From: an uncultured archaeon
Lineage (GTDB): Archaea > Halobacteriota > Methanosarcinia > Methanosarcinales > Methanoperedenaceae
Direction: 5' to 3'
NCBI GenBank assembly: GCA_902384525.1
Contig: CABMCA010000051.1
Location: forward strand, 1-37,742
Length of the DNA: 37,742 nt
This document shows, piece by piece, positions 1 through 37,742 of the stretch (within the stretch, counting starts at the first letter, position 1; every line of letters begins with the position of its first letter). Below the pieces are notes generated by a model. It saw only the letters and a program-made list of their open reading frames with translations. It searched no databases and was not told the DNA's origin. The position numbers were made by a program, and so were the translations under genes.

Positions 1-122
1 TGGTGTACAATTTTAAGGAACACTTTTGTTTTTGCATAATTTCATTGTCTTAAAACATATTAATGCAGACCGTGTATTAAAATTATGCTGAATGCCATCG
101 GCTTAAGTTAATCGCGTAAGTC

Positions 123-878
123 CTAATATTGTCCACCAACGAATGAAGGAATAATCTTCGTCCTGTAAACAATAAACTCTCCTTGCTCGAACAGCAAATT
201 ATTATCATAAAGGATTTCCTTGTGATTTGTTGAAATTGATGCCTGTAACATCCGAATAATAAAATCGGCTTTAATTTTTGCTCTTTTAACAACTAATTCT
301 GAACTATTGCCTTTTTCTAAAATGATAGCACCAGTTTTATCCACAATTTTTTCAAAAAAATTTTGATTGAATGCATTAGACTCGTTCTTTAACCCAAATT
401 CTTCTAGGAAGGGGCCTTTCAGTTTTTTCAGGATTATGTCGCCAAACTTAAACTCTGAATCTTTTACATCTAAATTTAAAATAGGGATTAAAACCTCATA
501 ATCTTCAAGTGGTTTTGATAAACTTTCAGAAAATGCTTCAATTTTTTGTTTTAATTTTGTTGAATCCAAATATATTTTATAATCATCTATTATTTCGCAT
601 GTAAAATGCCAAAAAGCGTCTTCTAATTCTCGGTCTTTTAAATATTCTAGGACTTTCTCACCTCTTAATCCAGCGAAAACTTTAAGGTATAACCAATAAT
701 ATTTATCATATAAAATGAAATCATTACCGTTTGACCTGTCAATTTTAATATCATCTGGTACATAGCACGACATGTGAGCTGTGCTTTCCCCAGTTATTTC
801 ATCTTTTGGGTATTCTAATGTAAGCTTTCTGGAAAAATCGTAAATTAATTTTTTTGTTGTTTTGCTTATTCCATTCAT
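123..878 (-). CDS. Hypothetical protein, about 251 aa, possibly a truncated HEPN-associated protein
   Basis: I do not recognise a named family. The protein is soluble, charged and rich in Lys, Glu, Ile and Phe, with no signal peptide or membrane segment. Its style (mixed N-terminal domain, then a helical stretch around residues 200-230) recalls the N-terminal half of the long Apea/HEPN-type proteins, which are usually 400-500 aa; the RxxxxH HEPN half would then be missing. That reading is only a hunch. I prefer the ATG at 878 over the in-frame TTG at 887; neither has a good ribosome binding site. It ends in TAG. The gene is very AT-rich compared with the DNA from 3.4 kb on, and is divergent from the next gene across a 380-base AT-rich spacer. 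Confidence 0.6.
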   Translation of the reverse strand: MNGISKTTKKLIYDFSRKLTLEYPKDEITGESTAHMSCYVPDDIKIDRSNGNDFILYDKYYWLYLKVFAGLRGEKVLEYLKDRELEDAFWHFTCEIIDDYKIYLDSTKLKQKIEAFSESLSKPLEDYEVLIPILNLDVKDSEFKFGDIILKKLKGPFLEEFGLKNESNAFNQNFFEKIVDKTGAIILEKGNSSELVVKRAKIKADFIIRMLQASISTNHKEILYDNNLLFEQGEFIVYRTKIIPSFVGGQY

Positions 879-1061
879 TATTTCCAAGTTGTATTTTCAA
901 GGACTTAAATATTGTTTTATAATAAACTCCTCGTCAGAACTACATATAACATTATTATGTGCAGAATACTTCTACATAACTTAGCAATGAAGACATTATG
1001 AGGGTGTTGGGATTTTCAAATACACTGTTTATGAAAATGGTTTACATATTAAAAAACATAT

Positions 1062-1084
1062 TAATAATAAATATTTTATTATTA
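1062..1084. repeat. Perfect 23-nt AT palindrome in divergent spacer
   Basis: Within the 380-base spacer (879-1259) between two divergent genes lies a perfect inverted repeat with 10-base arms (1062-1071 and 1075-1084) around a TAT centre, made only of A and T. It could be an operator or a transcript-end hairpin. The rest of the spacer is AT-rich, and I see no other gene in it. Confidence 0.55.
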
Positions 1085-1209
1085 TAGTGTTATCTAAAGA
1101 AAGCATTTAAAATGGGCTTTGTTTACTGAAAACGATATGTATTCTTTGCTCGTAGAGTTGAATAATCCCTTCAAAGCAGAAAATCAAGCGCATAGGGATA
1201 GTCAAAAAA

Positions 1210-1235
1210 TAGGGTGATATAGATATATTAAGTAT
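1210..1235 (+). promoter_or_regulatory. Putative TATA promoter of the HEPN-like gene
   Basis: A TATA-like run (gatatagatatatta, about 1216-1230) lies 30-45 bases ahead of the ATG at 1260. No Shine-Dalgarno sequence precedes that ATG, so transcription starting about 25 bases downstream of this box would give a leaderless or nearly leaderless mRNA, which is common in archaea. This is inferred from spacing only. Confidence 0.35.
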
Positions 1236-1259
1236 TCATCTCATATAGTAGGTGTTACG

Positions 1260-2153
1260 ATGGCTTCAAATGAAGGAAAAACTCTTACATATGTAATTAT
1301 TTTTGCACCTGATATGTGGGGAGAAGTGCAAAAGTTCAGTCATTTTGCATTTACAACGTATAATTTACCCATACATGCAAATATAGCACTTCGTGGAATA
1401 GAGGGACATTTTGAAAAATATAGTATCTTAATGGGGCTCAGTCAAAGTTTGGCACCCAAAATAGTTGAAGACCATGAAGAATTAGCCAAACAGGGTTTTT
1501 CAAAAGCAACTCATTCAAAAGAATTGGCTGCCGTTATTGACACGTTGTTTTGTGAATTATATTCGGTTGTAGATTGCACCCGTACAGTAATAGGTACAAT
1601 ATATGGTAAATTTCGAAATATTCCTACAGATTCGACATCAAAACTATTCAAAAAAGCTGCTGAAGATATAATCGATGAAAGAGTTCCCTTAGAAATCAGG
1701 ATTGCATTAAAAGAAGCCCAGAATGATTGGTTTCCAAGATTAAAAGAGATACGCGACGCAATTAACCATTCTGGAATAGGTTCTTGCAGTGAACTTGATG
1801 GGAAAATATCCTATTATCACGACCGACTTGGAAAAACGAAAAATAATGTTCTGGTAACGGAAGATGCTTTTCAAGAAGTTTCAAAATATGCAGATAATGT
1901 TAATAAATTCATAGAGCGAGTATTCCATTGTCTAAATCTAACGCTAAATGATATCGAAACCATACAAATTTGTGGAATATTTGGTGGGCCTTACTATCAG
2001 CGATTCATCAAGCCGAATGAAGCAAGAGATTTTCACAGTGGGAGATGCAAATCATTCGAATCGTTTGAAAAAGGTTTAATGCCGATTTGTCCATTCATAA
2101 AGAGTTGTGGTGCGTATGGAAGAGTATTGGAACAAAAGAACTCACATAACTAA
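1260..2153 (+). CDS. HEPN-like protein with Rx4H motif, 297 aa
   Basis: A soluble protein of unknown exact family. Around residue 165 it contains the run KEIRDAINHSG, which holds an R-x4-H motif (Arg, DAIN, His) inside a helical segment. That is the hallmark of HEPN-fold ribonucleases, found in toxin-antitoxin, abortive-infection and CRISPR accessory proteins. The C-terminal 60 residues carry four cysteines (GRCKS, PICPFIKSC) that could bind metal or form a small knuckle. No antitoxin-like partner (MNT nucleotidyltransferase) is adjacent. The ATG at 1260 is chosen because a TATA-like promoter sits just upstream. Composition is AT-rich and unlike the oxidoreductase block downstream. An HEPN assignment from one motif is suggestive, not proven. 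Confidence 0.6.
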   Translation: MASNEGKTLTYVIIFAPDMWGEVQKFSHFAFTTYNLPIHANIALRGIEGHFEKYSILMGLSQSLAPKIVEDHEELAKQGFSKATHSKELAAVIDTLFCELYSVVDCTRTVIGTIYGKFRNIPTDSTSKLFKKAAEDIIDERVPLEIRIALKEAQNDWFPRLKEIRDAINHSGIGSCSELDGKISYYHDRLGKTKNNVLVTEDAFQEVSKYADNVNKFIERVFHCLNLTLNDIETIQICGIFGGPYYQRFIKPNEARDFHSGRCKSFESFEKGLMPICPFIKSCGAYGRVLEQKNSHN

Positions 2154-2633
2154 AGAATGATGCTGATCCTTACTAAATATCATGGTTTTTTCTTTATTCA
2201 AATTTGCCTCTTTTTGTGTTCTGCGCCTGAATAGATATTCTGAATCAAATTGTCAAAAATATAAAAACTATGAGCACCCTTCTGATGCCTGCGTACCTAG
2301 GGGTACGAGGTCGATGAGGGCGATGGGTGTTGTGTATCCTTCAATATCTACACCCAGAATAACAGTTATGGCGCTAAAATTGGGGGACTGGAGAAACTGG
2401 TTTGTTCGCTTTTAAAGTGAAGTTCGGATACCATGAGTGGGATAATATGTTATCTCAAAACCCAAAAACAACATATTTATAAATCCTAAAACCATAACAA
2501 TATCTAAGAGAAAAGGGGCGACATTTGTAAGCATTAACGGTTTGGGAAACCTTTGTTTGCAAACGTCGGGCGAAACATCTCGAAGCCAAGACATTCGACA
2601 ACTTTCGCTATCGAAATAAGGGAGGAAATCATC
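2154..2633. other. 480-base spacer with a possible coding remnant
   Basis: No convincing gene. On the minus strand, 2268-2411 is an open frame of 47 codons without a start; part of it (about 2275-2345) reads like real protein, for example GYTTPIALIDLVPLGTQASE, and is more GC-rich than its surroundings. It may be the relic of a lost gene. The final 15 bases hold the GGAGG ribosome binding site (2621-2625) of the next gene. Confidence 0.35.
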
Positions 2634-3209
2634 ATGAGAAAAATAATCGTATCTGAATTCTACACATTAGACGGCCTCATGTCCGATCCGGAAGATAAAA
2701 TGGAATGGGTCCTGGGTAGTTTTAACGATGAAATGGGAAAATATGAAAGCGATCTCTATGACAGTGCTGACACCCTGCTTCTTGGAAGAACAACATACAA
2801 GATTTTTGAGGGCTATTGGCCAACGGCTGCTTCAAATCCGGCAACCTCACAGGGCGATATCGAAATGGCGCATAAGATTAATAATATAACCAAAATTGTT
2901 TTTTCTCATTCTATGAGAGGCGTTGAATGGGAAAATTCACTTCTTCTTAAAGAGATCACTCCTGAAGAAATATTAAAGATGAAGCAAGGGAAGGGCAAGA
3001 ATATACTCATCATCGGAAGTGCCAGTATCGTGCAGCAACTCACAAATCTTGGGTTAATTGATGAGTATCATTTATTACTCCATCCTGTTGTCCTGGGGGT
3101 CGGAAAACCTTTGTTTAAGGATATCAGGCAAAAACATAACCTGAAGCTTCTCGAAGCTAAGACCTTCAGTAATGGGGTCGTCATGATTCGATATGCCCCT
3201 GAAAAATAA
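2634..3209 (+). CDS. Dihydrofolate reductase family protein (RibD C-terminal domain)
   Basis: A 191-aa protein of the DHFR-like/RibD_C fold, the single-domain stand-alone type often called YwjB/YyaP-like. It opens with the family pattern RKIIVSEFYTLDGLMSDPED, continues with DTLLLGRTTYKIFEGYW, and has the late GSASIVQQLTNLGLIDEYHLLLHPVVLG strand-turn region (about residues 125-150) that builds the NADPH-binding part. The family reduces pterin- or pyrimidine-like substrates with NADPH; the true substrate of stand-alone members is mostly unknown. The start is the ATG at 2634, nine bases after GGAGG; the longer in-frame reading from 2553 has no ribosome site. Length matches the family. Such genes are common in bacteria and often horizontally acquired, which fits the accessory neighbourhood. 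Confidence 0.85.
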   Translation: MRKIIVSEFYTLDGLMSDPEDKMEWVLGSFNDEMGKYESDLYDSADTLLLGRTTYKIFEGYWPTAASNPATSQGDIEMAHKINNITKIVFSHSMRGVEWENSLLLKEITPEEILKMKQGKGKNILIIGSASIVQQLTNLGLIDEYHLLLHPVVLGVGKPLFKDIRQKHNLKLLEAKTFSNGVVMIRYAPEK

Positions 3210-3381
3210 GGGGAAATTAAAAACCAAACAATTCAAACTGTCTTTGCAGACGTGTGAAAGCAACTTATATCGATTCATACAAATTTATTTATACCAGGAA
3301 CAGAGATTAATTACTGAGTGCAAGTGCGTGGCTTAAAGGGAATGTCGGTTTTGAAATCCACGCCACAATGGAGGTAAAATC

Positions 3382-3426
3382 ATGAATAGATTGGCAAATG
3401 GAGTGGAAGGTGCAAATTTATGGTAG
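3382..3426 (+). CDS. Possible 14-aa leader peptide ahead of the FAD oxidoreductase
   Basis: A short frame MNRLANGVEGANLW has an excellent ribosome site (TGGAGG at 3369-3374, eight bases from its ATG). Its TAG stop overlaps the start region of the downstream FAD oxidoreductase (ATGGTAG). It could couple translation, or be a chance frame left by 5' decay of a pseudogene. I cannot tell which. Confidence 0.25.
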   Translation: MNRLANGVEGANLW

Positions 3427-4840
3427 AACAAATCACAATCACTAAGGGTCAGACCCTTAACGAAGCGATCGTCCAGAAATTTAAAGCAGGCTTCCGGGGT
3501 GAACTCATCAGTCCAGGGGACGCAGGTTACGATGAAGCACGTAAAATATGGAACGGGATGATTGACAAGCACCCTTCGCTCATTGCGCGCTGCACCGGAG
3601 CTGTGGATGTCATTAACACTGTCAATTTTGCCCGCGCCAATAAGCAAGTTGTCGCAGTGCGCGGTGGAGGGCATAACGTGGCGGGTAATGCGGTCTGTGA
3701 CGGCGGCATTGTCATTGACCTGTCGCGAATGAAAGGTATCCGTGTCGATCCGGTCAGGCGAATCGCCCGCGCCGAACCTGGTCTTACGTGGGCCGAGTTC
3801 GACCGGGAGACCCAGGCGTTTGGTCTGGCACTACCAGGCGGCATACAATCCACGACTGGCATTGCTGGTTTTACTGTTGGCGGTGGTTTTGGTTATCTAT
3901 CACGAAAGTATGGTATGACAGTTGATAACCTACTGTCGGCAGATGTAGTAACCGCGGACGGAAGGCTTCTGATCGCCAGCGATAGAGAGAATGACGATCT
4001 ATTCTGGGGCATACGAGGCGGCGGCGGTAACTTCGGGATAGTAACATCATTCGAGTTCAAACTTAATCCAGTCGGTCCAACAGTACTCGGAGGCAGGTTG
4101 ATCTATCCTATTGAAAAGGCAAAGAAGTCCTGCAGTTATATCGTGGATTCATAGCCAAAGCTCCTGATGATTTAGATACCATTCTTGCCTTCGTGACAGC
4201 GCCAAAAGCAGCGCCAATGCCAGAAAATATTCAGGGAAAAACTGTACTCTTTGTTATCATCTGCTATACCGGGCCGATCAAGGAGGGAGAACGTGTCATC
4301 AAATCCCTAAGAACGTCTTGCCCACCAGCAATCGATCTTCTCGGCTCCACTCCATACACGGCACTGCAAAAAATGTTGGATGCCGGGAATCCACCGGGAT
4401 GGCAGAACTATTGGAAGTCTGAGTACCTGAAAGATTTAAGTGATGAAGCCATTGATATCCTCATAGATTATTCTGCAAAAAGACCTTAACCCATGTCGAA
4501 GATGCTTATCGGTCATCTCATGGGTGCTGTGAGCCGTGTGGGCAATGACGAAACGCCTTATAATCACCGTGATGCGCCCTTCATCATCAACATCGTCGGT
4601 ATGTGGCAAGACACCACGAAGAATGAAGAGAATATCAAATGGGCGCGTGACCTCTGGAATGCGGTGCAGCCCTTCGCTACAGGCGGGGTGTACGTGAACT
4701 TCCTGATGACCGAAGGGGCTGACAGGGTCATGGCTGCCTACGGCAAAAAGAAGTATGAGCGGCTTGTGGCGCTAAAGAATAAGTATGATCCCACAAACTT
4801 CTTCAGCCTGAACCAGAACATAAAGCCGGGAAAATTATAA
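3420..4840 (+). pseudogene. Berberine-bridge-type FAD oxidoreductase, broken by a frameshift and a stop
   Basis: Joined together, the pieces form one full-length (about 473 codons) FAD-binding oxidoreductase of the 6-hydroxynicotine oxidase/BBE family. The N-terminal piece (3420-4154) has the FAD_binding_4 domain with AVRGGGHNVAGN, whose His is the usual covalent FAD attachment site, and GGGFGYLSRKYG. At about 4120-4124 one A appears lost from an A-run (GCAAAGAAG in place of GCAAAAGAAG). Restoring it gives KEVLQLYRGFIAKAPDD and continues in the second frame. That frame is then cut by a TAA at 4487-4489 and resumes unchanged through the C-terminal BBE motif (YVNFL, YDPTNFFSLNQNIKP) to 4840. 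The second flavinylation Cys is not evident. The gene looks bacterial in origin and recently inactivated, unless the frameshift is an assembly error. Confidence 0.85.
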
Positions 4841-4924
4841 GCCGGATGGGAATAGATGTCCTATAAAGGAAGGGGTTATTATGGAATATGAAAAGGATAT
4901 ATTACATACAAAGGAGGCGCCGAA

Positions 4925-5686
4925 ATGGCCGGGTCTTTAGAGGGCAAAGTTGCTCTTGTGACTGGTGGAGGTTCTGGGATCGGAAGAGCTTCTGCGCTGG
5001 CGTTTGCCAGGGAAGGGGCAAAGGTCGTGGTGGCTGATGTGCAAGTCATTGGCGGAGAGGAAACAGCGAGGATGATTAAAGATACAGGTCGTGAAGCCAT
5101 ATTCGTTAAAACTGACGTTTCAAAGGCTTCCGATGTTGAGAAATTGATCAGTACAGCCGTCAGGACGTACAACAGATTGGACTGCGCCCACAACAACGCA
5201 GGTATCGAGGGAGTCAGCGCCTCTACAATAGACTGCACCGAAGAGAACTGGGATCGTGTTATCGACATCAATCTCAAAGGTGTGTGGCTGTGCATGAAGT
5301 ACGAGATTCCCCAGATGCTCAGGCAGAAAGGTGGAGCCATAATCAATACATCATCTGTAGCCGGATTTGTAGGTTTCAGGGACATGCCTGCCTACTGCGC
5401 TTCCAAAGGCGGCATAATTCAGCTAACGCGCGCGGCTGCGCTGGAGTATGCAGCAAGGGGTATTCGTGTTAACGCCGTATGCCCTGGCGTTATCCGCACG
5501 CCGATGGTAGAAAGGGTCACAGGCGGCAAAAAAGAGTTAGAAGCACCGTTTATCGGACTTGAACCAGCAGGACGAATGGGCACACCGGAAGAGGTAGCTG
5601 AGGCTGTGGTATGGCTGTGCTCAGATGCGGCTTCGTTTGTCATGGGTCATCCGATGGTCGTGGACGGAGGACTGGTCTCACAGTAG
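4925..5686 (+). CDS. Short-chain dehydrogenase/reductase (SDR), 253 aa
   Basis: A classical SDR with every expected motif: TGGGSGIG nucleotide loop at residues 13-20, an Asp after the second strand (VVVADV, favouring NAD over NADP), NNAG at 90-93, and the Ser144-Tyr157-Lys161 catalytic set (NTSSVAG, YCASK). It ends with the family's typical FVMGHPMVVDGGLVSQ. It most resembles glucose 1-dehydrogenase/cyclopentanol dehydrogenase-type SDRs; the alcohol or ketone substrate cannot be told. An AAAGGAGG site at 4910-4917 precedes the ATG at 4925. It follows the broken FAD oxidoreductase by 84 bases in the same direction, probably a remnant of one imported oxidoreductase cluster. It ends in TAG. Confidence 0.92.
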   Translation: MAGSLEGKVALVTGGGSGIGRASALAFAREGAKVVVADVQVIGGEETARMIKDTGREAIFVKTDVSKASDVEKLISTAVRTYNRLDCAHNNAGIEGVSASTIDCTEENWDRVIDINLKGVWLCMKYEIPQMLRQKGGAIINTSSVAGFVGFRDMPAYCASKGGIIQLTRAAALEYAARGIRVNAVCPGVIRTPMVERVTGGKKELEAPFIGLEPAGRMGTPEEVAEAVVWLCSDAASFVMGHPMVVDGGLVSQ

Positions 5687-5779
5687 TTGCAGGTTTAGCA
5701 CTGGAATGCGGAAGAAGAACCAATTGGAAAAACATCAGGCTCTTTCATCAAATAAAGAGGGAAGAAATTATCAAGCTGA

Positions 5780-5938
5780 AACGTTGAAGAAAGCAATTAT
5801 GAAATCAAATACGAATGGTTCTATGATGAAGCAGTTCAAGTTGGCACAGATTATCAGGATATTTCGAATGTCCAGGCATATGATATGCAGATGGCAAAAT
5901 TCAGGGATGTCAAAAAAGAAGCAACTGTTTGCAATTGA
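5780..5938 (+). pseudogene. Remnant of a SAM-dependent methyltransferase N-terminus
   Basis: An open stretch of about 52 codons without a start codon reads NYEIKYEWFYDEAVQVG, then TDYQDISNVQAYDMQM and AKFRDVKKEA, and stops at TGA 5936-5938. This resembles the N-terminal helical lead-in of archaeal class I SAM-dependent methyltransferases, just ahead of where the DxGxGxG motif would begin. The catalytic domain is absent. The space between the SDR (ends 5686) and 6064 holds nothing else that I can support. Confidence 0.45.
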
Positions 5939-6064
5939 AGCAGCAAAGGCAAGAAGAACTGAAACTATTCCTTAGTATCCCTGATACTTACTTTCCCGCC
6001 TGCAAAAAATTCACTTAGCATTTTCCAGGCGCACCAGCGATTCTGCCATCTTCCCGGTCTTTGC

Positions 6065-6193
6065 TTACTGCATCATTTGTTGCAGATGCGGCGGCAATCC
6101 ACCGTGGATTAGAAGGGCTAAACCTGCGAACACCAGAATTATGACCAGTATTACGGCAAGAATTATGATCCATTTCATGCTAATATGTTTCAT
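6065..6193 (-). CDS. 42-aa single-pass membrane peptide downstream of the ABC permease
   Basis: A small gene too short for ordinary ORF calling. It has a near-perfect ribosome site (AAAGGAGGTGA, about 6198-6208) seven bases before its ATG at 6193, and starts only 22 bases after the stop of the FtsX-type permease on the same strand. The peptide starts MKHISMKW, has one strongly hydrophobic segment (residues 8-29, rich in Ile, Val and Leu) and a short tail HGGLPPHLQQMMQ. The position and strong site imply co-translation with the transporter, so it may be a small accessory subunit or regulator of it. No homologue is known to me. Confidence 0.7.
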   Translation of the reverse strand: MKHISMKWIIILAVILVIILVFAGLALLIHGGLPPHLQQMMQ

Positions 6194-6215
6194 GTTGTGT
6201 CACCTCCTTTCATTT

Positions 6216-8621
6216 TCACTCATAAGCCAGAACCTGCTGCACCGGCAATCGCGCTTCCCGCCAGGCAGGGTATGCACTGGCGATAATTCCAATAAGGATC
6301 ACCAATACCAACCATCCGGCCATTGCTAATGGCGAAAAGACATGCTCCAACCGTGCCCGGATAAATATATTTCCTGCGAAATCCCCGATGATCACGCCAA
6401 GCGGCCACGCAAGCACGATGGCGACCAGCCAGCTCAGGATGCCAATTACAATTCCCTCAATAACCACGATCTGCAGCACATCATCGGAGCAAGCGCCGAT
6501 AGCTTGCATAATACCGAATTCACGAGTTCGTTCCATCACGTTTATGCTCATTGTGGACGCGAGAGCCAATCCGCCAACGGCAGCGACTAATGCCGCCATT
6601 AACAGAAGGAACATCTGGATGACCACAAGGTGATCTTTTAACTCCTGCATTCTTTCTGTACTCGGGTTGACTGAAATTCGATGCAATCCGGCACTATCAA
6701 ACTGCTGTTCAAGCTGGCCGGAAACGATCCTCAATGCAGCGTCGCTGTGCTGGTCTGTTTTGATACGGATGTCCGCGGTAGTACCTTCCATGCCTGTAAT
6801 GCCAGACAGATAGTCACGATTAACATACGCAGAAGCCGCAATATTTTGTCCGCGCCTGCGGGCGCCTATTTCACGCACAGCACCAACTACTGTCCATTCC
6901 ATTTCCTTTTTACCGGTTTTAAGCATGATCCTGTCCCCAACTTTCATGCCTGCTCCCTCCAGCAGTTCATGATTAATAACCAGAGAGTTCGTATCATTCG
7001 ATTGCAGCCAGCGCCCCTCAATAATCGGGAAAGTGATCATTTCCGTGGCAGGTGGTACTCCTGTGAGGGTGAAGCTAATGCCATCTGTCCCGTCGGAATT
7101 TATTCGTGCAGCCAAAATCTGCTCCCAGACCTCAACTTCCGATATGCCAGGCACAACAAGAACCGTTTTTTCCACATATTCCATAGGATAGGGCTGGCTG
7201 AACTTTACCTCAATGTCATAATGGCGGGAATTCATTGCCACATCGATAGTGTTTGACCACGACTCACCGACATTAATAGCGCTCATGAACGTTGCGCCTC
7301 CCACTGCCAGGATACCGATTGTAAACAGCAGTCTTGACCTCTGCCGGAAAGTATTACGCAGCGAGAGCATAAGCGGACGACCCATGCCACTCATACGGGA
7401 AACAAGCATGTCAATACGGTTCGTACCGAATTGGTTTTTGCCAATGCCGTAATCGCTGATAGCCTGCTGGACAGTAATCCGGCTGCCCCTGTATACCGGA
7501 ATGGCGGCAGCAAGCAGAGGCACAGACAGCCCTACAAGAATCTGGACAGCATATACCCAGTGCGGGATGAAGTCGCTTGTGATGTTAAAGTTCAATATTT
7601 TCGCTGTGAATACCGCAAATGCCCGGCCTGCCCACACGCCGGCAGGAATACCGATAACAAGTCCTCCAATGCCCAGAAGCAGCACCGAACCGAAATAGAG
7701 TCCAGCTATCTGGTAAGTCCTTGCCCCGATGACCTTCATCACTCCAATCTGCCTGATCTGTTGTGAAAGCAAAGCGGATACTGTGCTTGCGACAAGTATG
7801 CTGCTAAGGATCAGGGCGAGGATACCGAACACCTCCAATAAGAACAATAGCGAATCCATTTGATCGGAATGTGGATGTTTACCTGCATTAGGAATTTCCA
7901 CCTGTGAAACATGGTATCCACGTTTCTCCATTACATCCCTGACCTGATTAGCAACGTTTGTGATACGGGGAACATCTTTCGAATTTTCATCCACAACGAT
8001 ACGCAGTTCATTCAAGGCGCGCGTCTCGCCAAGCGATTCAAGGGTATTGAGGGTGATATATCCGTATGCGATATTATCCACATCGCCCGGTGACTGGCCC
8101 GGGTCATGGACGATCCCGATCACGCGCAGTTCGTGATCCTGTCCATTATCTGGAGTCTGGATTATTACCGTATCACCGATCTGCTTTTTGATCAATGGCA
8201 GTGCTGATCGTTCGATGAGTATTTCACGGTCAGCGGGCGGCCAATTACCCCTTTCGATTTTAAAAGTTGATACGCGCAAATTGTTGAAGTCATCAATTAC
8301 AAAGAGTAAGAGCCTGCGGTATTCATTCGGTCCGGCCTGGATGCGAGCCGTGACAATACGTCGTGGCTCAGCATTTGTAACCCCCGGGAGACTTTCGACA
8401 GCCGCAGCCAGCTTATCATCGGCATTTTCCGTGTAAAGGATCGCAGATGCCGGATTTGTACCAAGGAAATTTGCGTTTATTTCGTGGGTCAGGATAGAAT
8501 AACCGGTCAGAACCGTGCCGACGCCGAAAATCCCGATAGCGATAGCCAGTACTGCCAGCAATGTGCGTGTCTTGTTAATCCACAGATCTCTCAGCACCTT
8601 GCGCCAGCGTACACTAATCAT
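6216..8621 (-). CDS. MacB/FtsX-family ABC transporter permease, 801 aa
   Basis: The membrane subunit of an ABC exporter. It has an N-terminal transmembrane helix (NKTRTLLAVLAIAIGIFGVG, about residues 15-35), a long extracytoplasmic MacB-type periplasmic-core-like domain, a block of three helices (about 255-380; FtsX motif LLSQQIRQIGVMKVIGARTYQ), a second helix start (about 430), a second external domain and a last three-helix FtsX block with MERTREFGIMQAIGA near residue 700. This duplicated layout is the 8-helix bacterial/archaeal lipoprotein- or peptide-exporter type. The start at 8621 is chosen because its ATG overlaps the TGA of the ATPase gene (ATGA), typical of translational coupling; a longer in-frame reading to 8681 would lie inside the ATPase gene. 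The cargo is unknown. Confidence 0.92.
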   Translation of the reverse strand: MISVRWRKVLRDLWINKTRTLLAVLAIAIGIFGVGTVLTGYSILTHEINANFLGTNPASAILYTENADDKLAAAVESLPGVTNAEPRRIVTARIQAGPNEYRRLLLFVIDDFNNLRVSTFKIERGNWPPADREILIERSALPLIKKQIGDTVIIQTPDNGQDHELRVIGIVHDPGQSPGDVDNIAYGYITLNTLESLGETRALNELRIVVDENSKDVPRITNVANQVRDVMEKRGYHVSQVEIPNAGKHPHSDQMDSLLFLLEVFGILALILSSILVASTVSALLSQQIRQIGVMKVIGARTYQIAGLYFGSVLLLGIGGLVIGIPAGVWAGRAFAVFTAKILNFNITSDFIPHWVYAVQILVGLSVPLLAAAIPVYRGSRITVQQAISDYGIGKNQFGTNRIDMLVSRMSGMGRPLMLSLRNTFRQRSRLLFTIGILAVGGATFMSAINVGESWSNTIDVAMNSRHYDIEVKFSQPYPMEYVEKTVLVVPGISEVEVWEQILAARINSDGTDGISFTLTGVPPATEMITFPIIEGRWLQSNDTNSLVINHELLEGAGMKVGDRIMLKTGKKEMEWTVVGAVREIGARRRGQNIAASAYVNRDYLSGITGMEGTTADIRIKTDQHSDAALRIVSGQLEQQFDSAGLHRISVNPSTERMQELKDHLVVIQMFLLLMAALVAAVGGLALASTMSINVMERTREFGIMQAIGACSDDVLQIVVIEGIVIGILSWLVAIVLAWPLGVIIGDFAGNIFIRARLEHVFSPLAMAGWLVLVILIGIIASAYPAWREARLPVQQVLAYE

Positions 8622-9313
8622 TCGGGACCACTTCCATTTACAACCTGCCCGTCTAATAACTTTACTACGCTTGAAACCCATTGCGTTATGTCTCGTTCAT
8701 GCGTCACCATTATAACGGTTTTACCCGATGCTGCAAGGCCCTTAAAAAGCTGTAAAATATCCTCTGAGGTATGTGAATCGAGATTTCCGGTCGGCTCATC
8801 CGCCATGAGGAAAGCCGGGTCATTGGCCAGCGCACGTGCAATAGCAGCACGCTGCTGCTGACCGCCGGAAAGAAGTGCGGGAAGCTTATATGCCTGCTCG
8901 CTGATACCAACCTGCTCCAGCAGGTGCAGCGCCCGCATTTTACGTTTATTTGCGGGGATAGTATTGCAAAAGTCCATGGGCAGCATCACATTTTCAAGAA
9001 TGGTCAGCGTGGGCAGAAGCTGGAAGAACTGGAACACAACACCGACATTCCTCCCGCGCCATTTTGCAAGCTGGTCCTGGTCCACTGTATGGATAGCGGT
9101 ATCACCAATCCATATTTCTCCTGATGTCGGCCTGTCAATACCGCTTAACATATTGAGCATGGTCGATTTCCCGCTGCCCGATTTGCCGATAATGGCAACA
9201 AATTCACCCTGCTTCACGTCCAAATTAACTTCCCGAAGGGCATGGAAAGTACCTCCTGCACCTTCATGGGTCTTAGTGACCCCGGTTAACCTGATTAGAT
9301 TTTCATTATTCAT
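8618..9313 (-). CDS. ABC transporter ATP-binding protein (LolD/MacB type), 231 aa
   Basis: The nucleotide-binding subunit that powers the adjacent FtsX-type permease. It shows Walker A GKSGSGKST (43-51), Q-loop Gln95, signature LSGGQQQR (148-155), Walker B FLMADEP (168-174) and the switch His205. Length and the FHALREVNLDVKQGEF opening are typical of the MacB/LolD/YtrE branch. An AAAGGTGAT ribosome site precedes the ATG at 9313. The gene overlaps the permease by four bases and is divergent from a FilR1-type regulator gene 123 bases away, so that regulator is the natural candidate to control the transporter. Confidence 0.95.
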   Translation of the reverse strand: MNNENLIRLTGVTKTHEGAGGTFHALREVNLDVKQGEFVAIIGKSGSGKSTMLNMLSGIDRPTSGEIWIGDTAIHTVDQDQLAKWRGRNVGVVFQFFQLLPTLTILENVMLPMDFCNTIPANKRKMRALHLLEQVGISEQAYKLPALLSGGQQQRAAIARALANDPAFLMADEPTGNLDSHTSEDILQLFKGLAASGKTVIMVTHERDITQWVSSVVKLLDGQVVNGSGPE

Positions 9314-9401
9314 GTTTTATCACCTTTTTCACAAGAGGAAAAATTGATCCAGAGATGCTTAATAAAAATCTGGCACAATGCAGATCCAGGCAACAGGCAT
9401 A

Positions 9402-9425
9402 TTACAAGGGTTACACCAATGTAAC
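9402..9425. promoter_or_regulatory. Candidate operator: TTACA-N4-TTACA-N4-TGTAA
   Basis: In the 123-base region between the ABC transporter and the divergent regulator gene, TTACA occurs at 9402-9406 and again at 9411-9415, followed by its inverse TGTAA at 9420-9424. The last two form a perfect TTACA-N4-TGTAA palindrome ending 12 bases before the regulator's start codon, where a bound protein would block initiation. The nine-base phasing suggests a repeated half-site. Autoregulation is inferred. Confidence 0.5.
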
Positions 9426-9436
9426 AAGAAAATATT

Positions 9437-10174
9437 ATGAAAGTCTACGAGCTATTCACGGAACTGTCTTCAGGAAAAAGGCTTGATATACTCAGGACCC
9501 TGAATGAAAAACATATGACATTCACCAATCTGATCAAGGAAGTTGACATGACCTCGGCAGAAGCATCAAGACAATTATCAAGATTAACAGATGCACGGTT
9601 AATTGAGAAAAAAGGGGACGGGAAATATTATAATACGCTCCTGGGGAAACTGGTCATATCCAGCATATCGGGGATGAACTTCATATCCGAGAAATCAGGA
9701 TACTTCCTTGAACATGACACTTCACCGATCCCTCTTGATCTCCTGGGACAAATAGACGCTTTATCTAAAGGAGAGATCGTGACAGGCGTCTATAATATTT
9801 TAAACACACAGGAAAAATTGAGCGAAGGTCTTTCAGGCCACTTCTGGTACATGTCAGATGATTTTCCCAGGCATCATCTGCCCAATGTTGAAAAGGTATT
9901 GGAAAAGGGAATGGAGATAAGAGTAATATTTCCAAAAGACCTGTTATCCACTTTGAAACTCAGCGAAAAAAACATGGAAAAAATTCAGTTCAGGGCACAA
10001 GATGAGATCAAATTATCAATTATGACGGCAAATAGTTTCTCCATGCTCAAACTGCCCGGACCCGATGGAAAGATTGATCAAAATACTGCCATTTTCGGCC
10101 ATGATGAAAGGTTCAGGAAGTGGTGCGAAAAGCTTTTCCAGTACTATTGGGAAACCAAACTAGGAATAATATGA
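9437..10174 (+). CDS. Winged-helix regulator with FilR1/DUF1724 domain, 245 aa
   Basis: An archaeal transcription factor. Residues 1-75 are an ArsR-like winged helix (KRLDILRTLNEKHMTFTNLI, with recognition helix SAEASRQLSRLTDARLIEKK), and the rest is the methanogen FilR1/MsvR-type middle domain, with GHFWYMSDDFPRHHLPN and a late IFGHDERFRKWCEKLFQYYW. The family acts as repressors or activators in methanogenic archaea, in some cases redox-responsive through Cys residues; here only Cys at about 235 is seen, so a thiol redox switch like MsvR is unlikely. No ribosome site is evident before the ATG at 9437. It is divergent from the ABC transporter, with a palindrome directly upstream. A DUF4386-like pseudogene follows ten bases after its stop. 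Confidence 0.88.
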   Translation: MKVYELFTELSSGKRLDILRTLNEKHMTFTNLIKEVDMTSAEASRQLSRLTDARLIEKKGDGKYYNTLLGKLVISSISGMNFISEKSGYFLEHDTSPIPLDLLGQIDALSKGEIVTGVYNILNTQEKLSEGLSGHFWYMSDDFPRHHLPNVEKVLEKGMEIRVIFPKDLLSTLKLSEKNMEKIQFRAQDEIKLSIMTANSFSMLKLPGPDGKIDQNTAIFGHDERFRKWCEKLFQYYWETKLGII

Positions 10175-10183
10175 GGATATCTC

Positions 10184-10811
10184 ATGAACGAACATTCAGA
10201 GCAGTCCTACAGGAAACTGGCGGCGGCATTGCTCGTACTTGGTGCGGTCCTGGCAAACATAGCGTTTATTGGATTAGGATCGGTTTTTAATTATCCCGAC
10301 ATCCTGCAAGAGCCGGCAAAAGAGATCCTTCGGCAATTCATGCAAACCAAACCGCGATAATTTTCTGGTTTAGCATCCTTGCGATTGGCGCTGGTTTGTT
10401 AGCCCCCCATCGCTGTCATCCTTTGCCGCCTAGGGAGCAGCTGCATGGCGGTGTGGATTGGTGTATTGTTTATCACGCTGGATATTGATCGTGCCAGGTT
10501 TTGCGCAAAAAGGTGATGTAGTAACATTTCAGTTACTCAATACGATTCTGGGGACGATCATCGGTGAGACATTCGGTTATCTCTTCACAGGAGTTTGGAC
10601 TATTCTTATCATCCGGTCCCTGGGTAAAAACATCGGACGCCTATGGTTTTCATGGCTCAGGATCATCTCGGCGATCCTCATTATGCTCGGATTGCTTATC
10701 CCGTTCGGTATCCCCGGCACTGATTCCGCCAATTTTATTGGCTACATTCTCTGGAGCGTCTGGCTGGTGGCGCTTGGTGTTCTGATCTGGCGTGGTGACT
10801 CCAAGCATTAA
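10184..10811 (+). pseudogene. DUF4386-like membrane protein, broken by three frameshifts
   Basis: The pieces read in order through frames 2, 1, 2 and 0 as one polytopic membrane protein of about 210 residues. First is MNEHSEQSYRKLAAALLVLG to about 10335. After a lost base, HANQTAIIFWFSILAIGAGL follows. After an extra C in a six-C run (10403-10408), IAVILCRLGSSCMAVWIGV follows. Finally from about 10458 comes LSRWILIVPGFAQKG to the TAA at 10811 with VVTFQLLNTILGTIIGETFG and three more hydrophobic segments. The LSRWxxxVPG and GTxxGExxGY patterns are those of bacterial DUF4386-type proteins of unknown function. It starts ten bases after the regulator gene, so it was probably co-transcribed with it. 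Three lesions make real decay more likely than sequencing error, though two are in or near short repeats. Confidence 0.75.
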
Positions 10812-10851
10812 TGGAATGCTGTTGGTTTGATTGATGACTGGCTGGACATTT

Positions 10852-11955
10852 CTACACTGACAAGAATGGCTTATCAAGGATATTCAAGTAATTCTTGCAG
10901 TTTGCGCTCGTTTCGTTGATCATGACAACTGAAGCGACCCTTTTCTTTTGATATATTCGCATTTCACAGTGATATCCCCCGCCTCCGCCTTCTTTAAAGA
11001 AGTATTTCATTCCTTCCAGATAACCGATATGCCAGCCCAGAGTCATTTCGACTGATTCCCCTGCATTATTTTTCTGTTGAGTATAAAAGAGAGTCCTTGT
11101 CTCTTTATTGAACAGAACAGACTCTTCTTTTAATTGATCTTGCAGAAATTTACCAAAGCTGCCGGCTGAGCCGATCAATCCTCCAAAAGCGGCTCCATTC
11201 AAATAATGGTCTTTAATATGGAGCCAATTTCCTTCATAATCACCGATCAATTCTTTATCTATGAAAAAACCTTTAAGCAGATTCATAAAAGAATACTTTG
11301 CCAGATACCCCTTAGCATGATTATTAGGGTCAGGAACAATGCAGTTCATTTCTTTATCTGATAATTGTAATGGAAGCATAATATGTTCCCTTATGTAAGT
11401 CGAATAAGTTTGTCCGCTTACTTTTTCAATGATTTTGCCAAGAAGCCAGTAGGAAATATTTGAATAGGCGTACTTCTTGCCCGGTTCAAATGAAAGATCC
11501 GGATATCCTTTCAAAATCTTAGCAAGCGCAGCATCTTCATCAAATTCTTCATGCTTTTCTGCAAGATGTACCCACCTTAAAGGAATCGGATTGGGAATGC
11601 CCGATGTCTGGGAAAGCAGATGGCGAATTGAAATGGTTTTTCCATAGGGATTGCAGGTGAGATGCAGATCAATGCTGTCAGCCAGACCCAGCTCCCCCTT
11701 TTCTGCAAGTTGAAGTATTGCAGCCGCTGTTATTGTTTTTGTCATGGAGTAAGCCATCATCGTTGTGCCTGTCTTCATGGGCTTTTGATCCTTAATATCA
11801 GCCCAGCCTTTTGCGTATTCAAAGATGATCCGATCAGAATCCATCACCATGTATTGAATACCGGGAATATTGCCTTCTCCGATCCGTTTATCAATGTAAT
11901 CCTTCACTGTAGCTTCATTCATCATAGAAACAGGCTTCACATTTTCTTTGTTCAT
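10852..11955 (-). CDS. Serine hydrolase, class C beta-lactamase/PBP-like fold, 367 aa
   Basis: A soluble member of the beta-lactamase family (PF00144). The catalytic SxxK is SMTK at residues 70-73, the second motif YSN is at 164-166, and HLLSQTSGIPNP (about 112-123) and a late GGGGGYHCEM region (the HxG-like third motif) complete the fold. There is no signal peptide, so it is probably cytoplasmic, and it is more likely an esterase, transesterase or peptidase-like enzyme than an antibiotic beta-lactamase. The start at ATG 11955 is weakly supported; no ribosome site is seen. It lies in a run of minus-strand accessory genes with a flavoreductase and a methyltransferase, which may be one operon or separate imports. 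Confidence 0.9.
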   Translation of the reverse strand: MNKENVKPVSMMNEATVKDYIDKRIGEGNIPGIQYMVMDSDRIIFEYAKGWADIKDQKPMKTGTTMMAYSMTKTITAAAILQLAEKGELGLADSIDLHLTCNPYGKTISIRHLLSQTSGIPNPIPLRWVHLAEKHEEFDEDAALAKILKGYPDLSFEPGKKYAYSNISYWLLGKIIEKVSGQTYSTYIREHIMLPLQLSDKEMNCIVPDPNNHAKGYLAKYSFMNLLKGFFIDKELIGDYEGNWLHIKDHYLNGAAFGGLIGSAGSFGKFLQDQLKEESVLFNKETRTLFYTQQKNNAGESVEMTLGWHIGYLEGMKYFFKEGGGGGYHCEMRIYQKKRVASVVMINETSANCKNYLNILDKPFLSV

Positions 11956-12023
11956 GGTCCGGCATCATCTTATCTCAGTTTTTTGATTTCAGTCCTGTAT
12001 AATTTTTTCAGTAATCGGCAGGT

Positions 12024-12785
12024 TTAGCTGTTCTTATTTGCCTCCATGATAGCTTTCATGGCGATGGATACTGTCTTAATTTTATCGATCATTCCACCCG
12101 AAAAACTCGCTGTAGCCATCTTCCTGTAGTCTTCCGATGACATTACTGGCTTTGCAATTTCATCTGTTGTCTCTTTGCTTATGCGTCCTTCTACCAGTTC
12201 AGCGCCAGCCTTTTTGATAAGCTCGTATTTTCTGTCGAATAATTTCGGGGCATTTGCGACCCCGGATGCAGATATTACTATTTCTCCTGACCAAGTCCAG
12301 CCCATCTCATCACTGATTTTGCGAAAATATTGCCTGAGAAGATAGAAATTTTCTACCTCAGGAAATCCGCATGACGAGATCAATACTGTTTTCGGATGGC
12401 TGCCAAATCTTTTTGGATGTTCCGAATATCCTCTGCTGGATTTAACCTGCGCAGGCTCAAGAAGAATGAAAAACCGGTCAATAACGTTTTTCACAGTTGC
12501 CGGGAAACTGAATATATAAAGTGGCGCTGCCAGGAGAAAATAATCCGCCTGTTTATAGACATCAAGGATTTCCTGGAAATCATCTTTCCGCGCGCACACT
12601 CCGGGATTTTTCTTTCCCCAGCACGACCAGCAACTATTACATGGTTCGATCTTCATCTTGTGCGGGTAGAACTTTTTCACTTCAATGTCTTCTCCCATTC
12701 CTTCTATGCATAGATCAAGCATTTTTTCGGTGAAAGACGGTTTTCTCAATGAACCTGAAATTGCCAGGACTATTTTTTTGGTCAT
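12024..12785 (-). CDS. Flavodoxin-fold NAD(P)H-dependent oxidoreductase / iron-sulfur flavoprotein-like, 253 aa
   Basis: An FMN-binding reductase of the NADPH-dependent FMN reductase superfamily. It has an SGSLRKPSFTEKM phosphate-binding loop (residues 10-22) and the AAPLYIFSFPATVKNVIDRF flavin-contact region (about 90-110). Four cysteines at 49, 52, 55 and 64 have C-x2-C-x2-C-x8-C spacing. That resembles the compact cluster motif of archaeal iron-sulfur flavoproteins (Isf), so a [4Fe-4S] cluster next to FMN is possible, although many relatives keep only some of these Cys. The C-terminal 80 residues are helical and longer than in Isf. The ATG at 12785 is preferred to the in-frame TTG at 12794. 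It lies 23 bases after the Tam-like methyltransferase gene, in the same direction. Confidence 0.85.
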   Translation of the reverse strand: MTKKIVLAISGSLRKPSFTEKMLDLCIEGMGEDIEVKKFYPHKMKIEPCNSCWSCWGKKNPGVCARKDDFQEILDVYKQADYFLLAAPLYIFSFPATVKNVIDRFFILLEPAQVKSSRGYSEHPKRFGSHPKTVLISSCGFPEVENFYLLRQYFRKISDEMGWTWSGEIVISASGVANAPKLFDRKYELIKKAGAELVEGRISKETTDEIAKPVMSSEDYRKMATASFSGGMIDKIKTVSIAMKAIMEANKNS

Positions 12786-12808
12786 GTTTATCAACCTTCG
12801 TATAATTA

Positions 12809-13597
12809 TTACTTATATCCAATAAAGAACAATCTATCAAATGGAAATAAGACCTTGCCATCTGATTGTAATTTATAATATTTTTTACATTCAGTTAATA
12901 CTTCCTGCTCAAATTCTGATTTCATTTCATCGGATGGCAAACGATCAAGATATGGCTTCAGTCCTGTAGTCCTGATAAAATCTATTACAGATTCCTGGGA
13001 ATTTAAAATGTGGAAATAGGAAGTTTCCCATAATTCAACTCCTATCGCTAATTTATTGAGTATTTCATAATAAAAATCCATGTCTTCAAGAGTAAAAAGT
13101 TCTTCACAGCCTTTTGTATAGTTTTTCCATTTATCATAATTTGCAACAGTCTCAATTGCCATATTAATCGGCATATTCTTAAATCTGGGTATCTGTACTG
13201 CAAGAGCGCCTCCGAGATTTACGCAATCAAATAATTTTGGTAAAAGTGTCTCATGATGAGGGACCCATTGAAGCGTTGCATTGGAAAAAATAAGGTCATA
13301 TTTGCTATTCGGATCAATATTTTTTGCATTAGCAACGATCCATTTTTGTTCTGGATAATCGTTTCTTGCTTTCACGATCATTGTTGTTGAGTTATCCAAA
13401 CCGACTACCTCACTGTCTGGCCATCGATTCACTAATATTTGCGTACTATTTCCAGGTCCGCAACCGATATCGATTATTGATCGGGGATTTGAAATATTGA
13501 TTCTTGAAACCAGATCAATAGCTGGCTGGGTCCTTTCTGATTTAAATTGTAAATACTGTTCTGGATTCCATTCGTTCATTTCAACTTTTTTATTCAT
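12809..13597 (-). CDS. Trans-aconitate 2-methyltransferase-like SAM methyltransferase, 262 aa
   Basis: A class I SAM-dependent methyltransferase with motif I SIIDIGCGPGNST, acidic VVGLDNS at the end of strand 2 and SNATLQWVPHHE after strand 4. The opening MNEWNPEQYLQFKSERTQPA and the SNATLQWV motif are typical of Tam, which methylates trans-aconitate to the monoester and so detoxifies a by-product of aconitase. Length matches Tam (about 255 aa). The start ATG at 13597 is favoured over TTG 13606. The 5' context (GTTGAT, one base, AACATG) closely matches that of the flavoprotein gene downstream. Directly upstream lies the damaged insertion element. The true substrate in an archaeon is uncertain. 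Confidence 0.88.
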   Translation of the reverse strand: MNKKVEMNEWNPEQYLQFKSERTQPAIDLVSRINISNPRSIIDIGCGPGNSTQILVNRWPDSEVVGLDNSTTMIVKARNDYPEQKWIVANAKNIDPNSKYDLIFSNATLQWVPHHETLLPKLFDCVNLGGALAVQIPRFKNMPINMAIETVANYDKWKNYTKGCEELFTLEDMDFYYEILNKLAIGVELWETSYFHILNSQESVIDFIRTTGLKPYLDRLPSDEMKSEFEQEVLTECKKYYKLQSDGKVLFPFDRLFFIGYK

Positions 13598-13606
13598 GTT
13601 AATCAA

Positions 13607-13741
13607 CTTTTATCAATTTCCATCCTGAATCTATACTTTGCAATATTTTGGGTCAGTAAGTCTGTTTTGATTCTTCCTCCAATAAAGGGAAAATCCATGA
13701 TTTTCATATTCCAGAATATAAAGCCCAATCCTTCACCTAAT
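13607..13741 (-). pseudogene. Possible C-terminal remnant of a gene cut by the IS
   Basis: Between the IS end and the Tam-like gene, the minus strand stays open for about 40 codons. It includes MKIMDFPFIGGRIKTDLL and ends at a TGA that overlaps the leader of the Tam-like gene. The reading looks protein-like and directly abuts the IS terminus. It may be the tail of a gene destroyed by the insertion. No N-terminal partner could be read on the other side of the element. Confidence 0.25.
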
Positions 13742-14554
13742 GTTAGTGTCCACACACCTGCTGGGGTAAATTTGATATTTTTGTAGCCATGGGCTACCTT
13801 TCGGGATAAAGTGGAGATGCATGTTGTTTTTCTTACAAAAATTCCTCACAGACTCGTTATAAAATTCTTTCCCACAATCCGACCTTATCTCTATTTTCTG
13901 ATCTTGAGGTTGTATTTGTTTAAGGATTTCCAGGTTTTTTGCAACAATGTCACCATTTTTTTCCGAATGACCTGTCAATGTTACAAAGGCATCATTATGC
14001 ATGTCAAGAAGACCAAAAACATATCCAATATCCCCGTTACCAATTCTTTTTTGGGTAAAATCCATAGAAAAACTTGCCATTGGCTTTTCTGGTCTACTCA
14101 AATGTTTCGGCTTCATTTCAATTTTCTTTTCTCTTTCATAGATACCAGCAGAAGCTAATATCTCATGAACTCTGCTTTTGCCTATGCTGATATCCTTTCC
14201 AAGGTTCTGCATACATACATTGAACCAGTGACCTATTCTACGCACTCCAGGAATGGCACGATTCATCGAATCTTTTAATCTCTCTAATTTTGCAGTAGAT
14301 AGTGAACGTCCATCGTTTTTCATATCAGTTTCAAAAGAAGATTGCATAGCCTTGATATTTTCTCTATCTTCACGAGCTTTATTTATGATGAGATCATAGA
14401 ATGCATTTTCGCTCATTCCATAGCGTTCCCAAATTTCTCTATCTTTGAACTTGCCGGATTTCCATTCTTCTATTATCTTTTTTCTATACTGTTCAACGAA
14501 TTCTTGTGGAAAAAAGCGATGAACATCTTCCCAGCGATATACACTCACGGTCAT
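13733..14554 (-). pseudogene. DDE transposase (rve/IS481-like), C-terminally truncated
   Basis: The N-terminus is a helix-turn-helix region (EFVEQYRKKIIEEWKSGKFK, then DREIWERYGMSENAFYD). A linker helix with SRVHEILASAGIYEREKK precedes the RNase H-like integrase core. The first catalytic Asp is in SMDFTQ (about residue 168) and the second in RSDCGKEFYN (about 231). The third residue, the Glu expected about 35 residues after the second Asp in an ERF/ER-type helix after KGSPWL, is missing: the frame passes from KGSPWL directly into the terminal repeat (codons for YPSRCVDTN) and stops nine bases beyond it. The protein of 273 aa is some 50-60 residues shorter than a complete enzyme and cannot be catalytically competent. 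Confidence 0.85.
13742..13769 (+). repeat. Left terminal inverted repeat of the IS
   Basis: 28 bases starting GTTAGTGTCCAC and ending GGGGTAA. They match the inverse of 14600-14627 at 23 of 28 positions, with mismatches at positions 5, 13, 14, 19 and 20. Confidence 0.85.
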
Positions 14555-14599
14555 AATTAATTATTTCTAATATTCAATTAATCTCCACATATTAAAATA

Positions 14600-14627
14600 T
14601 TACCCCAAGAGGTCGGTGGACATTAAC
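14600..14627 (-). repeat. Right terminal inverted repeat of the IS
   Basis: Read on the minus strand this begins GTTAATGTCCAC and ends GGGGTAA, the partner of the repeat at 13742-13769. It lies about 45 bases upstream of the transposase start, where the promoter would be. Confidence 0.85.
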
Positions 14628-14876
14628 TCTAGTTCAAGATATTCTAAAGGATGTATAAAACCCTATCTTCAGCAATCTAATGTAGGAAGTCTGTAGAAGG
14701 CGTTTTTGCATGATGTTTATCCTGTCTCTGAAAGTATTTCTCAATAATATCCCATACATTCCCGATTAATCCATGTAAACAGCTTGGCGCCCACATATGT
14801 TCGAAGCACCCGTTCCTTAAGTTCATCCAAAACCTATATCCCTCCCGACCACCTAACATAAATCAAGGTGAGTGTA

Positions 14877-15248
14877 ATGCCAACAATTGTTCATTTTGAT
14901 CTGCCAGCGGATGATCCTGAACGCGCCAAAAAATTCTACGAAAAGCTGTTTGATTGGAAATTCAATAAAGTACCGATGCCGACACCGTATTATCTCATAG
15001 AGACCGCAGACCTGGAAGGAAATCCCGGAGTCGGGGGCGGGATGGGAAAAAGAGGGCTGCCGGGACAACAGGTCTCGAATTATATCGGTGTACCTTCAGT
15101 AGATGATTATCTGGCAAAAGTAAAGAATCTGGGCGGCAATATCATCATGCAAAAAACAGCAGTGCCGGGCTGGGGCTATCTTGCGATATGCGTTGATACC
15201 GAGAACAATACATTCGGGCTGTGGGAAGAAGACAGGAATGCGAAGTAA
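14877..15248 (+). CDS. VOC (glyoxalase/bleomycin resistance-type) protein, 123 aa
   Basis: A single vicinal-oxygen-chelate domain. It has TIVHFDLPADDPERAKKFYEKLFDWKF at the start, with the N-terminal metal-site His (IVHFDL), a VSNYIGVPSVDDYLAKVKNLGG second half and a closing GYLAICVDTENNTFGLWEED with the C-terminal Glu. The W-K-F and NTFGLWE patterns are those of the small 'YP_' glyoxalase relatives found widely in bacteria and methanogens; the substrate is unknown. The start is ATG 14877 after AAGGTGAG at 14865-14872; an in-frame GTG at 14868 is too close to that site. The 250 bases between the IS and this gene hold no gene I can support. Confidence 0.9.
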   Translation: MPTIVHFDLPADDPERAKKFYEKLFDWKFNKVPMPTPYYLIETADLEGNPGVGGGMGKRGLPGQQVSNYIGVPSVDDYLAKVKNLGGNIIMQKTAVPGWGYLAICVDTENNTFGLWEEDRNAK

Positions 15249-15283
15249 CATTCGAGACTTTGTATTATTTTATGATTTGAAAA

Positions 15284-15352
15284 AACCACAGAGAGCACAG
15301 AGTACACAGAGAAAAATGGCAACTCTCTGCGTTCTCTGTGTACTCTGTGGTT
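15284..15352. repeat. CACAGAG-type 9-base periodic inverted repeat (hairpin)
   Basis: Both arms begin AACCACAGAG when read inwards, and are built of nine-base units CACAGAG plus two variable bases. The left arm is 15284-15312 and the right arm 15323-15352; they could form a stem of about 28 pairs with a few mismatches around a short loop. This CCACAGAG(NN)CACAGAG element occurs as a dispersed intergenic repeat in many bacteria and some archaea. It sits between the VOC gene and the ICMT-like gene and might act as a terminator or mRNA processing site. Confidence 0.8.
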
Positions 15353-15406
15353 GATTGCAAATTCCTTTTTCCAGAAGAAATTATTATAAAAAGTCTCCAT
15401 CATTCA

Positions 15407-16087
15407 ATGAAAGCTGAAAATCCGGAATTAAAAAAACAAATCATTTTAAGATTCATAATGGTGCTCATTTTTATTGGCTTGATATTGTTCTTATCTGCGG
15501 GTACATTGTATTACTGGCAGGCGTGGATATATTGCGGCGTTCTTTTTATTCCAATGTTCTTTGTGGTATCATATTTCTTAAAGAAAGACCCTGAACTCCT
15601 GGAGCGGCGAATGAGGCACAGGGAAAAAGAAGAGAAACAAAAAATAATAATAAAATTTGTCTTTATTTTTTTCTTCATCGGCTTCATAATACCCGGCCTT
15701 GACTATCGCTATCACTGGTCAAACGTGCCAATTCTTCTCGTTATTGCTGCAAATGCTATCGTTTTTTCAGGCTATATATTCGTTTTCCGCGTTCTCAGGG
15801 AAAATAGTTACGCTTCCCGTATCATTGAAGTTGAGGCCGGGCAGAAAGTTATTACGACAGGCCCTTATGCATTGGTTCGCCACCCGATGTATCTGGGAGT
15901 ATTGCTAATGTATTTATTTACTCCGCTTGCTCTTGGTTCATATTGGGCATTGATCTTCTTCCTTCCTCTGGTCCCATTGCTTGTATCCAGGTTATTAAAT
16001 GAAGAGGAAGTATTGTTAAGGGAACTGCCGGGTTACAGGGAATATTGCCAGAAAACGAAATACCGTTTAATTCCGTTTATCTGGTAA
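15407..16087 (+). CDS. Isoprenylcysteine carboxyl methyltransferase family protein (ICMT/PEMT), 226 aa
   Basis: An integral membrane methyltransferase. Hydrophobic helices lie at about residues 12-35, 42-62, 85-105, 112-135 and 165-205. The C-terminal SAM-binding signature is GPYALVRHPMYLGVLLMYL with the RHPxY core, followed by a paired late motif LLNEEEVLLRELPGYREYCQ with the E-E-x2-L and Y-x2-Y features. The family methylates prenylated Cys, phospholipids or small lipophilic compounds; archaeal and bacterial members have unknown substrates. The start is ATG 15407; a longer open reading from 15338 runs through the CACAGAG repeat and is not real. It is convergent with the Old Yellow Enzyme gene, six bases apart. 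Confidence 0.9.
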   Translation: MKAENPELKKQIILRFIMVLIFIGLILFLSAGTLYYWQAWIYCGVLFIPMFFVVSYFLKKDPELLERRMRHREKEEKQKIIIKFVFIFFFIGFIIPGLDYRYHWSNVPILLVIAANAIVFSGYIFVFRVLRENSYASRIIEVEAGQKVITTGPYALVRHPMYLGVLLMYLFTPLALGSYWALIFFLPLVPLLVSRLLNEEEVLLRELPGYREYCQKTKYRLIPFIW

Positions 16088-16093
16088 ATTTTT

Positions 16094-17167
16094 TCATCCA
16101 AGTTTTGGGTAGTCTATGTAACCTTTTTCCTCGCCCGCGTAAAAGGTAGAAACATCCGCAGAATTAAGTGCTGCATTTTTCCTGAAACGCAAAGGCAGGT
16201 CGGGATTAGCCAGGAACAAAACTCCAAATGAGATAAGGTCAGCCTCGCCTTTTTCAATCGCTTCGTTCGCGCTATGGGCATCATAGCCTCCATTTAAAAT
16301 GAGCGTTCCATGGAAAATCTTACGAATCGTCGGAGCCAATCGCGCTTGCGGTGCTGTTGCCCCCATTCTTCCTCCAACAGGCTCTATCATGTGAAGGTAT
16401 CCGAGCTTGATCTTGTTCAATTCCTTTGCAAAATTTGAAAATGTCTGGCCAGGGTCCGTATCAGACATCGAATAGGATGAAAAATGTGGTGAAATCCTGT
16501 AACCGACCCTTTCCGCACCCCATACATCCACGACAGCTTCTGTAACTTCAAGAGGAAGACGAATCCGTTTCTGTAAACTTCCACCATATTTGTCTGTTCG
16601 GCGGTTTGAGCCATCTCTCAGGAACTGGTCAAGCAGATATCCATTTGCGCCATGGATCTCAACTCCATCAAAGCCTGCAGCTTTTGCATTCTGTGCGCCT
16701 TTCCTGAATTGCCCTATAATACCTGGTATCTCGTCTGTTTCAAGCGCTCTTGGGATCACGAATTTCTTTTTGCCAAGAGGTGTATGAATCTCGCCCTCTA
16801 CCGGAAGTGCAGAAGGTGCAACAGGCAGTTCGCCCCCGAGGAGGTCAGGATGCGATACTCGTCCCACATGCCAGAGTTGAAGAAAAATTATCCCCCCGGC
16901 TTTATGAACTGCATCGGTCACTTTCTTCCAGCCCGCAACCTGTGAAGATGAATATATTCCAGGGGTACGGGCATAACCCACTCCCTGAGGGCTCACCTGT
17001 GAGCCTTCCGTAATTATTAAACCTGCCGAGGCTCTTTGTGTGTAATAGGTAACTGCTAATGGATTAGGAATATTTCCCTTAATTGCACGACAACGGGTCA
17101 TAGGCGCCATGACCATGCGGTTTGATAATTCAGGTTCGCCAAATTTGTATTTAGTTAATAGATCCAT
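16094..17167 (-). CDS. Old Yellow Enzyme-family alkene reductase, 357 aa
   Basis: An FMN-dependent ene-reductase with a TIM-barrel fold, reducing activated C=C bonds (enones, nitro-esters) with NAD(P)H. It starts with LSNRMVMAPMTRCRA, where Thr24 is the residue that tunes flavin potential. LQLWHVGR, then IHGANGYLLDQFLRDGSNRR, gives the substrate-binding pair His172 and Asn175 and the proton donor Tyr177. GGYDAHSANEAIEKGEADLISFGVLFLANPDLP forms the FMN phosphate site. Length and motifs match the NemA/OYE class I branch of plants and bacteria, which is unusual in archaea, so acquisition from bacteria is likely. CAGGAG precedes the ATG at 17167. Confidence 0.95.
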   Translation of the reverse strand: MDLLTKYKFGEPELSNRMVMAPMTRCRAIKGNIPNPLAVTYYTQRASAGLIITEGSQVSPQGVGYARTPGIYSSSQVAGWKKVTDAVHKAGGIIFLQLWHVGRVSHPDLLGGELPVAPSALPVEGEIHTPLGKKKFVIPRALETDEIPGIIGQFRKGAQNAKAAGFDGVEIHGANGYLLDQFLRDGSNRRTDKYGGSLQKRIRLPLEVTEAVVDVWGAERVGYRISPHFSSYSMSDTDPGQTFSNFAKELNKIKLGYLHMIEPVGGRMGATAPQARLAPTIRKIFHGTLILNGGYDAHSANEAIEKGEADLISFGVLFLANPDLPLRFRKNAALNSADVSTFYAGEEKGYIDYPKLG

Positions 17168-17282
17168 ATTTACTCCTGTTCCCTTTAGTTAATTTATTTC
17201 AATAGTATTTATCATTATACGTGTTAAAACTTCAGCTTGATAATGCCAAACATTAAATATTTGATAATGGATTGAATTAATT

Positions 17283-17900
17283 ATGGCAAAAGGTATTGAA
17301 CAGAAACAAAATGATGAAGTCGAACAAATAGAGATAAAAATCATCAGGTTATCAAGAATTGGTCCAAATGACCAGGTCGTCCTTCTTGGGGAAAATAATA
17401 AGGAGGTCATAGCACCTGTGCAGATTACTAAAAGTCTGGTGGATAGAAGAGAATTTCGCCCATGGGAACTTAATAACTTCCTTGAGGGTAAAATAAATTC
17501 AGTAGCTCCGATTCAACCTTTCATTGCTTATCCTGTAATAAATAAAACTACCGGTTTATGTTATTTAATAACATTTGAAAAAATAATCCCGACAACACCT
17601 GAGTTCATTGAGGCACAGGTTTATGGAAGATCTTATTCGATACCTTCGGTGATCCGGTTTGGTTTGGGAATGTATAAGATAAAGACAAAAAACAACCTGC
17701 CTATAACTCTTAATCTTGGTAATTTCAGCAACAATAGCTCAATAAGGTTTGAAGGACTGAATATTAACCGAAAATTCAGCCATACGGCAAAGCCTGTCCA
17801 TAGCCTCATAAAAATCCTTCGGGATATCGTGGAACTCGATGCTCAAAATGATTTTAAGACACCAGAAGAACTTTTGATGGCTCTGAATAAAAGACTTTAA
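17283..17900 (+). CDS. Hypothetical protein, 205 aa
   Basis: I do not recognise the family. A soluble, basic protein with no membrane segment, built mostly of beta-rich text (IEIKIIRLSRIGPNDQVVLL, YPVINKTTGLCYLITFEKI) and a C-terminal helix DFKTPEELLMALNKRL. Only one Cys is present, so a zinc site is unlikely. The ATG at 17283 lacks a ribosome site and may start a leaderless mRNA. The gene is divergent from the Old Yellow Enzyme gene over 115 bases. A strong hairpin follows its stop. Confidence 0.7.
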   Translation: MAKGIEQKQNDEVEQIEIKIIRLSRIGPNDQVVLLGENNKEVIAPVQITKSLVDRREFRPWELNNFLEGKINSVAPIQPFIAYPVINKTTGLCYLITFEKIIPTTPEFIEAQVYGRSYSIPSVIRFGLGMYKIKTKNNLPITLNLGNFSNNSSIRFEGLNINRKFSHTAKPVHSLIKILRDIVELDAQNDFKTPEELLMALNKRL

Positions 17901-17933
17901 TTATATCCATTTAACTGGCAACTATAATGCAGA

Positions 17934-17963
17934 AAAGGTGGCAAGAGGAGCTTTGCCACCTTT
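17934..17963 (+). terminator. Hairpin terminator candidate after the 205-aa gene
   Basis: An 11-base perfect stem (AAAGGTGGCAA at 17934-17944 with TTGCCACCTTT at 17953-17963) encloses an eight-base loop, 33 bases after the stop codon at 17900. It lies at the start of a 395-base AT-rich gap (17901-18295) in which I see no other gene or RNA. Confidence 0.6.
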
Positions 17964-18295
17964 GCTGGTACACAACCTATCCTTGATTTAACAATATTAA
18001 ATATGTATTTCTTAGGATATATAGATTTTTAAAAATTTAATGCTTAGTATAATTGTTATCATTATGCACGTGTATATCTGTATGATAATAATTAAATAAT
18101 TTTCAATTTTAAGAAAGTGATTATTAGAAGTAAAATGTGATTGAAAGGCTATATATTCTCGAAGAACTTATTTAATAATAGGACTTGTATCATAGTTCAA
18201 AATCAAAAACAGTAGACGAACGTATGACGTGGTGATTGGAAAATGGTATCTGATAAATTTCATGGACATACCATACTTTATCGAGGTGAATCTCG

Positions 18296-18745
18296 ATGAA
18301 GTTATGGATGACTCTGTATGCGATGATCTGGATTGCGTTAATTGAGTTTCTTCTCGTGATGATTTCCAGGGGCTCTCTGGTTATGCTGTATCTGCATATC
18401 GCGCTGGGCATAGCCATCATAGGGCTTGCATTTTACAACTTCTCTGGTATTCGCAAATCCAGGGTTATGGGCAGGGTGAAACGCATTGCGCAGGCAAGTC
18501 TCAATCTTTCAGTGTGGGCGGGCATATTCGGAGCTGTGCTCTTCTTTGACATTGGCATGACCTTAACAATCCCTGTAATCAATACCTCGATTTATGGTCT
18601 CATCCTTTTCTTCCATATCATATGCGCTTTTGCGATCATTACTCAGGCCGCCGCAATAGCGATCGCATTTGATATGTGGGAGGATAAAGAGTTTGTAAAG
18701 GAGACGGAGCCAGGAATCGTGCCGCCCATGCAGCAGAAAGGTTAA
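18296..18745 (+). CDS. Four-helix membrane protein, 149 aa
   Basis: Unknown function. Four hydrophobic helices are seen at about 5-23, 27-47, 70-95 and 98-125. His34 in the second helix (LYLHIALG) and His107 in the fourth (LFFHIICA) are buried and could bind heme, as in small four-helix cytochrome b or heme A synthase half-proteins; this is only a suggestion. The loop after helix 2 is basic (RKSRVMGRVKR), so it faces the cytoplasm. The start ATG at 18296 follows GAGGTGA at 18280-18286. The C-terminal tail is acidic and short. The gene is followed 12 bases later by the 3' end of a convergent tRNA. Confidence 0.75.
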   Translation: MKLWMTLYAMIWIALIEFLLVMISRGSLVMLYLHIALGIAIIGLAFYNFSGIRKSRVMGRVKRIAQASLNLSVWAGIFGAVLFFDIGMTLTIPVINTSIYGLILFFHIICAFAIITQAAAIAIAFDMWEDKEFVKETEPGIVPPMQQKG

Positions 18746-18757
18746 AGAAATTATAAG

Positions 18758-18832
18758 TGCTCCGATGGGGATTTGAACCCCAGTCGTCAGAGTGAGAGTC
18801 TGACATGATTGGCCGTGCTACACTATCGGAGC
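18758..18832 (-). tRNA. tRNA-Glu (CTC anticodon)
   Basis: A cloverleaf read on the minus strand. Acceptor GCTCCGA pairs with TCGGAGC, the anticodon stem TCAGA/TCTGA encloses loop CTCTCAC with anticodon CTC (Glu, GAG codons), and the T arm TGGGG-TTCAAAT-CCCCA is perfect. The D arm GTGTAGC...GGCCAATCATG is typical of archaeal tRNA-Glu. Discriminator base is A. CCA is not encoded and must be added by the enzyme. No intron is visible. Confidence 0.95.
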
Positions 18833-19004
18833 AGGAGTACCTCAAGGGAATTATGTGTTAATTAAAGTTTCGTTTGTAGCCAGGGAAATTTGAATGCAAT
18901 CGATATTTATCACAACATAATTAAATATCATGATTAATAAGTATAATGATTAACCATGATAAACTATAAGTACTTTGATATTTATATTAAAGAAAGGTGA
19001 AAGC

Positions 19005-19421
19005 ATGAGTGAAGTAGTAAATGTGGTTTCCCGCGGTAATGGGAAGGTAACAAGAAAAAAAGTCAGAGCATCGCCATATGAATTTACAATAGCTACCAGG
19101 GCAAAGTGGGAGATGGTAATAGCAGATGAGGATATCCCGATCGGGGCAGGTAAGCTTGAGCGTGTCAAGGTAAAAGAAATAACCGTGCAAAAGGATATGC
19201 TTGCGATACCGTGTGCTTTCAGTCATCATCCAATTGTTTCGGTCGTTAAGGTGGCAACAAAAGAAGGGCCTACACCGGTTGAAATGGACCGGACGATAAA
19301 TGTAGCTTATGTTATGGGGCAGGAATCAGGTGAGATCAAAAAAGGAGATCTATTGTCAGTCCTGAACCTTTATCCCATAATGTTCACGCGGGAAGCAACT
19401 AAGCCGGTATGCGTCGGGTGA
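19005..19421 (+). CDS. DUF22 domain protein, 138 aa
   Basis: An archaeal protein of the DUF22 family of unknown function, conserved in methanogens and Archaeoglobus. The opening SEVVNVVSRGNGKVTRKKVR and the later EKGDL-like hinge (SGEIKKGDLLSVLNLYPIMF) near the end fit the family, which is beta-rich and soluble. The start ATG at 19005 is placed five bases after AAAGGTGA; the earlier in-frame ATG at 18975 would include the site. It is followed six bases later by a zinc-ribbon protein gene in the same direction, so the two are probably co-translated. Confidence 0.75.
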   Translation: MSEVVNVVSRGNGKVTRKKVRASPYEFTIATRAKWEMVIADEDIPIGAGKLERVKVKEITVQKDMLAIPCAFSHHPIVSVVKVATKEGPTPVEMDRTINVAYVMGQESGEIKKGDLLSVLNLYPIMFTREATKPVCVG

Positions 19422-19427
19422 TATTAT

Positions 19428-19928
19428 ATGGAAACCTGCAAGATATGCAAGGGAGACCAGGATTCAAAAAATTACAAGGGCTATAATATCTGTACTGAAT
19501 GCTCAGACCTCATGGAAGATCTCATGGGTGAATATTTCCTGAGAACAATAAGCGAGAGTGGGGAAACAAAAAAAGGGTACCTGAAATACCTGGAGAATGG
19601 AAAAGAATTCATAAGCAATTACCAGAAAATAAGACAGCACAGTAAAAGGCATATAAAGCATATGGAAGAACATGTGCAGGAGGAGATAAAAGGAGCAAAA
19701 GGAGGAAAGCAAAGATATCTTGAACGGCTCCTCCAGACCATCAACTGGCTTGAACACTGCCCGGAGTTCTACAATTATTATTTCAAGGAATATTATGTAT
19801 GTCCGGGTTGCGGTGCATCAATATTCGACCATTATGGTAAACAGGAAGTTGGAGACTGGCTCATGATCTCATGCGATAAATGCGATACGGTTATCAAGAA
19901 GTATTTTTCGCCAAAATTCGTGAAATGA
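19428..19928 (+). CDS. Zinc-ribbon protein, 166 aa
   Basis: The family is not known to me. Two cysteine sites frame a charged helical middle. The N-terminal CKICKG...NICTEC (CxxC at residues 4-7 and 22-25) looks like a treble-clef or ribbon, and the C-terminal CPGCGAS...SCDKCD (CxxC twice) is a classical zinc ribbon. The middle (about 50-115) is rich in Lys, His and Glu (RQHSKRHIKHMEEHVQEEI) and may be a coiled helix. This layout suggests nucleic acid or protein binding rather than catalysis. It starts six bases after the DUF22 gene and converges with FEN-1. Confidence 0.75.
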   Translation: METCKICKGDQDSKNYKGYNICTECSDLMEDLMGEYFLRTISESGETKKGYLKYLENGKEFISNYQKIRQHSKRHIKHMEEHVQEEIKGAKGGKQRYLERLLQTINWLEHCPEFYNYYFKEYYVCPGCGASIFDHYGKQEVGDWLMISCDKCDTVIKKYFSPKFVK

Positions 19929-19970
19929 TCAACTTTTCCTTTTTATTTTATTTCAAGGATTCTTCTATCC

Positions 19971-20987
19971 TTAAAACCACTTATCCAGGGTCTTTTGTCC
20001 CTCATCCGAGGCTTCGACCAGGCGTTCCACAGCTTTTGAAACGCGAACTTGCGAAAAATCATGTTCATCACAGAGGAATTTCATGATGGCCTCCGGATCC
20101 GGTTTTTTCCAGTTTATTTCATATTCGGATGTTACAGGAGGATTAAGGAATAAATTTTTTATTTCAGTGAGGTTTTTGATCTACGTTTTTAATTCAAGAA
20201 GTACAGCTTCAATTCCCGTATGTTTTTTTATCAATTTCAAAGCCTTCCTGGGGCCTATTCCTTTTATGCCATCATTATAATCTGTTCCCACAAGAAGCGC
20301 AATATCCACAAGTTGTTCCCTGGATATACCCATTGCAGCAAGTCCTTTCTTTAGGTCGATGAGTTCAGGTTTTACTTCCACGAATATACTCTTTCCAGCA
20401 AGCTTTCGTTTCCCTGTTACTGCAAGATTCCTTAAAACAACAGGCGCACCGAACAAAAGTGCATCGTAATCCTGGGAAGCTGCAGCATAAGCTTTGCCAT
20501 CCATTACAATTGATGAGGCCTGCGCTTCTCCTTCAGACGGCGCCTGGATGACAGGGATACCCATAACCTTTAGCAAAAGTTTTGCATCTTCTATCATGTT
20601 CCCCTGGATCCGGGATGATGCCTGGGCATGTTTGAATGCTTCTTTATCTTCTCCCCTTGCTTTTGCCTCATCCCATTTTTCCTGTGCATTTGCCCTTATT
20701 TTTTTTCGTTCTTCAATTGTTTTATTTTTGAATTCAGGGGGTACGCCATCAAAGACAAATACAGGTTTGATCCCCTCTTCGATGAGGTTTGTTGTCCTGT
20801 AAAGGAAACCCGAAAGATGGGATGTTATCTCCCCGTGGGAATCAATAAGCGGTGTACCATCGCGCTGGCGTATTATACTCAGGAATTGATAAAGTGTATT
20901 GTAGGCATCTATGGCTATTACTTTTCCTTTCAGGTCGGAAAACTCTATTTCGTTTCGTTCGAAAATATCACCCAGGTCAACCCCCAT
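19971..20987 (-). CDS. fen: Flap endonuclease FEN-1 with one in-frame TAG codon
   Basis: Structure-specific 5' nuclease that removes flaps in Okazaki fragment maturation and repair. All active-site acids are present: Asp27, Asp80, Glu152, Glu154, Asp173, Asp175 and Asp236; the helix-two-turn-helix is [14 protein letters not shown]. Reading stops at a TAG (20181-20183, codon 269). The same frame then continues unbroken for 69 codons with the genuine FEN-1 C-terminus ([20 protein letters not shown]) and ends in a perfect PCNA-binding box QKTLDKWF before TAA at 19971-19973. With the TAG read through, the length is 338 aa, just the family norm. If TAG stops, a 268-aa protein lacks the PCNA box and the last helices. 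The start is ATG 20987 (MGVDLGDIF), not the upstream ATG at 21008. Read-through, pyrrolysine, mutation or sequence error all remain possible. Confidence 0.9.
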
Positions 20988-21004
20988 GATAGCCCCCCCA
21001 AAGT

Positions 21005-21283
21005 TCATCCCATTCTTACATCTATTACTGAATCGTTATCTGCTTCAATCCCTTTTACTGTCAGGAGATTACCTTTGCGGTTTATTAATTCAGCTGACGT
21101 AACCTTGACCTGATGTTCGTCCCGGGATTCTATATTTTTATGGATGATCAGCACTTTTGTTCCTTTTTCGAATTGTTCCAGGAAATTCCCAAGAACATGT
21201 TCATAATCAGAATATATTAATATATCTGATAATCCGGATTCGGTGTTCTTGATAATACCGATTGGTTCGATCTTTAGATTCAA
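21005..21283 (-). CDS. Small TrmO/UPF0066-like protein, 92 aa, TTG start
   Basis: It resembles the beta-barrel of TrmO, the tRNA N6-threonylcarbamoyladenosine methyltransferase. It opens with [10 protein letters not shown] and closes with [18 protein letters not shown] and a final DSVIDVRMG, matching the usual VxLxxxxGNxLxVxGxDxxDGTPVLDIKPY pattern. The central RSPxRPNPIG motif that binds SAM is absent and the protein is about half the usual length, so it is probably not an active methyltransferase. The TTG at 21283 is chosen because AGGAGGT lies seven bases upstream (21291-21297); an ATG at 21328 has no such site. It ends 17 bases before FEN-1 and is likely co-transcribed with it. Confidence 0.6.
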
Positions 21284-21551
21284 ATGGATGACCTCCTGAA
21301 ATATATCGTTATTCGCATGAACCTGCATATATCTTTTTCGACAATATCATTGTTCTTTGTCTCCCTTTGATTATGTAAATCGCCATCTAATTCAACATTA
21401 ATAATCGGTATACATTATTTAATTTATATGAAACTACCAGAAAATGTTATATACGAAAACGAAGGTGATAAGGGGTTCTGTTGAAATATAAATTAATGAA
21501 AAAAAGCTGGGATATAATATTTTAAAAATATATGATTATTTATTTCTTGGA

Positions 21552-23558
21552 TTGGTTGCTTTTTATTTGATTGGGGCCATTTCATCGGTTATATTAAACA
21601 AAAAGGATAGCATTTGTTCGTATTTTTCATTTTTCAGCGCAGCAGCAGGAGCCCTGATCGGTGCGATTTTTTCCATATCCGTAATTTTTGGCGAAACGTT
21701 TTATTTGACACCTTCGCAAGATTCATACCTGAAATTCGGATTTTTTGTAGATAAATTATCAGCCTTTTTTATTCTGGTAATATCAATATCAGTATTTGCA
21801 GTATCGATATTTTCAACAGGATATGTTAAAGAATATTTCGGTAAAAAGAATATCGGTCATCTTGGTTTCCTGTATAATATTTTTATTCTCTCGATGATAT
21901 TTGTAATTTGCGCAAATAACGCAATCATGTTCTTGATATTGTGGGAATTAATGTCCATAATATCTTTTTTCCTTGTAGTTTATGAACATGAAAAACCAGA
22001 AACAAGAAAAGCAGGTTTTATCTATATCGTAATGACCCATATCGGAACCGGTTTCATTCTTCTGTCATTTATGATCTTTGCAGGAGCATCGGGTAGTTTC
22101 AGTTTTGAAACATTCAACGCTGCCGGCATGACCATGACACCGCTTCTTAAAGACCTTGCATTCATTTTTGCTTTCATCGGTTTTGGAGCAAAAGCGGGTA
22201 TCGTTCCCCTTCATATATGGCTTCCATATGCCCACCCTGCGGCGCCAAGTAATGTCTCGGCCCTGATGTCAGGCGTAATGATCAAAACCGCCATTTTCAT
22301 GATGATCCGGGTATTTTTTGATTTTCTTGGAGCAAGCGGATCATGGTGGGGTTACGTTGTACTGGCAGTAGGCACGATATCTGCAATACTTGGCATATTG
22401 TATGCGGTTGTGGAACCGGATATGAAAAGGATGCTGGCATTTAGCAGTATTGAAAATATCGGGATCATCCTTATCGGTCTTGGCGCTTCAATGATATTTT
22501 TCGCAAGCGGAAAGCCCATAATATCAGCAATAGCAGCGATTGCGGCACTATACCATCTCCTGAACCATTCTGTTTTTAAAGGATTGCTCTTCATAGGCGC
22601 AGGTTCCATATTATATTCGACCCATACAAAAAATATCGAAGAATTAGGGGGCATAATAAAGAAAATGCCACTGAGTGCCATTCTTATCCTTATTGGTGTT
22701 TTATCAATTTCGGCGATGCCGCCATTCAGTGGTTTTGTGAGCGAATGGCTGACTTTCCAATCCCTGCTCCTCAGTTTTAATTTAAATAACAATTTTGCCA
22801 TTATCATGCTATCTATCAGTGCTGCATTCCTTGCTTTGACCGGAGCACTTGCCGCTTATTGTTTCCTCAAGTTTTTCGGTATGGTTTTCCTTGCTTTGCC
22901 CAGAAGTGAACATGCCAGGCATGCAAAAGAGGTAAATATTCCAATGCTTGCCGGAATGGGGATATTTGCATTATTATCAATATTGCTTGGTATATTGCCA
23001 GTGTACGTACTTCCAGTGCTTGACAGGATCACAGCATCTTTTATCGGGACAGGTGCATTCAGTCAATCCATTTCAGCTGGTACTTTCGGGATGATATCTA
23101 TCCCCTCCTCGCAGGGAATTTCAATTTTAACGCCTGTTCTTCTTGCAATATTATTAATTCTTATGTTAATTCCCGCCATTATTTTATTGATCAATAGGAA
23201 GACCTGGCAGCCAAACTATGAAACATGGGGATGCGGCCAGCCGATTTCAACAGCGCGAAATGAATATTCTGCAAATGCTTTCTCAAAACCTGTTCAGATG
23301 TGGTTCAAGAGCTTATATCGTCCCGCAAGAGAAACAGAAGTAACTTATTCATCCCCGTATCTAAAGGAATCGTTTAAGTTCGAATCAAGAATAGAACAGG
23401 TATTTGAACAATATTTATATAATCCGGTGGTTGATTTCGTCATGGTCAAATCAAGAAAAGCCAAACTAATCCAGACAGGAAGCATTCATGCATATCTTGG
23501 TTACATTTTTGGAATATTAATTATCCTTTTCATGTTCGTAATAGCAGGAGGAAGCTAA
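21552..23558 (+). CDS. HyfB/NuoL-like proton-conducting antiporter subunit, 668 aa
   Basis: First gene of a seven-gene complex I-like operon. It has about 16 membrane helices of the Mrp/NuoL/M/N ion channel fold. The family's conserved acid is in MFLILWELMSIISFF, and the broken-helix Lys/His region is FGAKAGIVPLHIWLPYAHPAAPSNVSALMSGVMIK. The late MLAFSSIENIGIILIGLG motif is also present. The C-terminal WGCGQP and FVMVKSRKAKLIQTGSIHAYLGYIF are typical of HyfB/HycC rather than NuoL. The start is unclear: TTG 21552 has no ribosome site, and homologous text (YDYLFLGLV) appears to begin upstream in the same frame without a standard start. It pumps or conducts H+ or Na+ coupled to electron flow in the soluble arm. 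Confidence 0.93.
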   Translation: MVAFYLIGAISSVILNKKDSICSYFSFFSAAAGALIGAIFSISVIFGETFYLTPSQDSYLKFGFFVDKLSAFFILVISISVFAVSIFSTGYVKEYFGKKNIGHLGFLYNIFILSMIFVICANNAIMFLILWELMSIISFFLVVYEHEKPETRKAGFIYIVMTHIGTGFILLSFMIFAGASGSFSFETFNAAGMTMTPLLKDLAFIFAFIGFGAKAGIVPLHIWLPYAHPAAPSNVSALMSGVMIKTAIFMMIRVFFDFLGASGSWWGYVVLAVGTISAILGILYAVVEPDMKRMLAFSSIENIGIILIGLGASMIFFASGKPIISAIAAIAALYHLLNHSVFKGLLFIGAGSILYSTHTKNIEELGGIIKKMPLSAILILIGVLSISAMPPFSGFVSEWLTFQSLLLSFNLNNNFAIIMLSISAAFLALTGALAAYCFLKFFGMVFLALPRSEHARHAKEVNIPMLAGMGIFALLSILLGILPVYVLPVLDRITASFIGTGAFSQSISAGTFGMISIPSSQGISILTPVLLAILLILMLIPAIILLINRKTWQPNYETWGCGQPISTARNEYSANAFSKPVQMWFKSLYRPARETEVTYSSPYLKESFKFESRIEQVFEQYLYNPVVDFVMVKSRKAKLIQTGSIHAYLGYIFGILIILFMFVIAGGS

Positions 23559-24503
23559 ATGATCGCACAAATCATTTTCCAGCTATTTATCATCATTGCC
23601 CTGGCCCCGCTGCTTAGCGGAATCATGAAAAAAGTAAAAGCATTCTTCCAGATAAGGAAAGGTCCGGGTGTGTTGCAGCCATATTATGATATACTAAAAC
23701 TCCTCCAAAAAGATTCCGTTGTTTCAACGAACGTGTCCTGGATATTCCATGCTGCGCCCGTTGTTTCTTTTGTGGCCGTACTCGCAGCAGGTTTGTTGAT
23801 ACCGATATACACTACACAACTTTACCTTGGTTTTGCAGGAGACCTGATCGCAGTTATATACTTATTTGCCCTGGCAAGGTTTTTTACCGCCCTTGCTTCG
23901 CTGGATGCCGGAAGTTCTTTCGGGGGGATGGGAGGAAGCCGTGAGATGTTCATAGCTTCTTTAGTAGAACCGGCATTGATGCTTTCTATTTTTGCAGTTG
24001 CGCTAAATGTTGGCTCAACGAATCTGGGTTTCATTTCACAGACCGTATCAGGCCTGGGCTTCGATGCCATGTCACCTTACCAGATACTTGCTTTTGTCGC
24101 ACTTTTTATTATCGCAATAGCTGAAACCGGGCGCATCCCTGTGGATAATCCGGCTACACATCTTGAACTTACGATGATCCACGAAGCAATGATACTTGAA
24201 TATTCAGGAAAACAACTGGCAATAGTGGAGCTTGGGGCAATGATAAAGCAATTACTCATTTTTTCATTGCTTGCAAACATATTTTTCCCATGGGGCATAG
24301 CTACAGGAGGCGCAGGTGCAGCAGAATACGTTTTAGCATTGTTAATTTTTCTGATAAAGATAGTAATTATTGGAATAACGATGGCAGTTGTTGAAACTTC
24401 AACAGCAAAATGGAGATTGTTCCGGCTGCCTGAATTAATGTCAATATCTCTTATGCTTTCATTCCTGGCCATTGTGGCAGTTATTATAGTAAAAGGAGGA
24501 TAA
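23559..24503 (+). CDS. HyfC/NuoH-like membrane anchor subunit, 314 aa
   Basis: The Q-module anchor that joins the soluble electron-transfer arm to the membrane ion channels. Eight helices are visible, with the family signature IRKGPGVLQPYYDILKLLQKD near the N-terminus, DAGSSFGGMGGSREMF, and the strongly conserved ETGRIPVDNPATHLELTMIHEAMILEYSG loop with its Glu and Asp residues. These are all as in HyfC/EchB/MbhM and related to NuoH. The ATG directly follows the TAA of the previous gene, with AGGAGG about ten bases before it. An intact channel-coupling subunit argues that the complex still moves ions, despite the altered large subunit. Confidence 0.95.
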   Translation: MIAQIIFQLFIIIALAPLLSGIMKKVKAFFQIRKGPGVLQPYYDILKLLQKDSVVSTNVSWIFHAAPVVSFVAVLAAGLLIPIYTTQLYLGFAGDLIAVIYLFALARFFTALASLDAGSSFGGMGGSREMFIASLVEPALMLSIFAVALNVGSTNLGFISQTVSGLGFDAMSPYQILAFVALFIIAIAETGRIPVDNPATHLELTMIHEAMILEYSGKQLAIVELGAMIKQLLIFSLLANIFFPWGIATGGAGAAEYVLALLIFLIKIVIIGITMAVVETSTAKWRLFRLPELMSISLMLSFLAIVAVIIVKGG

Positions 24504-24505
24504 AA

Positions 24506-25165
24506 ATGGCAGAAGTTGTTTTTGGGTCTAAAATAATGCAATTATTAATAGCATTCATTCTTGTTTCGACTTTTATGATACTTGGTTCCACAAGGCTATA
24601 TTCATGTGTCAGGGCTTTTGGTATCCAGTCATTCCTGCTTGCATGCGTTGCTGGCATTGTGGCATATTCCACGGGAAAATATGATATTTATATTGTCGCT
24701 CTCCTGACCCTGATAATAAAATCAGCAGTAATACCGTATATTTTTATTTACATTATCAGGGAGATCAAAGTTAAAAAGGAGATAGAACTTTATGTTAATA
24801 TATCGCCTTCACTTATCATTGGCGGTACCCTTGTTGTAATATCATATTATCTTATAAGATCGATAAGTATCATTTCAGAACTTTCAAGTTTAGCACTTTC
24901 AGCGTCCATGTCGCTTGTGTCAATAGGGCTTTTCATTATGATAAGCCGAAAAAAAGCCCTGATGCAGATGCTTGGAATACTGATAATGGAGAATGGTCTT
25001 TTTCTCGGGGCAATTTCATTGACAAATGGCATGCCTCTTCTGGTTGAACTCGGGATATTCTTTGATGTCCTTATCGGCGTTCTCATTATGGGCATCCTGA
25101 TATTCAGGATAAACAAAACATTTGAGAGTATAGATACGGATTTGCTCAAAAATTTAATAGGTTGA
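24506..25165 (+). CDS. HyfE-like membrane subunit (NuoK-related), 219 aa
   Basis: A polytopic protein of about seven helices. The C-terminal half resembles NuoK/MrpC (LMQMLGILIMENGLFLGAIS with a membrane Glu, and a later ELGIFFDVLIGVLIMGILIFRI). The N-terminal half (IMQLLIAFILVSTFMILGSTRLYSCVRAFGIQS) is the extra HyfE domain. It supplies a proton-channel half-site next to the HyfB- and HyfF-like antiporters. An AAAGGAGG site overlaps the end of the preceding gene, and the ATG follows that stop by two bases. Co-translation is very likely. Confidence 0.93.
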   Translation: MAEVVFGSKIMQLLIAFILVSTFMILGSTRLYSCVRAFGIQSFLLACVAGIVAYSTGKYDIYIVALLTLIIKSAVIPYIFIYIIREIKVKKEIELYVNISPSLIIGGTLVVISYYLIRSISIISELSSLALSASMSLVSIGLFIMISRKKALMQMLGILIMENGLFLGAISLTNGMPLLVELGIFFDVLIGVLIMGILIFRINKTFESIDTDLLKNLIG

Positions 25166-25169
25166 TACC

Positions 25170-26630
25170 ATGATAGAATATCTTCTTCTTGCTCCTGTAT
25201 TGACAGGCATATTATGCTTTCTTACAAAATCAAAGAAACAAGTTGAGACGGTAAGTCTTATAGGTTCTATCGCTACCCTTATTCTTGGATTGATCCTGGT
25301 AAAAAATGTGTATCAGAACAATGTCGTAATTTCGTGGACAAACGCCCTCTTTGCGGATGCATTCAGCGCTTTTATTGTCCTCATCGTTTCAATTGTAGGT
25401 TTTGTGGCTTCGGTTTATTCCATTGGTTATATGGGGCATGAATTCAAACACGGGATAATGGATTTTAAAAAATTGAAACTCTATTATATCCTGTTTCACA
25501 TATTTATGTTCACCATGCTCCTTGTCGGGGTCACAAATAATCTTGGCCTCTGGATCGCAATTGAGATGACAACTCTTGTTTCAGCCCTTCTCATGATACT
25601 TCATACCAAAAAATCCTCGGTTGAAGCAGCCTGGAAATATATGATCATATGCACGGTAGGAATTACATTCGCCCTGTTCGGAACCATACTTACCTATTAT
25701 GGAGCTGTAAAAGTACTGGGAGAATCAGGAGATGCTCTTAACTGGACATCCCTTATCGCGGTGGCAGACCAGTTTGACCCTACTATAATGAAGCTTGCAT
25801 TCATTTTTATTCTCATTGGATATGGCACAAAAGCAGGTCTTGCTCCCATGCATACCTGGCTTCCGGACGCGCACAGCGAGGCCCCAACATCTGTGAGCGC
25901 GCTGCTTTCAGGAGTTCTCCTGAATTGCGCCATGTATGGGATTATCAGATTCTATACGATCGCAACAAAGTCAACCGGACCGGCTTTTACAAGCAATCTC
26001 CTCATTATATTCGGGCTTCTTTCCATTGGTATAGCAGTGCCATTCATAATTCTACAGGAAGATTACAAACGGATGCTTGCATACAGCAGCGTTGAGCATA
26101 TGGGAATAATAGCCCTCGGGATAGGATTCGGAGGGGCTCTGGGGGCTTTTGGTGCGATACTCCACATGTTCAATCATGCCATGACAAAATCACTGATGTT
26201 TTTCGGCGCGGGAAATGTGCTTCTAAAGCATGAAACAAAAGAGATAGACAAGGTGAGCGGAATAATGAAATCCATGCCCACAACCGGAACATTGCTGCTA
26301 ATAGGAGGGCTTGCGATCACAGGGTCGCCGCCTTTTGGTATATTCATTAGCGAATTTACAATACTTTCAGCAGGTTTCTTTCAGGGAAATATCATTTCTT
26401 CGGTCTTATTTCTGCTCTTTATAATTATGATATTCGCAGGTTTTTTCTATAACTTGAGTAAAATGATCTTCGGAATTCCAAAATCCGGAATCGTGCCCGG
26501 AGAAGTGAGCAGGTGGACTCTCGGGGCAATGGTGATCGTTGCAGTATTCGTAATTGTGCTGGGAGTCTATATTCCCCCGTTTTTTTATGATATGATCATG
26601 AAAGTCGTGGCTGTCATAAGGGTGATTTAA
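25170..26630 (+). CDS. HyfF/NuoM/N-like antiporter subunit, 486 aa
   Basis: A second proton-conducting subunit of about 14 helices. It shows NLGLWIAIEMTTLVSALLMIL with the key membrane Glu, GYGTKAGLAPMHTWLPDAHSEAPTSVSALLSGVLLN with the broken-helix Lys, and MLAYSSVEHMGIIALGIGF. It is of the HyfF type, which lacks the long lateral helix of NuoL. Only two large antiporters are encoded here (HyfB- and HyfF-like; no HyfD), so fewer ions per electron would be expected than in complex I. Four bases separate it from the previous gene, and its TAA shares one base with the ATG of the next (TAATG). Confidence 0.95.
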   Translation: MIEYLLLAPVLTGILCFLTKSKKQVETVSLIGSIATLILGLILVKNVYQNNVVISWTNALFADAFSAFIVLIVSIVGFVASVYSIGYMGHEFKHGIMDFKKLKLYYILFHIFMFTMLLVGVTNNLGLWIAIEMTTLVSALLMILHTKKSSVEAAWKYMIICTVGITFALFGTILTYYGAVKVLGESGDALNWTSLIAVADQFDPTIMKLAFIFILIGYGTKAGLAPMHTWLPDAHSEAPTSVSALLSGVLLNCAMYGIIRFYTIATKSTGPAFTSNLLIIFGLLSIGIAVPFIILQEDYKRMLAYSSVEHMGIIALGIGFGGALGAFGAILHMFNHAMTKSLMFFGAGNVLLKHETKEIDKVSGIMKSMPTTGTLLLIGGLAITGSPPFGIFISEFTILSAGFFQGNIISSVLFLLFIIMIFAGFFYNLSKMIFGIPKSGIVPGEVSRWTLGAMVIVAVFVIVLGVYIPPFFYDMIMKVVAVIRVI

Positions 26631-28195
26631 TGAATGCCAATATAGAATCCATCAAAAAAGAATTTAATACTAATGTTCTTGAAGTTTCCACACTACATAA
26701 TGAAACATATCTCACTGTAAAAAAAGAATTAATAGTGAAAATGTGTGACTATATTTATCACCATCTGGATCTGCCAGTTGTTTGTATTTTTGCCACGGAT
26801 GAACGCAAAATTGACGGCTCTTTTAAAATTCATTATGTTTTCTCAGAAGCCAGGGATGATTCATTTATAATTTTAAGAATAAGTATCGATGAAAAAAATC
26901 CGAAATATCCTTCCATTACTAATAAGATCGCATCTGCAAACTGGTACGAACGGGAGATACAGGACATGTTCGGCCTGATACCGCAGGGGCATCCTGATCC
27001 GAGAAGGCTTATGAACTTTGAGGACTGGCCTGCCGGAGTGCATCCTCTCAGGAAGGATTTTGATATCAAAACAAAACCGCCCCGGGTAGATGGTGAATAT
27101 ATCTATCGCCGTGTGGAGGGTGAAGGCGTATATGAGATACCTGTTGGTCCGGTACATGCGGGTGTGATCGAACCAGGACATTTCAGGTTCAGCGTGGCAG
27201 GTGAGCCCATAATCAATCTTGAAATCAGGCATTTCTACACTCATAAAGGGGTTGAGAAACTTTTTGAGAATATCTCGATTGACAAAGCCGTTTTTCTTGC
27301 TGAGAGGATTTCAGGCGATAACTCAGTCGCCCATGCAGTGACGTTCTGCCAGGCAATGGAAAAAATAGCCGGGCTAAACATACCGCCACGCGCAAACCAT
27401 ATCAGGACAATTCTTCTTGAACTTGAGCGAATATACAATCACATTGCTGATATCGCAGGGATCGCGACAGATGTGGCTTTTTCATTCGGCGCAGCGCACG
27501 CCAACAAACTCAAGGAAGATGTATTGCAGTTAAATGAACGTGTCACAGGAAGCAGATTGCTCCGGGGCATGAACACAATCGGTGGTGTGCGGCGCGATAT
27601 TGGTGGCAGTAAGGATGAAATCCTTCTTAGTCTTTCGATTATTCAAAGAGATTTCAGGAAATTGATGGAACATCTGAGCTCGACCCCATCCCTGATGGAC
27701 AGGATAGAAACAACAGGGCGCCTCTATAATGATATAGCTAAGGGATTGCATGTAGTAGGGCCGGTTGGACGGGCTTCCGGGATTGACAGGGATATGCGGC
27801 GCGATCATCCGTATGCGGCCTACAAGGAATTCAATTTCAAAGTAATTGTTTCAAAAGCAGGTGATGTGCATGCAAGGACTATTGTACGGGCAGATGAAGT
27901 ATGTGAATCCGTAGGATTGATAGAACAGGCGCTCTGGTCACTTCCTGAAGGTGACATAAGAGTAAAGGTTGATAAAATCCCGGACGGTTATGCGCTCGGG
28001 ATTTGCGAAGCGCCAAGAGGAGAAACAATTTACTGGATACGAACATCAGGGAACAAGATCGAAAGGTGCAAAGTCCGTGATCCGTCCTTTTGCAACTGGC
28101 TTTCCATAGAGTATGCAGTGCTTGATAATATCGTACCTGACTTCCCGATCATAAACAAGAGCTTGAGCTTGTCTTATTCAGGCAATGACATGTAG
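26630..28195 (+). CDS. HyfG-like fused NuoC-NuoD large subunit lacking all NiFe ligands, 521 aa
   Basis: The N-terminal domain is NuoC-like (ANWYEREIQDMFGLIPQGHP, residues 103-122), followed by a NuoD/hydrogenase large-subunit domain beginning GPVHAGVIEPGHFRF. In real group 4 hydrogenases a first CGxC pair follows 'ER(V/I)'; here it reads ERISGDN, with Ser228 and Asn231 in place of the cysteines. The C-terminal DPCxxC is replaced by SLSYSG with Ser515 and Gly518. All four NiFe cysteines are therefore gone, and H2 chemistry is not possible. The neighbouring RxHP-type residues and overall length are normal, so this is not decay but the pattern of 'Ehr' (energy-converting hydrogenase-related) complexes or of NuoD. 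There is no C-terminal maturation peptide after the motif, which is also consistent. It ends in TAG. Confidence 0.95.
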   Translation: MNANIESIKKEFNTNVLEVSTLHNETYLTVKKELIVKMCDYIYHHLDLPVVCIFATDERKIDGSFKIHYVFSEARDDSFIILRISIDEKNPKYPSITNKIASANWYEREIQDMFGLIPQGHPDPRRLMNFEDWPAGVHPLRKDFDIKTKPPRVDGEYIYRRVEGEGVYEIPVGPVHAGVIEPGHFRFSVAGEPIINLEIRHFYTHKGVEKLFENISIDKAVFLAERISGDNSVAHAVTFCQAMEKIAGLNIPPRANHIRTILLELERIYNHIADIAGIATDVAFSFGAAHANKLKEDVLQLNERVTGSRLLRGMNTIGGVRRDIGGSKDEILLSLSIIQRDFRKLMEHLSSTPSLMDRIETTGRLYNDIAKGLHVVGPVGRASGIDRDMRRDHPYAAYKEFNFKVIVSKAGDVHARTIVRADEVCESVGLIEQALWSLPEGDIRVKVDKIPDGYALGICEAPRGETIYWIRTSGNKIERCKVRDPSFCNWLSIEYAVLDNIVPDFPIINKSLSLSYSGNDM

Positions 28196-28203
28196 GTGAA
28201 AAA

Positions 28204-28539
28204 ATGCTTGAAATACTCAGGAAAACCATTAAAGCCGGCTGTCAAACGACGAAATATCCTGCTGTACCTGATATTGCACCGGAGGGTTTTCGCGGAAAAC
28301 CTGAAATCTCAGATAAATGCACTTTTTGCGGGGATTGTATTAAAGTCTGTCCGCCAGGTGTTATATGGTTCACGGAAAAAAGCGGTGAAAAGACGCTTTC
28401 ATTATCTTATTGCGGCTGCATATTCTGTGGAAGATGTGAAGAAGCATGCGGATATGGCGCAATCAAACTCACGCAGGAATATGAACTCGCATCAAAGACA
28501 AAAGAAGACCTTATTACCAGTATCCGGAGTAAGTTATGA
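28204..28539 (+). CDS. HyfH/NuoI-like ferredoxin subunit with two [4Fe-4S] sites, 111 aa
   Basis: An electron-wire subunit with two complete CxxCxxCxxxC motifs. The first is CTFCGDCIKVC with Cys39, 42, 45 and 49. The second is CIFCGRCEEAC with Cys72, 75, 78 and 82, preceded by an extra Cys70. The last Cys of each motif is not followed by a normal Pro in the second case (CGYGAI). The N-terminal PAVPDIAPEGFRGKPEI is the usual NuoI/HyfH lead-in. Its ribosome site AGGTGA overlaps the TAG of the large subunit. It overlaps the next gene by four bases (ATGA), giving translational coupling within the complex. It links a soluble donor, plausibly ferredoxin, to the small subunit. Confidence 0.95.
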   Translation: MLEILRKTIKAGCQTTKYPAVPDIAPEGFRGKPEISDKCTFCGDCIKVCPPGVIWFTEKSGEKTLSLSYCGCIFCGRCEEACGYGAIKLTQEYELASKTKEDLITSIRSKL

Positions 28540-29018
28540 CGGTTGAAGATGAAATTGAGATAATGGGGCAGCGCCTGAATGATAAAATCAGGAATATATT
28601 CGGGAGATCACTGCATATTCGTGAAGTTGATGCAGGCTCGTGCAACGCATGCGAGGTTGAGGTGAATGCGCTTTCAAATCCGATATACGATATTGAGCGA
28701 TTCGGTCTTCATATTGTGGCTTCACCGCGCCATGCTGATATGCTCCTTGTCACGGGTCCTGTTACGCGAAACATGGAACTTGCGCTTCTTAAAACTTATA
28801 ACGCAACGCCGTCACCAAAACTTGTCGCTGCAATGGGTTCGTGCGCCTGCAATGGCGGGATCTTTGGAGATACTTACGCAAGCTGTGGCGGAGTTGACAA
28901 AATTATTCCCGTGGATGTATATATTCCGGGATGTCCTCCAAGACCGCAGGCTGTGATTTTCGGACTTATGGTTGCGCTTGATAAACTCGAGCAGAAAATA
29001 AGAAAGAAAGAGGTTTGA
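28536..29018 (+). CDS. HyfI/NuoB-like small subunit, 160 aa
   Basis: The subunit that holds the proximal [4Fe-4S] cluster (N2-like). Its four ligands appear intact: CNAC gives Cys36 and Cys39, MGSCACNGG gives Cys103, and PGCPPRP gives Cys133. There is an extra Cys105. The pattern with ligands on both ends and GCPPRPQ is exactly that of NuoB and the group 4 hydrogenase small subunits, so electron flow to the interface with the large subunit should work even though no NiFe site remains there. That points to a different acceptor, such as a quinone-like methanophenazine or menaquinone, or an unknown redox partner. It overlaps the ferredoxin gene by four bases. Confidence 0.95.
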   Translation: MTVEDEIEIMGQRLNDKIRNIFGRSLHIREVDAGSCNACEVEVNALSNPIYDIERFGLHIVASPRHADMLLVTGPVTRNMELALLKTYNATPSPKLVAAMGSCACNGGIFGDTYASCGGVDKIIPVDVYIPGCPPRPQAVIFGLMVALDKLEQKIRKKEV

Positions 29019-29020
29019 TA

Positions 29021-29455
29021 ATGACGAAATATGAGATACTTCTTGCGACCGACGGCAGCGAATATGGACGAAAAGCAGAGATCGCAGCTATGAAGATCAC
29101 AAAATCATATAATATCAAAATGGCAGCTATTTATGTGGCTGTAGCAAAGAAGGATTCAGAGAGAGAGGAACTTGTATCACATGGCGAGGAAGTACTGGGC
29201 AGGGTCGTGGATATGGGAGCGGATATGGGCATAGATGTCCATAAAATACTTGTTGGGGTCAGCATGCAGAGAATCCCAAAGATGGGAGCCCGTGCAGAGA
29301 TCATCGCGCATGCGATACTTGAAGCTGCTGAAAAATATAACGTTCATACGATCGTCATGGGCGGTGAGGGTGAGACCGAAATAAACCCGGAGCTTGGAAG
29401 CGTGGCACAGGCTGTGGTAAAGAAAGCTAAGTGTACGGTACTCGTGGCAAGATGA
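29021..29455 (+). CDS. Universal stress protein UspA family, 144 aa
   Basis: A single Usp domain. It has the opening YEILLATDGSEYGRKAEIAAM with the nucleotide-binding Asp, and a late MGGEGETEINPELGSVAQAVVKKAKCTVLVAR that carries the G-x2-G-x8-GS ATP-binding loop, close to the consensus G-x2-G-x9-GS. The start is ATG 29021, two bases after the stop of the small-subunit gene; the in-frame TTG at 29015 would overlap it. An AAAGAGGT site lies just upstream. As last gene of the membrane-complex operon it may sense ATP or energy state for that complex; this link is by context only. The next 226 bases to purE show no gene. Confidence 0.9.
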   Translation: MTKYEILLATDGSEYGRKAEIAAMKITKSYNIKMAAIYVAVAKKDSEREELVSHGEEVLGRVVDMGADMGIDVHKILVGVSMQRIPKMGARAEIIAHAILEAAEKYNVHTIVMGGEGETEINPELGSVAQAVVKKAKCTVLVAR

Positions 29456-29681
29456 ATATAATGAAAATAATGAAAAAAATGGATACAAGCCCGGGCAGGA
29501 CCCTATTCCATAGTTAGTCCGCAAACAGCTTCACCCGTCTTTGGATTTCTATATCATTCACGACTTACGGCGCTCCCGTGGCCGGATATGATTACCCGGA
29601 TTGCTCTCCAAAATAAACATTGTAATTATCATTACTTATTATTTTCGGTAACCCGGTTTGTTAACTGATATTTATCCAATC

Positions 29682-30068
29682 CTAATTCTTCCCCAGTATC
29701 CTTAATGCCAGGTATGCCGCATTCTCACCATTATCTATTCCTACGCAAGCTACAGGTACTCCTTTTGGCATCTGGGCAATTGATAAAAGCGCATCAAGTC
29801 CGCCAAGTTTTGAACTTACCGGAACGCCTATTACAGGTTTCTTTGTCCTTGAGGCGACCACTCCGGGAAGAGCCGCAGATAATCCTGCAATTGCAATGAA
29901 CACTTGCGCATCACTTTTTTTTATGTAATCCTCAAGCTCTACCGGATTCCTATGTGCCGATAGAACCTGGATATCATAATCGATCCCTGCATTATCCAGT
30001 ACTTTTATTGTTCTTTCGGCGATCTGCCTGTCTGAATCCGATCCTATCAAAATAGCAATAGTAACCAT
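29682..30068 (-). CDS. purE: N5-carboxyaminoimidazole ribonucleotide mutase / AIR carboxylase (PurE), 128 aa
   Basis: De novo purine biosynthesis: converts N5-CAIR, or AIR plus CO2, to CAIR. It shows the PurE nucleotide loop [12 protein letters not shown], the SAHRNP motif with the catalytic His, and the archaeal form of the third loop ([26 protein letters not shown]), followed by [33 protein letters not shown]. Whether it is the mutase or the direct carboxylase type cannot be settled; no purK is in the window. The start is ATG 30068, giving a normal length; a longer in-frame reading runs back into the upstream gene. It is last in a three-gene minus-strand cluster. Confidence 0.92.
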
Positions 30069-30084
30069 AGCTATTAATGGTTGA

Positions 30085-30357
30085 TTAATCTTTAAAATCC
30101 TTTTGAGAATTATCATTACAGGATTTAACGTGTCTTGTAAACATTGAAAGCCACATTGAATACTTTCCATAAACCATAACTGCGCTATTCGGGTAAGCAG
30201 CCTCATTTAAATAAGAAGAGTCTTGCTCCAGTTCGGCAGTATCCTGGAAATTCAACATCATCGCCCCATTTTTTTCAAAACCAAGTGAAATGTTGATATT
30301 TTTCGTTTCATTTGCCTGTAGCTGGATAGATGTGATATATTTTGGGACTTCTTTCAT
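30085..30357 (-). CDS. Hypothetical protein, 90 aa
   Basis: Unrecognised. Soluble, opening [20 protein letters not shown] and then beta-rich ([21 protein letters not shown]). No metal motif or membrane helix. It begins one base after the stop of the DUF5371 gene (TAATATG) and ends 16 bases before purE on the same strand, so it belongs to that transcription unit. It could be a small partner of the DUF5371 protein. Confidence 0.65.
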
Positions 30358-30358
30358 A

Positions 30359-30496
30359 TTACTCTTCCTTTGCGCATTTTAAATAAAAATAAACAGCTTT
30401 TGAAATCGCTTCCTTTACTGAGGATTCGCCTGTTTTTGCTTTCAGTGCAATCACATCCTCCTGTGGAAGTACTGATTGGACGTGAACATATTTCAT
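30359..30496 (-). CDS. DUF5371-like small protein, 45 aa
   Basis: Short gene with a clear ribosome site (GGAGG, about nine bases before the ATG at 30496). It encodes a protein whose end, LKAKTGESSVKEAISKAVYF, matches the small archaeal DUF5371 proteins (about 45-65 aa), which resemble ribbon-helix-helix or HicB-like C-terminal helices. Function is unknown; DNA binding is conceivable from the KTGESSVKEAISKAV helix pair. The first residues MKYVHVQSVLPQEDV give one beta-strand, as in RHH dimers. It heads a cluster with a 90-aa protein and purE, and is divergent from the FAH-family gene across 169 bases. Confidence 0.7.
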   Translation of the reverse strand: MKYVHVQSVLPQEDVIALKAKTGESSVKEAISKAVYFYLKCAKEE

Positions 30497-30665
30497 TCTT
30501 TAATTCCTCCAAATGATACTAAATATATTATGATTATAATTATGATACTGATGATGTATAAAGCTTTCTATGGACAATTTTTGATTTAGTATTAGCATAT
30601 CAAAAACTTAATAAGTAAAGCAAGGTATTCACCTGAAAAATTGAGATGGCAGAGGGTATTATTGA

Positions 30666-31412
30666 ATGATTGGACGATTTAAATATGATAATGAAGTGCT
30701 GGAGGGGGTTGTCAGGGAAGAGCGTGTTATAGTTGAAAGAGGCCTTTATTGTGATACTTTTGTTCTGGCAGAGCTGGAGATATTGCCGCCAACAATCCCG
30801 AGCAAAATAATCTGCGTGGGATTAAACTACATGGATCATGCCCGGGAACTGGATATGGCGATACCGGAAAAACCTTTGATTTTTCTTAAACCCCCATCTT
30901 CAGTCATTGGACATCTTGGAAAAATTGTCTATCCTGGCACAGCAAAACGAGTCGACTATGAAGCTGAACTTGCTATTGTGGTTGGTAAGCGCTGTAAAAA
31001 TGTTTCATCCGGGGATGCAAATAGTGTGATCATGGGATACACGTGCTTTAATGATGTAACGGCCAGGGATATCCAGAAAGAAGATGGACAATGGACACGG
31101 GCAAAAAGTTTTGACACTTTTGCACCTTATGGCCCTTTTATAATAGATTCAGGATTGGATGTTAGTGACCTCTATATCAGGACAAGGGTTAATGGTAAAG
31201 TAAGACAGAATTCAAGAACTTCCAATCTCATTTTTGGTGTGCCTGAATTAATAGAGTTCATTTCCAGCATCATGACTCTGGAGGCCGGGGATATCATAGC
31301 GACAGGTACGCCGCCTGGTGTTGGTGAATTATCGGCCGGGGATGAAGTTGAAATTGAAATAGAGGGCATCGGGATATTGAAAAATAGTGTTGTTAGTGAC
31401 AAGACCAAATAA
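30666..31412 (+). CDS. Fumarylacetoacetate hydrolase family protein, 248 aa
   Basis: An FAH-fold hydrolase, decarboxylase or isomerase, acting on 2-oxo or acylpyruvate-like substrates with Mg2+ or Mn2+. The catalytic region is complete. IPSKIICVGLNYMDHARELD is followed by LKPPSSVIGHLGKIVYP, then the metal ligands in VDYEAELAIVVG (Glu, Glu) and CFNDVTARD (Asp), and the late EAGDIIATGTPPGVG. Typical length is 230-280. It is close to the YcgM/HpcE group; some archaeal relatives act as acylpyruvases or oxaloacetate decarboxylases. The start ATG is 30666 after GAGGGT. It is monocistronic as far as can be seen. Confidence 0.92.
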   Translation: MIGRFKYDNEVLEGVVREERVIVERGLYCDTFVLAELEILPPTIPSKIICVGLNYMDHARELDMAIPEKPLIFLKPPSSVIGHLGKIVYPGTAKRVDYEAELAIVVGKRCKNVSSGDANSVIMGYTCFNDVTARDIQKEDGQWTRAKSFDTFAPYGPFIIDSGLDVSDLYIRTRVNGKVRQNSRTSNLIFGVPELIEFISSIMTLEAGDIIATGTPPGVGELSAGDEVEIEIEGIGILKNSVVSDKTK

Positions 31413-31524
31413 AATAATAAAATATTGGATATTGAAAAATAAAATTTGTCAATTGTATCCTCTCGTTTTATTAAGAATGAAATCAATAAAAGCATTAAAT
31501 AACCAGCGAAAAGGTGAATGAAGA

Positions 31525-31683
31525 ATGTCGGATGTATATGATAATGTATGGGAAACCCGAAAGCGTAAGCCTCCTGCAAGAGAAGAGAAAAAACTCCAGG
31601 AGGTAAAACCACCATCCACAGACCGGGATAGGTTAAATGATACAATTGAGAGAAGGAAAAAAAATGTGTACGGGATGAAATAA
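31525..31683 (+). CDS. Small basic protein, 52 aa
   Basis: A short gene with AAGGTGA at 31511-31517 and ATG at 31525. The product begins MSDVYDNVWETRKRKPPARE and is very rich in Lys, Arg and Glu, with no hydrophobic core, so it is probably disordered or nucleic-acid binding. I have no family for it, but the site, start and charge pattern make it a better gene than the longer antisense frames there. It lies in an otherwise empty 370-base gap. Confidence 0.55.
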   Translation: MSDVYDNVWETRKRKPPAREEKKLQEVKPPSTDRDRLNDTIERRKKNVYGMK

Positions 31684-31781
31684 GGCCAATTCATATCGAA
31701 CCCATATTAAATCGGGTAGATATATAATTAAATTCATTTTTTGATGTGAACTTTTTTTTATTTAAATAAGGAGGTATTCAT

Positions 31782-32489
31782 ATAGTAGAGGTTTCAATCG
31801 TCCTTCCTGCCTATAATGAAGTGAGACGAATTGAAGGAACTGTTGAACGAACAGCGGCAGCTCTTCGTGAAATCACATCATCTTTTGAAATAATAATTGC
31901 TGAGGATGGCAGCATTGACGGCACAGATAAAATATGTGAATCTCTCGCAAAAAAATATAATTTTGTGATGCACCTGCATTCGGAAAAACGCCAGGGAAGG
32001 GGACGAGCCCTGAACCGGGCATTCAAAGAATCAAAAGGAGAAATCCTCGGATACATAGATGTAGACCTTGCAACTGATATGAATCATCTAAAAGAGTTGA
32101 TCCAATCCATCCGTGATGGATATGATTTTGCCACAGGTTCACGGATGCTTCCGGAAAGCAATGTCAAGCGGCCTTTAAAAAGAGGATTTGCAAGCAAAGG
32201 TTTCAATTACCTGACACGCCTGATGCTTGGTTCGAAACTCTATGATCACCAGTGCGGTTTCAAATCCTCCAGGCGCGAAGCAATGTTTGAGCTAATGGAT
32301 GAAATAAAAGATACCCACTGGTTCTGGGATACCGAATTGTTCGTGAGGGCACAGCGCAAAGGATTCAAGGTAAAGGAATTTCCGGTTGTCTGGAAGCATG
32401 GTGGCACAACTAAAGTCAACCTCGTAAAGGATGTCTTCGGAATGGGATCCCAGATATTCAGGTTATGGTATGAATTCTTATGGGATTGA
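31782..32489 (+). CDS. Family 2 glycosyltransferase, probable ATA start, 235 aa
   Basis: A GT-A-fold enzyme of the dolichol-phosphate mannosyltransferase/DPM1-like branch, making polyisoprenyl-phosphate sugars. Its family motif VSIVLPAYNE lies just upstream of the first standard start (GTG at 31821) and is therefore essential. In frame, the best initiation point is an ATA at 31782, seven bases after the strong AAGGAGGT site (31768-31775). The Asp pair in IIAEDGSIDGT and the DVD metal motif (IDVDLATD, about residues 93-95) are intact, as is the late SRMLPESNVKRP and DTELFVRAQRKGFKVKEFPVVW. No membrane segment is seen. It overlaps the downstream DUF2298 gene by ten bases, so the enzyme may supply lipid-linked sugar to that membrane protein. 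Confidence 0.9.
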   Translation: MVEVSIVLPAYNEVRRIEGTVERTAAALREITSSFEIIIAEDGSIDGTDKICESLAKKYNFVMHLHSEKRQGRGRALNRAFKESKGEILGYIDVDLATDMNHLKELIQSIRDGYDFATGSRMLPESNVKRPLKRGFASKGFNYLTRLMLGSKLYDHQCGFKSSRREAMFELMDEIKDTHWFWDTELFVRAQRKGFKVKEFPVVWKHGGTTKVNLVKDVFGMGSQIFRLWYEFLWD

Positions 32490-34648
32490 ACCTGTTTGAT
32501 ATTGCAATCTGGTGGCTTGTCTTAGAGATCATAGGATTTATAACCCTTCCGTTTTCATGTTATTTGTGCCGGAATTTAAAAGATTCCGGCTATTGCATTT
32601 CAAAGCCATTTGGATTACTGCTTCTTACATATATCGGCTGGATCATTTCTATTGCTGTCGGTTATTCTTATATTTCCATAATGCTTTCATTGGTAGTTAT
32701 AGCAGCATTTTCGTTCTTGATATATATCAAAAAAGGCTTTGTTCATTTTGAAAAAAAATATATCATTAAATTTGAAATAATATTTTTACTTGCTTTTTTG
32801 ATATTTGCATTGATACGCGCTTACAGTCCTGACATTTACTGGACGGGTGGCGAGAAATTCATGGACATGACATTCATTAACAGCATGCTTCGAACCACTG
32901 GATTTCCTCCTCCTGACCCGTGGATGTCAGGTACTGTGACATATTATTATTATTTCGGCTATCTTGTAGTTTCGAATTTGATAAATATTACAGGAATATT
33001 GCCATCAATAGCCTTTAATCTCGCTACCGCCTCTTTTTTTGCTTTATCTTTCACGACAGCTTTCGGTATCGGGTTCAATATTACTGGGAGAATAAAGTAT
33101 GGGATTCTCACTGCATTTTTCGTTACGATCGCGGGAAATCTTGTGGGTTTTTTCCAGTTGGCGGATATTTTCAGAAAAGAAAATGCGCTCAACAACATGC
33201 TCTCATTTAATTACTGGACAAGTTCGCGCGTTATCCCTGATACTATTAATGAATTTCCATATTTCAGCTTCCTCCAGGGTGATTTACATCCACACATGAT
33301 ATCAATTACCTTCCAGCTTCTTGTAATTCTTCTTCTGCTGAATATAATGAAATCTAATTCCATTGATTGGCGTTCAATCCTTGTTCTGGGGCTTTCTGTA
33401 GGTTTTTTGTATCCACTGAATACGTGGGATTATCCTGTGTATCTGATTCTGGCGATTATGGTAATCGGTTGCAATCAAATATTTATTTATTCAAAAAATC
33501 ATCGGATAAAAATGAAATTTTATCTAATCTCATTTGCATCAATAGCAGCAATGGCCGCTGCAAGTTATCTATTGTATCTACCGTATCATCTTTCGTATAA
33601 GATAGACAAGACTATTTCGTTAGTCCCTTCCGGAAGAACATCTTTGATCTTTTATATGGCTGTTTATGGATTATTCCTGTTCCTTATTTACACTTTTGTC
33701 CTGAGAAACACCTGGAATTTTAATAAGAATATATTCAAGTTATCATTGATCTTGCCGGGAATAGCTGCATTGATAACGCTATTTGAGGCGAGGCAATTTA
33801 TTTTTAATATTGCGACAAATCCAAAAACCAATGACTATGAACTTTTGATCTTACTGATACCCCTTCTTGTTCTGTCGGTACTTTCCATCTTGAAAGAGAA
33901 GGATAAGAATAATGTTTTTATTTTGATATTAATTCTAACTGGTGTATTCACATCCCTTTTCTGTGAATTTTTTTATATCCAGGATGCGCTGGGAAGCGGA
34001 AATCCGATTTATATTCGTCTGAACACTGTTTTTAAAATGTATCTCCAGAACTGGGTCATCTGGGGCATTTGCGCTGGTTATATCGTATTCTGTCTACGTG
34101 ATTATTTTAATTCAAAAAAAGCATGGGGGATCGCAGCTGTCGCCCTCATCCTGCTGGTTTCCATATATCCTGTTTTTGCTACAATCGGAAAATCCGGCAG
34201 TTTCAGAGGTGTTCCTGAACTTGACGGCATGGCGTATGTAAAAAAAGAGCATCCACAGGACTACCAGGCGATATTATGGTTCAGGAATATAACCGGACAG
34301 CCCGTTATCCTTCAGGCGCCGGGTGAATTATATGAATGGAATACTGCCATAACAACATTTACAGGACTTCCAACAGTAATAGGATGGGCCGGACATGAAC
34401 TTAACTGGAGATTCCCGAAAAGGAGCGAGATAGACCTGCGCTGGTCAGATGTTGATAAAATATATACATCAGGTGATATTACAGAAGTAGATGGGCTTTT
34501 GAGGAAATATAATGTTTCGTATGTTTATTTTGGTGAGGCTGAGGCAGAACGATTCAGGAATCCTGGGCTTTTTGAGGGACATCCTGAGGTGTTTGAAAAG
34601 GTGTTTGAATACGGGGATGTGCGGGTTTTCAAGCTGAAAAAAAATTGA
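32480..34648 (+). CDS. DUF2298 polytopic membrane protein (YYY domain), 722 aa
   Basis: A large membrane protein of the Chlor_Arch_YYY family. It has about 16 helices and the name-giving run YYYYFGYLVVSNL (about residue 155), preceded by the loop acids SPDIYWTGGEKFMDMTF, and the FSFLQGDLHPHMISITFQLL motif (about 270). The C-terminal 120 residues form an external domain (PELDGMAYVKKEHPQDYQA to the end) like those of GT-C glycosyltransferases. The family is thought to be GT-C-like but its function is not established. The start is ATG 32480 inside the GT2 gene. GT2 and DUF2298 neighbours recur in archaea and Chloroflexi, suggesting a lipid-linked sugar transfer pair for cell-surface glycans. Confidence 0.9.
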   Translation: MGLNLFDIAIWWLVLEIIGFITLPFSCYLCRNLKDSGYCISKPFGLLLLTYIGWIISIAVGYSYISIMLSLVVIAAFSFLIYIKKGFVHFEKKYIIKFEIIFLLAFLIFALIRAYSPDIYWTGGEKFMDMTFINSMLRTTGFPPPDPWMSGTVTYYYYFGYLVVSNLINITGILPSIAFNLATASFFALSFTTAFGIGFNITGRIKYGILTAFFVTIAGNLVGFFQLADIFRKENALNNMLSFNYWTSSRVIPDTINEFPYFSFLQGDLHPHMISITFQLLVILLLLNIMKSNSIDWRSILVLGLSVGFLYPLNTWDYPVYLILAIMVIGCNQIFIYSKNHRIKMKFYLISFASIAAMAAASYLLYLPYHLSYKIDKTISLVPSGRTSLIFYMAVYGLFLFLIYTFVLRNTWNFNKNIFKLSLILPGIAALITLFEARQFIFNIATNPKTNDYELLILLIPLLVLSVLSILKEKDKNNVFILILILTGVFTSLFCEFFYIQDALGSGNPIYIRLNTVFKMYLQNWVIWGICAGYIVFCLRDYFNSKKAWGIAAVALILLVSIYPVFATIGKSGSFRGVPELDGMAYVKKEHPQDYQAILWFRNITGQPVILQAPGELYEWNTAITTFTGLPTVIGWAGHELNWRFPKRSEIDLRWSDVDKIYTSGDITEVDGLLRKYNVSYVYFGEAEAERFRNPGLFEGHPEVFEKVFEYGDVRVFKLKKN

Positions 34649-34664
34649 GTGCTGAATAAATTAT

Positions 34665-34702
34665 GCTGACTTAAAGGGATATGATTCAATCCCAAAGTCA
34701 GC
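34665..34702. terminator. Bidirectional hairpin between convergent genes
   Basis: GCTGACTT (34665-34672) pairs with AAGTCAGC (34695-34702), with an inner GGGAT/ATCCC pairing and a short loop. It lies 17 bases after the DUF2298 stop and 55 bases after the end of the convergent tail-anchored protein gene, a fitting place for a terminator serving both. AT-rich tracts flank it. Confidence 0.65.
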
Positions 34703-34757
34703 CTAATGTCAAAATTCAAAAATTTTGTCAACATTTTATTTTCAATTTTATATCCCT

Positions 34758-35396
34758 TCAGATTTTACCCCATTTCTTTAGTGTGACACCTATCACTGCA
34801 ACGACTGCAAATACACCCAAAATCATATAGAAGTTGAATGCTGGTCCAGTTGTTGAAGGTGCTGCTGTAGTAGCAACCTGGGGTTCCTTTGTTCCTGTTA
34901 CTCCCACTGCGGATTTTATGGGTGGAACTGTAGACTGCGGCACAGTTGTGGTTGGTTTTATTCCGCTTCCTGACCCTCCTCCACTTCCGCCGGATGAACT
35001 GCCAGATGAACTAGATGTTCCACTGTTAGCACTGAGATCAACACGAATAATTTTGCCAGCCTCATTTGAATGATACGTGAATTGGATTGATGGTGTTGCT
35101 TTAATACCATTTACATAGAAATCAACATTAGCTCCATCGTTTGCAGATATTGGAAGCCTGCCGTTCGGTTTATCTCCATAAGTTCCTGCAGTAAGAACAT
35201 TAGTAGCTCCAGCCTGGCTAGTCCCCGCTTTTGCAGTTATTGTTACACCTACCGGCGCTGGATTTCCATCAATAATAACATTCCCGTATAGCATTACAGG
35301 TAAACTTGGCGGGTTATCATCTGCGCCAGCAATGCCAGCAGAGAAAGCGATAGCTGTGCAAATTATTATTATAGTTAATATTTTTTTACTTGACAA
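34758..35396 (-). CDS. Secreted, tail-anchored Ser/Gly/Thr-rich protein, 212 aa, TTG start
   Basis: A cell-surface protein. A signal peptide (residues 1-25, ILTIIIICTAIAFSAGIAGA) is followed by a beta-domain beginning LPVMLYGNVIIDGNPAPVGV, the 'Y-G-x-V-x-I-D-G-x-P-A-P' surface domain frequent in Methanosarcinales. A low-complexity linker (about residues 125-145, mainly Ser and Gly) and a Thr/Pro linker lead to a single C-terminal helix (FNFYMILGVFAVVAVIGVTL) and basic tail KKWGKI. The linkers are likely O-glycosylated. The start is TTG 35396, with AAAAGGTGAT about five bases away; no ATG is available in this frame nearby. It is downstream of the cohesin gene on the same strand. Confidence 0.85.
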   Translation of the reverse strand: MSSKKILTIIIICTAIAFSAGIAGADDNPPSLPVMLYGNVIIDGNPAPVGVTITAKAGTSQAGATNVLTAGTYGDKPNGRLPISANDGANVDFYVNGIKATPSIQFTYHSNEAGKIIRVDLSANSGTSSSSGSSSGGSGGGSGSGIKPTTTVPQSTVPPIKSAVGVTGTKEPQVATTAAPSTTGPAFNFYMILGVFAVVAVIGVTLKKWGKI

Positions 35397-35427
35397 ATTG
35401 TATCACCTTTTCATAAACAAAAAATTA

Positions 35428-35458
35428 AGGAATAAACCCTTATATAAAGTTTATTCCT
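35428..35458 (-). promoter_or_regulatory. TATA box inside the loop of a perfect 10-bp hairpin
   Basis: AGGAATAAAC (35428-35437) and GTTTATTCCT (35449-35458) form a perfect inverted repeat. The 11-base loop between them, read on the minus strand, is TTTATATAAGG, a textbook archaeal TATA box. It lies 42-52 bases upstream of the TTG start at 35396, the right distance for a short leader. The same hairpin begins 27 bases after the stop of the cohesin gene, so it may also end that transcript. Confidence 0.6.
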
Positions 35459-35484
35459 ATTTTATATTTTTCATTCACCTCTTT

Positions 35485-36972
35485 CTAGGGACTATATGCA
35501 GGTAATGACGTATCCTGAGTTGCCCAAACCCAATAGCTTACTTTGGGCTGCATCATAAATACATCGGTTCCAACATGTGTTGCGTCGATATTACCGCTCT
35601 TTCCATTGATGCCTATCATATCATAGCTCTGAGTTAAAACATTAAAGTTCCAGATGCTATAGTAGCTTTGATCTATTGCTCCAAGCATCGTTTCAGAGTC
35701 CAATGCAGAAGTATTAGTGGTTCCGACAAGGTTCCATCCTTTCTTCACATCGAGTGACGGAGGCATTTGCGGTTGTCCGCCAATATGCACAAGATTGGTT
35801 ATGTCCTGTGATGTATTCATATGTATCAGGTAGCCTTTCAGTGGGACTAGATCCATCACGCCACCAACATAGGTCTTATTAACGGGGTCGAAGCTGAAAA
35901 GCCCGTCATACTGAATTCCATTCAATACGTAAGCTACGGTTGAGTTATTCAATTGGTAGGGTACCGAAATGAATCTCCACGACATATTTACGCTCGGCGG
36001 TGTTAGTCCTGTTCCAACGACTACCTGTCCGTCATTCATTACAACTCCAGCAATTGGATCTGCATTAGCGTCTGTAAGCTTCGCCATTGTCAGATCTAAA
36101 TTCGAGGATCCATTTGCAGCGTCGCTCTTTACCGTGAAGGTCAGAGTTGCAAAGGTTCCATTTGCCGATTTGGCAGAATCGCCGCCTGCAATAGTATACG
36201 CAAGCTCCAATGTACCATTGGGGTTGTCTATCTTATTTGCGAACTGTAATGGACTGCTTCCAAGGAAGGATCCAACTACAGCGCTGTTAAGGTTGACAAC
36301 TGATTTATCAAAGCCCAATTTCACCTGAACTCCACTAACGGCCTGACCTGCCGGGTCGATCGTAACATTCACGCTGAATGTATCGGTACGGTTGACACTA
36401 TTCAATGATGGTTCAATCCTGACTGTGGGAGCTGTGACTCCGCCGCCACCTGGAGATGACATCACTGTAATTGTTCCGTCATTCATTGTCACACCAGCAA
36501 TTGGATCTGCATTAGCGTCTGTAAGCTTCGCCATTGTCAGATCTAAATTCGAGGATCCATTTGCAGCGTTGCTCTTTACCATGAAGGTCAGAGTTGCAAA
36601 GGTTCCATTTGCCGATTTGGCAGAATCGCCACCTGCAATATTATATGCAAGTTCCAATGTACCATTGGTGTTGTCTATATTTTTCGCGAACTGTATCGGA
36701 CTGCTTCCAAGGAAGGTTCCTACAACAGCGCTGTTAAGATTGACAACTGATTTATTAAAGCCCAATTTCACCTGAACTCCACTAACGGCCTGACCTGCCG
36801 GGTCGACCACGACATTCACGCTGAAAGTATCGCTCTGATTGACACTGTTTGTTGCGGGTTCTATGCTTACTGATGCTGCCTGGACAACTCCTATACTGAT
36901 TGTGGCGAGTACACAAAATATTAAAAAAGGAATAGTGAGATGTCTCACCTTCCTTGAGATTTTGGTTTTCAT
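35485..36972 (-). CDS. Secreted protein with two nearly identical cohesin domains, 495 aa
   Basis: A scaffold-like extracellular protein. The signal peptide is residues 1-33 (LTIPFLIFCVLATISIGVVQA). Two type I cohesin-like beta-sandwich domains follow at about 34-172 and 183-322. Each opens with the family text SVSIEP...VNQSDTFSVNV, continues with AVSGVQVKLGF and ends with KLTDANADPIAGV. They are separated by a GGGGV linker. The C-terminal 170 residues are a surface domain with paired WRFISVPY and KKGWNLVGTT motifs, common in archaeal cell-surface proteins. No membrane anchor or sorting tail is visible, so it is presumably released or held by partners. Cohesins bind dockerins; the gene just upstream ends in a dockerin repeat. 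The start has GAGGT eight bases before the ATG. Confidence 0.9.
   Translation of the reverse strand: MKTKISRKVRHLTIPFLIFCVLATISIGVVQAASVSIEPATNSVNQSDTFSVNVVVDPAGQAVSGVQVKLGFNKSVVNLNSAVVGTFLGSSPIQFAKNIDNTNGTLELAYNIAGGDSAKSANGTFATLTFMVKSNAANGSSNLDLTMAKLTDANADPIAGVTMNDGTITVMSSPGGGGVTAPTVRIEPSLNSVNRTDTFSVNVTIDPAGQAVSGVQVKLGFDKSVVNLNSAVVGSFLGSSPLQFANKIDNPNGTLELAYTIAGGDSAKSANGTFATLTFTVKSDAANGSSNLDLTMAKLTDANADPIAGVVMNDGQVVVGTGLTPPSVNMSWRFISVPYQLNNSTVAYVLNGIQYDGLFSFDPVNKTYVGGVMDLVPLKGYLIHMNTSQDITNLVHIGGQPQMPPSLDVKKGWNLVGTTNTSALDSETMLGAIDQSYYSIWNFNVLTQSYDMIGINGKSGNIDATHVGTDVFMMQPKVSYWVWATQDTSLPAYSP
36031..36872. repeat. In-frame tandem duplication of the cohesin coding unit (447 bp period)
   Basis: Text around 36031-36425 recurs 447 bases later at 36478-36872, with long stretches identical apart from isolated changes (for example 36047-36107 and 36494-36554). 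The period is 149 codons and keeps the reading frame. The high DNA identity suggests a recent duplication or ongoing gene conversion between the two cohesin domains. Confidence 0.85.
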
Positions 36973-36998
36973 TGTTTATACCTCGATTTTGTGTTGTC

Positions 36999-37742
36999 TT
37001 ATGTGCACACCTTGCTCCAGTTAAGGATCAATTTTGATGCATCCGAGATGTCAACGATACCATCTCCATTGAGATCCACTGTCTTGCCGTTCGAAAGCGT
37101 ACAGGAGGATGAGTCTGGTGTTGCTAGCGCATCGGCAATGGCCTGTATCTGTGCCTGGCTAAGGGACGAGAGATTGCTCATGGCCGGGACGTTAACGATA
37201 GCACTACTGATTTTTCCCGCTGTGCTATTGAGCTTGGTCGAATTGGCCAGAGCCCCATGGCAGTTTGCGCAGTTGCTGGCGTAGAGCGCCGCTCCGTCGA
37301 GAGGTGGTGGTGTTGCTGTTACTGTTGCTGTTGCTGTTGCTGTTGCTGTTACTGTTGCCGTTGCTGTTACTGTTGGTGTTGCTGTTGGTTCTGGTGTTAT
37401 TGAAGTATCATTCTGTGCGTAGATTTCTTTGAGTTGTCCCTGGAACCTTGGCTCTTTGGCTTCCAGTACATAGGTTATTTCCAACGGTCTCGCTGGAATC
37501 TTCTCGCCTATCTTTTCCTGCATATTCGCAGGTATGGACTGGTCAGTCAGTACATCCACAATTATTTCATGGTCCATGTTGAAAGGCGGCAATTCTGGTA
37601 AGAGTTCTCCAGGTGCCCAGACTTTGAGATGTTTGCCGTAAAGCTTGATCTCATCTTTGGGCAGCTTCTGCCTGATCACTATGTACTTGAACTGTTCGAC
37701 TCCGTTGACCACTTTAGCCTTTATTCCGGCCACATTATAGAA
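36999..37742 (-). CDS. Cytochrome c domain fused to a dockerin repeat (5'-partial)
   Basis: The frame is open to the window edge, so the N-terminus is missing; residue numbers here count from the GTG at 37733. Residues 1-105 form a domain I cannot name (VVNGVEQFKYIVIRQKLPKD). A Thr/Ala/Val linker (about 115-144) follows, then a small class I cytochrome c: heme-binding CANCH (155-159) in the typical LYASNCANCHGAL, and Met185 (VPAMSNLSSLS) as likely axial ligand, with the closing helix SQAQIQAIADALA. The C-terminus is one dockerin-type calcium-binding F-hand, DLNGDGIVDISDASKLILNW (220-239), flanked by Cys211 and Cys243, which could form a disulfide. Canonical dockerins have two such repeats. 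It lies 26 bases upstream of the cohesin gene in the same direction, suggesting an operon and direct docking. Confidence 0.88.
   Translation of the reverse strand, partial: FYNVAGIKAKVVNGVEQFKYIVIRQKLPKDEIKLYGKHLKVWAPGELLPELPPFNMDHEIIVDVLTDQSIPANMQEKIGEKIPARPLEITYVLEAKEPRFQGQLKEIYAQNDTSITPEPTATPTVTATATVTATATATATVTATPPPLDGAALYASNCANCHGALANSTKLNSTAGKISSAIVNVPAMSNLSSLSQAQIQAIADALATPDSSSCTLSNGKTVDLNGDGIVDISDASKLILNWSKVCT
37311..37388. repeat. Hexanucleotide microsatellite encoding the Thr/Ala/Val linker
   Basis: Thirteen tandem hexamers, TGTTGC or TGTTAC with a few variants, encode the alternating Thr-Ala/Thr-Val linker of the cytochrome-dockerin gene. Six-base units change linker length without shifting the frame, so length variation between strains is expected. 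Confidence 0.85.

Follow-up and report, generated by a model that had tools for sequence, protein, structure and literature searches.

The window, that is the whole stretch of 37,742 nucleotides that was analysed, carries on its minus strand three consecutive genes, encoding the end of a giant secreted surface protein, a secreted cohesin scaffold and a small secreted protein with one membrane helix (Table 1). The preliminary description of this DNA had stated that a protein terminates in a CANCH cytochrome c plus a dockerin F-hand, and that its gene lies 26 bases upstream of that for a secreted double-cohesin protein. The domains, the location of both reading frames and the 26-base gap were confirmed. 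The cytochrome reading frame is, however, no small gene: it forms the 3' end of a gene that encodes a giant protein and that was split in the assembly.

Table 1. Features of the three-gene locus in the window
Feature	Position	Strand	Basis or remark
3' end (247 codons) of the giant secreted surface protein gene	36999..37742	(-)	open at contig end; 5' part on G000:C111
Tandem ~560-aa surface domain, C-terminal part	37392..37742	(-)	HMM positions 454-562, E 1.8e-54
Thr/Ala/Pro-rich flexible linker	37302..37406	(-)	sequence
PgcA-like monoheme cytochrome c domain	37116..37301	(-)	PF13442 27.3 bits; PDB 8qj6 E 5.8e-13; motif positions
CANCH heme motif	37257-37271	(-)	residues 158-162 of the 247-residue ORF
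Candidate axial Met (Met188)	37179-37181	(-)	motif position
Half dockerin, one F-hand flanked by two cysteines	37002..37103	(-)	F-hand loop at 37041-37076; second F-hand absent
Secreted cohesin scaffold, 495 aa	35485..36972	(-)	PF00963 101.3 bits; hydrophobic N-terminus (signal peptide)
Cohesin 1	36463..36870	(-)	PF00963 search; cohesin HMM residues 35-170
Cohesin 2	36016..36423	(-)	PF00963 search; cohesin HMM residues 184-319
Scaffold C-terminal 'WxF(I/V)SVPY' domain	35488..35979	(-)	conserved in cassette scaffolds
Third cassette gene: small secreted protein, one C-terminal transmembrane helix, Lys-containing tail; proposed membrane anchor	34758..35396	(-)	hydropathy; conserved position

The heme domain of the giant protein was compared with known families and structures. 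The 247-residue tail contains a single CxxCH motif, and the 864 N-terminal residues encoded on contig C111 have none. The Pfam family Cytochrome_CBB3 was passed narrowly, with 27.3 bits against a cut-off of 27. The nearest solved relatives are the monoheme domains 8qj6 (E 5.8e-13) and 8qjg (E 1.1e-8), which are domains I/II of PgcA from Geobacter sulfurreducens (PMC11520253). In both alignments the CxxCH motif and the candidate axial Met are matched, which places the window domain in the PgcA monoheme type.

The F-hand DLNGDGIVDISD occupies residues 223-234 of the same reading frame and holds all five Ca2+-ligand positions (D1, N3, D5, D9 and D12; loop positions 1, 3, 5, 9 and 12). The dockerin reported earlier therefore stands in respect of one F-hand with every ligand position in place, but it is only half a dockerin. 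Its Dockerin_1 (PF00404) score of 15.1 bits is under the cut-off of 22.9 because just one F-hand is present, and the window protein does not show the pair of F-hands, scoring above the curated threshold, that characterises a type I dockerin. A second cytochrome-dockerin of the window genome, encoded on contig C97 and 87% identical over the matched stretch, has both F-hands and exceeds the cut-off with 26.0 bits; the relatives from METP1 and genome G004 likewise have two F-hands and pass the cut-off. The assignment of the window dockerin is secured by this C97 protein together with the orthologous loci. The dockerin of genome G023 also possesses two F-hands, yet it reached 18.9 bits in the whole-protein scan.

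The adjacent scaffold showed a strong PF00963 match (101.3 bits, E 6.7e-29, curated cut-off 24.1) in two copies behind a signal-peptide-like N-terminus, which bears out the secreted double-cohesin protein of the preliminary description. The product of the third gene matched no Pfam family, and NCBIfam gave just a weak ZirU match far under its cut-off. This anchor gene was found multiplied elsewhere, with three copies in G041 (L151:3896-7174) and two in G067 (L158:1-1548), one of the latter having a dockerin-like tail.

The giant protein is best understood from its intact relatives, which measure 1408 aa in Ca. Methanoperedens STD1_19 (locus L039, G023), 1590 aa in G004 and 1681 aa in METP1 (L038, G030). 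Each begins with a signal-peptide-like segment, continues with a tandem pair of ~560-aa domains and ends in a dockerin, the first domain of the pair being incomplete in G004. In the window's genome the N-terminal part was located on C111, the end of which shares an exact, in-frame 28-base overlap with the end of the window contig C51. The assembly broke within the tandem repeat of the giant gene. The profile of the giant domain found no relative in PDB or Pfam. Identity as a PF07752 S-layer protein was considered and rejected, as the giant domain family has no PF07752 match and separate PF07752 proteins were present in 11 of 11 genomes tested. AlphaFold2 models, computed from alignments of 3-4 rows, were too poor to use (mean pLDDT 33.8 for the giant domain and 44.1 for the scaffold). 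The giant protein is perhaps an adhesin or an outer coat.

The conservation of this neighbourhood was analysed across the order. The preliminary description had named the lack of a conserved neighbourhood in relatives, together with a lack of Ca2+-dependent binding, as evidence against its proposal; a conserved three-gene cassette was found instead, and the closest relatives come from Ca. Methanoperedens, in accordance with the ANME-like host suggested there. A giant protein ending in a dockerin is followed by a scaffold with cohesin and SVPY domains and then by a small membrane-anchored protein, both in the Methanoperedens relatives and in other Methanosarcinales families. Four of the 34 family genomes contain the cassette. 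When 238 genomes of the class were searched with the giant-domain profile, 24 had relatives, and four of these belong to the window's genus. The three-gene order was observed in nearly all loci with a sufficiently long contig, and the third-gene products at these loci have a signal peptide and a C-terminal membrane helix. Pfam called a cohesin in eight of the ten scaffolds scanned, the uncalled ones being the second METP1 scaffold and a distant scaffold of G067. The METP1 cohesins, which Pfam missed, were identified through their 69% identity with the cohesin of G004 and through the cohesin HMM built in this analysis, and direct alignment showed that the cohesins of the first and second METP1 scaffolds are 98% identical. 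A Dockerin_1 match ends six of the nine giant proteins scanned. Beyond the cassette, a DUF2298 membrane protein, a glycosyltransferase, an FAA hydrolase-like and a PurE-like protein are encoded downstream in the same order in the window (29682-35396) and in METP1 (G030:C20, L110), so that the two species with heme seem to have kept the cassette at the same chromosomal place.

The relation between neighbouring cohesins and dockerins was examined by comparing the modules of each cassette separately. In the four loci from Methanoperedens, the window clusters by its giant domain with G023 and METP1 (80-84%) against G004 (53-57%), and by its SVPY domain with G023 and G004 (76-84%) against METP1 (51-57%). 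The cohesin and the dockerin both follow a different division, in which the window falls with G023 and G004 falls with METP1. Cohesin identity is 75-81% between the window and G023 and 68-69% between G004 and METP1, while it is 26-35% between the groups; the corresponding values for the dockerin are 91%, 76% and 24-31%. G004 is thus close to the window in its SVPY domain (81%) and anchor (74%), but not in its cohesin (32%) or dockerin (29%), and it resembles METP1 in cohesin (69%) and dockerin (76%) though their giant domains are merely 57% alike. Further swaps were seen in another genus, where G135 differs from G136 and G137, and G133 and G139 differ from G117 and its relatives. G135 and G137 are 83% alike in the giant domain and 86% in the SVPY domain, but 36% in the cohesin and 47% in the dockerin; the respective figures are 78%, 86%, 41% and 57% for G117 and G133, and 70%, 81%, 41% and 55% for G117 and G139. 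Distances between cohesins and between dockerins, taken from 20 cassettes, were correlated with r 0.90, and the partial r was 0.79 once the distances of both host proteins had been allowed for. No value as high arose in 2000 label permutations. This test leaves some shared ancestry in, but the evidence of the separate swaps is independent of it. Joint replacement of the two modules is what is expected if cohesin and dockerin must match. From this co-variation the neighbouring cohesin and dockerin are very probably cognate, with a predicted Ca2+-dependent bond, as the preliminary description had proposed when it paired them.

The cargo of this predicted bond differs between species. Heme in the giant protein was observed only in the window species and METP1, and it is absent from G023, G004 and the cassettes of other families. 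The METP1 heme domain has a matching position and likewise follows a linker that starts with 'YAQN(D/N)TSITPEP', although the dockerin of the protein is of the other type; the METP1 heme motif is CX4CH and so escapes CxxCH counts. On the adjacent METP1 scaffold a cupredoxin (41.9 bits) accompanies a CxxCH motif, and a second METP1 scaffold (L108:1-4104, G030:C51) carries cupredoxin (39.8), glucose/sorbosone dehydrogenase (134.6), CHRD and SdrD_B domains, with its cohesin after CHRD. Two proteins with the window dockerin type were found in the window genome; both are cytochromes, and the scaffold has two cohesins. The domains, the gene order, the conservation of the cassette, the cohesin-dockerin co-variation and the METP1 redox modules on both sides of the bond can be read directly in these genomes.

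A wider search gave 41 dockerin matches in 17 of 34 family genomes. The check proposed earlier, for other heme proteins ending in a dockerin, yielded the C97 paralogue and METP1, the latter through its CX4CH motif, and no further dockerin protein with CxxCH among those readable from the 34 genomes, which leaves three heme-bearing dockerin proteins in that set. Their small number indicates that heme cargo is rare and specific to the cassette system. The heme-free cassettes of other families indicate in turn that the cassette needs no heme and that the cytochrome is an add-on. The proposal of an electron carrier as the cargo is accordingly only partly right: the primary cargo is the giant surface protein, which here bears a PgcA-like heme domain. 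Electron transfer as the general role of the pair does not hold, as the same cassette occurs without heme in other Methanosarcinales families; its common role in the order would be the holding of the giant protein.

Other redox and dockerin loci were observed in the course of the analysis. In other Methanoperedens species, tandem arrays of the same PgcA-like monoheme domain, with up to 13 CxxCH in 1055 aa, are encoded at L112:4726-7893 (G018:C16), L113:4064-6079 (G020) and L114/L115 (G029, G026). Directly after them follows a protein with six CxxCH motifs and an N-terminal membrane helix, NapC/NrfH-like in appearance and a class III cytochrome in Pfam. In the window genome, a cohesin and cohesin-dockerin gene pair (L023:820-12926, G000:C123) stands beside genes for 6-heme, 7-heme, cytochrome b-like and 4Fe-4S proteins, and cohesin pairs similar to it occur in G004:C59 and G006:C5/C20. 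About ten varied secreted proteins of the window genome (L021-L033) share the nearly identical dockerin 'LVDAIYLAKHVGGF'; its carriers include CAP-like, beta-propeller, polysaccharide deacetylase-like and phosphodiesterase-like proteins. The window also contains, on the plus strand at 21552-29018, an operon resembling a membrane-bound group 4 hydrogenase or complex I-like module, with two antiporter-like subunits, NADHdh, a large subunit of the 30/49 kDa type (partial NiFe match) and a subunit of the 20 kDa type.

The account considered probable is that the cassette tethers the giant protein through a dockerin-cohesin bond, and that in the window species and METP1 this docking places a mobile relay heme at the surface. 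A Ca2+-type bond would hold the giant secreted protein to the cell by way of the secreted scaffold, which would itself be kept at the membrane or surface layer, the product of the third gene being the probable membrane partner. The two cohesins could take up two dockerin proteins. In the two heme-bearing species a His-Met-type monoheme c of the PgcA kind would sit on a flexible linker between surface domain and dockerin, so that docking would bring a mobile heme to the cell surface. Display of heme there is likely. Through tethered diffusion the heme would probably pass electrons on to other cytochromes or acceptors at the surface, or take them up from there; a lone heme cannot form a conduit by itself. 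We infer the binding, the surface location, the heme loading, the membrane anchoring by the third gene product and, by analogy with PgcA, the electron transfer. A more far-reaching form is offered tentatively, as possible: a modular docked redox complex working as a Ca2+-docked surface relay beside multiheme wires, with hemes on dockerin proteins and heme and blue-copper modules on scaffolds, in which the lock and key would be swapped as a unit and the complex of each species would be private.

A cassette that is purely a structural or adhesive tether, on which the heme is a neutral or sensory ornament from domain shuffling with no respiratory role, is regarded as somewhat unlikely. The heme-free form is the common one across the order, heme occurs in the cassette of just two species, and the heme domain is also found on an otherwise unrelated protein, which shows that it travels as a module. 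Against such an ornament, both copies in the window genome retain the heme-binding Cys and His and the Met ligand, the heme domain is present in METP1 despite a dockerin of another type, and additional redox modules are present on the METP1 scaffolds.

The missing F-hand of the window protein could alternatively mean that docking is broken in this strain, the giant cytochrome protein being released or non-functional and the C97 protein being the true ligand of both cohesins. DNA comparison revealed that the window copy is shorter than the C97 copy by exactly 78 bases, one in-frame repeat unit, which corresponds either to an in-frame deletion or to an assembly collapse. A clean loss of this kind between near-identical repeats, with both F-hands kept in the C97 copy, agrees with broken docking; the rest of the window reading frame is nevertheless open, the remaining F-hand has its full set of Ca2+ ligands, and the 78 bases may have been lost by collapse during assembly, given that the contig end falls within a repeat of this very gene. 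This explanation is improbable. A cellulosome-like polysaccharide-degrading complex is hardly credible and was rejected for want of enzymes: cohesin and dockerin domains are present, and other dockerin proteins of the window genome look like carbohydrate-active enzymes, but these have a different dockerin type, the window-matching type was found on two cytochrome proteins only, and Pfam detected no carbohydrate-active or carbohydrate-binding domain on the window cassette proteins or, the sugar dehydrogenase-like domain of METP1 excepted, on the other Methanoperedens cassettes.

The preferred reading, a tether that carries a relay heme in two species, was set against the literature. Cohesins and dockerins of ANME archaea are already known from Chadwick et al. 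2022 (PMC9012536), Timmers et al. 2017 (PMC5244752) raise as a hypothesis a possible role of these domains in the adhesion of multiheme cytochromes, and their expression in ANME consortia is on record (PMC10553843). The earlier statement that no such system has been described is thus too wide for the domains and the multiheme-adhesion remark, while it holds for the cassette and its heme cargo: no account of the cassette, the paired swaps or a dockerin-borne cytochrome was found in a literature search that had most subscription papers outside its reach. METP1 is not named in a metaproteome paper on deep-groundwater Methanoperedens. Genome lists alone assign no cohesin-dockerin partners in methane-oxidising and other archaea. 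At the present locus, partners that are encoded side by side and swap together are available from about 20 genomes, which gives ready cognate and non-cognate pairs and a defined cargo. Should the heme and copper modules prove active, docking would be a new route for electron carriers onto the archaeal surface, as against fusion or filament formation.

Several known systems resemble the cassette in part. The non-cellulosomal ANME and archaeal systems (PMC9012536, PMC5244752; Peer et al. 2009 cited there) share with it surface cohesin scaffolds, several cohesins and dockerin proteins. The partners named in the accessible parts of these papers are ABC-transporter binding proteins and S-layer domains, and a three-gene cassette, paired swaps and single-heme cargo are not mentioned in those parts (PMC9012536, PMC5244752). 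The Clostridium cellulosome, a scaffoldin with dockerin enzymes, follows the same tethering logic with a multi-cohesin scaffold; the window cassette has instead one dedicated partner encoded beside the scaffold, and neither a cellulose-active enzyme nor a carbohydrate-binding module. ANME S-layer multiheme cytochrome fusions (PMC9012536) likewise place heme in or at the archaeal surface layer, but they combine many hemes with PF07752 by fusion, whereas the window protein has one heme motif, belongs to a giant family without PF07752 and would dock non-covalently. Methanosarcinales S-layer proteins of the PF07752 family are also giant, secreted and built of tandem duplicated domains; they differ in the PF07752 domain that the cassette giant lacks, and coexist with it. 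The closest likeness of the heme part is to PgcA of Geobacter extracellular electron transfer, whose monoheme domains, carried on (PT)x linkers, are described as passing electrons to one another by tethered diffusion (8qj6, 8qjg; PMC11520253). Both proteins are secreted and have a CxxCH monoheme domain with candidate His-Met coordination and an adjoining Pro/Thr/Ala-rich flexible linker. PgcA unites three tethered hemes and a lipid anchor in one protein, whereas the window protein has a single heme domain, shows no lipid anchor, is fused to a giant protein and would be held by its dockerin.
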